Origin: Methanomicrobium sp. W14
Lineage (GTDB): Archaea; Halobacteriota; Methanomicrobia; Methanomicrobiales; Methanomicrobiaceae
Assembly (NCBI RefSeq): GCF_017875315.1
Contig: NZ_JAGGMM010000002.1
Span: forward strand, 372,001 to 436,000
DNA: 64,000 nucleotides
Direction: 5' to 3'
This document shows, piece by piece, positions 1-64,000 of the stretch. The notes under the pieces are model-generated. The model saw only the letters and a program-made list of their open reading frames with translations. It was not told the origin of the DNA and ran no database searches. Positions within the stretch are counted from its first letter, which is position 1, and each line of letters starts with the position of its first letter. The translations under genes and the position numbers were made by a program.

Positions 1-62
1 TTTTGCGGTTTTTTTGCGTTGCAGAGGGTTTTAATCCTTATAGTTAAAAAAACCTGTCCGTT

Positions 63-2177
63 TCAGACACCCGGAGCCTTCTTTCCTGGTCCGGATGCCG
101 AAATTTTCTCTATAAATTCTGCGGGAGTAATTTTTGCAAGGTTTCTTACCTTTTCCATAAATGCCTCCTTCTTTTCAGGCACGAGGGCAATCTCGAGGAC
201 TTCCTCTATCTTTGTCACAGGAATTATCTCGACCATTTCCTTGTAGCGGTCCTCTATCAGGACGTCGTCAAGGTTTGACTCGGGTATTATTATCTTCTTT
301 ATTCCTGCTTTTGCCGCGGCCTCTATCTTGTATGTCGCACCGCCTATAGGAAGGACGTTTCCCCTTACTGAAAGGGAACCTGTCATAGCAATGTCCTGGC
401 GGACAGGAATCCCCTCAATTGCACTTATGACAGCTGTTGCGACACTGACTGACGCCGAATCTCCCTCTACACCGTTGTAAGTCCCGATGAACTGGATATG
501 TATGTCCATGAACCTTATGTCGCGGCCGGTAAACTTTTTCACTATAGCGCTTACGTTTTTGATGGACTCCTGTGCAATCTCCTTTAACATTCCTGTTGCG
601 ATGATTGTACCGGTTGCACCCTGTGTAGGTGTGGCTTCAGCCATGATGGGAAGGACCTGGCCCGAGTCGGCACCGACTACCGCAAGACCGTTTACACGGC
701 CCACCTGTGTTCCCTCAACGACCATAAGCTCATATTCACGGCTTCTCTTTGTATACTCGTCGGAGATCTGGTTTTCTACAGAGCGGGCGATTGACTTTGC
801 CTTAAGTACGTGATCGGTTGTCGTTACGGGGGAGTTGTCCTGGCGGGCCATGTCGCCTGCAACGCGGATTAGTCCGCCCATATCACGCAGCTTCAGCGTG
901 ATGTGGCCTTTTCTGTTGCTTCTGCGCCTCGCCTCACGCATTATCTCCTCTATTGCACCCTTGTCGAACGGGGGTATCTTTCCGTCGTTTTTGATTTCCT
1001 GTGCTATAAAGCGGATGAACTTTTTCTGGTTCTCTTCTGTGTCAGGCATTGAGTCCTGCATGTAAATCTCGTAACCGTATCCCCTGATACGTGAACGCAG
1101 TGCCGGGTGCATGTTTTCCATAGCGTCAAGGTTTCCCGCTGCAATCATTACGAATTTGCACGGCACAGGCTCGGTCTTTACCATTGCACCGCTTGAACGT
1201 TCACTCTGTCCTGTAATAGAAAATTCACCCTCCTGGAGAGCAGTCAGCAGGTTCTGCTGGGAATGTGCTGTAAGGGTGTTTATTTCGTCGATGAACAGAA
1301 CTCCTTTGTTTGCCTTGTGTATCGCTCCGGCTTCGACACGTTCGTGAGCCGGAGTTTCAAGACCTCCCGACTGGAAAGGGTCATGCCTTACGTCCCCGAG
1401 AAGTGCTCCCGCATGCGAACCTGTCCCGTCAAGGTAAGGGGCGTTTGAGCCTTTGTCGTTTGAGACGAGAAGTTTGGGAACCATAGCCTCCTCTTTAGGC
1501 CTTGAATACTGCAGGGCCATGAATATGAAGGCCGCACCTATAATTCCCATTAAAAGCTGCCCGGTAATTATAGCATACCCCATAATTCCGAATATCAGGA
1601 TCATTATTAGTGAATTTCTGGTCTGGGCACGCTTTCTTGCTTCAGCTTTGTGTGCAGCCACAATCTCTTTTCCGCGTCCCGCCTTTACCGTTCTTATTAT
1701 AGGGGTATTGGAATCTTCTGAATTCGGGTACACGAGTATGTCCTGAAGGTCCTCTTTCGGAAGGAGCTCGGCCATAGCCTTTGCAAGCATGGATTTGCCT
1801 GTCCCCGGAGTTCCTATCATCATTACATGGCGGCGCTGTATTGCTGCTTTTTTTATTACCTCTACAGCATGCTCCTGACCTATCACCTGATCTATAAGCC
1901 TTTTCGGGACTTCTATGTCAGACGAGGTCTCAATATTGTCAATCTCTATTTCTTCAAGTTTTAAGGGTGCCTTTTTTGGTTTGCTGTTCCCTTTTTCGCC
2001 CTCTACTGTAACCACAGGCGCATCATTTGCGCGTGGATTCTCCGGAGGGGTCTCAGTTGTCTTTGGAGCTGGGCCAGGACTTTCGCTGTCATTGCCGGTA
2101 TCAGGCTGATTAACAGGAATTTCCTCTTTTTCAGTCTCCTTTAAGTTAATATCCGTATATTTATCGTTATTTTCCAT
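63..2177 (-). CDS. lonB: Archaeal Lon protease (LonB), membrane-anchored
   Basis: ATP-dependent serine protease of the cytoplasmic membrane that degrades unfolded and regulatory proteins. Visible in the 704 residues: an acidic, Pro-rich N-terminal tail of about 85 residues; Walker A GTPGTGKS at about 122-129; two hydrophobic membrane segments inserted in the AAA+ domain (about residues 188-225), the hallmark of archaeal LonB; Walker B/sensor region LFIDEIN; and a C-terminal protease domain with the Ser of GDSASVSV and the Lys of ATYKIEAA as catalytic dyad. The tail makes it somewhat longer than usual. It is divergent from prs, and a TATA-like TTTAAGCA about 27 bp upstream suggests a leaderless transcript. 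An A-run at 44-52 gives a U-rich 3' end. Confidence 0.96.
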   Translation of the reverse strand: MENNDKYTDINLKETEKEEIPVNQPDTGNDSESPGPAPKTTETPPENPRANDAPVVTVEGEKGNSKPKKAPLKLEEIEIDNIETSSDIEVPKRLIDQVIGQEHAVEVIKKAAIQRRHVMMIGTPGTGKSMLAKAMAELLPKEDLQDILVYPNSEDSNTPIIRTVKAGRGKEIVAAHKAEARKRAQTRNSLIMILIFGIMGYAIITGQLLMGIIGAAFIFMALQYSRPKEEAMVPKLLVSNDKGSNAPYLDGTGSHAGALLGDVRHDPFQSGGLETPAHERVEAGAIHKANKGVLFIDEINTLTAHSQQNLLTALQEGEFSITGQSERSSGAMVKTEPVPCKFVMIAAGNLDAMENMHPALRSRIRGYGYEIYMQDSMPDTEENQKKFIRFIAQEIKNDGKIPPFDKGAIEEIMREARRRSNRKGHITLKLRDMGGLIRVAGDMARQDNSPVTTTDHVLKAKSIARSVENQISDEYTKRSREYELMVVEGTQVGRVNGLAVVGADSGQVLPIMAEATPTQGATGTIIATGMLKEIAQESIKNVSAIVKKFTGRDIRFMDIHIQFIGTYNGVEGDSASVSVATAVISAIEGIPVRQDIAMTGSLSVRGNVLPIGGATYKIEAAAKAGIKKIIIPESNLDDVLIEDRYKEMVEIIPVTKIEEVLEIALVPEKKEAFMEKVRNLAKITPAEFIEKISASGPGKKAPGV

Positions 2178-2202
2178 TGACAGGTATACCTCTTTCTAAA
2201 CG

Positions 2203-2241
2203 ATAGTGCTTAAATGATTCATTCGTGATAGTTTAAGTACT
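2203..2241. promoter_or_regulatory. Divergent lonB/prs promoter with mirrored TATA boxes
   Basis: A 10-bp inverted repeat with one mismatch (2205-2214 and 2232-2241) supplies a TTTAAGCA box on the minus strand and a TTTAAGTA box on the plus strand. Each lies about 26-30 bp from its start codon (lonB 2177, prs 2262), which is the archaeal TATA to start-site distance, so both messages are probably leaderless. A shared operator on the same repeat is possible. Confidence 0.5.
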
Positions 2242-2261
2242 TTCTAGATTAGGTAATTATA

Positions 2262-3107
2262 ATGAAAATTCTCTGCAACGAAAAATCACAGGTTTTAGCC
2301 GGAAAAACGGCTTTGGCGACCGGGCTTGAGCTTGTCGCGACCGACTTTAAGAAGTTTCCGGACGGGGAGCTGTATTTAAAGACAGGAAAAACGGATGAAG
2401 AGACTGTAATCATTTCAAGTGTGACGGACAGTGATTCTTTTATCCAGACTCTTCTCCTTGCCGATGCATGTGAGGACTCAGAAGTGACGCTTGTATTGCC
2501 CTACATGGGATATGCAAGGCAGGACAAGAGGTTTAATGAGGGTGAGGCAATAAGTGCACGTGCGATTGCAAGGGCTCTTTCGGAAGGAGTCAGCAGGGTG
2601 TACACGATAAATACTCATGAAACGGACAACCTTTCGTTCTTCAGGGTGCCCGCAGAAGACCTCTCGCTGGCGCCTTATATGGGAGAATACATAAAAACTC
2701 TCGGCCTTGACGACCCCCTGATTCTTGCTCCTGATGCGGGTGCCGCCGTTTTTGCGAAATCTGTTGCCGAGAAGGTGCATTTTGACTGCGATCACTTAAG
2801 CAAGACGCGCCATTCCGGGACCGAGGTCACAATGCAGCCAAAGGAGCTTGATGCCTCCGGCAGGAGCGTCGTCATAGTTGATGACATAATATCGACAGGG
2901 GGAACGCTTGCAACTGCCTCAAAAATGCTTATGATGCAGGGTGCAGTCAGTGTCCATGCGGCATGCGTCCACGGGGTTTTTTCAGGCGGCGGGTATGCAA
3001 AGCTCTATTCTGCAGGAGTGAAATCCATAGTGTCAAGCGATACCATCGAATCGGCATCAAGCAGAATTTCAGCGGCTGAATGTATAAAAAATGCTGTACT
3101 TTCATAA
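2262..3107 (+). CDS. prs: Ribose-phosphate pyrophosphokinase (PRPP synthase)
   Basis: Makes 5-phosphoribosyl 1-pyrophosphate from ribose 5-phosphate and ATP for purine, pyrimidine, His and Trp synthesis. The 281-residue protein has the family's tandem phosphoribosyltransferase folds. Visible signatures are the N-terminal KFPDGELY segment, the YARQDKRF catalytic flexible loop, and the PRPP-binding loop VIVDDIISTGGT near residue 207. Length fits the short archaeal class. Nob1 follows 3 bp downstream, so the two are co-transcribed, and a second PRPP-fold gene (gfcR-like) follows. Confidence 0.96.
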   Translation: MKILCNEKSQVLAGKTALATGLELVATDFKKFPDGELYLKTGKTDEETVIISSVTDSDSFIQTLLLADACEDSEVTLVLPYMGYARQDKRFNEGEAISARAIARALSEGVSRVYTINTHETDNLSFFRVPAEDLSLAPYMGEYIKTLGLDDPLILAPDAGAAVFAKSVAEKVHFDCDHLSKTRHSGTEVTMQPKELDASGRSVVIVDDIISTGGTLATASKMLMMQGAVSVHAACVHGVFSGGGYAKLYSAGVKSIVSSDTIESASSRISAAECIKNAVLS

Positions 3108-3110
3108 TCT

Positions 3111-3572
3111 ATGACTGTAAAAATACTTGATTCATCATTTTTCTTCGTTGATATTCCTGTTGAGGGAAACTCTTTTGCCGTTCCGTCATCTGTTAAGTCT
3201 GAGCTTAAGGATTTACTGGCTAAATCAAAATTTGACGCCATGGAGGAGAAAGGCCTTTTTGTTGCGGAGCCTTCAAAAAATTCACGGAAAAAAGCCGAGG
3301 CAGCAGCTGAAAAATCCGGTGACCTCGGTGTTTTGTCGCAGACCGACCTTGATGTTGTAGCCCTTGCCCTCGAGACGGGTGGTGAAGTAGTAACAGACGA
3401 CTATGCCCTGTCAAATACTGCACAAACACTTGGAATAACTGTCATTCCCCTGCAGCAGAGGGCGGCAAAAAAGAGAAAATGGAAATTTAAGTGTACAGGT
3501 TGCGGTAAATATCATGACAGCCCCGGTTTCTGCGATGTCTGCGGTGCAGAGATCAAAAGAATGTTTAAGTGA
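3111..3572 (+). CDS. Endoribonuclease Nob1 (PIN domain plus zinc ribbon)
   Basis: Ribosome-assembly nuclease that matures the 3' end of 16S rRNA in archaea. The 153 residues show an N-terminal PIN fold beginning VKILDSSFFF with the first acidic residue. Further acidic residues lie in SQTDLDVVALA and VVTDDYALS (about 78-105). A basic linker leads to a C-terminal zinc ribbon CTGCGKYH...CDVCGAEIK (about 126-148). This is the standard archaeal Nob1 layout. It starts 3 bp after prs and overlaps nothing; the gfcR-like start lies 22 bp downstream. Confidence 0.92.
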   Translation: MTVKILDSSFFFVDIPVEGNSFAVPSSVKSELKDLLAKSKFDAMEEKGLFVAEPSKNSRKKAEAAAEKSGDLGVLSQTDLDVVALALETGGEVVTDDYALSNTAQTLGITVIPLQQRAAKKRKWKFKCTGCGKYHDSPGFCDVCGAEIKRMFK

Positions 3573-3594
3573 TAAAATAAATAATCCTAAATAT

Positions 3595-4215
3595 ATGTCA
3601 TCCCTTGACGAACTTATTGAGAAGGCAAAGAATCTCCATTCCGAAGGGAGAAGTTCAAGCCAGATCGCTGACGAGATGAGTCTTTCAATAGAGACGGTGA
3701 CATGGCTTTTGACCCAGCAGAAAGGTGAAAAAGCGGCACCAAAGGATATAGTAATAGACTGGTCGTCCATAAGCGGTCATGCGGACATGCTCAGGGATGC
3801 ATCGCTGATGCTTCTCAAAAGATTTATTCATGCCCAGGAGGAGAGCATGCCTGACGAGTGCGAGGAAAATTTTCCAGACGTAATAATAGGAGTCGCACAT
3901 TCGGGAATACCTATTGCAGCCATGATCGCAAGTGAATCAGACTGCCTCTTTACAATGTTTCACCCGAAAAAGCACGCAACGGGTGATAAGCCGACTGGTT
4001 CTCTCAACAGCAGTTTTGCAGACGTTTTGGGCAGGAAATGTCTTATCGTCGATGACGTGATAACGAGCGGAAATACTGTTGCAGAGGCAGTATCCGTCGT
4101 AAGAAACCATGGAGGTATACCTATAGGAATATGTACGCTCTTCGACAAACTTGGCATAAGCGAGACCGCCGGGGTGCCTGTATATTCTCTTGTGAAGGTG
4201 AGCAGAATAGACTGA
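3595..4215 (+). CDS. gfcR: GfcR-type transcriptional regulator (orotate phosphoribosyltransferase-like)
   Basis: The N-terminal ~50 residues form a helix-turn-helix (EGRSSSQIADEMSLSIETV), followed by a type I phosphoribosyltransferase fold with the PRPP loop CLIVDDVITSGNTVAEA. This pairing defines the archaeal GfcR family, known in haloarchaea as a sugar-metabolism regulator that may sense a phosphoribosyl ligand. The open frame extends upstream to 3514 inside nob1, but the ATG at 3595 starts exactly at the HTH and is preferred. The neighbouring prs suggests that PRPP-linked regulation is possible, though that is inference. The target genes are not visible here. Confidence 0.8.
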   Translation: MSSLDELIEKAKNLHSEGRSSSQIADEMSLSIETVTWLLTQQKGEKAAPKDIVIDWSSISGHADMLRDASLMLLKRFIHAQEESMPDECEENFPDVIIGVAHSGIPIAAMIASESDCLFTMFHPKKHATGDKPTGSLNSSFADVLGRKCLIVDDVITSGNTVAEAVSVVRNHGGIPIGICTLFDKLGISETAGVPVYSLVKVSRID

Positions 4216-4243
4216 AAAGTCCTTTTATGGAGAGATTAAGGAA

Positions 4244-4696
4244 ATGTCATTAATAGATGTCGTGGTATTCGAGATGAACGGCACATACTACGCACTTGAT
4301 ATAAATCTTACCCGTGAAATCGTTGAATTCATGGAGATTACTCCAGTTCCCCGTATGCCTGAGTACATTGCCGGAATACTCAATCTCAGGGGAGAGATAA
4401 CGAAGATAATCAACCTGAACAAAGTACTCGAAATACCGGAAAGCCATACCGGGGAGAGCAGAAAAATAATCATTCTGACTTCTGAAGAGTCGGGCGGCTC
4501 CAGGATGGGTATTATAGTTGACAATGTGAGAAGCGTCATCCAGATAGACGGGGATGCGGTTGAGCACATGGATGATGCGATTACAAAGGAAGCTTATCTG
4601 AAGGGTATTATCAAGCAGAAGTCTGATTCCGAAGACGACAGGCTTATAATATGGATTGACCTGGAAAAAATCCTCTCAGACCTTAAGATAAGTTAG
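4244..4696 (+). CDS. cheW: Chemotaxis coupling protein CheW
   Basis: Single-domain CheW of 150 residues, the adaptor that links methyl-accepting receptors to the CheA kinase. It starts VVFEMNGTYYALDI and carries the family core VPRMPEYIAGILNLRGEIT (about 38-57) and the IIVDNVRSVIQI strand region. An SD-like GGAGAG lies just upstream of the ATG at 4244. No other chemotaxis gene is in the window, so this is an isolated copy. Whether it serves a complete chemotaxis system elsewhere cannot be judged here. Confidence 0.93.
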   Translation: MSLIDVVVFEMNGTYYALDINLTREIVEFMEITPVPRMPEYIAGILNLRGEITKIINLNKVLEIPESHTGESRKIIILTSEESGGSRMGIIVDNVRSVIQIDGDAVEHMDDAITKEAYLKGIIKQKSDSEDDRLIIWIDLEKILSDLKIS

Positions 4697-4910
4697 CCGC
4701 AGCCAGTCCGGAAAAGGATTCATTTTTTATATTCAGGCATTCCCTGCATAAATATTTCTTATTTTATCAGCGGGGTCATCGGGCGGAACCAGAGTTTTTT
4801 TCTGAAAAATTTCTCTTAAAAAGCGATTTCAATTTTTATGACCCGCTTTTTCACCTCATTTTTTATGTATCCCTTTACACGCATGCGTACTGAATTTTCA
4901 TTATAGAAAT

Positions 4911-4920
4911 GTATATATAG
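4911..4920 (+). promoter_or_regulatory. TATA box of the thermosome gene
   Basis: GTATATATAG lies about 28 bp upstream of a predicted start site near 4940. The SD GAGGAG at 4954-4959 then precedes the ATG at 4969. The 4697-4910 stretch upstream holds no other recognisable feature. Confidence 0.6.
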
Positions 4921-4968
4921 AATCACAATTCCACATTTATGGAGAATCTAATAGAGGAGTATCTGCAT

Positions 4969-6564
4969 ATGTTAGCAGGACAGCCAATAGTAATTTTACG
5001 TGATAATGTTGAGGAAACAAGCGGAATGGAGGCTCAGCACTCAAATATTATGGCATGCAAAGCCATAGCGGGTGCTGTAAGGACAACTCTAGGTCCGCGT
5101 GGTATGGATAAAATGCTTGTATCACCGTCAGGTGATGTGGTCATCACAAACGACGGAGCGACTATTCTTCATGAACTTTCTGTCGAGCACCCTGCAGCAA
5201 AGATGGTGGTATCGGTTGCAGAGGCCCAGGATGATGAAGTCGGAGACGGTACTACAACTGCGACCATCTTTATCGGGGCACTTATGGAAGAGGCCGAAAT
5301 CCTCCTGAAAAAAGGAGTACATCCCACTATAATAGCAAAAGGATACAACCTCGGAATGCGGAAGGCTCTTGAGGTTTTAAAGGAGAACGCTATCAGTGCA
5401 GGCCCTGAAAACAAGGACATACTTGTAAAAGTTGCAGAGACGGCAGTTACCGGAAAGTCCATCGAGTCGATGAGGGAGAGCATTACAAAGATTATTGTCG
5501 ATGCTGTTCTTGATGTTATCCAGAAAGATGAGGCAGGGAAGATAACCGTAGACGAGGATGACGTAAGAATAAAGACAATCGTCGGTGACAGCCTTGACCA
5601 GGCTGAGCTTGTAACCGGATTTGTAATCGACAAGACGCGTTGCGATGTTGGTATGCCAAAAAAGGTTGAAAATGCGGTAATCGCCCTGATTTCCCAGCCT
5701 CTTGAGATAAAGAAGACGGAAACAAAGTCTAAGATTAAGATAACGTCAGCCGAGCAGGTCGATGCTTTCTCCCAGAAGGAAAAGGAGAACCTGAAGGTCT
5801 TTGCCGACAAGATAAAGGCATCCGGTGCAAATGTTGTCCTGTGCCAGAAAGGCATCGCAGACGCTGTCCAGTACTTCCTTTCCCACGAGAATATCCTTGC
5901 AATCCAGGACGTTCCTGAAAAGGACATGAAGGCATTCTCACGTGCCCTCGGTGCAACTATTGTAACCTCTGTCAATGACCTTGATGACTCCGTATTCGGA
6001 AACGCGGAGCTTGTAGAGGAATTAAAGGATATCAAGGCAACGAAGTTCACGGGCTGCAAAAACGGAAAGACCGTGAGTATTCTCATAAAGGGATCAAACC
6101 AGATATTCGTAGACGAGCTCGAACGTGCGGCATACGACGGTGTGCGTGTGGTGATGGACGCACTCGAAGACGGTCTTTTCGTCGTCGGTGCAGGAGCTAT
6201 TGACACCGAATTAAATCTTAGGATTTCAGAGTATGCACCTACGGTCGGCGGAAGGATTCAGCTTGCAATCGAGTCGTTTGCAAAAATATTCGAGACAATT
6301 CCAAACACCCTTGCTGAAAACTCCGGTCATGACCCGATAGACATACTTGTGGACTTAAAGGCAGAGCATTCATCAGGCAAAAAGCATGCAGGAGTCAATG
6401 TATACACAGGAAAAGTCGCCGACATGTATGAAGGCGGCGTAATCGAGCCGATGCGTGTAAAAAAGCAGGCAATTGAGAGTGCGTCAGAGACAGCGTCTCT
6501 TTTAATCCGTGTGGACGACATGATGGTCTCAAAGTCGGCTGCACAGATGGCAAGAAGTCACTGA
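4969..6564 (+). CDS. thsA: Thermosome subunit (group II chaperonin)
   Basis: Subunit of the archaeal group II chaperonin, an ATP-driven double-ring folding machine of the cytosol. Diagnostic motifs are [30 protein letters not shown] (ATP site) and [11 protein letters not shown] near residue 400. The frame opens at an ATG at 4939, but homologues begin MLAGQPI. The ATG at 4969 has a GAGGAG SD nine bases upstream, so it is chosen (531 residues). The C-terminus lacks the Gly-Met-rich tail of some paralogues. A TATA box at 4911 fits a stand-alone transcript. The long minus-strand ORF within it is a shadow. Confidence 0.95.
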
Positions 6565-6854
6565 AAAGACCTTTTAATAAATAACCAAAATCTCTATTTT
6601 TATCTTTAAATCCTGTTTCGGGGAACGGTTGCTGAAAAATCATCCAACAAATTGTCTGTCAAAAAATCATATGAACTGTCTGGCTGATTTTCAATGTCTT
6701 GGAAGAGCACTGAATAGTCAACCATGGAGTTAAACGGTGTAACCGGAATTATTAAACTCATATATATTGAATATCCGCAGACGTCTCATGCAGTTGTAAA
6801 AATAAAAAATGTTTGGATGCATTTTTGAATATACGTAAAGGAGACTAAACTTAA

Positions 6855-7283
6855 ATGATAAAAAAAGAAATTATGGCATTTTTAATGCTCTTATCCGTTG
6901 CAGCTGCACTTTGCATACCGGCTTCTGCGATATCGGCGGACCTGTTTACAAAGGACAAAAACGTCCTGAGTGGTGGCAAAGCCTGCATCGTAGCAACAGT
7001 TACAGATGAAAACGGAAATCCCGTTTCAGGCAGGAACGTTTATTTTTTCAATAATGCCAGAACCGGAGATTTCAGCGCTGACGAGGTAATCGGACAGGTC
7101 GAAACAGATGAAGACGGTATTGCAGTACTGAATGTTTCCCTAATTTATGACGGGGAGAATACCGGAAATGTATTTTTGGGGTGCGCCACGTACGACGATG
7201 AAACAGGACTGAATTCTTTTTCATCTCATATAATGATAACAGTAACAAATCCGGACCCTTATTATGAAGAAACTGAAGATTAG
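6855..7283 (+). CDS. Secreted protein with one Ig-like (Big_1-type) domain
   Basis: 142 residues with a clear signal peptide (MIKKEIMAFLMLLSVAAALC, cleavage likely near PASA). One beta-sandwich follows, of the invasin/Big_1 kind: VSVTVTDENGNPVSGRNVYF-like strands (VATVTDENGNPVSGRNVYF in part) and VETDEDGIAVLNVSL. It ends in an acidic tail. An SD AAGGAGA lies at 6838-6844 and a TATA-like CATATATATT at about 6756-6765. Its function is unknown; a small cell-surface or S-layer-associated protein is inferred from the architecture only. Confidence 0.7.
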   Translation: MIKKEIMAFLMLLSVAAALCIPASAISADLFTKDKNVLSGGKACIVATVTDENGNPVSGRNVYFFNNARTGDFSADEVIGQVETDEDGIAVLNVSLIYDGENTGNVFLGCATYDDETGLNSFSSHIMITVTNPDPYYEETED

Positions 7284-7337
7284 GCCAGGAATTTATTTCT
7301 TGTATCCTTTTAAGAGATGAAAGGCCGGATATTTTTT

Positions 7338-7541
7338 CTATCCGCGTGATGAGGTGGTGACAATCAGGTATTCCGTCTCCTCTGCTGTTTCGTCTTCAGG
7401 TACAGGCACGCCTTCTTTGAATATAAGAACGGTATCCGGCAGAATATTGTTTTTCAACAGCAGGCCAGAGATTAGTTCTCCGTCATCGAAATTCTCTTCA
7501 ACCCGCTTTTTTTCACGTTTTAAGGACAGTACACACTTCAT
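7338..7541 (-). CDS. Small beta-grasp protein, ThiS/MoaD-like
   Basis: 67 residues with the ThiS/MoaD length and strand pattern: GLLLKNNILPDTVLIFKEG followed by VPVPEDETAEETEYLIV. This resembles the segment of sulfur carriers and SAMP-like modifiers leading to the C-terminal tail. The family normally ends in Gly-Gly, which is adenylated and thiolated, but this protein ends TSSRG, with only one terminal Gly. It may therefore be processed differently or be a non-carrier relative. It stands alone between a secreted protein and ilvC. The family assignment is moderately certain. Confidence 0.6.
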   Translation of the reverse strand: MKCVLSLKREKKRVEENFDDGELISGLLLKNNILPDTVLIFKEGVPVPEDETAEETEYLIVTTSSRG

Positions 7542-7610
7542 AAATTCCGTAAAAAAATAGTATTTTGTTATCTTATGAGGTTTTCGGGCAATGATTCTTG
7601 TCTATATTTT

Positions 7611-8603
7611 TCAGTCCTTTTTGAACTGCGGCATCATTGAGCGAATTTCAGCACCGACTTTCTCTATCAGGTGTCCCTCGGCATCGCGGGTCAGGGCGTT
7701 GAAGACAGGTCTGTTTACCAGATTCTCAAGCATCCACTCCTTTGCGAATTCACCTGACTGGATTTCACTTAGTATTTCCTCCATTGCTTCGTAGGACTCC
7801 TCGCCGATTACACGCGGGCCGCGTGTGAGGTCGCCATACTTTGCGGTGTTTGAGATTGAGCTGCGCATGTTTGTGAACCCGCCCTCGTATATCAGGTCGA
7901 CGATAAGCTTCATCTCGTGCAGGACTTCCAGGTATGCCATCTCAGGAGCGTATCCTGCACCGACAAGCGTCTCAAAACCAGCCTTGATGAGTGATGTGAC
8001 TCCTCCGCATAGTACTGCCTGTTCTCCGAACAGGTCGGTTTCCGTCTCTTCCCTGAACGTCGTCTCAAGAACTACGGCACGTGTGGCACCGATTCCCTTT
8101 GCGTATGCAAGGGCTGTCTTCTTTGCGTCTCCTGTATAGTCCTGTGCAACTGCAATGAGTGCAGGAACCCCATTTCCTTCCTCAAAGGTCCTTCTTACCA
8201 TGTGGCCAGGTCCTTTCGGGGCTACCATGATTACGTCGACGTTTGCCGGCGGTACAATCTGGTTGTAGTGGATATTGAAGCCGTGTGAGAACATAAGGCA
8301 TTTGCCTTCCGAAAGGTAAGGCATTATTTCTTTTTTGTATATTGCAGCCTGCGTCTCGTCCGGGGTAAGGATCATGATGATGTCAGCGGATTTTGCGGCG
8401 TCGCAGACATCGAATACCTCGAAACCGTCTTTTACAGCCAGCTCTTTGCTCTTGCCTGGTCTTATGCCTATAATGACGTTGAGGCCGCTGTCCTTAAGGT
8501 TTAAGGACTGTCCTCTTCCCTGTGAACCGTATCCGATTACAGCTATCTTTTTGCCTGAGATGTTTCCAAGATCCGCGTCGGATTCATAGTATTTTTCCAT
8601 CAT
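7611..8603 (-). CDS. ilvC: Ketol-acid reductoisomerase
   Basis: Converts 2-acetolactate or 2-aceto-2-hydroxybutyrate to the dihydroxy acid with NAD(P)H and Mg2+, the second common step of valine and isoleucine synthesis. It is the class I short form (about 330 residues), with GYGSQGRG as nucleotide loop, [17 protein letters not shown], and metal-binding acidic residues in [14 protein letters not shown]. The frame opens at 8618, but homologues begin at MEKYYESD; the ATG at 8603 follows an AAGGGA SD and is preferred. It lies 68 bp downstream of leuA on the same strand. Confidence 0.96.
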
Positions 8604-8671
8604 TTTTTGTCCCTTCATTTTTTAGTTAAAAATTGTCTGATATCATCCATAAACAATTGGGTTAAATAAGG

Positions 8672-10237
8672 TTATCTGCCGGGTTCATCGGCCCTGTAGA
8701 CCACATTCAGGGCGTTAACCATAGCTTCGGCAGAGGCTATCACAATATCTGAGTTTGAGGCGCTCGCGTCGAAAATTCTTCCTTTCGGGTCCTCCACTTC
8801 AATTGTGACACAACCCAGTGCCTCGCTTCCACCGGATATGGCCTCGACCTGGTAGGTCTTTAAGTCAACGTGTCCGGGTGCTATCGCAAGCAGCGCTTTC
8901 ATCGCCGCATCTACAGGTCCGTCGCCTGTCTTTGAGCATACCATTTTGTTGCCCCTGACAACGGCCTTTACGCTTGCAGTCGGTATTGCGTGGTTTCCTG
9001 TAAATATGGATATGTCGTCCAGCACAATCGTCTTTGAAGCCGGGTGAATTCCGGTTATGCTGTCGGAGATTTCAAACAGGTCTGACTCGGTGACTTTTTT
9101 GCCGCGGCCTGAGATCTCTTTGATTCTCAGTATAATCATGTCGAGCTGCTCGTCATCGGTTTTTATGCCTGCGTCTTCAAGCATCTGCCTTACTGCATGC
9201 TTTCCGACATGTTTTCCAAGCTTCAGGCGCCTTTTGTGACCTACCATCTCCGGAGTCATTACACCCGGCTCAAAAGTGCTCGGGTTTGAGATAATACCGT
9301 GAGAGTGAATGCCGCTTTCATGCGAAAACGCGTTTTCGCCAACTACAGGCTGAATAGGAGGTACTGCAATCTGTGAATATCTTGAAACAAGTCTTGACGT
9401 TTCGACAAGCTTTTCCGTGCAGATGCCTGTTTCAATGCCGAGAACGGATTTCATTATCATTACTGTCTGCGCTATATCCGCGTTTCCAGCTCTTTCGCCT
9501 ATACCGTTCACGGTCACCTGGACCTGGTCGGCACCGCCTTCTACCGCTGCAACCGTGTTTGCTGTAGCAAGGCCGAAGTCGTTGTGGCAGTGGACGTCGA
9601 TTCCGCACTTTACGTTTTCTCTTATTGCTGCAATAAGGGGTTTCATGGCCGATGGTATGCATACCCCTACAGTGTCGGGTATGTTTATGATATCCGCTCC
9701 GGCTGCATCAGCTGTCCTGCATACCTCAATAAGCTCTTTTATGTCGGTTCTCGTGGCGTCCATAGGCGAGAACATCACCTGGCCGAAGTTTTCCTTTGCA
9801 TACGATACAATATCGCCTGTAATGTCAAGGACCTGCGCATGAGTCTTTCTGATGGTGTTTTCCCTCTGGATTTTGGAGGTCGGTATGAAAACATGCACCA
9901 TGTCGACACCGGTATCAATACAGCTGTCGACGTCAGATTTAACAGCCCTCGCAAGTCCACAGACTTTCGGGCGGATACCCTCTTCGCATATCCTTTTTAC
10001 AGTATCAGCTTCACCCTCGGATGATGCCGGAAAACCCGCTTCAATGACATCAACGCCCAGGTCAGAAAGCTGACGGGCGATACTTATCTTCTGCTCCAGT
10101 GTGAATGACACTCCGGGAGTCTGTTCACCATCACGTAGTGTGGTGTCAAAAATAGTCACTCTTTTTCCTGAATAGTCTGTACCTTTATCGCCAAAGAAAG
10201 CGATCTGCCACTTTTGCAGTGACTTCTCCAATCCCAT
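8672..10237 (-). CDS. leuA: 2-isopropylmalate synthase (LeuA-type of the LeuA/CimA family)
   Basis: Condenses 2-oxoisovalerate with acetyl-CoA, the first step of leucine synthesis. Signature FDTTLRDGEQTPGVS opens the TIM barrel and HCHNDFGLATANT holds metal ligands. A C-terminal LeuA dimer/allosteric domain occupies about residues 390-515. It reads VIEAGFPASSEGE where the second homologue has VIEAGSA, as in archaeal LeuA versus CimA respectively. On that basis it is called LeuA; an AksA-like homocitrate role is not excluded. 521 residues, divergent from cimA, with ilvC downstream. Confidence 0.82.
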   Translation of the reverse strand: MGLEKSLQKWQIAFFGDKGTDYSGKRVTIFDTTLRDGEQTPGVSFTLEQKISIARQLSDLGVDVIEAGFPASSEGEADTVKRICEEGIRPKVCGLARAVKSDVDSCIDTGVDMVHVFIPTSKIQRENTIRKTHAQVLDITGDIVSYAKENFGQVMFSPMDATRTDIKELIEVCRTADAAGADIINIPDTVGVCIPSAMKPLIAAIRENVKCGIDVHCHNDFGLATANTVAAVEGGADQVQVTVNGIGERAGNADIAQTVMIMKSVLGIETGICTEKLVETSRLVSRYSQIAVPPIQPVVGENAFSHESGIHSHGIISNPSTFEPGVMTPEMVGHKRRLKLGKHVGKHAVRQMLEDAGIKTDDEQLDMIILRIKEISGRGKKVTESDLFEISDSITGIHPASKTIVLDDISIFTGNHAIPTASVKAVVRGNKMVCSKTGDGPVDAAMKALLAIAPGHVDLKTYQVEAISGGSEALGCVTIEVEDPKGRIFDASASNSDIVIASAEAMVNALNVVYRADEPGR

Positions 10238-10271
10238 ATTTTTGAGACATACTCATTTAGATTGAGCTGAA

Positions 10272-10284
10272 ACACTATATACTT
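10272..10284 (-). promoter_or_regulatory. TATA box for leuA-ilvC
   Basis: On the minus strand the segment reads AAAAGTATATAGTG, about 35-45 bp upstream of the leuA ATG. This is consistent with a short leader. Confidence 0.5.
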
Positions 10285-10320
10285 TTCCAGGATGGTTCAG
10301 TTAAGAGTCATATGATTTGT

Positions 10321-10396
10321 GGGTGGTGCGCATTTGGGGGATATCTGGGGAGGTCTGGTGCACAAAAAATGGGTTTTTCACAAAATATATATATAG
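10321..10396 (+). promoter_or_regulatory. cimA promoter: G-rich tract followed by a strong TATA box
   Basis: AAAATATATATATAG at about 10382-10396 is a near-ideal archaeal TATA box, with a predicted start near 10412-10418. Just upstream, 10321-10371 carries runs of 3, 5, 4 and 3 G on the coding strand and two related segments beginning GGTGCGCA and GGTGCACA. The latter could be an operator for branched-chain amino acid control; that is inference. Confidence 0.5.
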
Positions 10397-10436
10397 TGTT
10401 TTTTTGATAACTTTCTATGGGAGTTTAATCCTATGA

Positions 10437-11951
10437 GTGAGTGCTTTATTTGCTAATAAAAAAATTCGTTTCCTTGACACGACACTCCGTGACGGGGAAC
10501 AGACGCCCGGCGTGTCACTGACACCGGAACAGAAGCTGAAGATAGCAGTGGAGCTTTCCGCAATCGGCGTTGACGTCATTGAAGCGGGGTCTGCTGTTGC
10601 ATCTGAAGGCGAGAGGGAAGCTGTAAGGGTAATATCGGATGCAGGCCTTAAGTCCGAAATCTGCACGTATTCAAGGGCCGTCAAAGGTGATATAGACATT
10701 GCCGCCGACTGTGGTGCAGACTCTGTACATCTCGTGGTTCCTGTATCTGATCTTCATATCACGAAAAAGCTTTGCAAGACACGCGAACAGGTCTATAAAA
10801 TGGCGATGGATTCTGTCGCCTATGCCAAAGAAAGAGGCCTGATCGTAGAGCTTTCCGGAGAGGACGCATCGCGGGCCGATCAAAAATATCTTTCTGACCT
10901 TTTCAGAAACGCAACAGAGACCGGAGCCGACAGGCTGTGTTTCTGTGATACCGTCGGTCTTCTGACGCCTGAAAAGCTGCCCGGAATTATACCGCACTTA
11001 TGCTTTGCTCCTCTGAGCATACACTGCCACAACGATTTCGGTCTTGCTACCGCAAATACGGTTGCGGCCCTTAAGGCTGGGGCTTCCTGTGCACATACGA
11101 CGATAAACGGCCTGGGCGAAAGAGCCGGGAATACCTCTTTTGAAGAGGTTGTAATGACTCTCGAGAGGCTTTACGGGTATGATACCGGAATCGATGCGAA
11201 GAAGATATATTCGCTTTCTACTCTTGTTTCGCAGTCGACGAAGATACCTCTTGCCGTGAACAAGCCTGTAGTCGGCGCAATGGCTTTTACACACGAGAGC
11301 GGAATCCACGCTAACGGCCTTTTGAAGGACACGTCGACTTATGAGCCTATGCCTCCCGAAACCGTCGGGAGAAAGAGGCGTATAGTTCTGGGGAAGCATT
11401 CGGGGACATCTTCGGTTAAGGCTGCCCTGGGTGATCTGGGTTATAATCCCGGGGAAAAACAGCTTGCCGAAATTGTTGCACGTGTCAAAAAGGTCGGCGA
11501 CAAAGGCATGAGGGTTACCGATGCCGATGTTATGGCAATAGCAGATTCAGTTATGCTCCTTGAATGCAAACCCGTGATACAAATTGACCAGTTCACGGTC
11601 GTGAGCGGAAGCAAAGCAATACCGACCGCATCTGTTACCATGGTTGCAGACGGCAGAAAGGTTACAGGGGCAGCTACAGGGACGGGACCGGTTGACGCGG
11701 CTTTAAACGTTCTTGAACAGTCGGTCGCGATGCTCGGGGACATAAAGCTTGAGGAGTTTCATGTCGATGCCATAAACGGCGGGACTGATGCCGTTGTCGA
11801 TGTTACGGTGAAACTCCGGAAGGACGGAAGGGTAATAACTTCCAGAGGCGCAGATACAGACATAATTGAGGCAAGTGTTGCGGCCGTTGTGGCCGGTATG
11901 AACAGATTATTGAGGCAGAATGATGAAAACAGGAGCGGCACTACTGATTGA
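10437..11951 (+). CDS. cimA: (R)-citramalate synthase (CimA-type)
   Basis: Condenses pyruvate and acetyl-CoA to citramalate, the threonine-independent entry to isoleucine. The 504-residue protein keeps LDTTLRDGEQTPGVS and HCHNDFGLATANT. It also carries the stretches VIEAGSAVASEGERE and GLIVELSGEDASR, which match Methanocaldococcus CimA better than LeuA. The GTG start at 10437 has GGGAG at 10419-10423; an out-of-frame ATG at 10433 overlaps it and is closed after seven codons. It heads the plus-strand operon and overlaps ilvB by 32 bp. LeuCD and LeuB downstream can process both citramalate and isopropylmalate. Confidence 0.82.
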   Translation: MSALFANKKIRFLDTTLRDGEQTPGVSLTPEQKLKIAVELSAIGVDVIEAGSAVASEGEREAVRVISDAGLKSEICTYSRAVKGDIDIAADCGADSVHLVVPVSDLHITKKLCKTREQVYKMAMDSVAYAKERGLIVELSGEDASRADQKYLSDLFRNATETGADRLCFCDTVGLLTPEKLPGIIPHLCFAPLSIHCHNDFGLATANTVAALKAGASCAHTTINGLGERAGNTSFEEVVMTLERLYGYDTGIDAKKIYSLSTLVSQSTKIPLAVNKPVVGAMAFTHESGIHANGLLKDTSTYEPMPPETVGRKRRIVLGKHSGTSSVKAALGDLGYNPGEKQLAEIVARVKKVGDKGMRVTDADVMAIADSVMLLECKPVIQIDQFTVVSGSKAIPTASVTMVADGRKVTGAATGTGPVDAALNVLEQSVAMLGDIKLEEFHVDAINGGTDAVVDVTVKLRKDGRVITSRGADTDIIEASVAAVVAGMNRLLRQNDENRSGTTD

Positions 11952-13617
11952 CAGCTTAAAAGAGGAAGGCGTGAAAGTGATATTCGGGTACCCGGGTGGG
12001 TCAGTCCTGCCGGTATACGATGAGCTTTATGATTCAGACCTCAGGCACATCCTTGTAAGGCACGAGCAGGCTGCTGTACATGCGGCCGACGGCTATGCAA
12101 GGGCAAGCGGAAAGGTCGGAGTGTGCCTGTCTACTTCAGGCCCCGGAGCATGCAACCTTGTGTCGGGAATAGCGACAGCAAATATGGACTCTGTTCCGGT
12201 CGTTGCACTGACAGGGCAGGTCCCTACAGGAATGCTTGGAAATGACGCCTTTCAGGAGTCTGACATAACAGGGATTACTATGCCTGTTACGAAGCATAAC
12301 TACCTTGTAAAGGACGCAAAAGAGATTAAAAGAGTTGTCAGTTCGGCGTTTCATATCGCAGGAACGGGTAGAAAAGGCCCTGTATTAATAGACCTTCCCA
12401 AGGACGTTCTGACTCAGGCCGTCGACCCAAAAGACGTCCTTTCAAAAGACGCCGAGCTTCGCGGGTACAAACCGACGCTGAAAGGCCATTCCAGGCAGAT
12501 AAAAAAGGCCCTTGACATGATATACGAAGCGAAGAAGCCTCTTGTATACGCCGGCGGAGGTGTCATATCATCAGGAGCGTCAGAAGAGCTTAAGGAATTT
12601 GCAGAGCTTTTCTGCATTCCCGTTACGACTACGCTGATGGGGCTCGGGGCCATTCCGTGCGATCATCCTTTAAATCTTGGGATGCTTGGTATGCACGGGA
12701 CCGAATACGCAAACTATGCGGTCACCGAGTGCGACCTACTGATTGCGGTCGGGGCAAGGTTTGACGACAGGGTAACTGGAAATATCAAATATTTCGCTCC
12801 TAATGCCAAAATAATCCACATGGATATAGACCCGGCCGAAATTGGGAAGAACGTATGTCCTGATGTCCCAATTGTAGGCGACGCGAAGCTTGTTTTATCA
12901 GAACTCTGCAAAATGGCCGAAAAAAAGGGATGCTTCTGTGAACCCTGGGTTAAACAGGTCAAAACATGGCGTGAAAACCACCCGCTTGCAATTGCAGACG
13001 ACGGAAAGCTTCACCCGCAGTATGTTATAAGAAAGCTGTCGGAAATCCTTGACAGCGGCGGGATAATCGTAAGCGAGGTCGGCCAGAACCAGATGTGGGC
13101 TGCGCAGCACTACGGTTTCAGGAGGCCGAGGCAGTGGATAAGCTCAGGGGGTCTCGGCACTATGGGATTTGGATTTCCAGCAGCAATCGGCGCCTGCTTT
13201 GCAAAGCCCGGGGAGACTGTCGTTGTCATTGCAGGCGACGGGAGCTTCCAGATGAATATACAGGAGCTTGGAACGGTGGCACAGTATGAAGTGCCCCTGA
13301 AAATGGTAATCCTGGACAATATGTACCTCGGCATGGTCAGGCAGTGGCAGGAGCTCTTCTACGACCGGAGATATTCGTATACAGAGCTTCCTCCCGTGGA
13401 CTTTGTCGGAATCGCAAAAGCTTACGGGATAAAAGGTATGTTGGTGGATTCTGTGAAAGAAGTGGAACCGGCCCTGAGAAAGGCTGTGGACTATGAAGGC
13501 CCGTATCTTCTTGATTTCAGGATAGAACGCGAGGAGAACGTATTCCCTATGGTCCCGGCAGGGGCCGCCATAAGCGAGATGATAGGAAAGCACTGCAAAA
13601 ATGCGGGTGAGCCATGA
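11920..13617 (+). CDS. ilvB: Acetolactate synthase, large catalytic subunit
   Basis: Thiamine-diphosphate enzyme joining pyruvate with pyruvate or 2-oxobutyrate, the first common step of valine and isoleucine synthesis. Over 565 residues it has the N-terminal GYPGGSVLPVYDEL segment, the catalytic Glu in VRHEQAAVHAADGYARA (about 48), a central FAD-type domain, and the ThDP motif GDGSFQMNIQEL near 443. The start overlaps the cimA end, so translation is probably coupled, and its stop overlaps the ilvN start. No unusual residue is seen. Confidence 0.95.
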   Translation: MMKTGAALLIDSLKEEGVKVIFGYPGGSVLPVYDELYDSDLRHILVRHEQAAVHAADGYARASGKVGVCLSTSGPGACNLVSGIATANMDSVPVVALTGQVPTGMLGNDAFQESDITGITMPVTKHNYLVKDAKEIKRVVSSAFHIAGTGRKGPVLIDLPKDVLTQAVDPKDVLSKDAELRGYKPTLKGHSRQIKKALDMIYEAKKPLVYAGGGVISSGASEELKEFAELFCIPVTTTLMGLGAIPCDHPLNLGMLGMHGTEYANYAVTECDLLIAVGARFDDRVTGNIKYFAPNAKIIHMDIDPAEIGKNVCPDVPIVGDAKLVLSELCKMAEKKGCFCEPWVKQVKTWRENHPLAIADDGKLHPQYVIRKLSEILDSGGIIVSEVGQNQMWAAQHYGFRRPRQWISSGGLGTMGFGFPAAIGACFAKPGETVVVIAGDGSFQMNIQELGTVAQYEVPLKMVILDNMYLGMVRQWQELFYDRRYSYTELPPVDFVGIAKAYGIKGMLVDSVKEVEPALRKAVDYEGPYLLDFRIEREENVFPMVPAGAAISEMIGKHCKNAGEP

Positions 13618-14093
13618 ATCAGCATATATTAAGTGTGCTCGTCGAGAACAAGTCCGGTGTCCTTGCAAGAGTTTCGGGACTTTTCTCGAGAAGAGGGTTT
13701 AACATAGAAAGTCTTGCTGTCGGGACATGCGAAACACCGGATATGAGCCGGATTACAATCGTTGTAGACGGTGATGATACACATATAGAGCAGGTGAAAA
13801 AACAGCTCAATAAGCTTATAGACGTCATAAAAATAACTGATATCACTGAAAACGAGCATGTCGAGCGTGAACTTTCACTGATAAAAGTCCATGCCGACCC
13901 CGGCATTCAGCGTTCCGAAATTATGCAGGTCGCAGGGATATTCAGGGCGAACATAATTGATGTCTCACAAAAGGCGCTTGTCCTTGAGATAACAGGAGAT
14001 TCTGAGAAGATCCTTGCAATAAAAGACCTTCTTGAGCCTTACGGGATAATTGAGCTTGTGAGAACCGGAAGGGTCGCTTTACAGAGAGGATAG
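13614..14093 (+). CDS. ilvN: Acetolactate synthase, regulatory small subunit
   Basis: 159 residues. An N-terminal ACT domain begins LSVLVENKSGVLARVSGLFS and includes RRGFNIESLAVG, followed by the ALS small-subunit C-terminal domain (ERELSLIKVHADP to the end). It binds valine and activates IlvB. The ATG overlaps the ilvB TGA by four bases (ATGA), a typical coupling signal for subunits of one enzyme. A 137-bp gap then separates it from leuC. Confidence 0.95.
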   Translation: MNQHILSVLVENKSGVLARVSGLFSRRGFNIESLAVGTCETPDMSRITIVVDGDDTHIEQVKKQLNKLIDVIKITDITENEHVERELSLIKVHADPGIQRSEIMQVAGIFRANIIDVSQKALVLEITGDSEKILAIKDLLEPYGIIELVRTGRVALQRG

Positions 14094-14230
14094 GAAAACC
14101 TGATTCTTCTTTACTGAACCGGCAGCAGAATAAAATAAAATTACTGGAAATGAGTGAAATATATCTTTGATATTTCAGGTATTTTCAGTCTGGCTTTCAT
14201 AAAGATAAATTTCATGGATGTGACTTTAAA

Positions 14231-15481
14231 ATGGGAATGACGATATCCGAGAAGATATTTTCACGCCACTGCAAAAAGGGCTGCAAAGCGGGTGATGTCG
14301 TGATGGCACCTGTTGACGCCGCGATGATACATGACATCACCGGTCCTCTTGCGATAAATGTATTTCGCGATATGGGCGGGGATAAGGTCTTTGACCCGAA
14401 AAAGATAATCATGCTCTTTGACCACCAGATCCCGGCCGACTCCATAAATGCCGCGGAAAACCACGTGATGATGAGAGAGTTTGCGAAGGAACAGGGAATC
14501 TACAATTATGACATAAAAGAGGGAGTCTGCCACCAGGTGGTCCCCGAAAAGGGAAGGGTTAAGCCCGGAGACATTGTTGTAGGCTCGGACTCTCATACTT
14601 GCACCTACGGTGCACTTGGTGTGTTTGCCACGGGAATAGGTTCAACTGACATGGCTTATGTCCTGAAGTTCGGCGAACTTTACTTCAGGGTCCCGGAGAC
14701 GATAAAAGTCAGTGCAGACGGAAAGTTCGGTGACAGGGTCGGCCCGAAGGACCTTATTTTAAGCCTTGCAGGCGACATCCGTGCCGACGGTGCGACATAC
14801 AAGGCCCTTGAGTTCTGCGGGAGCACTTTTTTGGATATGGAGATTCCGGGAAGGCTTACCTGCTCTAATATGGCAATCGAGATGGGTGCAAAGGCGGGAA
14901 TCGTTCCTCCTGACAAGAAGACGTGGGACTACCTCAAAGACAGGTGCACGTGCACCCCTTTCACTCTTGAAAGCGACCCTGACGCGAAGTATTCTGAAGA
15001 GCGTTCGTACGATGTATCAGAGCTTAACCCGAAGGTTGCCGTCCCGCATAATGTCGACAACGTCGTAGATGTCTCAGAAGTTGCCGGAAAGCACATAGAC
15101 CAGGTCTTCATCGGGTCGTGCACAAACGGGAGGTTCGAGGACTTTAAGGAGGCGGCGGACATCCTCGGCGACAACGTCTTCTCGAAGGACGTGAGAGTGA
15201 TTCTTGTCCCCGCGTCAAAGGACGAGTACGTAAAAGTCCTGAAGGCCGGACTTATCGAGAAGTTTATCGATGCGGGAGCGCTTGTCGAGGCCCCGTGCTG
15301 CGGCCCCTGCATGGGAGGAGCCTTCGGTCTTCTTGCACCGGGAGAGGTCTCTTTATCGACGTCCAACCGAAACTTCAGGGGAAGGCAGGGGAGCACAGAA
15401 GCTTTCGTTTACCTGTCCTCGCCTGCAACGGCGGCTGCAAGTGCGATAAAAGGTGTAATCACCGACCCAAGGGAGGTCTGA
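14231..15481 (+). CDS. leuC: 3-isopropylmalate/(R)-2-methylmalate dehydratase, large subunit
   Basis: Aconitase-family [4Fe-4S] hydro-lyase isomerising 2-isopropylmalate, and in the citramalate route methylmalate. 416 residues, the archaeal HacA/LeuC length. Cluster ligands are visible as the Cys in [11 protein letters not shown], and two in the CCGPCMGG segment near residue 355. [12 protein letters not shown] is another family signature. leuD begins 2 bp after its stop, so the two subunits are translated together. Specificity for homoaconitate (coenzyme B pathway) is an alternative, less likely here given the operon. Confidence 0.9.
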
Positions 15482-15483
15482 TT

Positions 15484-15951
15484 ATGGGAAGAGTGTGGAA
15501 GTTCGGGGACGACATCGATACCGACGCGATAATTCCGGGAAGGTTTCTTACGATATATGACCCTAAGGAGCTTGCATCGCATGCCTTTGAGGGCACACGT
15601 GACGAGTTTTCCAAAGAGGCGAAGGACGGCGACGTTATCGTGGGAGGCAAAAACTTCGGCTGCGGCTCGTCCCGTGAGCATGCCCCGATTGCGCTTAAGG
15701 GTGCAGGAGTCAAATATATTGTCGCAAAGTCTTTTGCAAGGATATTCTACAGGAACTCCATTAACACCGGAGTTCTTCCTGTGGTATGCAAAGATACGGA
15801 CAAAATTTCAGACGGCGAAGAAGTTACCGTAAACCTGAAAGAGGCTTACATCGAAGCCGGCGGAAACAGGTATCCTCTTGAGCCTATCCCGGGGTTCATG
15901 CAGGAGATTGTCGATGCCGGAGGTCTTGTTGAATACGCAAAGAGGCGCTGA
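15484..15951 (+). CDS. leuD: 3-isopropylmalate/(R)-2-methylmalate dehydratase, small subunit
   Basis: 155-residue swivel-domain subunit that pairs with LeuC. It starts [19 protein letters not shown] and contains the substrate loop [15 protein letters not shown] at about residues 57-71. The open frame runs upstream inside leuC to 15295. The ATG at 15484 has GGGAGG at 15470-15475 and gives the family N-terminus, so it is the start. leuB follows after 75 bp. Confidence 0.94.
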
Positions 15952-15990
15952 AAAGTTTTTGCGGGGAATTCCCCCGAATCTTTTCAGGAT

Positions 15991-16003
15991 TTATATTATA
16001 ATT
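15991..16003 (+). promoter_or_regulatory. TATA box of leuB
   Basis: TTATATTATAATT ends about 24 bp before the leuB ATG at 16027. It predicts a second, near-leaderless transcript for leuB inside the operon. Confidence 0.45.
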
Positions 16004-16026
16004 ACAGTTTGAGGCTTGTTAAGAGT

Positions 16027-17151
16027 ATGACATTATATAAGGCGGCGTGCATGCCGGGAGACGGAATAGGACCTGAAATCATTGCCGAGGGCAGAAAGGT
16101 CCTGGATGCGGCCGGAGAGAAATTCGGTTTCGATATAGAGTGGACCGACTACGATACCGGTGCGGAGAAGTACCTTAAGACCGGTGAACTTATAACGGAG
16201 GACGAGTTAAAGGAGCTTTCCGGGTATCCTGCGATTTATTTTGGCGCTATCGGTGACGAGAGGGTAAAACCCGGAATTCTTGAGAAGGGAATCCTTCTTT
16301 CGATGAGGTTTTACTTCGACGAATATGTAAACTTAAGACCGGTAAAACTCCTGAAGGGCGTTGAGACCCCGCTTGCAAACAAGAAGCCGGAGGACATTGA
16401 CTTTGTGGTGGTCCGTGAAAATACCGAGGACTTTTATGTCGGCATCGGGTCAAGGGCTAAGGCCGGAAAACAGAGGGACGAGCTTTCGGTTATGCGTGAA
16501 CTCTACAGCGTTAAGTTTGGTGTCGATGTCGAGACCGATGCGGACGAGCTTGCATACCAGATAGGAGTTTTAAGCAGGCAGGGTTCGAAGCGTGTTATGG
16601 ATTATGCGTTCTCTCTTGCGGAGTCAAGGGACAAAAAAGTTACTTCCGTTGACAAGGCAAACGTCCTGACCGACGTATACGGCCTCTGGCGCGAGGTGTT
16701 CGAGGAGACGAAAAAGAGCTATCCGGACGTTGCAACCGAGTACAACTTTGTCGATGCCGTTACGATGTGGTTCGTCAAAAACCCGGAGTGGTTTGACGTC
16801 CTGGTTACACCCAATATGTTCGGCGACATCATAACCGATCTCGGAGCGATGATCCAGGGAGGTCTCGGCCTTGCACCCGGCGGAAACATCAACCCGAAGG
16901 GGACGTCGATGTTTGAGCCTATTCACGGCTCGGCACCCAAGTACAGGGGCAAAAATGTTGCAAACCCTCTTGCGACAATCTGGGCAGGTTCACTTTTGCT
17001 TGACACTCTCGGAGAGAAGGAAGCGGCGAATGCGGTCGTTTCGTCAATCGAGCATTCGATAGAGAAAAAAGCCGTGACACGGGATATGGGAGGTTCGATG
17101 AGGACCTCTGATATCGGCGAGTGGATATCGAAGGATATCCTGAACGGATAA
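16027..17151 (+). CDS. leuB: 3-isopropylmalate/3-methylmalate dehydrogenase
   Basis: NAD-dependent oxidative decarboxylase of the isocitrate/isopropylmalate dehydrogenase family; 374 residues. Visible: [10 protein letters not shown] at the N-terminus, the substrate loop [13 protein letters not shown] with its Arg, [10 protein letters not shown], the catalytic region [11 protein letters not shown], and the metal/NAD site [12 protein letters not shown] with [22 protein letters not shown] at 16009 opens the frame, but the ATG at 16027 gives the family N-terminus and suits the TATA box. Last gene of the island; it can close both the leucine and the isoleucine route. Confidence 0.9.
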
Positions 17152-17153
17152 AG

Positions 17154-17170
17154 AATATATCTTTTTTTTA
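17154..17170. terminator. U-rich terminator of leuB (convergent with the YczE-like gene)
   Basis: A run of T residues followed by A residues just after the leuB stop would end leftward and rightward transcripts. It lies in the short space between the convergent leuB and YczE-like genes. Confidence 0.4.
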
Positions 17171-17224
17171 AAATATCAGTCGGGTTTTGTTATTGTCTTT
17201 TTTCAGGTGTCTGAAAATATTTTT

Positions 17225-17917
17225 TTAGTCTGGTTTTCGTTTAAAGAAACTCAGCCTGTTCATGTACCTGACCATCGTCCCGATTAAAAGTGCTGCCGCG
17301 ATTGTCCCCTCACGTACTCCTGCAAGGTAGCCCATAAATATAAATGACAGGAGAGCTGCGATGATGACCATAGAGGAGTCAAAGAATACTTTAATCCTCC
17401 CGTATTCAGCTTTAAGGACCTTTGATATTACAAGAATCAGCGATTCCGCTGCAAGCATCAGGATGTGAGCCTTAAGAAGGAAGCATACACCGAGTGCTAT
17501 TAATACGCAGCTTAAAAGGCAGAATATCCACTGTGGCAGGTAGCCTGATATAAGCATGTCCGACATTAGCATCATGTTCAAATCGATGAATGCACTGAAT
17601 ACGAAGGTTATTAATACCTGTGCCAGCTGGTAAGGCGGGAACTTATCCCTTAGTATTAAGTACTGGAAGAAAATGAACGCCGAGTTCATAATAAACGTCC
17701 ATTCTCCTATTGTCAGAGGAAGGCCGAGGCTTAATACGTAGGGTATGCAAGATACCGGAGACGTTCCGAGGTCCGCTTTTGTCGACAGTGCGATTCCTGC
17801 GGCTGTAAGAAAAAGGCCCGTGACCATATAAAATGCCCGCAGCATGAAATCCAGGCTGATATTTGTTGTTTGAATATTTTTTGACTGCAGTATTGATTTC
17901 GATTTAAATTTCGTCAT
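17225..17917 (-). CDS. YczE/YyaS/YitT-type integral membrane protein (DUF6198-like)
   Basis: 230 residues with about five or six membrane helices. The opening GLFLTAAGIALSTKADLGTSPVSCIPYVLS is typical of the YczE/YitT group (short glycine- and Asp-containing re-entrant-like loop). Transported substrate and role are unknown in this family. It lies between leuB and the distal end of CRISPR array 1 and shares no operon partner. A first Met about 25 residues downstream is a possible alternative start. Confidence 0.7.
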   Translation of the reverse strand: MTKFKSKSILQSKNIQTTNISLDFMLRAFYMVTGLFLTAAGIALSTKADLGTSPVSCIPYVLSLGLPLTIGEWTFIMNSAFIFFQYLILRDKFPPYQLAQVLITFVFSAFIDLNMMLMSDMLISGYLPQWIFCLLSCVLIALGVCFLLKAHILMLAAESLILVISKVLKAEYGRIKVFFDSSMVIIAALLSFIFMGYLAGVREGTIAAALLIGTMVRYMNRLSFFKRKPD

Positions 17918-18007
17918 TAATTGCAGGTTATATGTTGTGTTTCGTTTTAGAAAAGGCTATCATTAGTTGTCTGTTTTTTAGACCCTTAGTAAGGATTTGG
18001 GCAGTTA

Positions 18008-21000
18008 TTTTCAATCCTTGTTTTACTGGATGTAATTCTTGAAGGTCGTATCATAGAAGTTGAAGAGGGCTTCTAATGTGAGTTTCAACCCTTGTTTTAT
18101 TGGATGTAGTTCTTCAAGTAAACAAGTACAATCCGTTTTGGTATTGAAAATATGTTTCAATCCTTGTTTTATTGGATGTAGTTCTTCAAGCCTTGCTGAA
18201 ATTGACTGGCACAATGAAACCATAAAATGTTTCAATCCTTGTTTTATTGGATGTAGTTCTTCAAGTGTGCAGGTTTCACTTAACGAGATATTACCAAACG
18301 GGTTTCAATCCTTGTTTTATTGGATGTAGTTCTTCAAGCTGTATACCTAGGAGCTGATCAATTTTGGGACTACGTTTCAATCCTTGTTTTATTGGATGTA
18401 GTTCTTCAAGGCTTGTCGAGATCGGGACTCCAAGAGCACAGGCCAAGTTTCAATCCTTGTTTTATTGGATGTAGTTCTTCAAGCTCTTCTGCAAACTTTT
18501 TCAGGTGGATATAAGCAATGTTTCAATCCTTGTTTTATTGGATGTAGTTCTTCAAGAACAGGTGGCACGCAGTATCCAAGAATCCTGGTTAGTTTCAATC
18601 CTTGTTTTATTGGATGTAGTTCTTCAAGAAAACCGGTAAAGAAAGAATCCTCAGACTTGCTGAATGGTTTCAATCCTTGTTTTATTGGATGTAGTTCTTC
18701 AAGTCAATTGGTATATTGCAAAGGCTGTAAGAGATAGAAGTTTCAATCCTTGTTTTATTGGATGTAGTTCTTCAAGCTGCAATGTACCATTAGAAGACAA
18801 AGAAACAAATTCAGAGTTTCAATCCTTGTTTTATTGGATGTAGTTCTTCAAGAGCATGATTTAGACCTTTTGCTTTCTCAAAACCGTAGTTTCAATCCTT
18901 GTTTTATTGGATGTAGTTCTTCAAGGCGGTTTACTGCTCCGTCTCAGTCCGAGGAGTCTGATGTTTCAATCCTTGTTTTATTGGATGTAGTTCTTCAAGT
19001 GCGTTTCAAGGCTCTTTTACGGGTGTCAATGCAGTCGTTTCAATCCTTGTTTTATTGGATGTAGTTCTTCAAGGTGGCCTCTGCGAACTATGTATCACCA
19101 TATACATAGAGTTTCAATCCTTGTTTTATTGGATGTAGTTCTTCAAGCACTGCATGCCAACCGATACGGTACGTTTTGACAACCAGGTTTCAATCCTTGT
19201 TTTATTGGATGTAGTTCTTCAAGATGATAGGTTTGGGGAAGAGGTTGCAACAGATTTTGGTTTCAATCCTTGTTTTATTGGATGTAGTTCTTCAAGACTA
19301 TTTTCATTCATTTGCTACACCTATGATTTTTGAGTTTCAATCCTTGTTTTATTGGATGTAGTTCTTCAAGACAAGGGACGTAATCAATCGCTCCGGTCTC
19401 AGTATGTTTCAATCCTTGTTTTATTGGATGTAGTTCTTCAAGAGTGCGAGAAACAAAACATGCATCAGCAGCATCCTGGTTTCAATCCTTGTTTTATTGG
19501 ATGTAGTTCTTCAAGATTTTACCTTCAAACTGCGAACTACTTGATCCTCATTTGTTTCAATCCTTGTTTTATTGGATGTAGTTCTTCAAGTAGATTCCAT
19601 TTGCGGGTATGGCAGCCGGGGCAACGTGGTTTCAATCCTTGTTTTATTGGATGTAGTTCTTCAAGAACGTTTGTTTCATCATTAGGAAAACTGAAACTGG
19701 CTCTGTTTCAATCCTTGTTTTATTGGATGTAGTTCTTCAAGCATTCAAAAACCAAGTTACAGAGGCCGAAGAAGAAACAGTTTCAATCCTTGTTTTATTG
19801 GATGTAGTTCTTCAAGTTGATCAAATGCTTCGGCTTGGTCTCTTGTCCCCCGCAGTTTCAATCCTTGTTTTATTGGATGTAGTTCTTCAAGGAATGGACA
19901 GATTACAGAACACGTGATACAGAGATTTGAGTTTCAATCCTTGTTTTATTGGATGTAGTTCTTCAAGGACGAATTAGAATAACTATGATCCGTTGAATCA
20001 TCGAGTTTCAATCCTTGTTTTATTGGATGTAGTTCTTCAAGTTCAAGTATTGTTAGGGTTTTGCCTGTACCCATATCCAGTTTCAATCCTTGTTTTATTG
20101 GATGTAGTTCTTCAAGATTTTATGCAATAACCGGAATAACCGACATGAACACAAGTTTCAATCCTTGTTTTATTGGATGTAGTTCTTCAAGATTACGGAG
20201 GTACGCATTACAGAGGTCTGCATCTGGTTTCAATCCTTGTTTTATTGGATGTAGTTCTTCAAGGAAGAATAAACATTAGAGTACACAAGGCCAGATGTAG
20301 TTTCAATCCTTGTTTTATTGGATGTAGTTCTTCAAGGCATTACGGAGGTTTGCATATGGTTTCAATCCTTGTTTTATTGGATGTAGTTCTTCAAGTGCGA
20401 ACCCATAAGTTCAGATATTTTGTTTTTGTGGTTTGTTTCAATCCTTGTTTTATTGGATGTAGTTCTTCAAGTTCGGATATCTATCTTGACGAAGGTTACA
20501 ATTATTTGTTTCAATCCTTGTTTTATTGGATGTAGTTCTTCAAGTCTCAGGTTATGGTATTGCAGGCTGTGACGTAATCAGTTTCAATCCTTGTTTTATT
20601 GGATGTAGTTCTTCAAGAATATACCTGAAAGCAACGCAACAATAAGATTTAATTGGTTTCAATCCTTGTTTTATTGGATGTAGTTCTTCAAGTGAAGGAG
20701 TCAGAACGTCGTCAGAAATAGTTTTCTGGTTTCAATCCTTGTTTTATTGGATGTAGTTCTTCAAGAACGTCCCTTTTCTCTTTTCCTGCAATCTTTTTCT
20801 TGTTTCAATCCTTGTTTTATTGGATGTAGTTCTTCAAGTATATTCGTTGTCATCGGCTTTGCATAGTTTACCGTTGTTTCAATCCTTGTTTTATTGGATG
20901 TAGTTCTTCAAGTTTATCATGCTTTCACTTCTGTTGGTGGACAGGTGTGTTTCAATCCTTGTTTTATTGGATGTAGTTCTTCAAGCAGGTCTTATAACAA

Positions 21001-21723
21001 TTGCAATTTCATTATCAGGCCGTTTCAATCCTTGTTTTATTGGATGTAGTTCTTCAAGTACAGAAAAGATATCACATACAGTGCCACCCACCCTGTTTCA
21101 ATCCTTGTTTTATTGGATGTAGTTCTTCAAGTTTAGGCGTGCTGTCTATTTGTTATCCTCGATTGAAGTTTCAATCCTTGTTTTATTGGATGTAGTTCTT
21201 CAAGTAGGTTCCTGAGAATATATAGGTTTTGATGTATGTAGTTTCAATCCTTGTTTTATTGGATGTAGTTCTTCAAGGTCGAAACCACCCCCCGGAAACC
21301 GTAGGAAGCGTTTCGAGTTTCAATCCTTGTTTTATTGGATGTAGTTCTTCAAGATAATCTGTATGTTTGCTATAACAATATGGGGCTTGTTTCAATCCTT
21401 GTTTTATTGGATGTAGTTCTTCAAGCGGGCGGAAACAGAAATCATTGGAGAAGCTCACCAGTTTCAATCCTTGTTTTATTGGATGTAGTTCTTCAAGTGC
21501 AAAGGATGCCCGCATCAGAGCACCTGCAAAATTCTGTTTCAATCCTTGTTTTATTGGATGTAGTTCTTCAAGTTAGATGCAGAATGTAAGCGGACGAAAT
21601 TATCCAAAAAGTTTCAATCCTTGTTTTATTGGATGTAGTTCTTCAAGCATATTTGGAAAATGAGTTGTAAAAGGAGGTGAAATTGAGTTTCAATCCTTGT
21701 TTTATTGGATGTAGTTCTTCAAG
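18008..21723 (-). CRISPR. CRISPR array 1: 51 repeats of 37 bp, 50 spacers, transcribed leftwards
   Basis: On the plus strand each repeat starts GTTTCAATCC, has TTGTTTTATTGG in the middle and ends GTTCTTCAAG. On the minus strand it ends ATTGAAAC, the 8-base crRNA tag expected for type I-B. Spacers are 35-39 bp, except one of 22 bp at 20337-20358. The leftmost repeat (18008-18044) has four changes and the second (18082) has one, marking the old distal end; the leader is on the right. Open frames within it spelling FNPCFIGCSSS or EELHPIKQGLK are repeat artefacts. Repeat positions were counted by eye. Confidence 0.98.
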
Positions 21724-21833
21724 AGCAGGCAATTTTTCTTCTTTTTACGTATAAACCGTGATTTCTGCCCGAAATTATGGTTGTGTTTTCTTCTGGCAAA
21801 ATTATCAAACCCTTTATAAATATAAGAAAAAGT
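21724..21833 (-). promoter_or_regulatory. Leader of CRISPR array 1
   Basis: About 110 bp nearly identical to the segment right of array 2, while flanks beyond diverge. On the minus strand it carries TTTATAAAGG (about 21811-21820), a TATA box that would start the pre-crRNA about 60-70 bases before the first repeat. The rest to 22083 is AT-rich and shows no gene. Confidence 0.85.
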
Positions 21834-22083
21834 AACTCCTGCTACACGAGTAAATAAGTCCTACAGATTAATAAATTAAACTGAGGTTTATCTGTCTATA
21901 TCTTATCCCTCAAGATTTAATCATGTTTTGATATCTAAGCTTTTAATGAAATCTTTTCAAATTAATTAAATATTCAAAAACAAATAACTGAAAACTAATA
22001 ACTGTTGTGCATTCAGTTCTGTTATTTTCATAGATTCTGCTCATACCGCTTGCCGAACAGGTTGCTGTTTTTCTTTTATTTTT

Positions 22084-22674
22084 TCATGTACAGATGTTTC
22101 TGTAGCAGCAGTCGGTGCATTTGTTGATATTTTTCTTTGTCTTCGGGTAAAATCCGGTTCTGATAATATTTAGGATATCAGAAATCTCTGCCTTTACTTT
22201 ATCGACGTCACTCTGCCTGATATCCATTTCAACCAGTTTATGGTTGCTTCTTACATAGCATACGAAGCTTCGGTCCACTTTTTTGCCGTAGTTTTCCTCA
22301 ATAAGTATTGACTGGAGAATAAGCTGTGACTTCGTGGTCCTAAACAGATTGTCTTTATACTCCGCGAACTTGTATTCAAGGGGAGCTGCTTTACCGTCGT
22401 TTAGAAATAAAATTTCATCTAAAATTCCCTTGAAATGGTATTTTTGGGATGCAAGAAAAACGTCGAACTCACGTGACTGTGCACCTATCTTCTTTCTGAT
22501 GTAGTTTCTGTTGACCTGCGTTACTTTTTTGTGAATCTCTCTCCCCTCGAGGACCTTGAACCTAAGCTCTTCGTGCTGCGGGATGTCGAGACAGTAAATG
22601 AAATAGATGAATCTCGGACAGAACTCGTATTCCAAAACGTCTGATATATTGATTATCGGGTTTTTGTCGTCCAT
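22084..22674 (-). CDS. cas4: CRISPR-associated exonuclease Cas4
   Basis: RecB-type [4Fe-4S] nuclease that trims prespacers and helps select the PAM during adaptation. The 196 residues hold the cluster Cys in FCPRF (about 19) and a C-terminal CTDCCYRNIC group. They also hold the nuclease residues His (GREIHKKV), Asp (GILDEI) and Glu-x-Lys (PLEYKF). It is the last gene of the cas6-cas1-cas2-cas4 unit, sharing one base with cas2. Cas4 downstream of cas2, next to array 1, is a less common order for type I-B. Confidence 0.94.
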   Translation of the reverse strand: MDDKNPIINISDVLEYEFCPRFIYFIYCLDIPQHEELRFKVLEGREIHKKVTQVNRNYIRKKIGAQSREFDVFLASQKYHFKGILDEILFLNDGKAAPLEYKFAEYKDNLFRTTKSQLILQSILIEENYGKKVDRSFVCYVRSNHKLVEMDIRQSDVDKVKAEISDILNIIRTGFYPKTKKNINKCTDCCYRNICT

Positions 22675-22967
22675 CAGAAAAACCTCGTTATGATTTCGTC
22701 TGATACATATTTCTTGTCAAAAGCCTGGCCGAGAAGAGTGATGCCCTCAAAAGTCGCCTTGTCCATAGGAAAGATGTATACGGAATCGGCTTCCGGGTCA
22801 ATAATGCTCTCAATTTCAAGTATAACGGAGTCCCTTGAATTTGAATTGATGTCTCCTAAAAATACGCTTTTCTGGACCCTGTACAGACCGGCGTCTTTGC
22901 AGATTTTAACGACTTTGGAGCGGGTTTTGTTTTTGACTATGTCGTATATAACCCATACGAGAGTCAT
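22674..22967 (-). CDS. cas2: CRISPR adaptation protein Cas2
   Basis: 97 residues beginning LVWVIYDIVKNKTRSKVVKIC, with the conserved Asp in VIYDI and a ferredoxin-like fold, plus RVQKSVFLGDI and VYIFPMDK. It bridges two Cas1 dimers in the spacer-integration complex. The start overlaps the cas1 stop by four bases and its stop touches the cas4 start, so the adaptation genes are translationally coupled. Confidence 0.96.
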   Translation of the reverse strand: MTLVWVIYDIVKNKTRSKVVKICKDAGLYRVQKSVFLGDINSNSRDSVILEIESIIDPEADSVYIFPMDKATFEGITLLGQAFDKKYVSDEIITRFF

Positions 22968-23953
22968 CCCAAAACCTCGTTTTCATATTTTAAAAGCCGG
23001 TTGGCAATGTTGTGGCAGTCGGCCCGGATTATATTTTTCTTCATCATATTCTTTCCGGAATATGAAATTTTTTCTTCGAGGCTCTGGTTTATAGCTGCAA
23101 TCATAGCTTTTTTGCCGTCTGCGTTAAGATAGAGACCTCCCGGAATCTCGTCAAAATAATCCTCACTGACCATTTTTTTCGTGAAGAGGAAGACTACCGG
23201 GACGTCTATGAAAATCCTGTATTTTTCGATGAGATCAAAGACAAATGACATCTTGTTGTAGTTGTCAACATGCAGAAAACCTGCAAACGGGTCAAGCCCG
23301 GATATGATGCAGGATTTTTCAACGACCGAATAAAGCATGCCGTAGCCATAATTTAAAAGGCAGTTGAACCCGTCTTTTGCCGGATTTCTGCTTCTCCCGT
23401 TGAACTTCCAGGTATCCGTCATCACTGTGCTTAAGACTTCAAAGTACTTCTTTGAACAGGAGCCTTCGTATCCCATAACAGTGCCCCTTATTTCATCAGG
23501 CGTCCCTGAAAGTGCGTTTATTTTATCCGGAAAAGAAGACATGAAGGATATTGCGTCGTCAAAAATTTCACCGGTTTTGGGTCTGTTCTTTTTTAGGTAT
23601 TTTATAAAGCCAATCTGGTTGTTGATCTTTTCATTCATCCACTCTTTGGATAGTTCAGTTCCGATTCTGTTTCTTCCCGCCTCTATCTGTATCCTCCTGA
23701 TAAGGTTAGTACTGCCGAATTTTGAGTGCCAGACTCTGCCGTACGGGTTTCCGTATTTGTCAAGAAAAACAATGTCTATATTTTTTGAAAGTGCAAGTTC
23801 TACGGCATCCGATGAAATTCCGGCAGAGCCTGTAATGAGTATCGTATTTATTTTGTCGGCGGCAATCTCGTTTGACCCTTCTTTTGTTTTGATTAAAAAG
23901 AGATTGCCCTTCTTTTTAAGAAAAGACCCCCAAGTGTTTATTACAAGATCCAT
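22964..23953 (-). CDS. cas1: CRISPR integrase Cas1 (type I-B)
   Basis: Metal-dependent integrase of 329 residues. An N-terminal beta domain (VINTWGSFLKKKGNLFLI) precedes the helical catalytic domain. Likely metal ligands are the Glu in VMGYEGSCSKKYF (about 168), the His in GFLHVDNYNKMSFVFDLIE and the Glu at the end of that segment. The sequence NPAKDGFNCLLNYGYGMLY is the family core. It lies 27 bp downstream of cas6 on the same strand. It can serve both arrays, whose repeats differ at only two positions. Confidence 0.97.
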   Translation of the reverse strand: MDLVINTWGSFLKKKGNLFLIKTKEGSNEIAADKINTILITGSAGISSDAVELALSKNIDIVFLDKYGNPYGRVWHSKFGSTNLIRRIQIEAGRNRIGTELSKEWMNEKINNQIGFIKYLKKNRPKTGEIFDDAISFMSSFPDKINALSGTPDEIRGTVMGYEGSCSKKYFEVLSTVMTDTWKFNGRSRNPAKDGFNCLLNYGYGMLYSVVEKSCIISGLDPFAGFLHVDNYNKMSFVFDLIEKYRIFIDVPVVFLFTKKMVSEDYFDEIPGGLYLNADGKKAMIAAINQSLEEKISYSGKNMMKKNIIRADCHNIANRLLKYENEVLG

Positions 23954-23980
23954 TTAACGTTTCACCTTAAATTCATTAGT

Positions 23981-24640
23981 TCATTTTATCTCCTCTACAG
24001 CGCCAAAACCCCTGGATACCGATTTGCCGAGACCCATATAATCAGGAATTCTGAAGTTTACATAGAATTTTCCTAAAAATCCCATGTGGGTAATCGATTT
24101 TACAGATGTTTTGTAAGGCTTTAATTTAAGATCGCATTTTATTCTGTCGGGAACTGTATACCCAAGTGATTTCGACATGGACAGTATGTTGCCGGTAAGA
24201 ATCCTTCTTAAAAAATCATTTCTTTCTTCTGAATTTTTAAGCCCGTAATACCTGTGATAGTTTTCCTGGTTTAGTCCTATCCATGGTGTCAGAAATCTGT
24301 ATGCATGAAACTCTCCGGTTAAGCCGAATTCGGATTTATTCAGCCTGATATCCTTCTCACATATTTCGTAGACCGCGCTTCCAAGCCTTATTGAACCGTA
24401 TTTGTCATATATTTCCTTAAGAACTTTGGCACCTTCGTTAATTCCTATTACAACCGGGACATTGTCTATTATTTTATACTGGACAAACGGATACCTGTAA
24501 ATTAAACTGTCGGCATTATGCTGGTGAAGAAGAACATATTCGTTGAATTTTGTTGCGAAAAATCCCCTGAGCTGTGATGCCGAACCTTTGATTTCAGAAT
24601 CTGAATAAAGTTTTAGCATAAAGATCTCAAGTTCAGTCAT
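23981..24640 (-). CDS. cas6: crRNA endoribonuclease Cas6
   Basis: Cleaves pre-crRNA within the repeat and leaves the ATTGAAAC tag. About 219 residues with two RRM-like folds. The glycine-rich C-terminal loop GLGKSVSRGFGAVE is diagnostic, and His residues in LLHQHNADSLIYRYPFVQYK are candidates for catalysis. The frame runs to a TTG at 24688, but the ATG at 24640 has a GGGGGA SD and begins at the first beta strand. It is divergent from cas8b, with about 125 bp between them. Confidence 0.92.
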   Translation of the reverse strand: MTELEIFMLKLYSDSEIKGSASQLRGFFATKFNEYVLLHQHNADSLIYRYPFVQYKIIDNVPVVIGINEGAKVLKEIYDKYGSIRLGSAVYEICEKDIRLNKSEFGLTGEFHAYRFLTPWIGLNQENYHRYYGLKNSEERNDFLRRILTGNILSMSKSLGYTVPDRIKCDLKLKPYKTSVKSITHMGFLGKFYVNFRIPDYMGLGKSVSRGFGAVEEIK

Positions 24641-24765
24641 TATATTCTCTTTTTCCCCCTTGATTTTATAGATAGTGAACTTTTCCAAGAAATAAATAGC
24701 TTTTCAATTGAATTTCGTTAAAAATATATGCTATAAAGGCTACACAGAAAAAAGTGTGTTATCTG
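24641..24765. promoter_or_regulatory. Divergent cas promoter region
   Basis: A plus-strand box AAAATATATG at 24721-24730 fits cas8b (ATG 24766). A minus-strand box GCTATTTATTT near 24690-24700 would give cas6 a roughly 28-base leader containing its SD. Effector and adaptation units are thus separately transcribed from one 125-bp region. Confidence 0.5.
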
Positions 24766-26667
24766 ATGATTGACGCACTAAATAAAGTGGGGGAATATTC
24801 TCTTTCTGAATCAAAACTGGATCCTGAAAATTTTGAAGACTGTGTGGTTCTTCTTGCTGACAACCCGAAATCGTCCGAGAACTACAAAAAAGTCCTGAAA
24901 ATTATGATAAACTCAGATGAAAAGCCTTTCAGGTATCAGGGAATTGATCTTGAGGACATTTCATCAAGTAAAATGAATTCTTATCTTTACAGAAAGGGAA
25001 GCGGTGCAAACGGACCTGATTCAACACCCACTTCCAGAATTACCGAACCTGAAAAAACACTGAAAACCAAGTTTTTCGGATGGTTCAAAAATATTAATGG
25101 TGATGGCGTTTACAGCTTAAATGAAGAGGAAAAAACCTTTTTAAAGGGTCTAGGTAGTTGTGTTGATGAAAACAGTGAAAAAATAACGGGGGATCTAAAG
25201 GAAAAATATACAGAACTTGAAAAAGGAACCGGGGCCATAATAACACTTGGTATAATAACAGGGGGAAAGCCTCATTATATCGGGGATTTTTCCACCTTTA
25301 AAAAATCTCTTGTGAACTCAGCAATTCAGGCATATTACAGCAAACACAACAAAAAGTCCATTGAAGAAGATAAAACCTGTTTTGTCTGCGGCAATAAAAG
25401 GGAAGTTTATGGTTTTGTAAGCACATATCCGTTTTATACCGTAAATAATATCGGTATGGTATCCGGAGGTTTTGATCAGTCGAAATCCTGGAAAAATTAT
25501 CCTGTGTGCCTTGGATGTGCACTGACGCTTGAAGCCGGAAAAACATTCCTAAGCAGGCATTCTAAATTTAATTTTTGCGGATTTGATTATTTCCTTATTC
25601 CAAAACCTCTTCTTGAGAAAGATGAATCCGAAATTTATGACATTTTCAGGCAGTTTGATGATGAGGAGTTTAAGAAATTCACACTCTCAAAGAATTATTC
25701 AAACCTTCTTGATGCAACAAAAACTGAGGTCTTTGAGTATCTTTCTGAAAAAGAGAATTACTTTACCGTGGACCTGATGATTTATGAGGAAAACAACAGT
25801 GCGTTCAATATAATTATGCTTATCGAGGATATATTTCCTTCAAGGCTCGGAAAATTGTTTGAAGCCAAAAAAAAGGTGGAAATGATACCTTTTTTCAGCG
25901 GGAAAGAGTCCGTATATGACAGTAACCGGGAGTTCACCGGGAAAAGGGATCTTTTGTTTACTTTTGCTAATATCTGGCACTTCTTCGGGAAAGACAACAA
26001 TCAGGACACAAGCAGTTATTTCCTGAGAATTGCAAAGAAAATCTTCCAGAATGAAGCTTTGGAAGCTGAAATTCTCTTCTCCGGATTTGTAAGGCGAATC
26101 CGTGCGCAGTACACAAACAAAAAACCACTCGATGAAACTCTTATGAGAAGCTTTCAGCTGCTGCTCTTTTTAAACGAACTTAAACTGTTAAAGGGAAATT
26201 ATGGTGTAAAAATGATTGACGATGTAACGATTGAGAACTTAAAAAAGATGAATGATAAAACCGATTCAGAAGTAGCGGATATTCTGTTTGAAAGTTTTCC
26301 TGACTTTTTCAGCGACGATATAAAAAAATCCGTTTTTCTGGAGGGAGTACTTACGCAGAAGCTTTTGAACATTCAGTACCGTGAAAGGGGCAGTGATCCT
26401 TTCAGAAGTAAACTTCAGGGGTTAAAACTGGATGAAAAACTTATAAAGAGGCTTCTTCCGCAGATAGAGAACAAGCTTACAGAATACAAAAAGAACTACT
26501 ATCGCGACCTTGAGGAGAAGATCTCGGTCCATATGATAGGTGCCGGGGAAAACTGGAAGATACCGAAAGATGAAATAAGCTATTATTTTGTGCTTGGAAT
26601 GAATCTTGCAGACCTGTTTAAGAGAGAAAAAGAAGAAAAATCAGAGGACGATGAGAAAAATGAGTGA
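24766..26667 (+). CDS. cas8b: Type I-B Cascade large subunit Cas8b (Csh1/TM1802 family)
   Basis: Large subunit that recognises the PAM and nucleates Cascade on DNA. About 633 residues, opening MIDALNKVGEYSLSESK, as typical for Csh1. A zinc-binding module lies at about residues 204-250 (CFVCGN and CLGCALT pairs). Apart from this the family is poorly conserved; length and position before cas7-cas5-cas3 confirm it. The frame starts at a GTG at 24754, but the ATG at 24766 gives the family N-terminus. Its stop overlaps the cas7 start by eight bases. Confidence 0.93.
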   Translation: MIDALNKVGEYSLSESKLDPENFEDCVVLLADNPKSSENYKKVLKIMINSDEKPFRYQGIDLEDISSSKMNSYLYRKGSGANGPDSTPTSRITEPEKTLKTKFFGWFKNINGDGVYSLNEEEKTFLKGLGSCVDENSEKITGDLKEKYTELEKGTGAIITLGIITGGKPHYIGDFSTFKKSLVNSAIQAYYSKHNKKSIEEDKTCFVCGNKREVYGFVSTYPFYTVNNIGMVSGGFDQSKSWKNYPVCLGCALTLEAGKTFLSRHSKFNFCGFDYFLIPKPLLEKDESEIYDIFRQFDDEEFKKFTLSKNYSNLLDATKTEVFEYLSEKENYFTVDLMIYEENNSAFNIIMLIEDIFPSRLGKLFEAKKKVEMIPFFSGKESVYDSNREFTGKRDLLFTFANIWHFFGKDNNQDTSSYFLRIAKKIFQNEALEAEILFSGFVRRIRAQYTNKKPLDETLMRSFQLLLFLNELKLLKGNYGVKMIDDVTIENLKKMNDKTDSEVADILFESFPDFFSDDIKKSVFLEGVLTQKLLNIQYRERGSDPFRSKLQGLKLDEKLIKRLLPQIENKLTEYKKNYYRDLEEKISVHMIGAGENWKIPKDEISYYFVLGMNLADLFKREKEEKSEDDEKNE

Positions 26668-27574
26668 AATTAAGAATAGATCAGAAATTATTTTCATGTA
26701 TGACATAAAGGACGCAAACCCTAACGGAGACCCGCTTGACGAGAATAAGCCCAGAATCGATGAAGACACAATGACGAACCTTGTCACTGATGTAAGGCTG
26801 AAAAGGACAATCAGGGATTACCTGTATGATTTCAAACATCAGGAGATCTTCATAAAAGAGACCAGAAATGAAAATGATACGCTGAAGACAAAAGAGGAGA
26901 GACTTGATTCACTTAATATAAAAACTCCTGACGAATTAATCGGCAAATGTGTTGATATTCGTCTCTTCGGAGCTACTACTGCAATAAAAAAGAAGAGTAT
27001 AACTTTTACAGGTCCCGTCCAGTTCAGAATCGGAAGGTCAGTTCATCCTGTCCAGATGAAATACGTAAAAGGGACTACAACTATGCCTTCAGAAAAGGGT
27101 AAAAAGCAGGGCACTTTTACCGAGAATTATATCCTCCCGTATTCCCTGATAAGATTTTACGGAATCATAAACGAAAATGCCGCAAAAATAACGAAAATGA
27201 CTGAAGAAGATGCAATGCTTCTTCTTGACGGCATGTGGAACGGAACGAAAAACCTGATCTCAAGGTCAAAGGCCGGTCAGGTACCAAGACTTCTTTTGAA
27301 AGTGAACTACAAAGAGGACGACTATCACATAGGTGATATAGGGGATATGATTCTGGCTGATTCTGAAAAACCTCTGGATGAGGTGAGGGACATCTCGGAA
27401 CTTACACTCGAAATCGGTGAACTCATGAGATGTCTTTTTGCCAACAGCAGCAAAATACAGGATATAGAATATCAGGCTGACGGCAGGGTAATCTTTACTG
27501 AAAACAAAGAAAGAATCTCTCTTCAGGAAGCTCTTGGGAAAACAGGTATAAAGTTATCAGAACTTTCACTGTGA
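26660..27574 (+). CDS. cas7: Type I-B Cascade backbone Cas7 (Csh2)
   Basis: RAMP protein that polymerises along the crRNA. 304 residues starting MSEIKNRSEIIFMYDIKDAN; NPNGDPLDENKPRID and VTDVRLKRTIRDYL are the Csh2 signatures. The frame is open from 26606 inside cas8b. The ATG at 26660 is preferred and one at 26651 is possible. Eleven bases separate it from cas5. Confidence 0.96.
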   Translation: MSEIKNRSEIIFMYDIKDANPNGDPLDENKPRIDEDTMTNLVTDVRLKRTIRDYLYDFKHQEIFIKETRNENDTLKTKEERLDSLNIKTPDELIGKCVDIRLFGATTAIKKKSITFTGPVQFRIGRSVHPVQMKYVKGTTTMPSEKGKKQGTFTENYILPYSLIRFYGIINENAAKITKMTEEDAMLLLDGMWNGTKNLISRSKAGQVPRLLLKVNYKEDDYHIGDIGDMILADSEKPLDEVRDISELTLEIGELMRCLFANSSKIQDIEYQADGRVIFTENKERISLQEALGKTGIKLSELSL

Positions 27575-27585
27575 GGTGACAGCCT

Positions 27586-28293
27586 GTGGATAAACTGTTG
27601 GCCTTTGATATCTGGGGAGAATACGGGCATTTCAGGAAAATATACACGACGACTTCTCCTCTTACATATTCGGTTCCCACGAGAACCTCTCTGGCGGGGC
27701 TTATCGGAGCGATAGCAGGAATCGATAAGGATGAATATCTCAAATTTTCATCAAAATCATGTGAGAACCTTGCAGTGGGGCTCAACAGTCCTGTGGAAAA
27801 GGTTAGAATCCCTGAAAACCTTATAAAAACCGAAAGTGATTTCAAAAAGATGCATTGTATTACAAACAGGACTCAGATCCGTTTTGAATTCTTAAAAAAT
27901 CCATCATTTCGTGTTTACTTCGCTCACTCGGACAAAAAACTGTATGAAAAGGTAAAGAGCCTTCTTTCCGGGCATAAGTGCATATATACGCCATGCCTTG
28001 GTATAAGCGAGCATATCGCGAGTTTTAAATTTGTGGGTGAATTTGAATATGAAACCGTTACATCGGGTGAAAAAGCAACTCTACACAGTGTAATCCCGGA
28101 ATCAAAAGTAATTAAACTGGATTTTCAGGACAGTCTTGAATATATCTCGGAAAGACAGCCTGTTGAAATGGATGAAGACAGGTGCGTTCTTGAATACGAC
28201 AATGTCGTATTTGAACGCTGTGCCAAACCAATATCTGCGAGCGTAAAGGATTTCTGCAAACTGGGCAGCGGTGACAATATTGTCTTCCTCTGA
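27586..28293 (+). CDS. cas5: Type I-B Cascade subunit Cas5 (Cas5h)
   Basis: 235-residue RAMP protein that caps the crRNA 5' tag. The N-terminal LLAFDIWGEYGHFRKIYTTT and PTRTSLAGLIGAIAG are the Cas5h hallmarks; the tail is Cys- and acidic-rich. GTG start with an SD GAGGTGA seven bases upstream. Its 3' end overlaps the cas3 start region by about 14-23 bases. Confidence 0.95.
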   Translation: MDKLLAFDIWGEYGHFRKIYTTTSPLTYSVPTRTSLAGLIGAIAGIDKDEYLKFSSKSCENLAVGLNSPVEKVRIPENLIKTESDFKKMHCITNRTQIRFEFLKNPSFRVYFAHSDKKLYEKVKSLLSGHKCIYTPCLGISEHIASFKFVGEFEYETVTSGEKATLHSVIPESKVIKLDFQDSLEYISERQPVEMDEDRCVLEYDNVVFERCAKPISASVKDFCKLGSGDNIVFL

Positions 28294-30697
28294 ACTTTTT
28301 TCACACCCCCAAAAACCGCTTCGTATTCATCTCGAAAATGTCAAGGAATTTTCATTAAAATCATTAAATAGCAGAAAACCGGATTTTTCATCTATAGGAA
28401 TAGATGACAAGTCTCTTTCTGTAATCGTAAAGTCAATTGCTCTTTCGCATGATTTCGGAAAGTCCACAAAATATTTTCAGGACTATCTTAAAGAGAGCAT
28501 TGATTCCGGGATTAAAAGAACCGGTCCTCTGACAAACCACGGTCTTATATCTGCGGTATTCTGCTGGTATATTACGGGGAAAGAGGTTGAAAAATCGGTT
28601 GCCGACAAAGGTCTTTTTTCACTTATAAGGTATATTTCTTATGAGGTTGTCAGAAGGCATCACGGGGATATCGGCAATATATCAAATGAAATCCGTGATT
28701 TAAACGATGATAACAAATATCTGACGAAAGAACAGCTGAAGTCCATTGATCGCGGGTCTTTGTACTCTCTTTATGACGTAGAATTTAATAAAACAGATAT
28801 TGACTGTTTTTTTGAAAATTACGATGCAATATTAAGCGATTTCTCAAAAGGAAAAAGGGTACGTGAATCCAGGAAATATCTTTTGGAGGAGAAGAGACTT
28901 GAATATACCCTTTTAGAACAGTACCTTTATTCATTACTTATCTCATCTGACAAATCTGATGCATCAGGTGTGTATCCTGAGTTGAGTTGTGCAGAACTTG
29001 ATTCTTCTATGGCTGAGTCCTATATTGAAGGGAGATTCCCGGAAAAAGGCATAAATTTAGTCAGGATGAAAATATTCCGGGATATTAATTCTAAAGCTGA
29101 GAAACTGGATTTGAGTGACAGAATATATTCTATAAATGTCCCGACAGGCGGAGGCAAGACCCTTGCAGCCATCGGCTTTGCGCTGAAACTTAGAAACAGG
29201 GTCCATGATAAGATAAATCTCTACCCGAGAATAATATATTCACTTCCGTTTACAAGCATAATCGATCAGAACTTTGCGGTTTTTGAGGATGTTTATGAAA
29301 ATTTTTACGGGAAAAAACCGGCAACAGATGTTTTGCTCAAACACCACCATTTGTCAGAAATCTATTACAGGTCAGAGAAAGGCGAGGAATATTCAACACG
29401 TGAGAGCAGGTATCTGATTGAGGGATGGAATTCTGAAATCATTGTCACGACGTTTGTACAGCTTTTTCATTCCCTGTTTTCAAACAGGAATCATACTCTT
29501 ATTAAATATCATAATATTGTGAATTCGATAGTCCTTCTTGACGAGGTACAGTCGCTTCCTCCAAAATACTGGCCTGTGTTCAGAAAATATCTTGATGTAT
29601 TTTCAAGGTTGTTCAACACATATTTCGTATTCATCACAGCAACCCAGCCTTTGATCTTTAAACCGGAAAAAGAGATAACCGAACTTTGTACAGGAAGAGA
29701 CGAATATTTCAGGTCTTTTGACAGGGTAAGGATGAGATATTTCAAAGATCCTGTTAAAATGTGTGATTTCGAGTCTGTGTGCCTTAAAGACATTTTTGAA
29801 AATCAAAGGTCTGATTTCCTTTTCATAATGAATACAAAAAAATCAGCCCTTGATCTGTATGAGTACATAAAATCCAACCTTGCGGGAGAAGATTTGTCAG
29901 AATGTATTTTTCTTTCTACATATGTTGTACCGCATGACAGACTTGAAAAAATAAAGAAAATACGGTGCCTGAAAGGAAAAAAACGGTTGATTGTCGTAAG
30001 TACTCAGCTTGTTGAAGCCGGTGTCGATATCGACATGGACGTTGTCTACAGGGATTTCGGTCCTCTGGATTCGATAAATCAGGCTGCGGGCCGGTGCAAC
30101 AGAAATTCCAGACTGAAATACGGGATTGTAAACATATATTCGGTTCTAAACGAAAATGGGAAAAGATTCTCGGATTTAGTGTATGATATAACCCTTCTGG
30201 ACAAGACAAGGCGTGTTCTGGAAAACTGCACTGAGATTGAGGAAAGCAGATTTTTGGATATGAACAAACTTTATTTCAGTCTTTTGTCTGAAGCTGTAAG
30301 TAATGATGAGTCCGATGAAATTCTGGATTATTTGTATGTTTTAAGTCTTGAATCCGCTGAAAAAAAGTTTAAACTGATTAAGGATGAGTATCCCCAGGTT
30401 GATGTTTTTGTAGAGGCAGATTTGAATGCTTCCGCAATCTGGAAAGAGTATCAGGAAATTAAGTCTGTTAAGGACAGCCTTGAAAGAAGGGATAGATTTT
30501 ACAGTATAAAGGGGAGTTTCCTGGATTACGTAATATCCGTTCCTAAGACGCATAAGGGATACGTCGGTTACGATGAAGACCTTAATATTGGGCATGTGAG
30601 CCTTGAGGAGGTAGAACAGGGCAATCTCTACGATGCGGATACCGGATATAAGACTCCTGACAAGGAATCACTTGGGGAAGGTGCTATCGTTTTCTGA
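28271..30697 (+). CDS. cas3: CRISPR nuclease-helicase Cas3 (HD plus DExH)
   Basis: Degrades target DNA after Cascade binding. An N-terminal HD nuclease domain (His in ELFSHPQKPLRIHL, HDFGK at about 60, His pair RRHHGD) is followed by an SF2 helicase. The helicase shows Walker A PTGGGKTLAAIG (about 293), motif II LDEVQ (about 423), motif III FITATQP and motif VI AAGRCNRN. 808 residues. The GTG at 28271 opens the frame; a TTG at 28280 with AGCGGTGA upstream is an equally good start. Last gene of the effector operon. Confidence 0.96.
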   Translation: MTILSSSELFSHPQKPLRIHLENVKEFSLKSLNSRKPDFSSIGIDDKSLSVIVKSIALSHDFGKSTKYFQDYLKESIDSGIKRTGPLTNHGLISAVFCWYITGKEVEKSVADKGLFSLIRYISYEVVRRHHGDIGNISNEIRDLNDDNKYLTKEQLKSIDRGSLYSLYDVEFNKTDIDCFFENYDAILSDFSKGKRVRESRKYLLEEKRLEYTLLEQYLYSLLISSDKSDASGVYPELSCAELDSSMAESYIEGRFPEKGINLVRMKIFRDINSKAEKLDLSDRIYSINVPTGGGKTLAAIGFALKLRNRVHDKINLYPRIIYSLPFTSIIDQNFAVFEDVYENFYGKKPATDVLLKHHHLSEIYYRSEKGEEYSTRESRYLIEGWNSEIIVTTFVQLFHSLFSNRNHTLIKYHNIVNSIVLLDEVQSLPPKYWPVFRKYLDVFSRLFNTYFVFITATQPLIFKPEKEITELCTGRDEYFRSFDRVRMRYFKDPVKMCDFESVCLKDIFENQRSDFLFIMNTKKSALDLYEYIKSNLAGEDLSECIFLSTYVVPHDRLEKIKKIRCLKGKKRLIVVSTQLVEAGVDIDMDVVYRDFGPLDSINQAAGRCNRNSRLKYGIVNIYSVLNENGKRFSDLVYDITLLDKTRRVLENCTEIEESRFLDMNKLYFSLLSEAVSNDESDEILDYLYVLSLESAEKKFKLIKDEYPQVDVFVEADLNASAIWKEYQEIKSVKDSLERRDRFYSIKGSFLDYVISVPKTHKGYVGYDEDLNIGHVSLEEVEQGNLYDADTGYKTPDKESLGEGAIVF

Positions 30698-30770
30698 TTA
30701 TGCCTGCTCTAAATTAGTCCTCTATAAAAAGTCAGGAGAAAAAATCATTAAAAAACCGTTAAAAAATTAT

Positions 30771-31382
30771 TTATTCGGCTACAAAAGACATATCGCTTAA
30801 CCTGCGGATGACTCGTTTTCCGTCATCTTTTAAATAAAGAAAGGAGACTCCGCCGGCTAAACCGGACAGGTCACATCTATTGAGGTCATCTGCATCCATG
30901 CCAAGCCAGATAGCATTGAGGATACTAAGAGTGTCACCGTGGGAAACGAGTATAACATTTGAATCACCGGAGGTAATAATTTCATTGACAAAAGGTAAAA
31001 GCCTGTCCCATACATCCTTTCTTGATTCGGCATCATCAAAGAAGCGGTCATAGACAGAGTGTTCCTGCCTCTGCATATTTTCCCTAAACCATTGCACCGA
31101 TTTTCCCACGGCAGAGCCAAGGTTTCGTTCACGAAGTGCACCTGTGACTAGCGGGTGTAAGTTTAAGGTTTCAGCAATGATTTCTGCTGTATGTTTTGAC
31201 CTGAGCAGATTGGAAGTATACATGCACCACTCCTGATCTTTAACTACCGGAGCAAGCCTTTGTGCAATTCGCTGAGCCTGCTGAACTCCAATTTCAGAGA
31301 GGTCCCAGTCTGTCCATGAGCCGATCATCCCGTTTATGTGATGTTGAGATTGTGTGTGCTGAACCGTAATGACAGTTTTCAC
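30771..31382 (-). CDS. Histidine phosphatase superfamily protein with altered RHG motif
   Basis: 203 residues with phosphoglycerate-mutase fold landmarks: a phospho-His motif region, YTSNLLRSKHTAEII, GALRERNLGSAVG and SHGDTLSILNAIW. The usual catalytic RHG is QHT here (TVQHTQSQHHING). The nucleophilic His is kept but the Arg is replaced, as remembered for some Clostridia-like homologues. The substrate is unknown. Together with the adjacent methyltransferase it sits between cas3 and CRISPR array 2, which suggests a transferred cargo pair; bacterial origin is inference. Confidence 0.75.
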   Translation of the reverse strand: MKTVITVQHTQSQHHINGMIGSWTDWDLSEIGVQQAQRIAQRLAPVVKDQEWCMYTSNLLRSKHTAEIIAETLNLHPLVTGALRERNLGSAVGKSVQWFRENMQRQEHSVYDRFFDDAESRKDVWDRLLPFVNEIITSGDSNVILVSHGDTLSILNAIWLGMDADDLNRCDLSGLAGGVSFLYLKDDGKRVIRRLSDMSFVAE

Positions 31383-31491
31383 GATTTGTTTCCTGTATTT
31401 TTATGGGGATATTTTTGGTTAAAAGCTATTTTTTGGTTCTTTTCACTTTCTATATTTCTTTTTTTGTACAGACCTCAGTGTTGTGTGTCTG

Positions 31492-32208
31492 TTATTTTTT
31501 TCGCAGGACGAAAGCGATAAAATTCAGGTATTTTCCGCCGCCTGCATTCATTGTTTTGCGGTCATTGACCGCAATCTCGTTTTCCTGGTTCAGCCAGTCA
31601 GCCCAGACATTCTCGTTGCTTTCCATCTCGTATATGGAAATAACCTCGGCATCCCGGCTGCTGTTCACGATTTCTGTCCAATAATTAATGTCCCTCAGGT
31701 AGGCAAGCTGCTCCGGCGTCCACGAGAGAAGCAATTCTTTTGGTAGATTATCATGGCAGTCCTTTTTCATGCCGGGTACGCAACAGTAGACGTACCCGCC
31801 GCTTTTGACGTAAGGAAGCAGTTTTGCATCTAAATATTTGGGGTCACGCCCCCAGAAATTATAGGAATCGGTGCTGACTACCGCATCGAAGAAGTCTTTT
31901 TCAAACGGCAGGGCGCCGGCGTCGGCCTTAACAGGTATTACCTGTTCACGGGTAAGCCCCATTTCATCAAAGAATTTACGGTTCTCCTGCGGGTCGCTCC
32001 ACAAATCCGTGGCATAAACGGTAAAGCCATAATCTTTTACCAGCATAACGCTTGTAAGCCCTTGCCCGCTCCCGAGGTCACAGACGAGGCTTCCGGCAGG
32101 AATTTTATGATTTAAAAGCATTTCTTCCTGCAGTTTGAACGGGTTAGGCCCCATGATTTTAGCCAGTATTTCGGGGGTTTTGTATTTTTGGCTTTTAACG
32201 TACTCCAT
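31492..32208 (-). CDS. Class I SAM-dependent methyltransferase
   Basis: 238 residues with the Rossmann SAM motif SLVCDLGSGQGLTSVML (about 40-56), the acidic end of strand 2 (VYATDLW) and motif IV FDAVVSTDSYNFWG. A C-terminal Trp-rich region (WTEIV, ENVWADWLNQ) may form the substrate pocket. The small-molecule acceptor is unknown. It lies about 110 bp upstream of the phosphatase gene on the same strand; both resemble Firmicutes-type accessory genes more than methanogen housekeeping genes. Confidence 0.75.
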   Translation of the reverse strand: MEYVKSQKYKTPEILAKIMGPNPFKLQEEMLLNHKIPAGSLVCDLGSGQGLTSVMLVKDYGFTVYATDLWSDPQENRKFFDEMGLTREQVIPVKADAGALPFEKDFFDAVVSTDSYNFWGRDPKYLDAKLLPYVKSGGYVYCCVPGMKKDCHDNLPKELLLSWTPEQLAYLRDINYWTEIVNSSRDAEVISIYEMESNENVWADWLNQENEIAVNDRKTMNAGGGKYLNFIAFVLRKK

Positions 32209-32520
32209 TGTGGTTACTCCTAATCTTTAGATATTGGTTTTGTCACTTTTGTATAGTTAAATTGTACCCTGCTCTCTTCTTTATAGAAGCTTCCTGCTTA
32301 ACGATGCGGAAACAAAACGTCGATATTAAAAATCTGCCGTGTTGCCTTTTAAGGTTCATCGGTCATTTTTTATTGCGGCTAATACTTTATTACTGGTTTT
32401 TGGCGACAAGTGATATTTGCCTGCCGGGTCTTAAACAGGTACACCGCATAGTTATTCCTGGACCATAGTTACGCCTTCTATACACTCGACAGAATAGGAT
32501 TACACAAGGACTATTTTCAT
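32209..32520. other. Gap between methyltransferase and array 2
   Basis: About 312 bp with no supportable gene; the open frame at 32208-32468 lacks an SD and any family feature. It ends directly against an intact repeat, not a degenerate one. Confidence 0.4.
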
Positions 32521-34248
32521 GTTTCAATCCTTATTTTACTGGATGTAGTTCTTCAAGGTCGCTATTACCTGTCTTCTTTGTGATGTTCCCCCGTTTCAAT
32601 CCTTATTTTACTGGATGTAGTTCTTCAAGTATATCATAGAAAGCCCGTCAGGCCGGGAATACACGTTTCAATCCTTATTTTACTGGATGTAGTTCTTCAA
32701 GTTCAATACTTATTCTTATATCTTCATATGAACCAGTTTCAATCCTTATTTTACTGGATGTAGTTCTTCAAGGGAAAATATCAAACTACAGTTGCAATTT
32801 ATAATTCAAAGTTTCAATCCTTATTTTACTGGATGTAGTTCTTCAAGAATATAATAAGTCTCTGAATGTACCGAACCACTACAGGGTTTCAATCCTTATT
32901 TTACTGGATGTAGTTCTTCAAGGACATTAGCACCGCATTTCCTGCAGGTAATCAAAGACAGTTTCAATCCTTATTTTACTGGATGTAGTTCTTCAAGATA
33001 ATACCCGTAACCCATGAATACCAGAGATGTTAGTTTCAATCCTTATTTTACTGGATGTAGTTCTTCAAGTCGTGATTGAGAGCGGAAGCAGGTTCACCAC
33101 GAAGTCTAGTTTCAATCCTTATTTTACTGGATGTAGTTCTTCAAGTCCCCCAATCGCTCCGCAAAGTGCTCAATCCCCCCGTTTCAATCCTTATTTTACT
33201 GGATGTAGTTCTTCAAGTCAATAAGGTTTGTAGTGTCAATATTCAAATGATATTGTTTCAATCCTTATTTTACTGGATGTAGTTCTTCAAGTCGTAAGGT
33301 GAGCCATGAGCAGCACAATTAAGATCGAGTTTCAATCCTTATTTTACTGGATGTAGTTCTTCAAGTTGTTTTAACAATTCGGCGAAGTATTCGCCCGATT
33401 TCAGTTTCAATCCTTATTTTACTGGATGTAGTTCTTCAAGCGCAGAACTTACAATCAACAGACGCAGAACTTACAACATGTTTCAATCCTTATTTTACTG
33501 GATGTAGTTCTTCAAGTCTGATGAAAATTATAAAAGATATAATAAATTAAGTTTCAATCCTTATTTTACTGGATGTAGTTCTTCAAGGCAATGGTGATTG
33601 GATATCAAACAAAAGCAAACGAGTTTCAATCCTTATTTTACTGGATGTAGTTCTTCAAGTTTCTTCTTTGGTTCTTCTATACCGGCCTCTCTCTGTTTCA
33701 ATCCTTATTTTACTGGATGTAGTTCTTCAAGGCCATTTTCTATCCAACCGGTGACTTTTCACCAGGCATAGTTTCAATCCTTATTTTACTGGATGTAGTT
33801 CTTCAAGATAAGGTCTGAAGGAAAATACTTACGAAAAACAGAAGTTTCAATCCTTATTTTACTGGATGTAGTTCTTCAAGGAGATTACAATTTTTCTGAT
33901 CCGAATTTTGTGTATGGGTTTCAATCCTTATTTTACTGGATGTAGTTCTTCAAGTCCAAGTCCGGCTATATCAGCTATTCCCATTTTAAGTTTCAATCCT
34001 TATTTTACTGGATGTAGTTCTTCAAGCCGAATCTAAATTTCAAGTTTCCATTTTATACCTGTGAGTTTCAATCCTTATTTTACTGGATGTAGTTCTTCAA
34101 GATTCAAAAACCAAGTTACAGAGGCCGAAGACGAAACAGTTTCAATCCTTATTTTACTGGATGTAGTTCTTCAAGTGAATCGAATCCAAAGAAGCAAAAC
34201 AAGTTCCAACCGTTTCAATCCTTATTTTACTGGATGTAGTTCTTCAAG
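32521..34248 (-). CRISPR. CRISPR array 2: 24 repeats of 37 bp, 23 spacers, transcribed leftwards
   Basis: The repeats start GTTTCAATCC, have TTATTTTACTGG in the middle and end GTTCTTCAAG. They differ from array 1 at positions 13 (A for G) and 19 (C for T). Spacers are 34-39 bp. All repeats including the leftmost look intact, so the old distal end may have been lost. The leader copy on the right and the ATTGAAAC tag on the minus strand show the same direction as array 1. One spacer (34102-34138) nearly duplicates one in array 1 (19742-19779). Confidence 0.98.
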
Positions 34249-34358
34249 AGCAGACAATTTTTCTTCTTTTTACGTATAAATAGTGATTTGAGCCTGAAAT
34301 TTTGGTTATGTTTTCTTCTGGCAAAATTATCATACCCTTTATAAATAGAAGAAAAAAA
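34249..34358 (-). promoter_or_regulatory. Leader of CRISPR array 2
   Basis: About 110 bp, close to 90 percent identical by eye to the array 1 leader. It includes the minus-strand TATA box TTTATAAA (34338-34345) and the segment TTCTTCTTTTTACGTATAAA next to the first repeat. The following 180 bp to 34540 shows nothing else. Confidence 0.85.
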
Positions 34359-34540
34359 GAACCTTTCCTTCAGGACATAAATATGTAGTCAATGCTAATA
34401 AATCAAACCTTTGAAGTCAAAGTCAAAAATCACACTCTCCTGCCTTTTCCTCTCTGAAAAAACTGAAGAAAAGACTATTCCGGCCGGAATAACCCGGCAA
34501 AGCAGGTTTGGTAAAAAACCCGCAAAAACTAAAAAAAGCG

Positions 34541-35104
34541 TTAAAAAAAGATTATGCTGAAATAAGTTACGGTATCAGGTCCGTTATAGTATTTTATGCC
34601 GCAGGTTTTGGCCAGTTTTGTTATTGAAATCCCGTAACCCTCTGCTGAAGGCTGCATCCTGTCCGGAAATCTGCACGGTTCATCAGGATAATTGCATGAT
34701 TTGCATATTCTGCACCCTTCCGTTGAAAGAGCCAGTATTTTGTCAAAATGAGGCTCAAAAAGCTTTTTTACTTCTTCTGTAATGTCTTTGTGTTTCTTTG
34801 CAGCTTCAGCCCATTTGCAGAGTTTCTGCCTGACATTGCATTTTTTATCAATTGCCGTTAATGTGGTGAATACAAAGGCGTTTTTATATTCACTGCACCT
34901 GTCCGAACATTCTTCAATTGCCCCCACGGCAGGCGGACAGGCCCAGGATTTTCCGTACATCCCGCAGAGGTTTTTTTCGCATGCCTTTCTTACGTCCTCT
35001 GAAAAAGTAATATTTTCCGGTTTTGTAAAGGCGTATTCATGAATTCCCAGGTTGTTTTTTTCTTTTTTTATGAGTTCTGTGATATCACCGGTCATAACTA
35101 CCAC
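34541..35104 (-). CDS. DUF2284 cysteine-rich metal-binding protein
   Basis: 187 residues with the DUF2284 pattern: CEKNLCGMYGKSWACPPAVG near 40-60, a central Cys-containing helix, and CRICKSCNYPDEPCRFPDRM near 130-150, followed by a C-terminal motif ending in aromatic residues. The Cys sets could bind iron-sulfur clusters or other metals; function is unknown. The family is common in anaerobes and methanogens. Starts at 35104 or at an internal ATG at 35092 are both possible. Located just beyond array 2. Confidence 0.85.
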   Translation of the reverse strand: MVVMTGDITELIKKEKNNLGIHEYAFTKPENITFSEDVRKACEKNLCGMYGKSWACPPAVGAIEECSDRCSEYKNAFVFTTLTAIDKKCNVRQKLCKWAEAAKKHKDITEEVKKLFEPHFDKILALSTEGCRICKSCNYPDEPCRFPDRMQPSAEGYGISITKLAKTCGIKYYNGPDTVTYFSIIFF

Positions 35105-35421
35105 GCAAAAAGTCTCTTTTATTTAATTTTTCCCGTAACAGATGTCTACGACTGTCTGATGATGATTATCAAACTTAAATGTAATAAATCAAATTGATAT
35201 AACAAACTAATTGAACGAATGGGGTTTTGCTTATATAATTTTTGAAAGAAATAAAAAATTTATTTGAATATTCTGTAAATTATTAAGATACCGGAACATG
35301 CAAAAGTAAACTTATTCCATATTATGCATCTTTTTTATCAGTTATTTTTGGAAAAATATTAAATCAAAGCAAAGAAACTTTTGAGTAAAGATCCAATAAT
35401 ATATATCAAGCCTGAATTTTT
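35105..35421. other. AT-rich intergenic region with promoter of the HEAT gene
   Basis: No gene is seen. ATAATATATATC at about 35396-35407 is a TATA box whose start site would fall at or near the ATG at 35422, suggesting a leaderless message. Confidence 0.45.
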
Positions 35422-36645
35422 ATGAAAACGAAAGATGCAGATTTTTTAAAAGTATACATACTGCTTGCATACTTCATTCTTGTCGGACTTCTGGCAGTCT
35501 ACGCTTTCTCATCTTACAGCGGTGAGGTCGGCTTTATACTTTCGAGACTGACCCCTCACCTTATGTACATACCTCTGGTACTTACTGCACTGTGGTACCC
35601 GCAGAAAAAAGCCGCTCATATATTCATATTTCTTTTAATTGTTGTGGTCCTTGCAGTAGGATACCTGATTCAGGGATGGAGCCTTGACATCATATTTACT
35701 ATATTTATTTCTCTGATATACCTGTGGGTATATTTTGCAATACTTCTTGTTCCCGAATGGAAGCCGGGGTCCCAGGAAAAAGATAAAAATTTCATTGAAC
35801 TGCCGCAAAAAAGTAAACCCTGTGATAAGAACGGTGCTTACGAATCATATGAAAATGAAGAAGTAAACGGATCTTCAGGGTGCCATGAAATTTTTCCTGA
35901 ACAGATTGAGCCTCTTATAGAGTCGTTCTGCATAAGGGACGACAAAGTCCTGGCAAACACATGCAGGTCGATAAAAGCTCTGGGCCCCCCGGCGGAAACT
36001 TACCTTTTAGATGCGCTTAAAAACCCGGATCCTACAATAAGGGAGAATTCTGCGAAAATACTTGGGGAAATCGGATCAGAAAAGGCTGTGTCTCTTCTTA
36101 TAGAGGCTATGGACGACGAGTCAAAAAGGATGCACAACGCCTCTCTCCAGGCCCTTGCAAGGATAGGTGAACCTGCAAAAGTTCCTTTGACCGTGGCTTT
36201 AAGCGACAGGAGGTGGAGAGTCCGTGCCGGGAGCTGTGCAGCTCTTAGGATTCTGGGTGCAAAAGACTACCTGAAAAATATATCGCCTCTTCTCTTTGAC
36301 GAAAACCATTATGTCAGAAAAGAGGCGGCAAAATCTCTCGGGAGACTTGGAGATATTTCAGTATCCGAGAATCTCTGCATCGCAATAAACGATGAATCGC
36401 GTGGTGTACGCCTTGCCTGTGCCTCCGCCCTCGGCAGGATAAAAGACCCGTGTTCTGTGGAGCATCTCCTGAACAGGTACAAATCCGAGACAGACCCTTT
36501 TGTAAGAAGGAGGATTGTTGAATCTCTGTGCTGCATAGGAGGGGAAAAAGCTCTAAGCGCTTTGAAATATGCGACATATGATTCTGACCAGGGCATCCGG
36601 TGTGTTTCAAAAGAGTATATTTACGGGAAGGGTCACTCAGAGTGA
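35422..36645 (+). CDS. Membrane protein with C-terminal HEAT repeats
   Basis: 407 residues. Four hydrophobic helices (about 10-30, 43-60, 64-85, 88-112) form a membrane domain. An acidic linker follows, then about seven HEAT/PBS-lyase-type repeats (about 155-400), for example NPDPTIRENSAKILGEIGSE, DESKRMHNASLQALARIG and DESRGVRLACASALGRI. Such repeats are protein-interaction scaffolds; the partner is unknown. It converges with and overlaps the MFS gene by 13 bp at the 3' ends. Confidence 0.8.
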   Translation: MKTKDADFLKVYILLAYFILVGLLAVYAFSSYSGEVGFILSRLTPHLMYIPLVLTALWYPQKKAAHIFIFLLIVVVLAVGYLIQGWSLDIIFTIFISLIYLWVYFAILLVPEWKPGSQEKDKNFIELPQKSKPCDKNGAYESYENEEVNGSSGCHEIFPEQIEPLIESFCIRDDKVLANTCRSIKALGPPAETYLLDALKNPDPTIRENSAKILGEIGSEKAVSLLIEAMDDESKRMHNASLQALARIGEPAKVPLTVALSDRRWRVRAGSCAALRILGAKDYLKNISPLLFDENHYVRKEAAKSLGRLGDISVSENLCIAINDESRGVRLACASALGRIKDPCSVEHLLNRYKSETDPFVRRRIVESLCCIGGEKALSALKYATYDSDQGIRCVSKEYIYGKGHSE

Positions 36646-37820
36646 CACTTTCCGGCTTTCTGTTTTAGAGTCTTCCACGGGTAAGGCACAAGGACGAAAA
36701 GTGCCAGTGCAATTATTATCGGCACCAAGAGGTATCTGAGCGCTTCAGGAACGGAAGTCAGGTCTGCAACGAAGCCCGTTGCCGCAACCCCCAGCCCTCC
36801 TGCACCGACTGCAAGACCGAGCATAAGCCCTGAAACCGTTCCTGTGCCCTTAGGTGCAAGTTCATGCGACATTGCAACGGTCACCGAGAACGTTGACCAG
36901 AGGAAATAACCGAATGCAACAAGCGCAATTATGGAAATTATGCCTTTTGTTCCGAGGAACAGAATAAACGGCGGAATTGCCGCTATAAGCCCGAAAAGGG
37001 TGTACTCCTTTCTTCCGTATTTGTCTGAGATTGTCGCACCGATAATCTGCCCTATGACTCCTGCGATAAGCATCAGTGATGTAAGGACGTTGGCCACTAC
37101 AAGGCTGAAGCCCTCGTTTGTCAGGTATGTAGGAAGGTACGCGATTGATGCGAATATAACCCATGAGCGGAAGGCAGACGCTACTACAAGAAGCGTTATC
37201 GGGAGATACGGGAAAGTCTGCTCGCCGGGTACATGCTTTGATTCGTTAACTTCAGGGTTTTTGTTGAAATTTTTAGGAAGGACCTTTGTAAGGGCAAGGG
37301 CCATCAGAAGGCCGGGTATGAACAAGAGCCCTATGCCGTTAAGCCCATAGACTGCAACTACAAAACCCGCCAGGAGAGGGCCTATCGCAAAACCCAGATT
37401 TCCCCCTACGACGAAAAGAGAAGTAAGTTTACCCCTGTTTGCACCTTTTGCAAGCCTGCTTACAAGGCCAAGTGCGCTCGGGTGGAAGAAGGCGTGCCCG
37501 AATGCAGCGCCTATTCCGAAGAGCATCATCATGGTATAGCTGTGCTGGACGAATACCAGAAAGGACATGAAAAAGGCCGAGAACAGAATTGAGACAGGTA
37601 CCGGTATGCTGATTCCTTTGTTGTCGTAGAGCCAGCCTATAACCGGCTGGGTGAAAGAGGACGTCAGGTTAAAGGCGGTAACCAGAAGACCTGCCAGGAA
37701 GTATGAATAACCGTTCTGCAGTATCAGAAGCGGCAGTATTGCTGGAAGAACAGGTGAATAAATGTCGTTTACTGCATGCGACACGGAAAGACCAAGTATA
37801 GAGCGGACATTATCTTCCAT
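36633..37820 (-). CDS. MFS transporter, fosmidomycin-resistance (Fsr)-like
   Basis: 395 residues with 12 predicted helices. The N-terminus GLSVSHAVNDIYSPVLPAIL and the segment AFGHAFFHPSALGLVSRL are characteristic of the Fsr branch of major facilitator proteins, which export drugs or sugar-phosphate-like compounds. The start lies 10 bp after the stop of the METTL5-like methyltransferase gene, so the two are probably one transcript. Substrate unknown. Confidence 0.82.
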   Translation of the reverse strand: MEDNVRSILGLSVSHAVNDIYSPVLPAILPLLILQNGYSYFLAGLLVTAFNLTSSFTQPVIGWLYDNKGISIPVPVSILFSAFFMSFLVFVQHSYTMMMLFGIGAAFGHAFFHPSALGLVSRLAKGANRGKLTSLFVVGGNLGFAIGPLLAGFVVAVYGLNGIGLLFIPGLLMALALTKVLPKNFNKNPEVNESKHVPGEQTFPYLPITLLVVASAFRSWVIFASIAYLPTYLTNEGFSLVVANVLTSLMLIAGVIGQIIGATISDKYGRKEYTLFGLIAAIPPFILFLGTKGIISIIALVAFGYFLWSTFSVTVAMSHELAPKGTGTVSGLMLGLAVGAGGLGVAATGFVADLTSVPEALRYLLVPIIIALALFVLVPYPWKTLKQKAGKCHSE

Positions 37821-37830
37821 ATTTTATCGG

Positions 37831-38430
37831 TTATATCTTTGTCATCCGCACTATTTCAACATCAATATAAACGCACTCTTTAGTGTGGTGGGAAAACGTT
37901 TTTTTCATCGGGAAACTGCACGAGAATGCGGCTGTCACTTCCGCTCTTTTCTTAACGTATGATTTGACAAACCCGAGCGACCCTTTGTTGAAAACGGAGT
38001 ATACCACATCGGAGCATTCAAGAGCCATGTCGATAAAAGGCCTGTCGGCGTGGACGTTCTGGGCGCCGAACGGCGGGTTCATGACAACAGTATCGAAATG
38101 TCTGCATTCAAAGGACTTTATATCTGATACCAGAAATTCTGCGTCAACCTTCAGTTTTTCAGCGTTTTTTTCGGCAACTTCAACCGCCCTTTTGTCGACG
38201 TCGATTCCAAGCACATATTCCGCACCGAGAAGTTTTGCACCGCATGAAAGGACGCCAGTGCCGCACCCTGGGTCAAGTATTTTTTTTCCCTCAATGTCTC
38301 CCCTCATCATGGCGTCGTACAAAAGCCTCGCGGCAACGACAGCCGGTGTCCTGTACTGCTCAAGAGAGCGGGCAGGAGACGAAAAATCCTCAAGGCTTTC
38401 AAGCTTTATTTCAAGAGTTTTTAATTTTAT
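37831..38430 (-). CDS. METTL5-like N6-adenine RNA methyltransferase, probable AUA start
   Basis: Rossmann methyltransferase with DPGCGTGVLS (about 54-63) and catalytic NPPFG (about 118), close to METTL5, the small-subunit rRNA m6A enzyme. The first canonical start (TTG 38322) would remove the conserved LEQYRTPA region. The frame stays open upstream. An ATA codon at 38428-38430 begins K-L-K-T-L-E-I-K-L-E, and a GGCGGGTGA SD ends six bases before it. 199 residues if ATA is used. No ATG, GTG or TTG lies in frame between the upstream stop and 38322. The MFS gene follows 10 bp downstream. Confidence 0.78.
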   Translation of the reverse strand: MKLKTLEIKLESLEDFSSPARSLEQYRTPAVVAARLLYDAMMRGDIEGKKILDPGCGTGVLSCGAKLLGAEYVLGIDVDKRAVEVAEKNAEKLKVDAEFLVSDIKSFECRHFDTVVMNPPFGAQNVHADRPFIDMALECSDVVYSVFNKGSLGFVKSYVKKRAEVTAAFSCSFPMKKTFSHHTKECVYIDVEIVRMTKI

Positions 38431-38647
38431 ATATGTTCACCCGCCTTTTTTGCTGTCTGCAGTCTTTGTCCCGGATTCATTTGCGTTTTAGTGAAAAAAT
38501 CCGGTTATAAATCGGATTTGTTACATCATATCAGTTGCGCCGTGAAGAATTATTTTGCGGGAAACGGGAAAAATTATCTTTCAGACTGGATATTTCTGCT
38601 GTTCCGGTCCTGGGGAGAGTATTGCAACTTTGTAAAAATATTTTAGC

Positions 38648-39595
38648 TTAGTTTATTTCATCTATTTTGTAGTCTTCCCAGTCCCGGACTTTGCAGACGA
38701 TTTCAAACTCTGCCGGGGAAAGCATGGGCCTGGGAAATCTTGCCTGGTCGTCGTATGCAAGACGCGGACATGCGGTATTTACGTAGGCGTCGAAACCGAG
38801 GTTTAAAAGAGCGTCGGGCGTTACCTCGCCTATTGATATTATGCAGGCCTTATCAGATAACGATGCAAGCCTCTCTGCGAGCTCCTCTCTTTTCTGCCCG
38901 GACTTTTTGCTCAGGATTATGCCGAAACTCCCAGCAGATCTCGCCTTTTCTATCTTCGCAAATCTCTGCCTTAAAAGTCTGTCGGGGTCTGCAATCCTGA
39001 CCTCCTTCATGTAAGGGTCGAATGCGATGACTCTTGCGCCTGTTGCAAGAGATACTCCCAGGGGGTGAAAAACACCTGTTCCGACAAACAGAATCTCGTT
39101 GCAACCTGTATTTTTTGCTGCCTCAAAGGAACAGCCGAGGACCTGCCCTTTATATGGCGTTCTTTTTCCTCCTTTTGAAACGATGCATTCAATCCCTTTT
39201 TCAGCAAAAAAGACTTTAATCCTTTCAAGCTCGTGGACATGCTGGATGGTCGTTACAAGGCCTATTTTTTTGCCTTTGATGCTGCCTAAAACTGGTTCAA
39301 GGGAATTTATGTCTATGTCATGCCTTAGAAATTCATATATGATGTTTTTCGTATCGTCGACAGGAGCATGCCCATAGTGCACCAGGACGTCAGCAGATTT
39401 CAGGATGTCAAGGTCAAGGTCGCAGGCGCCCCAGCACGGCTCGCCGGAAATGATTACAATATAACCTTTTTTCCGGAGTTCTTCCGCAAAAGATATGGCT
39501 TCACGCTTAATTCCCTCCGGGAACTGCAGTGCAACGGTCTTTGCCCCGGAATTTTCAAGCCTTAAAAAAATATCAGAATTTTGTGTCTTTAACAT
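38648..39595 (-). CDS. dph2: Diphthamide synthesis enzyme Dph2 (radical SAM-like)
   Basis: Transfers the 3-amino-3-carboxypropyl group of SAM to His of elongation factor 2 with a non-classical [4Fe-4S] cluster. The three cluster Cys are visible in GEPCWGACD (about 57), VLGCSFEAA (about 155) and [11 protein letters not shown] (about 277). About 315 residues. The ATG at 39595 is preferred over a GTG at 39601; either overlaps the hpt end. Last gene of ppsA-mfnA-hpt-dph2. Confidence 0.93.
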
Positions 39596-40124
39596 GTACA
39601 CCGGATTCAGAGACTTCTATTTCGACAAGGTACTTGTATGGTCTTCCGATGTCGCATTCTCCCCTCTTTATTACTACGAGTACATCCGCAACTTCAGCAC
39701 CCTTATAGGAAAGACCTTTCAGTATTGCCTTCATTGTCCCGCCTGTAGAGAACACATCGTCTATAACTACGACCCTGTCGCCTTTTTCTATTCCGTTCAG
39801 GTAAAGCTCTCCCTTGGAGTATCCTGTGGTCTGGTGAAGGTCGACTTCTCCGGGAAGCCTGTATTCCCTTTTTCTTATGATGGTAAGAGGGATGTCGGTC
39901 ATTATCGAGAGTGTGACTCCGATATGTATCCCCATCGCCTCGGCAACGACAATTTTGTTGACCCCTTCAAGGTTGAGGTTTCTTAGCATCAGGACTGCGA
40001 CTTCCCTTAAAAGAGCAGGGTCGACTACGGGGACACCGTCTGATATAGGATGGATAAAATAGTTGTATTCTCCCCGTTTTACAATGGGACATGTTTCAAG
40101 CGATTCTACTAGTTTATTAAACAT
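39573..40124 (-). CDS. hpt: Hypoxanthine/guanine phosphoribosyltransferase (archaeal type)
   Basis: 183 residues; purine salvage from PRPP. The PRPP-binding motif [17 protein letters not shown] sits near residue 121, and [19 protein letters not shown] is the archaeal Hpt loop. Homology to adenine-type enzymes is also strong, so base specificity is less certain than the fold. The start lies 4 bp after the mfnA stop and the end overlaps dph2. Confidence 0.85.
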
Positions 40125-40128
40125 TTGT

Positions 40129-41220
40129 TCACATCTCTTTTGCGTCTTTTAAAAATTCGTCGATAACGTCTTCCGTGATATGGGGCATACATACGGTCCT
40201 CATATGCCCGGCACGTGTCCTTGAAACCTGCCATCCTTTAGGCGTTTTGTCGCATAAGAATGATGCAACGTTTACCGTGGGTCGGACTGCGACAGGATAG
40301 CCGAGTTCACCCATTCCTAAGATCAGTTTATGCGTATTTTTCATGCACCTGTCGACAACTTCTTTCATTCCCTCCTCACCCAGGTATTCAAGGACTGCAA
40401 ACGCAGCTGCAACCGAGCCGCCCGGTCTTGTCCCGCAGAGAGTGCACTCCTTGTGAACGGTCAGGTAAGGTGTGTCTACCTCGGTGGACCTGAAGACGGA
40501 CGGGTCACGTACAAGGAGGCACCCTGCCGGAATAGTCGACATTCCCATCTTGTGCGGGTCGACTGATATGCATGATACTCCGGGGAGTTTAAAATCAAAG
40601 TCCGGTGAATTTTTGATGAACGGGAGTACAAGACCACCGAAAGCGGCGTCGACGTGCAGGAATATGCCCCTGTCCCCGGCAATGTCGGATAAGTAGGATA
40701 TGGGGTCGACCACGCCGTATTCTGTCGTTCCGGCAACCCCTACGATGCATACCGTGTTTTTGTCGATATAGTCCTCTATCTTATTCTCGTCCATCCTGAA
40801 TTCACTGTCCGACGGGACTGTGCGCAGTTCAAGCGAGAGAATCTCACATGCCTTTTCAAATGAAAAGTGCGCGGATTCAGGAACGACGACGTTGGGGAAT
40901 TTTTTGCCTCCTGTCTCCCTTGCAATCCTCAGAGCCTGTATGTTTGACTCTGTTCCTCCGGACGTAGAGTAACCGCCTGCGTCCTTGTAATGCAGAAGAG
41001 AACCGAGTCTTTCCACAAGAAGGGCCTCAAGCGAGGCTGTACCCATAAACAGCCCGGGATCGCCAAGATTTGTTTCGATAAACATGTTATGTGCACGTAC
41101 GGCAACAGGGTGCGGTATAGTGCACATTGAACTCAGAACCTTTCTGTATGCCCTGTCGTTTTTTTTAACCGAAGACAGAAAAGAGAAGAGTTCTTCTTCA
41201 GAACAACCCTTTTTTTGCAT
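40129..41220 (-). CDS. mfnA: L-tyrosine/L-aspartate decarboxylase MfnA
   Basis: PLP enzyme of 363 residues. In methanogens it makes tyramine for methanofuran, and in some archaea beta-alanine for CoA. Motifs are [24 protein letters not shown] and the PLP lysine in [15 protein letters not shown] (about 226). The length and order fit the short archaeal group II decarboxylase. It is 21 bp downstream of ppsA and 4 bp upstream of hpt, indicating one operon. The product supports a methanogen host. Confidence 0.93.
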
Positions 41221-41241
41221 GATTACAGTTTTTTTGTTGAT

Positions 41242-43515
41242 TTAGTGTTGTTTTCTTGCAGCGTCAAGAATTATCTTCTTTTCAGTTTTCGCTGCCGTTT
41301 CCCTTATTTTTGATATTGCATCTATGTTGGCAGAAACGCTTGTAATGCCCGTTTCAACCAGCCATTTGACCATTTCCGGGTCTGACCCGGCCTGGCCGCA
41401 TATCGAGCATTCGACTCCGCCGGCCCTGCAGCGCTCTATTGCATATTTTATGAGCTTTAAGACTGCCGGATGCTTTGGTCTGTACATATAGGCGACGTTC
41501 TGGTTGTTTCTGTCGATTGCAAGCGTGTATTGTATAAGGTCGTTCGTCCCGAAGGATGCGAACTGGATTCCTGCAGCGATAAAGTCATCAATTAAGATGG
41601 CACTGCTCGGGATTTCGACCATAATTCCTAGAACCCTGTTCTCAACATCAACGCCGAACTCTTTCATGAGCCCCTTTGCGGCTATGAATTCATCAGGGTG
41701 TCCTACAAGCGGGAACATTATGCCGAGGTTGTCATACCCTTCGTTCCAGAGTTTTTTGAAAGCTTCAACCTGAAGCCTGAACTGGTCGCGGCTCTGGAGG
41801 TCCCTGCGGATGCCTCTCCACCCCAGCATCGGGTTGTGCTCTTCGGGTTCTTCCTCTCCGCCTTTCATATTCCGAAACTCGTCAGTAGGAGCATCGAGGG
41901 TCCTGACCCATACCGGCTTTCCGTTGAACTCGTCCATAACCGTTTTGATGCCTGTATACAGCTCGTTTATGAACTCGTCCTCTTTGTTATTTCTGATGTA
42001 CCACTGCGGGGTCTTCCCGAGACCTAAAATCAGGTGCTCTATTCTTAAAAGGCCGACACCGTCGGCACCTGTTGCTGCGGCACGTTTCGCAGCTTCAGGA
42101 AGAGAGACGTTGACCTTGATGCTCGTTGCGGTGATTATCGGAGCCTGTGCAAATCCGGTGATTACAGGCTGTGCGGTTTTATCCGCGTTTTTCAGTTCTC
42201 CTCCCTCAAAGACGATTCCCTTCTCACCGTCGATTGTGACGACCTGTCCGTTTTTAAGCATGTGCGTGGCTTTCTTGGTCCCGACGGCGGCAGGTGTTCC
42301 GAGCTCCCTGCTGACGATTGCCGCGTGGCATGTCATTCCGCCTTCATCTGTAATTATTGCGGCGGCCTTCCTCATTGCAGGAACCATGTCGGGGTTTGTC
42401 ATCTTTGCAACCATGATGTTACCGTCCTTTACCTTTGACAGGTCCTTTATGGAGTTTACGATAACAACGGCCCCAGTTGCGATTCCCGGTGATGCTCCCT
42501 GGCCTTCGAGAAGTATTTTGCCTGTATCTTCTGACTTTTCCTTTTTCCCGGAGGATTTGCTGGTAATTGTTGTAATCGGGCGTGACTGGAGAATATATAT
42601 TGTCCCGCCGACGATTCCCCATTCAAGGTCCTGTGGGGTGTCATAGTGGTCTTCAGCGATTTTAGCGAATTTTGCAAGTTTTTCTATCTCCTCAACGGAC
42701 AGTACGGGTGAGTCCTGCCTGTCTTTTGGAATGTCGACTTCTTTTGTCCCTTTGTCTCCGTCAGGGAGGATTTCGACTATTTTGTTTGCAATGTAGCGGT
42801 CGATTACGCGGTGTGTCCTCTGGTCAAAGACATAGTTGTCAGGAGACACTATTCCTGATACTACAGCTTCACCCAGGCCCCAGGACGCCTCTATTATTGT
42901 TGTGGGTTCACCGCTCACAGGATGTGACGAGAACATTACCCCGGATTTCTCGGAGTAGACAAGCTTCTGGACGACTACAGCGATGTCCACACCTCTGTCC
43001 TCGAATCCCTGCTTTGCCCTGTAATATATTGCGCGTGCACCGTAAAGAGACGCCCAGCACTTCTGAATAGCTTCAATAAGGTCATTTTCGCCCTTTATGT
43101 TCAGGTATGTCTCCTGCTGTCCTGCAAAACTTGCGTCGGGAAGGTCTTCTGCCGTTGCGCTTGAGCGTACTGCAACGACTGTGGTATCGCCCATTTTGGT
43201 GTAAGACTCAATGATGCTTTTTTTGATGCTTTCAGGCATCTTTGCATCCATTACGGTCTTCATAGCCTTCTCTGCGGATGCTTCGAGAACATCCGCATCT
43301 TCGACGTCCAGATTTTCGAGTTTACCGAAAAGTTCTGTCTCGATACCGCTTTCGACGAGAAAACGCCTGAACGCCTGCGCCGTAACAACAAATGCTGGCG
43401 GAACCGGCAGTCCGACGGCGTTCATTTCACCAAGAGAGGCTCCTTTTCCTCCGACTGATGGAATGTCGTCTTTTTTGATTTCTGCAAGCCACATAATGTC
43501 TGGCATTTTACTCAT
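41242..43515 (-). CDS. ppsA: Phosphoenolpyruvate synthase
   Basis: Makes PEP from pyruvate and ATP for gluconeogenesis. 757 residues in the standard order: an N-terminal ATP-grasp domain (GGKGASLGEM, VRSSATAEDLPDASFAGQQ), the phospho-His swivel domain with GGMTCHAAIVSRELG (about 395), and a C-terminal TIM barrel with CSICGQAGSDPE. An AGGTGG SD precedes the ATG. Two direct copies of TACACAAC lie just upstream (about 43528-43550) and could be a regulatory site. First gene of the ppsA-mfnA-hpt-dph2 unit. Confidence 0.96.
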   Translation of the reverse strand: MSKMPDIMWLAEIKKDDIPSVGGKGASLGEMNAVGLPVPPAFVVTAQAFRRFLVESGIETELFGKLENLDVEDADVLEASAEKAMKTVMDAKMPESIKKSIIESYTKMGDTTVVAVRSSATAEDLPDASFAGQQETYLNIKGENDLIEAIQKCWASLYGARAIYYRAKQGFEDRGVDIAVVVQKLVYSEKSGVMFSSHPVSGEPTTIIEASWGLGEAVVSGIVSPDNYVFDQRTHRVIDRYIANKIVEILPDGDKGTKEVDIPKDRQDSPVLSVEEIEKLAKFAKIAEDHYDTPQDLEWGIVGGTIYILQSRPITTITSKSSGKKEKSEDTGKILLEGQGASPGIATGAVVIVNSIKDLSKVKDGNIMVAKMTNPDMVPAMRKAAAIITDEGGMTCHAAIVSRELGTPAAVGTKKATHMLKNGQVVTIDGEKGIVFEGGELKNADKTAQPVITGFAQAPIITATSIKVNVSLPEAAKRAAATGADGVGLLRIEHLILGLGKTPQWYIRNNKEDEFINELYTGIKTVMDEFNGKPVWVRTLDAPTDEFRNMKGGEEEPEEHNPMLGWRGIRRDLQSRDQFRLQVEAFKKLWNEGYDNLGIMFPLVGHPDEFIAAKGLMKEFGVDVENRVLGIMVEIPSSAILIDDFIAAGIQFASFGTNDLIQYTLAIDRNNQNVAYMYRPKHPAVLKLIKYAIERCRAGGVECSICGQAGSDPEMVKWLVETGITSVSANIDAISKIRETAAKTEKKIILDAARKQH

Positions 43516-43781
43516 GCTAAAAAACCACCTGTTGTGTAATAGGTTGTGTATTATCTATTGCCGGCAGGATAAATTATGTTTGCCGAAAGTTATTGCGTCC
43601 CGGTATGAAAAAATCGTTTTATGTTTTGTTTGTGCGGTTGCAATGTTACCTTTGTTTTCAAAAAATTCTTTCTTAACTGTGTTTATATTTATTTATATTC
43701 TGCCTGCATGCGGCTTTTATTCCGGGCCGGCATAAAAACAATCAATATCTAATATGCACAAATAAATACGGGGACTTTTAA

Positions 43782-45368
43782 GTGAGCTACAAAGTGCTTG
43801 TCAGTGACCCTCTTGCAGATGAGGGAGTGGATATTCTTCGCGGATTTTGCGAAGTAGATACAAAGACCGGACTTTCGGAAGATGAGCTCGTCAAAATAAT
43901 CGGTGAATATGACGGTCTTTTGGTGAGAAGCGGAACGCAGGTGACAAAGAAGGTGATTGCGGCGGCGGATAAGCTCAAATTTATCGGCCGTGCCGGCGCA
44001 GGCGTTGACAATATAGATCTTGATGCGGCAACAAAGCGCGGAATTATCGTTGCAAACGCACCTGCAGGGAACACGCTTGCGGCATGCGAGCATACTCTTG
44101 CAATGATGGCCTCTCTTGCGAGAAATATACCGCAGGCCACTGCCTCAGTCAAAAGGGGCGAGTGGAAACGCTCCAAATTCATGGGCGTTGAGTTGAACGA
44201 AAAAGTCCTTGGGATTGTCGGTTTCGGAAGAATCGGCCAGGAACTTGCAAAACGTGCACTTGCGCTTGAAATGAAGGTCGTTGCATATGACCCGTATATA
44301 AACACCGAAAGGGCAGAGGAAATAGGTGCCGAGGTAATGACTCTTGAAGAGTTAATCCCGGTTGCAGACTTTATCACTGTCCACACGCCTCTTATCAAAG
44401 AGACTAAGCACATGATAAACAAAAAGTCCATTGCGGCTATGAGGGACAACGTCCGCATCATAAACTGCGCCCGTGGAGGAATCATCGATGAAGAGGCTTT
44501 GTATGACGGAATTGTTTCAGGCAAAGTCGCAGGTGCGGCTCTTGATGTATATGAAGAGGAGCCTCCTGTAAACTCGAAGATTGTAACCCTTGACCAGGTC
44601 ATAACGACACCTCACCTTGGTGCATCGACGGTCGAGGCCCAGCAGAATGTCGCGGTCTCCGTTGCAAAACAGTGCATTGAGGTCTTAAAGGGCGGCTCGG
44701 CGAAGTTTGTCGTAAACGCACCTATGGTCGCACCTGACCAGCAGGACAGAATAGAACCTTACGCTGTTCTTGCCCAGAAGATGGGAAAACTTCTGATACA
44801 GCTTATCGAGGGGAGAATCCAGTCTGTTGACATAGAATACGGCGGGAAAGCGTCTGACTTCGGACGCGGCTCTAAGTATGTGACACGCCTTGCGTTAAAG
44901 GGGCTTTTGGACCCTATTCTCCAGACTCCGGTAAACATCGTAAACGCCGAGTTTGCTGCAACAGAACGCGGAATAAAAGTTTCGGAGACGCTTGCAAAGG
45001 AGTCACTGGGCTTTACTAACCTGATCACGATAACCGTTAAGACGGACAAGATGACGGAGACTGTCAGCGGAAACGTGTCATCGCCTGAAAAATTAAGAAT
45101 TGTAAAGATAGGGGACTACATGACCGACATGACACCAGGCGGAGACGCCATCATATCACGCCACCATGATGTTCCGGGAGTCATAGGAAAGTTTGCGACA
45201 ATTCTTGGAAAGCACAATGTAAACATCGCCGGAATGCAGGTCGGAAGAAACAAGCCCGGCGAAGAGGCTGTAATGGTCCTTAACATCGATTCTCCTGTCC
45301 CTCAGGATGCAATGGACGAAATTTTAAAGATTGACGGTGTTTTCACCGCAAAATATGCACACATCTGA
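43782..45368 (+). CDS. serA: D-3-phosphoglycerate dehydrogenase
   Basis: First enzyme of phosphorylated serine synthesis; oxidises 3-phosphoglycerate with NAD. 528 residues: catalytic and Rossmann domains with GIVGFGRIGQELAKRA (about 146), the Arg/Glu/His triad (NCARGGIID, DVYEEEPP, TTPHLGAST), an intervening ASB domain, and a C-terminal ACT domain (ISRHHDVPGVIGKFATILG) for serine feedback. GTG start at 43782. TTTATATTTATTTATATTC at about 43681-43700 is a candidate promoter. Confidence 0.96.
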   Translation: MSYKVLVSDPLADEGVDILRGFCEVDTKTGLSEDELVKIIGEYDGLLVRSGTQVTKKVIAAADKLKFIGRAGAGVDNIDLDAATKRGIIVANAPAGNTLAACEHTLAMMASLARNIPQATASVKRGEWKRSKFMGVELNEKVLGIVGFGRIGQELAKRALALEMKVVAYDPYINTERAEEIGAEVMTLEELIPVADFITVHTPLIKETKHMINKKSIAAMRDNVRIINCARGGIIDEEALYDGIVSGKVAGAALDVYEEEPPVNSKIVTLDQVITTPHLGASTVEAQQNVAVSVAKQCIEVLKGGSAKFVVNAPMVAPDQQDRIEPYAVLAQKMGKLLIQLIEGRIQSVDIEYGGKASDFGRGSKYVTRLALKGLLDPILQTPVNIVNAEFAATERGIKVSETLAKESLGFTNLITITVKTDKMTETVSGNVSSPEKLRIVKIGDYMTDMTPGGDAIISRHHDVPGVIGKFATILGKHNVNIAGMQVGRNKPGEEAVMVLNIDSPVPQDAMDEILKIDGVFTAKYAHI

Positions 45369-45587
45369 AATATAATACCAGAATTAATTTTTGGTGAGGC
45401 AGGATTTCTGCTGCAACAATTATCTTTTTTTAAGATTTTTTCATGCGTTTATATCTGTTTTCCCTGCACTTTCAGGTAAATCAAATTTTAGGAAACCGGC
45501 ACTTCAGTTAATTTTTGTCGGGCAGGGTATATCCTCCCCTAAACGGATATTTCTCATTACAGAATGCAAAGGGAGGTGAACAGTTTT
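45369..45587. other. Intergenic region upstream of the small ORF
   Basis: About 220 bp without a supportable gene; the open frame at 45391-45579 lacks an SD and is composition noise. A weak TATA-like GGTATATCC lies near 45527. Confidence 0.35.
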
Positions 45588-45695
45588 ATGCAGGAATCAG
45601 TTTCCGGTGAAAGGCTTTCAGAAAGCGAATACGAAAGAATTGTCCAGATGCTTAAATACCGTAAGAACGGCAGGCTTTACAGTAAAATCTTCTGA
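45588..45695 (+). CDS. Small ORF of 35 residues with a perfect SD
   Basis: GGGAGGTGAA at 45571-45580 is a full anti-SD match seven bases before the ATG at 45588. The product (MQESVSGERLSESEYERIVQ, then a basic segment ending YSKIF) looks amphipathic and soluble. It has no recognised family. It lies between serA and an orphan HicB; a role as a small regulator is speculation. Confidence 0.5.
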   Translation: MQESVSGERLSESEYERIVQMLKYRKNGRLYSKIF

Positions 45696-45930
45696 AAATA
45701 CAATGTATTTGTATAATTAATTTTGAAACTCTCAACTAAACAGCAAAAAAAGCTTTTGATAACCGTTTTAATGGAAAAAGTGAATTTATAACCTGTTTTT
45801 GACTTTTTTAACTGTGTTTGACATTCCAGACAGGTAAAATTTTGTATGATCTCGAGGTATCCTAAAACTCTTTACTATGTGAATAATTAAACAGCATATT
45901 AAAACAGGCAGGAATTAAGGAGAAAAAAGA

Positions 45931-46140
45931 ATGTTAAGATTTTTGATTATTGTTGAAAAGGCGGAGGACAATTATTCGGCATATTCTCTCTCCCTTCCGG
46001 GATGCGTTGCAACAGGAAAAACCCGTGAAGAGGCCGAGAAAAATATGCATGAGGCAATTGCATTTCATATCGATGGTTTAAAGGAGGACGGCCTTCCGAT
46101 ATCTAAGGGAAAAGCCTCAGCGTCGTGGGTTTTGGTTTGA
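45931..46140 (+). CDS. HicB-like antitoxin domain protein (orphan)
   Basis: 69 residues with the HicB partial RNase-H-like fold: YSAYSLSLPGCVATGKTREEAEKNMHEAIAFHI, then a DGLPI tail. SD AAGGAGA at 45916-45922. No C-terminal DNA-binding domain and no HicA toxin is seen nearby, so it is either an orphan antitoxin or a member of the wide HicB-like group of unknown role. The Mrr-type nuclease follows 47 bp downstream. Confidence 0.8.
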   Translation: MLRFLIIVEKAEDNYSAYSLSLPGCVATGKTREEAEKNMHEAIAFHIDGLKEDGLPISKGKASASWVLV

Positions 46141-46187
46141 TCTGAATTCGATGCTTTTTTTTATTCAGACGGCAATTCGTTTTTTGT

Positions 46188-47102
46188 ATGCCTGTTCCGT
46201 CATATGAAGAATTTATGCTTCCTTTTCTCAGGTTGCTTGAGGATAAGGATGTCCATACTGTTAAAGATATAAGGGAAAAACTGGCTGAGTATTTTAGATT
46301 GTCAGACAGTGATAAGGCAGAATTGCTACCAAGTGGCAGAGTGCTGGTATACAGGTCAAGAATTGGCTGGGCAAAAACATATTTGAAAAAAGCATTATTG
46401 ATTGACAATTCAGTTCGAGGGAAGGTCCAAATAACAAAAAGAGGCCTTATTGTTTTGAAAAAAAATCCTGAAAAAATTGATTCGCAGTTTTTGTTACAAT
46501 TTCATGAATTTCGGGAGTTTACTAAAGCTGATGAAACAAGGAAGATCGTCTCTGAAAATGAAACTACTCTGAATCCGGAAACCCCGGAAGACAGAATCAC
46601 TCAGGGTTATCAGGAATTTAGAAATTCCCTTGCTTCGGACCTGCTTGAGCAGATTATGCAGATGAGTCCGGAGTTTTTTGAAAAACTGGTTGTTGATCTT
46701 CTTGTCGCAATGGGATACGGAGGTTCAAGGTCTGACGCAGGACGAGTAGTAGGAAAGAGCGGCGATGATGGTGTTGACGGAATAATTAAGGAAGACAAAC
46801 TAGGTCTGGAGGAAATTTATATTCAGGCTAAGCATTGGAATGAAGGAAATGTTGTAGGTAGTGCAGATGTCAGAAATTTTATCGGGTCTTTGACATTAAG
46901 GGGGGCAAAGAAAGGAGTATTTATTACAACATCCAGATTTTCAAAAAGGGCAGTAGAATTGTCAGAACATCCGAATACAAAGATTGTGTTGATTGACGGA
47001 TCAAAACTGGTCGATTTGATGATCGAGTATAATCTTGGAGTCAGCACATATGAAAAATATATTATTAAAAAAATTGATACGGATTATTTTTCTGAGGATT
47101 AA
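46188..47102 (+). CDS. mrr: Mrr-type restriction endonuclease
   Basis: 304 residues: an N-terminal Mrr winged-helix domain (MPVPSYEEFMLPFLRLL to about 95) and a C-terminal PD-(D/E)xK domain. The catalytic centre is seen in GKSGDDGVDGII and EIYIQAKHW, with the Asp, Gln and Lys pattern of Mrr (about 190-225). Mrr cuts methylated DNA in known cases. No methyltransferase is adjacent, consistent with a stand-alone type IV enzyme. It sits with HicB and the small ORF in an accessory patch. Confidence 0.9.
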   Translation: MPVPSYEEFMLPFLRLLEDKDVHTVKDIREKLAEYFRLSDSDKAELLPSGRVLVYRSRIGWAKTYLKKALLIDNSVRGKVQITKRGLIVLKKNPEKIDSQFLLQFHEFREFTKADETRKIVSENETTLNPETPEDRITQGYQEFRNSLASDLLEQIMQMSPEFFEKLVVDLLVAMGYGGSRSDAGRVVGKSGDDGVDGIIKEDKLGLEEIYIQAKHWNEGNVVGSADVRNFIGSLTLRGAKKGVFITTSRFSKRAVELSEHPNTKIVLIDGSKLVDLMIEYNLGVSTYEKYIIKKIDTDYFSED

Positions 47103-47236
47103 CAATAGCCCCTGAAAGTAAATACAGTTGAAGGAAAAAAATCGTTACAGTAAGTAAAGTGAACTAAAAAAGCAAAAAATTTCTTTCAAACGTCATTTTA
47201 TAAATCATTTTATAGAGTACGGTTAAATGTTATGGT

Positions 47237-48730
47237 ATGGCTGAGTCCTCTGTTTTTTCGGAGAAATACAATTTTCCACTTTTAATTCTCTCGATATCCC
47301 TTGCAATATTTATGTCGTCTCTTGACGGGACAATAGTAAACATTGCGCTTCCGACCATATCAGAGTCTTTTGACGTTTCGTCAAGCACGGTAAGCTGGGT
47401 TTCCACGTCATACCTTCTGGTAATCGCGGGATGTCTTCTTATATTCGGAAAAATTTCGGATTCTATAGGTTTTAAGAGGGTTTTTCTTTCGGGTTTTATT
47501 CTTTTTACGACAGGCTCCTTTGCCTGCGGTTTTATCCCTGACCTTTTAGGGTCTTTTTATTCTCTTGTAGGTTCAAGGGCTTTTCAGGGTATAGGCGGTG
47601 CGATGATTACAGCGGTTGCACCTGCAATGGTCACGGCATTCATCCCCCCGGAGAAGACCGGAAAAGCAATGGGGATAATAATGACTGCTGCATCTTTCGG
47701 GATGGCCTTGGGGCCTACTATAGGAGGTGCCCTGACACAGTACCTTTCGTGGCACTGGATATTTTTCATAAATGTGCCTGTTGGAATTCTGGCTGTAATC
47801 CTCGGTGCAAAAGTTGTCCCAAATACTAAAGGGGAGGGAAGTCTTTCCGGGTTTGACAAATACGGGGCGTTTTTCATCTTTGCAGGTCTTGCAATGCTCT
47901 TATTCTTCGTATCAGAAGGTCAGACGCTGGGCTGGACGAGCCCCTGTATCCTTCTCTCTCTTGCAGGAGCGGCGGTATTTATTGTGATGTTTGTTATGCA
48001 CGAGCTGAAAAACAAAAATCCCCTTCTCGAACTGAGACTTTTCAGGAACAAAAATTTTGTACTGATGAACGTTATTATTTCCCTGGTCTTTTTGACTTTC
48101 GGCGGTATAAACTATCTTCTGCCGTTTTATCTTGAATATGTCCAGGGGTATGAGACTTCGGTAGCCGGTCTTATACTGACTATTCTCTCGTTCTCCATGA
48201 TGATATCCGGTCTTCTTGCAGGACTTTTATACAACAGGACAGGCGGAAGAATTCTTGCTGTAGTGGCGGCATTCATAATGGCCGGAGGATATTTCATGAT
48301 GAGCAGGCTTCACCCTGATACCGGTCTCTTGTTTATCGGTGTCTGCCTTTTCCTGATAGGCTTCGGTCTGGGCCTTATGACAACTCCTATGTTCAGTATG
48401 GTTCTGAACTCGGTTTCAGGGAGATTCCAGGGCATGGTCTCAAGTCTTACCGGTCTTGAAAGATACGCTCCGACTACAATTGGAATAGCTTTCTATAACC
48501 TTCTGTTCATACAGGGTGCACTTTTCATCGCGAAAAGGGAAGGTGTCGTATCAAGCACTCCTGTGACGATAAAGATTGAAGTCCTGTCTGCCGGTTTTGA
48601 TTTTGCATTTTTCTTTGCAATGCTGTTCGGGATTTTAGTCCTCATTCTTGCATTGTTCGTAAAAGAAGTTAGTCCAGACAGTACCCGGAAAAACGGTGAA
48701 AATGAAGCTGTAATTATGGGTGAACTCTGA
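47237..48730 (+). CDS. MFS drug exporter, DHA2 (EmrB/QacA) family
   Basis: 497 residues with 14 predicted helices. The family signature in helix 1 is MSSLDGTIVNIALPTI; helix 5 motif C is FGMALGPTIGGAL; GSRAFQGIGGAM is also typical. Proton-driven export of cations or drugs is the known role of relatives; the substrate here is unknown. Monocistronic, with no regulator beside it. Confidence 0.87.
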   Translation: MAESSVFSEKYNFPLLILSISLAIFMSSLDGTIVNIALPTISESFDVSSSTVSWVSTSYLLVIAGCLLIFGKISDSIGFKRVFLSGFILFTTGSFACGFIPDLLGSFYSLVGSRAFQGIGGAMITAVAPAMVTAFIPPEKTGKAMGIIMTAASFGMALGPTIGGALTQYLSWHWIFFINVPVGILAVILGAKVVPNTKGEGSLSGFDKYGAFFIFAGLAMLLFFVSEGQTLGWTSPCILLSLAGAAVFIVMFVMHELKNKNPLLELRLFRNKNFVLMNVIISLVFLTFGGINYLLPFYLEYVQGYETSVAGLILTILSFSMMISGLLAGLLYNRTGGRILAVVAAFIMAGGYFMMSRLHPDTGLLFIGVCLFLIGFGLGLMTTPMFSMVLNSVSGRFQGMVSSLTGLERYAPTTIGIAFYNLLFIQGALFIAKREGVVSSTPVTIKIEVLSAGFDFAFFFAMLFGILVLILALFVKEVSPDSTRKNGENEAVIMGEL

Positions 48731-48839
48731 ATATCAAAATATTTTACATTTAATTTTTTCACATGACTGCGTTTTTAATTTAAGAGGCAGCGGGGTTCAC
48801 CTTTAACTGTCCCGGTAATGAAAGTGCAAAAAAAGGTCT

Positions 48840-49199
48840 CTAACGGGACGACGTAAAAAAACTTTTCTCATCCTGGTTTTTCTTTTCGACCGCATGTATC
48901 AGGGTGATTTCATCATGAAAAGTCACCAGAGCCATGTAGCCTGAGGATTCAATGGAGTAAACCTCTGTTTCTTCCCGGGTTTTCTTTTCAGGGAAAACCG
49001 GGAATAATGATTCGCTTCCGCCAGGTTCTTTCCGGAAACTTTCGTGTCTGTTCTCATCGTTTGAACTGCCGTTGTTTTTGAAATTTTCTTTGTTTGCCGA
49101 AAAATTTGTGATGTCCTGAATTATCTGATTTTTCAGGTTTTCAGGGAGTTTCAGAAGACCTCTTTTTGCGTAAGGAGTTGCAAGTATCAGTTGTTTCAT
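48840..49199 (-). CDS. Hypothetical protein, possibly RelE-like with a central insertion
   Basis: 119 residues. The N-terminus (AKRGLLKLPENLKNQIIQDI) and C-terminus (VYSIESSGYMALVTFHDEITLIHAVEKK) resemble the helix and strand ends of RelE/ParE toxins. They are separated by about 35 polar, low-complexity residues rich in N, E and S. No antitoxin partner is adjacent. The family link is weak and the catalytic residues cannot be assigned. Confidence 0.4.
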   Translation of the reverse strand: MKQLILATPYAKRGLLKLPENLKNQIIQDITNFSANKENFKNNGSSNDENRHESFRKEPGGSESLFPVFPEKKTREETEVYSIESSGYMALVTFHDEITLIHAVEKKNQDEKSFFTSSR

Positions 49200-49337
49200 T
49201 TTCCACCGCCCCCAGACTATGTTTAGAATCGCCGGTATTTTGATAATTAATGTTTCATGCTTAAATTTGTATGCAAATGATACCTTAACAGAAAAGTTTA
49301 AAAAATTATTTATGTTACTTAGTCTTTCCGGATTTTT

Positions 49338-50132
49338 TTAGTAGTTCCGGCATTTTTCGTTGTCACTGAAAAATCCGGCATGGTCTGGAGTGGAATTTAT
49401 CTCGTCTGAAACCGAGTATACAATTTTTCCGTCTTTTTTTTCAGGTATCACAACTCCTGATTCGGAAAGCCTTTTTAAATGCCATAATACGGTAGATACG
49501 GCAATGCCAAGTTTTTTGGAGAGTTCGGATGCCGAAACTCCGTTGGACGACCCGATTGTTCTGCATATCCTCTTTGAAGTTCTGCTTTTGAAAAGCATGA
49601 ATATATCCTGCTCAAAGGGTGTGTATTTCTCGTTGTTCTGAAAATAAAAGACAAATCCGTATTTTTTCCTTTCTGTAATCCTGTTCTGCCCAAGAAGGAT
49701 GTTTACATGGTAACTGAGTGTTCCCCTGTTTATACCTGTATTTCTGGATATATCCGTAAAATTTGATCCGGGATTTTCACAGATGTAATCATATATTCTT
49801 TTTCTTGAAGGGTTTTTCAAAACGTCCTTTTCAGTTATCCGTTTAAACCCGAGTGCCGCAAACATGCACAGTGAGTTTATGATCTCCAGTGCCGGCGTCA
49901 TTGCGGGAAAGAAGGTTACTGCAAAGAACATCAGGTAGTATTTAAGTGAAATTTCCCACCAGCAGACCGGAACTATATCCTGGGGTTCTCCGCCGGACGG
50001 AAGCGAACTGCTATATGATATCGTATAACCTTCTGACGGGTTTCCCGGAAGAATGCAAAACGCTGTCACTAACAGTGCGAGACATAGTGATATTTCTGCA
50101 ATTTTTCCGGTTTTGCGGGTGAACATAATCAT
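49338..50132 (-). CDS. Membrane-anchored regulator with two winged-helix domains
   Basis: 264 residues: TM helix at about 11-29; an external loop of about 35 residues ending VCWWEISLKYY; a second TM helix at about 65-95; then two winged-helix domains (about 108-170, IYDYICENPGSNFTDISRNT; about 180-245, SASELSKKLGIAVSTVLWHLKRL). This would let an extracytoplasmic event act directly on DNA. It is divergent from a secreted beta-propeller gene. The same architecture with a WWE motif recurs at 63240. The ligand and targets are unknown. Confidence 0.75.
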   Translation of the reverse strand: MIMFTRKTGKIAEISLCLALLVTAFCILPGNPSEGYTISYSSSLPSGGEPQDIVPVCWWEISLKYYLMFFAVTFFPAMTPALEIINSLCMFAALGFKRITEKDVLKNPSRKRIYDYICENPGSNFTDISRNTGINRGTLSYHVNILLGQNRITERKKYGFVFYFQNNEKYTPFEQDIFMLFKSRTSKRICRTIGSSNGVSASELSKKLGIAVSTVLWHLKRLSESGVVIPEKKDGKIVYSVSDEINSTPDHAGFFSDNEKCRNY

Positions 50133-50328
50133 TTTTCTTCAGGCTTTCGGGCCGTTGAAATATTAAAGTATATTTATATATAAATCCTGTGTGAGAATCA
50201 TCTAAGCATTAATTTACGGCAGAAGTTTCCGGGCGGTTTTTCCGTTGTAATTTAGAGGATTTTCACATAAACGGTATATTTTCACGTGACTGAATGGTAA
50301 ATCCGGATACATCACGGAAATGATTGAT

Positions 50329-52257
50329 ATGAATGTAAAACCAAATGATGAAAATACCGGGTGCAGAGCAGTGTTCTGCATTTTGGCTGTCCTGGCCCTT
50401 GCGGTATTTCTGCCGGGTGCAGCCTGTGCGGACACAAATGTAAGCATATCGGCAGACCCTGTAGTAATACCTTCGTGCGGTGAGAATATCATTTTCTCGG
50501 GGAATACCGACTCCTTCCAGGACTACAGGCTTTTGATAATCGGGCCTGGTTTTATAAAAAAAGACAGTATCCTGCCTGTAAACGGTATATTTTCGTATAC
50601 TCTGTACTCTTATGAAACTGAAGGGCTTAAGAGCGGTCAGTATTTTGCAGTACTTCAGGAGAGCGGTTACAACGGCAGGTTTGACGCCGGTAAAAACATT
50701 ACGGCCATGTGCCCGGGTACAGTTTCGGAAGAGGCATTCCCCCGTTCTCTTGAGGAATTTCTGGACGAGCTTGAAAGCCCTTTAAGCGATGACATCTATG
50801 CAAAAACGATGTTCATAATTGAGCAGCCATGGATAAAATATGAAACTGTCGCAACAACCACGGACGGAAAAGAAATCTATGTCCTTGCCTCAACGAACCT
50901 GCCTCCGGGTGAAACCGTGGATTACAGCCTTTCCGGTGCAGAGGACAAAAATTTAAATGGCATAGTGAAAGGACAGACTGAGGTCCTGAAAGGGTCTGAA
51001 AGAAACTATTTTGAAGTTAATATTTCAAAGGAAAATCTTTCCTCCGGTGAGTACGTTTTGCAGTCATATATGGAGAGCGGGAATAAATCGGAACTAAACC
51101 AGGCTGTATGTATTGAAGTGGATGAAGACAGTCCTGCAAAAATAAATGTGCCTGAGATAGAGGCAGTGAAAAATCCGGTATCCGCATATTTTTCGCCTGA
51201 AGTAAAAACCGTAAACTCTTCAGAGTCAGATGGAAGCTCATACAAGGATATGACCGTATTTGACGGCATGAGCCTTGGAGCATCACCTTTATGGGCCGGT
51301 CTTGACAAAGACCGCGTTTACTGGACAATTGTAGACGAAAACGGAAGTTCACTTTACGTATACAATCTGACTTCAGGCAAAAGAAGCGAATATGAAGCCT
51401 GCAGTCCTCCGTGCGACTGCGGCAGGATTATCCTGAACGGAAACCGTGCGTTTTATAGTCTTTATGACAACGGTACGAAAGAATACCGTATTGTCTCAGC
51501 TGACCTGAATTCAGGAAAAACTAATCTTGTCTCATCTTCAGGGCACAGATTCTTTGATTATGACTCGTCAGGCGTCCTTGATGCGTGGATAAAACATAAT
51601 GATACAGAAACCCAAAAGGCAGATGTCATGGTTTGCGGTGCCGGACGGGGAGAGGAGAGGTTAATAACTGAAATTAATCTTGGGGAGAGATATCCGGGTG
51701 AAATCGTTACAGACGGCAGGTATGTCGCCTTCAGGGAGTACCCGGAAGAAGGCGAAGAGAACTCATATTTTGTGTACGATACGGTCACGCAGAAGACCTC
51801 TTCCATTGACCTTTACCATGAGAACTCTTCAGTTTATGACCTGAAAAACGGTTTCATTTCCGGCACTTATCCCCTGGAAAACCTGGTAAAAAACCAAAAA
51901 GAGTTGAATGTTACAGGAACACCGTACGGCATATATATTTATGACATAGAAAAGGGGACTGAATCGGATATTGCAGGGTCGGACAGCAGCAAAAAGGGGC
52001 CTGTCATATCTGAAAACAGGGTGTTCTGGACAGAGATGACTGACGGGCATTACGAGGTGTTCTGCTCCGGCATAAACGGGTTGAACCCCCTGAGGCTGAC
52101 ATACGGCTCTTCGGACTGTTATGACGTCTCGGCGGATTCGGGATATATAGTATGGAGCGTGTCCTCCGGAGACATATCGGTCCAAGGTTTATGCCCTGGC
52201 TCTGTTTATGCGGCGGATGTGAACTCACTTATTAGTCGGTATTCTAAGAATGCCTGA
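50329..52257 (+). CDS. Secreted beta-propeller surface protein
   Basis: About 642 residues. Signal peptide (AVFCILAVLALAVFLPGAACA). An N-terminal Ig-like region resembling methanogen surface-protein modules (ADPVVIPSCGENIIFSG) is followed by a second beta domain. Residues from about 310 on form TolB-like blades (repeats of the kind DKDRVYWTIVDENGSSLYVY, NGNRAFYSLYDNGTKEYRI, ENRVFWTEMTDGHYEVFCSG). The ATG at 50329 has GGAAA upstream at spacing 8; the ATG at 50320 is an alternative. Divergent from the membrane winged-helix gene and followed by a related secreted protein. Confidence 0.7.
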   Translation: MNVKPNDENTGCRAVFCILAVLALAVFLPGAACADTNVSISADPVVIPSCGENIIFSGNTDSFQDYRLLIIGPGFIKKDSILPVNGIFSYTLYSYETEGLKSGQYFAVLQESGYNGRFDAGKNITAMCPGTVSEEAFPRSLEEFLDELESPLSDDIYAKTMFIIEQPWIKYETVATTTDGKEIYVLASTNLPPGETVDYSLSGAEDKNLNGIVKGQTEVLKGSERNYFEVNISKENLSSGEYVLQSYMESGNKSELNQAVCIEVDEDSPAKINVPEIEAVKNPVSAYFSPEVKTVNSSESDGSSYKDMTVFDGMSLGASPLWAGLDKDRVYWTIVDENGSSLYVYNLTSGKRSEYEACSPPCDCGRIILNGNRAFYSLYDNGTKEYRIVSADLNSGKTNLVSSSGHRFFDYDSSGVLDAWIKHNDTETQKADVMVCGAGRGEERLITEINLGERYPGEIVTDGRYVAFREYPEEGEENSYFVYDTVTQKTSSIDLYHENSSVYDLKNGFISGTYPLENLVKNQKELNVTGTPYGIYIYDIEKGTESDIAGSDSSKKGPVISENRVFWTEMTDGHYEVFCSGINGLNPLRLTYGSSDCYDVSADSGYIVWSVSSGDISVQGLCPGSVYAADVNSLISRYSKNA

Positions 52258-52311
52258 CACAAATCTTATTTTTGACGGCTGTAATGCAGATTAACGGAAG
52301 TGATGCAGGAT

Positions 52312-53703
52312 ATGGGTGACGGGAATAAAAGAAGGGTTTACTCACTGTACCTGCTGTCAGCCTTAATCCTTTTCATGTTTTTAGTCTCTTCATCGGCCGC
52401 CTATCAGATAAATTCTTTTGCGACGCCCGGAAACGGTTCGGAGATAATTTCACTCTCGTCATCTCTTCAGAGGATAGCGTGGATTGGAAGTGGCGGGGAT
52501 TTTAAAAGCAACGTCTCTGTTTCGGGAAAAGAAACTTTCGTTGCGGTCTTTGACATGATAAACAAATCCGGCGTCATACTGATGCCGGACTCGCAGTTTA
52601 AGAAGTCTCTCTGCATGAACGAAAAATATATGGCGTGGCTTGAGGACGAAAAAACGGGAACTGACATCTGTGTATATAATTTCAGTTCAAAAACCGCTTT
52701 CAGGCTCCATTCTGCTGAACGCAAACAGGGTCTTGTTTTCGGCGGTGACCTGCTTTTCTGGAGCGAAGAGGGGATAAAGAACTCCTCGAAGGTTATGTCT
52801 TTGGACCCGTCATCAAAGAGCGTCAGAACTGTTGTTGAGAATATACAGCCCCCGAAGACCATTGCATCGGACGGAAAAGAGCTGGCTTTTGTAATTCCGG
52901 GTATCCAGGGCGATTCGCTTTACCGCTGTAGTGCTGCCGGTCTTTGCAGTTTACCGGTGTGCGTTGAAAAAAACGGTGATATATCATCCGTTTATTACAG
53001 GGAGAATAATCTTGTCTGGTTTAATAATGCCGGGAAAATTCCTGTTATGCAGAAAAGCCCTGCCGGAACAAATTTTACTGAAAATACCTTTTCGTTCAAA
53101 CGTCAGGTTTTAAGTCCCTTTTTATCAGGAGAGAATATAATATGGGCTGAGAAAAGCAAAGACCTGTGGCAGGTCAGGATTTATGACCCGAAAAAAAACC
53201 TGACTAATGTTTTGTATTCCGGCAACGGAAAAATATCCGTTTGCAGTGACTGCCCGGATAGTTTTGTCTGGACTGAAAAAGGGCCGGATAATGTAAGCAG
53301 GATTTATTATGTCCTGCTAAACGGTAATAGAGGGGACAGCAGCCCCAGGACATTGGTAAATAATTCCGGTAATGAAACGGTTTTTAACGGCATTTCCGGG
53401 AAAAAAATTGTTCAGGGTGAATCGGACTGGTATTCTGTAAACGTCAGGGACGGTGTAAAGAAAATTGCATGTGAGCTTTCATGGATAAATTCATCCAGTT
53501 CTCTTTCCGTGACTCTTATGGGACCCGACTATTCGATACAAAGATATACTAAAGAAAATTTTGGCGGTAACGGTTCTTCAGTCTGTATTTCTATAGAAAA
53601 ATCTCCGCAGATTCCTGCAGGAAAGTGGACGTGCGTAGTTTTGGGTGATTATATCACATCTGAAGAGACATACAGTTTCAGCTGGTATGATTACCTGTCC
53701 TGA
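52312..53703 (+). CDS. Secreted beta-propeller protein with C-terminal PPC-like domain
   Basis: About 463 residues. Signal peptide (YLLSALILFMFLVSSSAAY), TolB-like blades from 45 to 350, and a C-terminal pre-peptidase C-terminal-like beta-sandwich (GESDWYSVNVRDGVKK...ISIEKSPQIPAGKWTCVVLGD). The ATG at 52312 has GGAAGTGA upstream; a GTG at 52300 is less likely. Probably co-transcribed with the preceding surface protein (55 bp apart). The PPC-like end links it to the small PPC protein at 62735. Confidence 0.7.
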   Translation: MGDGNKRRVYSLYLLSALILFMFLVSSSAAYQINSFATPGNGSEIISLSSSLQRIAWIGSGGDFKSNVSVSGKETFVAVFDMINKSGVILMPDSQFKKSLCMNEKYMAWLEDEKTGTDICVYNFSSKTAFRLHSAERKQGLVFGGDLLFWSEEGIKNSSKVMSLDPSSKSVRTVVENIQPPKTIASDGKELAFVIPGIQGDSLYRCSAAGLCSLPVCVEKNGDISSVYYRENNLVWFNNAGKIPVMQKSPAGTNFTENTFSFKRQVLSPFLSGENIIWAEKSKDLWQVRIYDPKKNLTNVLYSGNGKISVCSDCPDSFVWTEKGPDNVSRIYYVLLNGNRGDSSPRTLVNNSGNETVFNGISGKKIVQGESDWYSVNVRDGVKKIACELSWINSSSSLSVTLMGPDYSIQRYTKENFGGNGSSVCISIEKSPQIPAGKWTCVVLGDYITSEETYSFSWYDYLS

Positions 53704-54066
53704 AAACTTTCTTTGAATAATCATATTATAGTCCGGGAATCCGGGAAATTCTTTCCTTATGCCGGTTTTCAAATTGTGGCAGTTTGTGATTAAAATCCCT
53801 TTTAAACTGTTATCCATGCTTTTTTATCACTCAAATCCGGCATGTGCCTTAATTATACTCCATACTGCCATAAACCATATACAAGTTTATATATGCAATG
53901 CCCCCTGTGACACCTCTTACTTGTAACCCGCAGGAATCAAGGGACATTTTATCTTTCCGGAAATGGTATTGCATGAATTAAAGGTGTATTATTACTTTTT
54001 TTGTATCCAGTTGTTTTTGACGTATGAATAAATTTAAAACCGCAAAAGAATCACAATATCATACTT
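53704..54066. other. Intergenic region, no gene seen
   Basis: About 360 bp. GTTTATATATGC near 53885-53896 and ATAAATTTAAAACC near 54026 are TATA-like; the second suits the gene at 54067. No tRNA fold or SD-preceded small ORF was found. Confidence 0.35.
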
Positions 54067-54708
54067 ATGAGAATAATCATTTTTCTGTCCGCTGTCTCGG
54101 CGCTGCCTTCGTTTTTTATGATGGTCCATGAAAGGCTGTATAGTGTTGAGACGGTTGAAGAAGAAAACGAACACATGACAACTCTTCTTTTAAAAACAGA
54201 ATCTTCATTTGACAGTTTCCTGAAAAATATTTATTTTCTTGCAGGGACCCTTGCCCTTGGAATGGTCGCGGACCCGCCAGATGCCGAAAAAAAGGCTGAC
54301 AAGGTTTTTGACGAGTTTAAGATGAGTTACCGTGAATTCGTTTCGGATTTCAGGGACCTTCTATTCTGTATAAGTTCCCGAAAGGAGAGTCTTCAGGCAT
54401 CTTTTGGAAGCGACTGGGTAAAGATTGAAACCCTGAAAACGGTATTTGAAAAGACCGAGGTTGACTGGGAATATATATCCGAAAAAAGGGCGTTAATCTG
54501 CGACAGCAGCATTCTTAATAATGAAAGAAAGTACAATTCACACCTTTTTGGTAATCTGAAGGAATTTTTGTCGGTTGAGGCTGGCGAATACAAAGAACCA
54601 TTGTCTGCTGCGTCGCAGTCCATGAAGGATATGAATCCACTGAACCCTGCTGTGGATTACGCCGTTAACCTGCTCTCGTATACAATAAGAGGTTTTAAGG
54701 GAGACTAA
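54067..54708 (+). CDS. Hypothetical protein with N-terminal hydrophobic segments
   Basis: 213 residues, not recognised. A short hydrophobic N-terminus (IIIFLSAVSALPSFFMMVHE) and a second weaker one (IYFLAGTLALGMVA, about 57-70) flank a charged helix. The rest is acidic and mainly helical. The ATG follows a TATA-like ATAAATTTAAAACC by about 30 bp. No operon partner; argF converges downstream. Confidence 0.5.
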   Translation: MRIIIFLSAVSALPSFFMMVHERLYSVETVEEENEHMTTLLLKTESSFDSFLKNIYFLAGTLALGMVADPPDAEKKADKVFDEFKMSYREFVSDFRDLLFCISSRKESLQASFGSDWVKIETLKTVFEKTEVDWEYISEKRALICDSSILNNERKYNSHLFGNLKEFLSVEAGEYKEPLSAASQSMKDMNPLNPAVDYAVNLLSYTIRGFKGD

Positions 54709-54810
54709 CGGTTTTTTTCCTCGGGATAACGTAAAGGGAAAAAATATTTTTTTGGATATCAGCATTTTTTAACGTTTTAAAGAAGATTCTGCTGCATTGG
54801 GAGGATTATT

Positions 54811-55857
54811 TTAAGGTTCTCTTTCCGCAAGAGTTGCGACCATCACTGCTTTTATAGTGTGCATCCTGTTTTCGGCCTGGTCAAACACTATGGAATATTC
54901 TGATTCAAATACATCCTCTGTTGTTTCAAGTGCTGAGTAGCCGTATTTATTACAGAGTTTCTTTCCGACTTCAGTTTCGGTATTGTGAAATGAAGGGAGA
55001 CAGTGCATGAATTTTACATTTGGGTTTTTTGACGCCTTTATCAGGTCGGCGTTCACCTGGTAGGGCATAAGAAGTTTAATTCGTTCGTTCCATACTTCGT
55101 CAGGTTCACCCATAGAGACCCAGACATCAGTGTAAATAAAGTCCGCACCGGATACGCCGGTTTTCGGGTCTTTTGTAAATGTGAGCCTTCCGCCTGATTT
55201 TTCCGCAGCCTTTTTGCAGAACCCTGTTATATCATCGTTTGGCATAAGACTTCCCGGGCTGCATATCCTTATGTCCATTCCGAGAATGGATGCACCGAGA
55301 AGGAGTGAATTTGCAGTATTGTTCCGCCCGTCGCCCAGGTAGCATATTGAGACATCAGTGAGTTTTTTGTCCGAATGCTCGGTTATCGTAAGGATGTCAG
55401 CAAGTATCTGTGTCGGATGAAATTCATCGGTAAGGCCGTTGTATACGGGCACACCTGCATATTTTGCAAGAATTTCCACGTTTTCCTGAGAAAACCCACG
55501 GTATTCTATTGCATCGTAAAGTCTTCCCAGAACTCTTGCGGTATCCTTTATGGACTCCTTGTGCCCTATCTGTGTACCTTCCGGTCCGAGGTATGTGACA
55601 TGGGCACCCTGGTCGTAAGCGGCTATCTCAAACGAACAGCGTGTCCTTGTTGAGGGTTTTTCAAATATTAGTGCTATCTCTTTTCCCTCAAGATATTTTA
55701 TCTCCTGGTGCCTGTATTTGGCATATTTGAGTTTTCTTGAAAGTTTTATCAGATATTCTATCTGCTCTTTTGAAAAATCCCTAAGTGTTGTAAAACTGCT
55801 GTTCTTTACTATATTCCTGATTTCCCTGCATTTTTCCGTTTCAGTTTTATCTGTCAT
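54811..55857 (-). CDS. argF: Ornithine carbamoyltransferase, bacterial type
   Basis: Makes citrulline from ornithine and carbamoyl phosphate (arginine synthesis). 348 residues; STRTRCSFE (carbamoyl phosphate), [10 protein letters not shown], and ornithine-binding MHCLPSFH are present. Over its length it resembles enterobacterial-type ArgF/ArgI ([24 protein letters not shown] and [18 protein letters not shown]) rather than the shorter, about 305-residue archaeal form. That suggests acquisition from bacteria. The frame runs to 56052, but the ATG at 55857 begins the conserved protein. Lone gene. Confidence 0.92.
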
Positions 55858-56100
55858 GTTAACCCACGTATCTGCAGCCGGGATGTCGGTTACTTTGGTT
55901 ATATAATATATTTTTAGGAAGTCAGATAGTTGTACTTCACAGTTTATAAGCTTTATTTCATAAATTTTGTATTCCCGTTTTTGTCTCAAAAATGGCCCTG
56001 GCCCATAAAAAAGCCCTGCGTGTTTGTGTTTGACCAAAAATATTTTCAGCAATGGGAACTGTAAATAGAAAAACAGGAGTACCTGCTGGAAAAACCGCCC

Positions 56101-56679
56101 ATGACAGACCCGGACTTATTCAATTATCTCATACTGCCTGTTTTGATATTCTTTGCAAGAATTGCCGACGTTTCGTTCGGGACGATGAGAATCATCTTTA
56201 TCTCCCGGGGACTTAAGTACCTGGCACCTTTTGTCGGTTTTTTTGAGATAAGCATCTGGCTTATTGCAATAAGCCAGGTCTTAAAGGACGGGACTCCTGT
56301 TCCTGCATTTATAGGATATGCACTTGGTTTTGCCTGCGGGAACTATATAGGAATTCTTATCGAAGAGAGGATGGCCCTCGGGGTGTCTGTTATCAGGACA
56401 ATAACACAACATGATGCAACAAAGCTCGTAAATTACCTGAAAAATGAGGGTTTTCGCACAACAACTGTCGGTGCAAAAGGGCAGTATGGCAGTGTAAACA
56501 TAATATTAATTGTAGTAAAAAGAAAAGATATCCCGCAGGTCCTAAGGTCCATTAACAAGTACAACCCTAAGGCATTTTATACTATAGAGGACGTTAGAAG
56601 TGCAGGAGGAACTTTTTTTTCACCTGACGGTATGATACCGAAAAGGGGTCTTGGAAAGTTTACAAGGAAGGGCAAATAA
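56101..56679 (+). CDS. UPF0316/DUF2179-family membrane protein (DUF5698 plus DUF2179)
   Basis: 192 residues. Three N-terminal membrane helices include [20 protein letters not shown], the UPF0316 mark. A cytoplasmic DUF2179 domain (about 95-165, [20 protein letters not shown]) follows; related domains bind nucleotides in other proteins. Function unknown. It overlaps or abuts the S24e-like gene. Confidence 0.82.
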
Positions 56680-56713
56680 GAGAAATTTACAGGAATCTGA
56701 GAGGTGTTTTAAA

Positions 56714-56962
56714 ACGGATATAATATTTGATGAATACAGGGAAAACCCGGATTTCCCGCGAAAAGAGGTGAGTTTTGTTCTTTCTTTTGAGGGTGCGGTC
56801 CCGTCAAAGGAGAGTATAAAAAACGAAATATCGGTCTGCTACGGTGTTTCACCTGATTTCATTGCCCTTGACAGGCTCAGAGCAGTCAGGGGGAAGAAAA
56901 AAGCCGGAGGAACCGCACGGATTTATCCGGACAGGGCTTTGATGAAGAAGTATGAAAAATGA
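56714..56962 (+). CDS. Ribosomal protein S24e-like protein, probable ACG start
   Basis: About 82 residues. DIIFDEYRENPDFPRKEVSF matches the S24e N-terminus (DI..EKDNPLLKRREV-like), and GGTARIYPD is the S24e GTAKIY motif. Within the frame the only canonical start is a TTG at 56651, inside the preceding gene and with a poor SD; it would add 21 residues absent from S24e. An ACG at 56714 has GAGGTG seven bases upstream and starts T/M-D-I-I-F. It may be a divergent paralogue of the main S24e, as NPDFPRKE is unusual. Confidence 0.65.
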   Translation, partial: TDIIFDEYRENPDFPRKEVSFVLSFEGAVPSKESIKNEISVCYGVSPDFIALDRLRAVRGKKKAGGTARIYPDRALMKKYEK

Positions 56963-57091
56963 CCAATGGATCTGAACTGGTATACTTTTCTGTCTTTTTC
57001 AGAAAAACGGCTTTTTTTGTTCAGATAGTTTTATCTGACTGACTGATGTCAGATTCATCATGGGAGGATTGTTATCATCGTTATAAAATCA

Positions 57092-57886
57092 TTGCCGCAG
57101 GCAGCAGGATTTCTCTATGGTATTCTTGCACTTTTGATTATTGCCGTTTTGTGGAAGACAAAAAGGATGAGCAGGAAAACAGGTTATTTGTTTCTGGTCA
57201 TATCGGCACTGTCAGGTTTTATTCTCTTTGCGCCGGTAGCACCGTACCAGTTCCAGACTATTTTTATCAGAAACCTTTCCTCAAACAGTGCGACCGTTTT
57301 TGTTGTAATATCAGGTCTTGTTCTGATATTTGCTCTTAGTTTTGCTTTTGGAAGGATTTTCTGCGGAAATATCTGTCCTGTAGGCGTTTTGCAGGAGATT
57401 GTCTCTCTTTTGCCGGTCAAAAAAAGAGGAAAGTACCTTAAAAAATACTCGGTTGCGATACGAGCTTTTGTCTTTTTAGTAATTCTTGTTTCCGGGCTTT
57501 TGTTTTCTGTAAGTGTTCTCGGAATTCTTGGCGTAAGAGACTTTTTTTATCTTGATATTGCATCGGCTTCATTTTTTGTATTTGCACTTATTCTTTTAAT
57601 ATCGGTTTTTGTATACAGGCCGTTTTGCAGGTTTTTATGCCCTTACGGGGTATTTCTTGCCGTTGCGGCGTCGAGAAGTGTCTGCAAATTCAGGAGGACG
57701 GATAAGTGCATTGAGTGTGGTAAGTGTGAAAAGGTCTGTCCTGTCAACGAGGCGGGGGTTTTTGACAGCAAATCGGAGTGTTATATGTGCGGACGCTGCA
57801 CGGAGGTATGTCCTGTAGATGGTGCTCTTGTGTATTCCGGTGCTTTTTCTAGGACTGGCGGGAGTAAAAAAGCGGAAAATGAGTAA
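57092..57886 (+). CDS. NapH/CcoG-like membrane polyferredoxin
   Basis: 264 residues. Five membrane helices with two Cys-Pro motifs near the membrane (GRIFCGNICPVGVLQEI and YRPFCRFLCPYGVFLA), followed by two cytoplasmic [4Fe-4S] ferredoxin sets (CIECGKCEKVCP, CYMCGRCTEVCP). Relatives pass electrons between quinone-like or ferredoxin pools. The canonical start is the TTG at 57092, but GGGAGGA lies at 57062-57068 and the frame is open upstream. An ATC or ATA codon at about 57074-57085 may be the true start. Partner oxidoreductase not adjacent. Confidence 0.8.
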   Translation: MPQAAGFLYGILALLIIAVLWKTKRMSRKTGYLFLVISALSGFILFAPVAPYQFQTIFIRNLSSNSATVFVVISGLVLIFALSFAFGRIFCGNICPVGVLQEIVSLLPVKKRGKYLKKYSVAIRAFVFLVILVSGLLFSVSVLGILGVRDFFYLDIASASFFVFALILLISVFVYRPFCRFLCPYGVFLAVAASRSVCKFRRTDKCIECGKCEKVCPVNEAGVFDSKSECYMCGRCTEVCPVDGALVYSGAFSRTGGSKKAENE

Positions 57887-58214
57887 TCCACCTGATTTAC
57901 CCCTTATTCTTTTGTTTCTTTTGAAAGGATTTTCTGCATGAGGATTCGGGAAGATGATTTTTGTCCCGCCGGTGAGTAACTATTACTATATAAACCAGCA
58001 TATGGTTTATGCATCTGCCTGCCTTTTGTGTATTTTTTATAAAATCATTACCCTTAAAAATAAATTATAATGGATAAAAACGAATTTTAACGTAAAATCC
58101 TTGTTTTTTTAGTTCATGATTTTTTTTGAAGGGCAGGTTTAAGGTTGTCGCAAAAACAGTTTCTTTTGTTTTCGTCAGCCTTTATCCTTGGGGTTTCAGT
58201 CAAAAAAATAGTGA
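57887..58214. other. Convergent intergenic region with TATA-overlapping palindrome
   Basis: Between the convergent NapH-like gene and moeA. ATAAACCA-N5-TGGTTTAT at 57990-58010 is a perfect 8-bp inverted repeat overlapping a TATA-like CTATATAAA. No gene is seen on either side that would use it. Confidence 0.4.
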
Positions 58215-59429
58215 TTATTCCGGGGAACTCTCCGGCCCGGAGAAAGGGTTTTGTCTTAGCATCTGCACTTCAGCTTCATCTCCTGCAGAAAGTGCACCTG
58301 TTCCTGATTTTTTGTGAAGGATACCGTCTGCCCTGACGCCGTTCATCTGGCCGAATGCTCTCGGAAGAGGTGTTATGAGAGTTTTTCCGTCCTTTTCCGC
58401 GACTTTTACCATCATGAAAAGGTCGAAATTTCCAAAAGCGGGTATATCCTGCGTAAGCACTCCGCGGACGGTAGTGTCAGGAGTGACAGGCACTCCCCAC
58501 TGCTTCATCAGCGGGCATACGAGCTCGTGAAATGCAGTTCTTGACGAAACTGAAGGACCCGGCATTCCCAGGGCAGGTTTTTCATTTACTCTTGCAAGTG
58601 TTACGGGTTTTCCCGGTCCCATTGCAACCCCGTGATAGAGAATTTCGCCGGATTCTTCAAGTGCGTCTACGGTGAAATCCTTTGACCCGGCAGAGGACCC
58701 CCCGAATACAAGGACCATATCGCATTCCCCCAGAGCCTTTTTAAGTCCTTCTGCGATAGCATCGCGGTTGTCATGAATAATAGGGTACAATACCGGTGTA
58801 ACTTTATACTGCTTAAGGTAAGCCGCAAAAATATACGAGTTGCTGTTTACTATCTGGCCCGGCATTGGGGTTTCATAGGGGGATATTATCTCGTCACCCG
58901 TTGCAATAAGGCCGACTTTCCATTCTTTAACGAAAATTTCTGTAATTCCGTATGTAAGCAGTGCACCTATGTCGAGCGGGGTTATTATATGCCCTTTGTC
59001 AAGTATCATATCCCCTTCTTTTATATCCGAGCCCATTGGAATGGTGTTCTCGTAAGCGGATACCGGAGTATGAACCCTGTAAATGTTCTCTGCGACCTTT
59101 GTCACCTCTTCTATTGCTATGTCGGCATCAAAACCTTCAGGCATAGGCATCCCGGTGTTTACCCTGGGTGCTTCAATCTCTACAGGTTTGTCCTCTCCGG
59201 CTTTTTTTGTCTCCGCACTTTTTACGGCAATTCCGTCAGGTCCTGCGAGTAGCAGCGGAGGATTTGTCCTCTTTGAATAGACAGGTTCTGCAGAAATGCA
59301 TCCGCACGCATCCGGGACGGAGAGTAAAACCATATTGTCCGGTTTTTTAAAGGACGACAAAATTATCCTTTTTGCCTCTTTTCTGGGCAGAAGTTTTAAA
59401 TTAATGACTGTTCGCGGTATGTAAACCAC
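58215..59429 (-). CDS. moeA: Molybdopterin molybdenumtransferase MoeA
   Basis: Inserts molybdate or tungstate into adenylylated molybdopterin. 404 residues: domain I/II (AAEP-type region SAEPVYSKRTNPP; GPDGIAVKS), domain III with VGLIATGDEII, VNSNSYIFAAYL and VFGGSSAGSKDFT (MoCF-binding), and a C-terminal domain IV. The only canonical start is a GTG at 59429, which lies inside a GGAAGGTGG SD; an ATA at 59418-59420, five bases after that SD, is a candidate true start. Monocistronic, with palindromes upstream. Confidence 0.9.
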   Translation of the reverse strand: MVYIPRTVINLKLLPRKEAKRIILSSFKKPDNMVLLSVPDACGCISAEPVYSKRTNPPLLLAGPDGIAVKSAETKKAGEDKPVEIEAPRVNTGMPMPEGFDADIAIEEVTKVAENIYRVHTPVSAYENTIPMGSDIKEGDMILDKGHIITPLDIGALLTYGITEIFVKEWKVGLIATGDEIISPYETPMPGQIVNSNSYIFAAYLKQYKVTPVLYPIIHDNRDAIAEGLKKALGECDMVLVFGGSSAGSKDFTVDALEESGEILYHGVAMGPGKPVTLARVNEKPALGMPGPSVSSRTAFHELVCPLMKQWGVPVTPDTTVRGVLTQDIPAFGNFDLFMMVKVAEKDGKTLITPLPRAFGQMNGVRADGILHKKSGTGALSAGDEAEVQMLRQNPFSGPESSPE

Positions 59430-59457
59430 CTTCCGGTTGATAAAAATCTGACTTTAT

Positions 59458-59511
59458 CATTATATAATATCCTTTTATTTCAATGAAATATTATCAGGTT
59501 TATTTAACCTG
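59458..59511 (-). promoter_or_regulatory. moeA promoter with two palindromes
   Basis: A minus-strand TATA box (TATTATATAATG, about 59459-59471) lies about 35-40 bp from the moeA start. Upstream are ATTTCA-A-TGAAAT at 59477-59489 and CAGGTT-N5-AACCTG at 59495-59511, placed as operators might be. A Mo/W-responsive site is conceivable but not shown. Confidence 0.4.
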
Positions 59512-59655
59512 GTCAGGTAGTATTTAGCTATTTAATATAATTCCCTGTGCAAAATCATTGGATTTTCACTTTTCGCTTTGTACAATGTCTGAATGTTTTT
59601 GACAGTCCTATTTGCTGTGCAAAATATTATATATGATTGCCCTCCACTCCTTTTC

Positions 59656-59830
59656 TGTTCCCGGCCGAGAATTGGGAAAAGACCCCCTGTCTTTCGTACA
59701 GTAAACCTAATGGTGCGGCCGGGGGAAATTTTGGTTAAGTCAAATAAAAGGTATAAAATACCAAAATTCCCCAGGACTTCCGGCAATTTTGACCGAAATT
59801 GTTGTGGATATTTTAATTTTGAGATTTTTT
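59656..59830 (+). ncRNA. Candidate structured non-coding RNA
   Basis: TATA box AAAATATTATATATG (59621-59635), with the direct repeat CTGTGCAAAAT just before it, predicts a start at about 59656-59660. The following GC-rich stretch contains an 8-bp GC stem (CCCGGCCG 59660-59667 with CGGCCGGG 59716-59723) enclosing small hairpins. A second stem (GGGGAAATTTTGG 59722-59734 with CCAAAATTCCCC 59761-59772) shares its first bases. A T-run at 59825-59830 may end it. No SD-led ORF is present. No known RNA family was recognised. Confidence 0.35.
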
Positions 59831-59876
59831 AGGCAGGTAAATCCCTGTTATATTTTAACCTGACAGTTATGAGACG

Positions 59877-60740
59877 TCAGTTTCCGGGTTGGGCCCGGTT
59901 TGCCTTTGTGTACTTCATACCGTCCTTTGAAACCTGAATTGTTATTGGATCTTTTGGGTCAAATGTTTTGTTTCCTACAATCCCCGGGACAGTTCCGACG
60001 GGAAGTGTTTTAGTGGTCTCTATGTATGCGAATTTATTCTCTGAGCCTGTTCCTATTCCGGCTGCGACGTGGCTTTGGTTCTCGTAGTACATCATTTCAG
60101 TGTCGTAGCCTTCGATTGTAAGAATCGCTGCAAGGAGCATGCTTTTGTCGTCGCAGTCACCTGACGCGTCGGATATTGTTTCAACAGGGTACTTTGGGGC
60201 CGAACCCGTGGAGCTGTAAGGCAGGGACTGTACAAATTTCACGATGAATTCAGCATATTCATCGCTGTCCATCTCCTTTTCGTCACGCACTTTTCCAAGC
60301 TCTGATACTACGCTTTCGTAGGTTTCGGTGTTTACGGGGTCTGCAATTAATGAGAGGTAATATCCTGCCACCCACTCTTTCCTCTTAGTCAATGAGGATT
60401 TTGCCCAGATGTTTTTATTGGTTTTCCGGGCTGCCAAAAGCATTTTTTTGTCTGTCTCCAGATTCAGGGTGATATTTTCAAAATTATAACTGAATGTATA
60501 ATTTTTTGAGATGATATCCACTCCTTTTGAGTATGACATATCAGTCGCAGGGTACCTGACTCCTGCATTTTCGGACTGCTGCTCTATTGTCTCTGTCAGG
60601 AATCTGTCACTATATACTGAGTTGTCCTGTATTGCTGCAGCAACTGCTGTCCCTGAGAAGAAAAGCAGGATTATTGTAAATATTGTAAAAACTGCAATTT
60701 TTGGCTTTGCAGAATTTGCAAATCCGGAGATTCTGATCAC
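59877..60740 (-). CDS. Secreted transglutaminase-like protein
   Basis: 287 residues with an N-terminal signal anchor (IAVFTIFTIILLFFSGTAVA) and a transglutaminase-like (cysteine-protease) core. The catalytic Cys is in DASGDCDDKSMLLAAIL (about 187) and the His in YENQSHVAAGIG (about 215), with a following Asp/Glu candidate in FAYIETT. The family is frequent among methanogen surface proteins. Substrate unknown. The 447 bp upstream of it toward moeA hold the RNA candidate and no other gene. Confidence 0.8.
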   Translation of the reverse strand: MIRISGFANSAKPKIAVFTIFTIILLFFSGTAVAAAIQDNSVYSDRFLTETIEQQSENAGVRYPATDMSYSKGVDIISKNYTFSYNFENITLNLETDKKMLLAARKTNKNIWAKSSLTKRKEWVAGYYLSLIADPVNTETYESVVSELGKVRDEKEMDSDEYAEFIVKFVQSLPYSSTGSAPKYPVETISDASGDCDDKSMLLAAILTIEGYDTEMMYYENQSHVAAGIGTGSENKFAYIETTKTLPVGTVPGIVGNKTFDPKDPITIQVSKDGMKYTKANRAQPGN

Positions 60741-61169
60741 TGTATCGTCCCGTGGATAAGTATTTGGGATTCTCTACAGTGTCTGTATGAAATGCAAATT
60801 TTTAACCTTTATCATTTGTGATTATCACTAATGATTTAATATAACAATAATTGTATACGATATATTGTGCAATTTATCCAATAAATCTCGAAAATAGGGC
60901 AGTTTTCCCAGTTTATGCGTGACATTCTGTTTTTTTATATAATTTAAAAATGATTTTCTGACATTTTTTTTACAAAGGAGTCTGTGAAAAATAATACCTT
61001 TTACCTGGCTGATTTTCTTATTACTGTTATTAAATCCTGAAAAAAGCAGGGACTTGAACGGATAGCGCTGTAGGAGTGAATGCAAGGTTTAAGTGAAAAC
61101 TTCAAAATTTTTTTTAGAAATTCCTGCCTGATTAATAAGAAAACAAAAAAGTGTAAAGAAGGCTTTTTT
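60741..61169. other. Intergenic region, no gene seen
   Basis: About 430 bp of AT-rich sequence. Minus-strand open frames here have no SD or family features. A TATA-like run near 60951 (TTTTTTTATATAA) is unassigned. Confidence 0.35.
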
Positions 61170-61607
61170 TCAGGATATGCCTGATATGAAGATAATAACC
61201 CATATTACAGACAGGACTGCCGCTATGGCAAGTAGCTTTTTTTCTTTTCCCGAGGACAGAAATCCTATTAATCCGGTTAATATCAGAAGAGTCAGGTGAT
61301 ATCCGGTGAACAGCAGAATGTGACCCGAACTGATTAAGTTCTGAAAATTATTCCCGAAGAATGCAAAAATGATTAAAAATGCATAGGATATGATTCCGGC
61401 AAGTGGTGCACGAAACCTGTCACCTGTCTTGTAGCCGTAACAAAAAGCCCCGGCCGGGTAAAGGATGATTAGTAATGTTCCTATTATTCCTGAGTAAAAG
61501 AGTTCATTCCGGCTTAAAAGATAATATAAAGAGTCTAAAACGGCAAAGCAGGCTATGTAAAAAAGGAAGATTAGATTTTTTTGGTTGATTAATTCATCAG
61601 TTTTCAT
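61170..61607 (-). CDS. Small integral membrane protein
   Basis: 145 residues with four or five hydrophobic helices (about 13-32, 38-58, 66-90, 95-115, 123-143) and short loops. No family recognised. It begins 2 bp after the stop of the secreted protein gene upstream, so they are translationally coupled and may act together as anchor and secreted part. Confidence 0.55.
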   Translation of the reverse strand: MKTDELINQKNLIFLFYIACFAVLDSLYYLLSRNELFYSGIIGTLLIILYPAGAFCYGYKTGDRFRAPLAGIISYAFLIIFAFFGNNFQNLISSGHILLFTGYHLTLLILTGLIGFLSSGKEKKLLAIAAVLSVIWVIIFISGIS

Positions 61608-61609
61608 GT

Positions 61610-62452
61610 TCAGCCGCTATAGAAAATTCTTGTGCACATGCCATTATTGTAAGGACTTGCTACATAATTGTTGAGGGAATAGTCATCTTCATAAACATGC
61701 CACAAATTGTCGCCTGGTTGATCATAGAATCCTGCTACTTCTTCTTCTGCATTTTCAAAACCATCGGCCGAATGAGGAATAGCGGTATCATGGTGGGCCG
61801 CTCCTATGACATCTCCATCATTCATCTGCCATAATCTGACGTGCCACCCACCGAGAATTCTGAGAGGGTCACTTGCAAGACCATCATCTGCTTTCCATCC
61901 GTTATCATATATGTAGTAAGTATCCTCAGCTATATCGTCCCACCATCCTTCGTTCAATATTTCTGTTTTTACTGTGCTGATGCTGTTACTTTCCCATGCA
62001 ATATTTACAGGTTCGTCCAACTGATGATACGTATTATCTATTTTTTCGTAAATCCACTGGGGGTAATCATAACTTTTTACAGAAAGAGGAGGGTCGTATT
62101 CCAGCGTAAAAACCTCATATGATAACTCTTTTGAACTGTAACTTATACCTTCTGCAAGATTTAACTCTTTTGCGTAATTTGAATCAACTTTATATGAGGT
62201 TGTTTTATCTAAATGATCTGTACCAAACCTTGATTTCAACTCGTTTCCAGAGTAGGTATCTGTGACATAGACTATACCATTGGAGATATAGTAATCAGTT
62301 GTATGTTCAACAAGGATGGTGTGCTCTTTTTCCCATGTGTTTATTATTCTCGGACTGTTTTTTTCAGCGCATACAGTCTGCATAATAAATGCATTTACTA
62401 AAATCGCTATAGCAAATAAGCTCAGCATCTGCCGCAATTTCTTTGTTTTCAT
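61610..62452 (-). CDS. Secreted protein of unknown function with His/Asp-rich C-terminus
   Basis: 280 residues after choosing the ATG at 62452, which has a GGGAGGA SD; a longer frame to 62554 is less likely. Signal peptide (MLSLFAIAILVNAFIMQTVCA). The C-terminal half carries GGWHVRLWQM, GAAHHDTAIPHSADGFENAEEE and NLWHVYEDD; the concentration of His, Asp and Glu could bind metal. No family recognised. It is divergent from the PPC gene and in operon with the small membrane protein. Confidence 0.6.
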   Translation of the reverse strand: MKTKKLRQMLSLFAIAILVNAFIMQTVCAEKNSPRIINTWEKEHTILVEHTTDYYISNGIVYVTDTYSGNELKSRFGTDHLDKTTSYKVDSNYAKELNLAEGISYSSKELSYEVFTLEYDPPLSVKSYDYPQWIYEKIDNTYHQLDEPVNIAWESNSISTVKTEILNEGWWDDIAEDTYYIYDNGWKADDGLASDPLRILGGWHVRLWQMNDGDVIGAAHHDTAIPHSADGFENAEEEVAGFYDQPGDNLWHVYEDDYSLNNYVASPYNNGMCTRIFYSG

Positions 62453-62559
62453 TTTTTTCCTCCCAAAATTTAGACACTTACCTGAGGATAAGATATAGAT
62501 TATTGAATCTTCTAATAAGATCACTTTCTTCTCTGTTATTACCTCAGTAGTCACTTAAT

Positions 62560-62702
62560 GGATTTTACCTTTTGATGCTCTATTTAAGGTAAATTCCCCT
62601 GCAACATCGTCTGGATGTCACGTGCTTATCTTTAAATTTACTTTTAAATACCTCTTATGACCAAATCATCTAATCTTATAGAGATATTTTGATGATTTGG
62701 TC
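62560..62702. promoter_or_regulatory. Divergent control region with two inverted repeats
   Basis: A perfect 13-bp inverted repeat (TGACCAAATCATC at 62658-62670 and GATGATTTGGTCA at 62691-62703) with a 20-bp centre lies directly upstream of the TATA box AATATATTATAAATT (62711-62725) of the PPC gene. A second, 12-bp arms with one mismatch (62560-62571 and 62586-62597), lies nearer the minus-strand gene, whose TATA-like CTATATCTTA is near 62485-62495. They are strong operator candidates for the linked winged-helix regulator. Confidence 0.6.
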
Positions 62703-62734
62703 ACAACAGCAATATATTATAAATTTATTAAATT

Positions 62735-63202
62735 ATGCTCATGACTCAAAAAACCTTAATCATTGCTATGGTGGTCGTATCTGCTGCACTTTTCATTTTT
62801 CCTGCAATGGGTAGTGGAATATCTGAAAAAAGTATAAATGATGAAATCATTGTTATGCCATCTGTTGACAAATATATAACAAATTTTTCAGAAATAAAAT
62901 ATCAGCATCAAATATCTCAGGGAGAAATGGTTTATCATACTAGGTATGTAAGTCCTTTTACTTCGAAAATTGATGTTACATTGACTTGGGATGAAAATTA
63001 TGGTGATCTTGAGTTATATGTTTATACTCCAGATAATAGCTTTGTAGGACATTATACTGATTTGTATGATAGTCCTGAAAGAGACGGAATGATTGATATT
63101 GATGTACAGTCCTCATCGGGCTTCCTTCCTATGGGTGACTGGAAGCTTAACGTTTATGGTGGACAGGTTTCAGGTTCATCTTTAAGTTATTCACTTTTGT
63201 GA
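62735..63202 (+). CDS. Small secreted protein with PPC-like domain
   Basis: 155 residues. Signal peptide (LIIAMVVVSAALFIFPAMG). The mature part begins INDEIIVMPSVDKY, then a PPC-type beta-sandwich: KIDVTLTWDENYGDLELYVY, NSFVGHYTD, PMGDWKLNVYGG. The IIVxPSxD motif also occurs in the external loop of the regulator encoded 37 bp downstream. The ATG at 62741 is an alternative start. Secreted sensor or surface subunit is inferred. Confidence 0.65.
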   Translation: MLMTQKTLIIAMVVVSAALFIFPAMGSGISEKSINDEIIVMPSVDKYITNFSEIKYQHQISQGEMVYHTRYVSPFTSKIDVTLTWDENYGDLELYVYTPDNSFVGHYTDLYDSPERDGMIDIDVQSSSGFLPMGDWKLNVYGGQVSGSSLSYSLL

Positions 63203-63239
63203 TAGAAAGATATAAATTTCTTTTTTCGTATAATAAAAT

Positions 63240-63974
63240 ATGAATCTTAGGGGGCCAGTTATAGCATTAGTACTGATATTAATTCTTGTCTATATCCATC
63301 AGGCTTCAGTTGATTCTAATATTATTGTAACGCCGAGTGCTGATTCGCCTGATTTTTTTAGGGAAGATAATGTTCGTGCTCTTAACTGGTGGGAAGTCAC
63401 CCCTATTCAGCATTTTATTTCAATAATTGGGTTATACTCTTTATATTTAATACCTATAGCAAGTGTTATCACAATAATTACAGGTTTCTTTTTTGGTATT
63501 AAGCAGATTAAAAAAAATAATGTCCTTGAAAATGAACGAAGAGAGGATATAGTTAGAATAATTAAAAGCAACCCAGGAATTACTTTAGGAGAAATTGAGA
63601 ATATAACAAGAATTAACCATAGTTCCCTGAGATATCATCTCAAAATTTTGTTTCGTGAAGGAAAAATTTTTTCGACAAAACAGTACAAAAGGAGACATTA
63701 CTTTGGAAGATTTAATGATTATAATCATTATTCCAGTGATAAAAGAATTATATCTGATTGCCCAAAAACTGAGGATATTCTGAGGTATATATCTATGAAT
63801 CCGGGTTGTACTCAGAGAGACCTTATGGAATATACAAAATTATCTTCTCCTACAATATCATGGCATATTGGAAGGCTTAGTTCAAATAATCTTATAGATA
63901 TAGAAAAGGAAAAAAATTCTAATCATTATTATGTTACTAAAAAAGAAGGATTTTTTCTTTCTATCAAATTGTAA
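63240..63974 (+). CDS. Membrane-anchored regulator with two winged-helix domains (second copy)
   Basis: 244 residues: TM helix at about 6-20, an external loop of about 33 residues (SNIIVTPSADSPDFF to LNWWEVTP), a TM region at about 55-85, then winged-helix domains at about 97-160 (NPGITLGEIENITRINHSSLRYHLKIL) and 175-235 (NPGCTQRDLMEYTKLSSPTISWHI). Same layout and WWE motif as the protein at 49338. Probably one transcript with the PPC gene; the upstream 13-bp inverted repeat is a likely target. The gene ends within the window. Confidence 0.75.
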   Translation: MNLRGPVIALVLILILVYIHQASVDSNIIVTPSADSPDFFREDNVRALNWWEVTPIQHFISIIGLYSLYLIPIASVITIITGFFFGIKQIKKNNVLENERREDIVRIIKSNPGITLGEIENITRINHSSLRYHLKILFREGKIFSTKQYKRRHYFGRFNDYNHYSSDKRIISDCPKTEDILRYISMNPGCTQRDLMEYTKLSSPTISWHIGRLSSNNLIDIEKEKNSNHYYVTKKEGFFLSIKL

Positions 63975-64000
63975 TTTGACAGTCAATTTTCTGTTTATAA

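What the first reader, a model, noticed from the sequence alone, without database searches (positions are those of the whole stretch)
62560..63974. Membrane-tethered double-winged-helix regulator paired with a secreted PPC-domain protein
The regulator (TM, short external loop, TM, two winged helices) sits 37 bp after a secreted PPC-like protein. The mature start of the secreted protein (NDEIIVMPSVDK) and the regulator's external loop (SNIIVTPSADS) share IIVxPSxD. With the divergent secreted/membrane pair at 61170-62452, this looks like a one-component system that could sense the surface and act on DNA directly. PPC and winged-helix folds are known, but I know of no description of this pairing.
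Basis: partly seen in the sequence, partly recalled or inferred. Interest (0 to 1): 0.75.

Follow-up and report, generated by a model that had tools for sequence, protein, structure and literature searches.

The report
Archaeal secreted-partner switch for effector genes
In many methane-cycling archaea, a secreted beta-jelly-roll protein is almost always encoded next to a membrane-anchored gene regulator; the two carry the same short external motif, and a conserved DNA site between them sits against the promoters of neighbouring genes for secreted proteins, including proteases and antimicrobial (archaeocin-type) peptides, so this looks like an undescribed switch for archaeal chemical warfare.

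Summary
The window pair (secreted PPC-like protein 62735-63202; membrane-tethered double-winged-helix regulator 63240-63974) belongs to a module of Methanomicrobia-type archaea. In fetched loci 116 of 120 PPC-like proteins have the regulator directly downstream; in an organism-named scan 69 of 70 testable loci do. In ten genomes 48 of 59 full-length regulators are paired, against 0 of 10 lacking the external tail. The shared IIVxPSxD generalises to a [YFI]x[VI]x[PST] motif in both partners (63 of 84 pairs; shuffles at most 5), closer within cognate pairs. A new finding is a conserved operator: inverted half-sites TGTCCAAATCATCCAACT, each abutting a BRE/TATA promoter, so that the PPC-regulator operon and a divergent secreted gene share one control region (window 62658-62703). 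Divergent genes encode M12 and C39-like peptidases, a halocin-C8-domain protein and many unknowns, often with a small membrane partner; 5 of 14 non-haloarchaeal halocin-C8 genes lie within about 5 kb of such a pair. Best model: a one-component, probably activating, membrane-tethered regulator, coupled to its secreted partner, controls secreted effectors. Sensing, the PPC-tail contact, activation and the antimicrobial role are inferred; AlphaFold did not dock the tail.

The parts
61170..61607 (-). Small polytopic membrane protein (145 aa, about 4-5 TM), candidate immunity/partner protein of the divergent secreted protein
   Evidence: conserved next to the same effector in L063 and L071/L163
61610..62452 (-). 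Secreted effector candidate (280 aa from ATG 62452; signal peptide; no Pfam/NCBIfam match)
62642..62657 (-). BRE/TATA-like element of the divergent promoter, abutting half-site 1 (outward TAAGAGGTATTTAAAA)
62658..62675 (.). Operator half-site 1, TGACCAAATCATCTAATC
62686..62703 (.). Operator half-site 2 (inverted; reads TGACCAAATCATCAAAAT on the minus strand), 10-bp spacer
62704..62724 (+). BRE/TATA-like element of the PPC-regulator operon (CAACAGCAATATATTATAAAT)
62735..63202 (+). Secreted PPC-like jelly-roll protein (155 aa; alternative ATG at 62741)
62846..62869 (+). IIVMPSVD motif; AlphaFold makes residues 38-42 a beta-strand outside the sandwich
63240..63974 (+). Membrane-tethered regulator: hydrophobic segment - external tail - TM - wHTH - wHTH (244 aa)
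63321..63344 (+). IIVTPSAD motif in the external loop of the regulator
63531..63710 (+). First winged helix (HTH_HVO_0163_N, residues 98-157)
63771..63944 (+). Second winged helix (HTH_24-like, residues about 178-235)
49338..50132 (-). Second regulator of the same family in the window (beta-propeller type)
50190..50207 (.). Half-site-like TGTGAGAATCATCTAAGC next to the regulator promoter
   Evidence: read by eye
50250..50267 (.). Inverted half-site-like TGTGAAAATCCTCTAAAT, followed by TAAACGGTATAT before the propeller gene
50320..52257 (+). Secreted beta-propeller protein divergent from that regulator
52300..53703 (+). Secreted beta-propeller protein with C-terminal PPC-like domain

Best explanation
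A two-gene, membrane-tethered one-component regulatory module. The regulator (short external tail, one or two TM segments, two cytoplasmic winged helices) binds 18-bp half-sites that directly abut the BRE/TATA of its own PPC-regulator operon and of a divergent gene for a secreted effector (plus a small membrane partner); in some genomes extra half-sites lie at further effector cassettes. Its external tail carries a copy of the N-terminal strand motif of the co-transcribed secreted PPC-like protein. Most likely the secreted partner (or loss or occupation of its N-terminal strand) sets the state of the tail, and the regulator then recruits TFB/TBP to both promoters, giving positive autoregulation and deployment of secreted effectors (peptidases, halocin-C8-like peptides and others). 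Shown here by sequence analysis: pairing, shared motif, operator, abutting promoter boxes, and effector types. Inferred: that this regulator binds this site, that the partner and tail interact, that the action is activation rather than repression, and that the effectors act against competitors.
For: Linkage: 116/120, 48/59 full-length versus 0/10 tail-less regulators, 69/70 in an organism-named scan of genome contigs (some species overlap the first set). Motif in both partners in 63/84 pairs against a shuffle maximum of 5; cognate tail/strand similarity above within-genome permutations in all 5000 trials (29.9 vs 26.2); the stricter motif in 1 of about 190 other signal-peptide-like ORFs (after removing re-fetched PPC genes). 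Operator: imperfect palindrome score of at least 12 in 31% of upstream regions against 0% of shuffles; PWM pair score of at least 20 in 28% of 115; 23 of 72 loci of the named scan. In 58 operators A/T is at outward position 2 in 99% and positions 8-12 are 90-99% A/T on both sides whatever the spacer, i.e. two divergent BRE/TATA boxes; composite consensus AGTTgGATGATtTGGaCA-gAAAAtaTATATA. Single half-sites also abut TATA boxes before effector genes. Effectors: M12 and C39-like peptidases, transglutaminase, halocin C8 domain above cut-off; 5 of 14 non-haloarchaeal halocin-C8 loci within about 5 kb of a PPC-regulator pair, where I estimate 0.05 by chance. The window effector and its membrane partner recur as a pair beside PPC-regulator pairs of a different subfamily in two other genomes. 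Archaeal precedent for activation at the BRE: TFB-RF1 (PMC5937170), EarA (PMC5512572).
Against: AlphaFold on an in-frame read-through PPC-regulator chain left the regulator tail unstructured (pLDDT below 50) while the partner kept its own strand. About two thirds of pairs lack this operator sequence; only some have another inverted repeat. Most effectors have no recognised domain, and no killing or immunity is shown. A BRE-abutting operator could also serve repression. The operator was assigned to the regulator only by position.
Confidence: 0.6

Rival explanations
1. The regulator is a membrane-tethered repressor: bound half-sites occlude the BRE on both sides, and a signal through the tail or the PPC protein releases it.
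For: Half-sites directly abut or overlap the BRE in fixed register; many wHTH autoregulators are repressors; ArsR-type folds are the nearest solved structures.
Against: Half-sites lie upstream of TATA rather than over it or the start site; single half-sites suffice at some promoters, which suits recruitment.
Confidence: 0.3
2. The shared motif does not mediate contact between the two proteins: both carry it because a third surface component or a processing protease recognises it, or because the regulator gained its signal segment and tail by duplication of the partner's 5' end.
For: Both proteins begin signal segment - short spacer - motif; AlphaFold gives no docking of the tail.
Against: Tail-less regulators are not paired (0 of 10); cognate similarity exceeds non-cognate similarity within genomes.
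Confidence: 0.35
3. The divergent secreted proteins are housekeeping exoenzymes and surface proteins (nutrient scavenging, envelope maintenance), not weapons.
For: Peptidases and propellers are compatible with scavenging or surface maintenance.
Against: Halocin-C8 domains, a small membrane partner next to the window effector, tandem diversified cassettes, and the same effector cassette beside different regulator subfamilies.
Confidence: 0.35

Closest known systems
ArnR/ArnR1 of Sulfolobus acidocaldarius (PMC6396743)
   Same: Archaeal membrane-bound one-component regulator with HTH domain and two TM segments, controlling genes for surface structures
   Different: ArnR has an N-terminal HTH, HAMP-like and sensor domains and C-terminal TMs as described in PMC6396743; here the tail and TMs are N-terminal, there are two winged helices, a dedicated secreted partner gene and a shared external motif
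ToxR/ToxS, CadC and TcpP/TcpH (bacteria)
   Same: Membrane-tethered winged-helix activator; ToxR and TcpP have a partner acting outside the cytoplasm
   Different: Bacterial, N-terminal wHTH, single TM, folded periplasmic domain; unrelated partner proteins (knowledge plus abstracts)
HTH_HVO_0163_N family (PF24266) regulators
   Same: N-terminal winged helix is a member above the Pfam cut-off
   Different: The family is defined by the HTH alone; no partner, operator or function was found for it in the held library
Halocin C8 / archaeocin loci; arCOG02808 regulator reported near archaeocins (PMC8416519, citing Makarova et al. 2019)
   Same: A transcription regulator near archaeocin genes; halocin C8 domain in some effectors here
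   Different: That report concerns Halobacteria and in the text read mentions no PPC partner, tail motif or operator; whether this regulator falls in arCOG02808 was not testable
TFB-RF1 and EarA
   Same: Archaeal activators acting at or next to the BRE
   Different: Not membrane-tethered, no secreted partner (knowledge)

Membership tests
HTH_HVO_0163_N (PF24266) | Profile match above gathering score | tested here: met
   54.6 bits against 31
PPC domain (PF04151) | Profile match above gathering score for the window protein | tested here: not met
   14.5 bits against 25.9; 27 of 91 relatives match at E below 0.01
PPC domain (PF04151) | Beta-jelly-roll fold like subtilase C-terminal domains | tested here: met
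   AlphaFold pLDDT above 90 for the sandwich; Tk-SP, SubHal and KP-43 among top PDB matches
Membrane-bound one-component regulator | Sensor/anchor and DNA-binding domain in one protein | tested here: met
   Hydrophobic segments plus two wHTH
Membrane-bound one-component regulator | Binding to a target promoter | not testable with these tools
   Operator inferred from sequence only
ArnR family | N-terminal HTH, HAMP-like domain, C-terminal TMs | tested here: not met
   Order reversed, two wHTH, no sensor domain between; ArnR layout from PMC6396743
Archaeocin (halocin C8) locus | Halocin C8 domain in the associated secreted protein | tested here: inconclusive
   Met in L169 (27.5 bits, cut-off 24) and in 5 linked loci; no match in the window genome
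Archaeocin (halocin C8) locus | Killing activity and self-immunity | not testable with these tools
   needs bioassay

The most novel reading that the evidence does not exclude
A dedicated archaeal extracellular signalling mechanism by strand mimicry: the regulator's external tail is a copy of the N-terminal strand of its own secreted partner, so strand exchange on the jelly roll (for example after the partner's strand is cut, or as the partner accumulates with cell density) switches a membrane-tethered activator that fires paired divergent promoters for archaeocins and secreted hydrolases with their immunity proteins.
Probability: 0.3. Interest if true: 0.92.

Novelty: new variant of a known kind. 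Interest (0 to 1): 0.78.

Why it matters
Little is known of how archaea sense the outside and how they control antagonism. This module gives a widespread regulator family in Methanosarcina, Methanolobus, Methanoperedens, Methanoculleus and relatives with a predicted partner, a predicted DNA target and predicted output genes, all testable in cultured strains. The operator and the PPC-regulator pair are also a practical search key for new archaeal secreted effectors and archaeocins.

Tried and rejected
Viral contigs hold no relatives, so a viral origin is not supported. A solved homologue of the whole regulator was not found. Docking of the tail on the PPC protein was tested only indirectly, with a read-through single chain; not predicted. 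A genome-wide regulon in the window genome was looked for: the strict palindrome occurs once and the half-site-plus-TATA pattern not at all there, so the window regulator's regulon appears local. The idea that all pairs share one operator was rejected: about one third do; only some of the others have another inverted repeat. Literature searches of the held library found no description of the pairing; Makarova et al. 2019 (mBio) was not held, so prior mention there cannot be excluded.

Full report
OBSERVATION. The regulator has two winged helices (HTH_HVO_0163_N at 98-157, HTH_24 at 178-219). IIVMPSVD (residues 38-45 of the secreted protein) and IIVTPSAD (28-35 of the regulator) are real. The charge pattern puts the loop outside (92 of 95 homologues positive-inside). 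In most relatives the first hydrophobic segment is followed by an AxA-like cleavage site (75 of 92), so the mature regulator may be a one-TM protein with a free external N-terminal tail; the window protein itself has no good site.

RECURRENCE. The genome has nine regulator matches and six PPC-like matches, five of which lie directly upstream of a regulator; a sixth pair (L003) has a longer secreted protein with a PPC-like C-terminus. An HMM of the secreted family hits 115 of 393 genomes of the phylum. All 30 best loci have a regulator immediately downstream on the same strand; over 120 distinct proteins it is 116. In ten genomes searched with both profiles, 48 of 59 full-length regulators are in tandem with a PPC gene, and none of 10 regulators lacking the N-terminal part is. 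Six of the 11 others are divergent from, and 2.7-6 kb from, a PPC-like domain at the end of a 459-473-residue open frame; the window example is a beta-propeller protein (regulator 49338-50132, propellers 50320-52257 and 52300-53703), the other five I did not read. A scan of genome contigs gave named hosts: Methanosarcina, Methanolobus, Methanococcoides, Methanohalophilus, Methanoperedens, Methanocella, Methanogenium, Methanoregula, Methanoculleus, Methanocalculus; 69 of 70 testable loci are paired (overlapping in part with the first set). Three short contigs labelled as bacterial MAGs are probably misbinned. The families were sampled through PPC profiles built from paired members, so weaker, unpaired PPC proteins are under-represented.

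MOTIF. The IIVxPSxD match is the local form of a general motif. In 84 pairs with clean segments, [YFI]x[VI]x[PST] is in both the mature start of the secreted protein and the regulator tail in 63 (shuffled mean 1.7, maximum 5), and a stricter form in 41 (maximum 1). Within genomes, cognate similarity exceeds permuted similarity (29.9 against 26.2, none of 5000 permutations as high; 29 pairs, 11 genomes). Among 200 other signal-peptide-like ORFs the stricter form was in 11, of which 10 are re-fetched PPC proteins. AlphaFold of the window protein (91 sequences) gives a jelly roll at pLDDT above 90 and makes the motif (38-42) a separate strand at about 70. In a read-through PPC-regulator chain (L009) the partner's strand is again formed (about 83) while the regulator's motif stays disordered. 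So the strand belongs to the partner; that the regulator's copy competes for the same place is a hypothesis.

OPERATOR. Upstream of the PPC gene lies the inverted repeat TGACCAAATCATC ... GATGATTTGGTCA (62658-62703; arms 62645-62673/62688-62716 at 79%), unique in the genome. Scoring best inverted repeats in 115 upstream regions, 31% reach 12 or more against none of 195 shuffles. A PWM gives half-site TG[AT]CCA[AT]ATC[AG]TCcAACT; paired inverted half-sites at a score of at least 20 in 28% of regions and 23 of 72 loci of the named scan, of which about 15 were not in the training set by my reading. The PWM was trained on the same regions, so one search is the better test. Aligning 58 operators on their outer edges shows, on both sides, A/T at position 2 in 99% (almost always A) and 84-100% A/T at positions 8-12, whatever the spacer (mostly 10; also 3, 11, 12, 21, 27, 32-36): two divergent BRE/TATA boxes, each glued to a half-site. 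The consensus arm is AGTTgGATGATtTGGaCA-gAAAAtaTATATA. Single half-sites in gene clusters also abut TATA boxes and point at secreted or membrane protein genes. In the window the left arm faces the effector gene (start 62452, long leader) and the right arm the PPC gene. The propeller pair has the same layout with variant half-sites at 50190-50207 and 50250-50267 (the first read by eye).

OUTPUT GENES. Divergent signal-peptide ORFs were found upstream of 48 of 97 pairs with enough sequence by a crude ORF caller. Of 75 such proteins, 5 match C39-like and 5 M12 peptidases, one a transglutaminase; one (L169) has a C-terminal halocin C8 domain above cut-off. Others look by eye like trypsin-fold proteases, Zn-phospholipase-like or Cys-rich/hydrophobic peptides, which Pfam did not confirm (L137 matches a serine-protease model weakly). 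Asked the other way round, 5 of 14 non-haloarchaeal halocin C8 loci lie within about 5 kb of a PPC-regulator pair, where I estimate about 0.05 by chance. In G016 and G021 several operator copies each precede a different secreted gene. The window's effector with its membrane partner recurs beside PPC-regulator pairs of another subfamily, which suggests cassette exchange.

MECHANISM. The best reading is a membrane-tethered one-component regulator with a secreted co-factor. The BRE-abutting position resembles activators such as TFB-RF1 and EarA, so I favour activation (about two to one) with positive autoregulation. What the partner senses, and whether it binds the tail, is open.

KNOWN OR NEW. 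Membrane-bound archaeal regulators are known (ArnR, PMC6396743), and a regulator (arCOG02808) was reported near archaeocins in Halobacteria (PMC8416519). I found no description of this pair, motif or operator in the held library, but the 2019 survey of archaeal toxins was not readable. I rate it a new variant of a known kind.

Noticed in passing
window 49338-53703: A second system of the same regulator family: regulator divergent from two secreted beta-propeller genes, the second ending in a PPC-like domain, with half-site-like inverted elements in between.
   Followed up: partly
L002 / G000:C1:275073-275530: The own-genome paralogous pair has a PPC gene interrupted by stop codons while its regulator is intact.
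   Followed up: no
L154 3704-9299, L153 2504-12415: Tandem operator copies with decayed PPC gene copies, each operator followed by a different secreted gene: recent local duplication of the control region.
   Followed up: partly
window 59877-60740: Secreted protein with a transglutaminase-like core (sub-threshold Pfam match); a weak half-site-like element (12.9 bits) at 60866-60883 lies upstream of it.
   Followed up: no
L276 2965-5410: Cluster of several Cys-rich and halocin-C8-like genes next to a PPC-regulator pair that lacks the canonical operator.
   Followed up: partly
L169, L196, L214: Short contigs labelled as WOR-3, Cloacimonadota and Bacteroidaceae MAGs carry this archaeal module; probably misbinned.
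   Followed up: no
L180 3764-3953: In Methanosarcina the two half-sites stand about 170 bp apart, each still abutting its own TATA box, so close dimer spacing is not required.
   Followed up: partly
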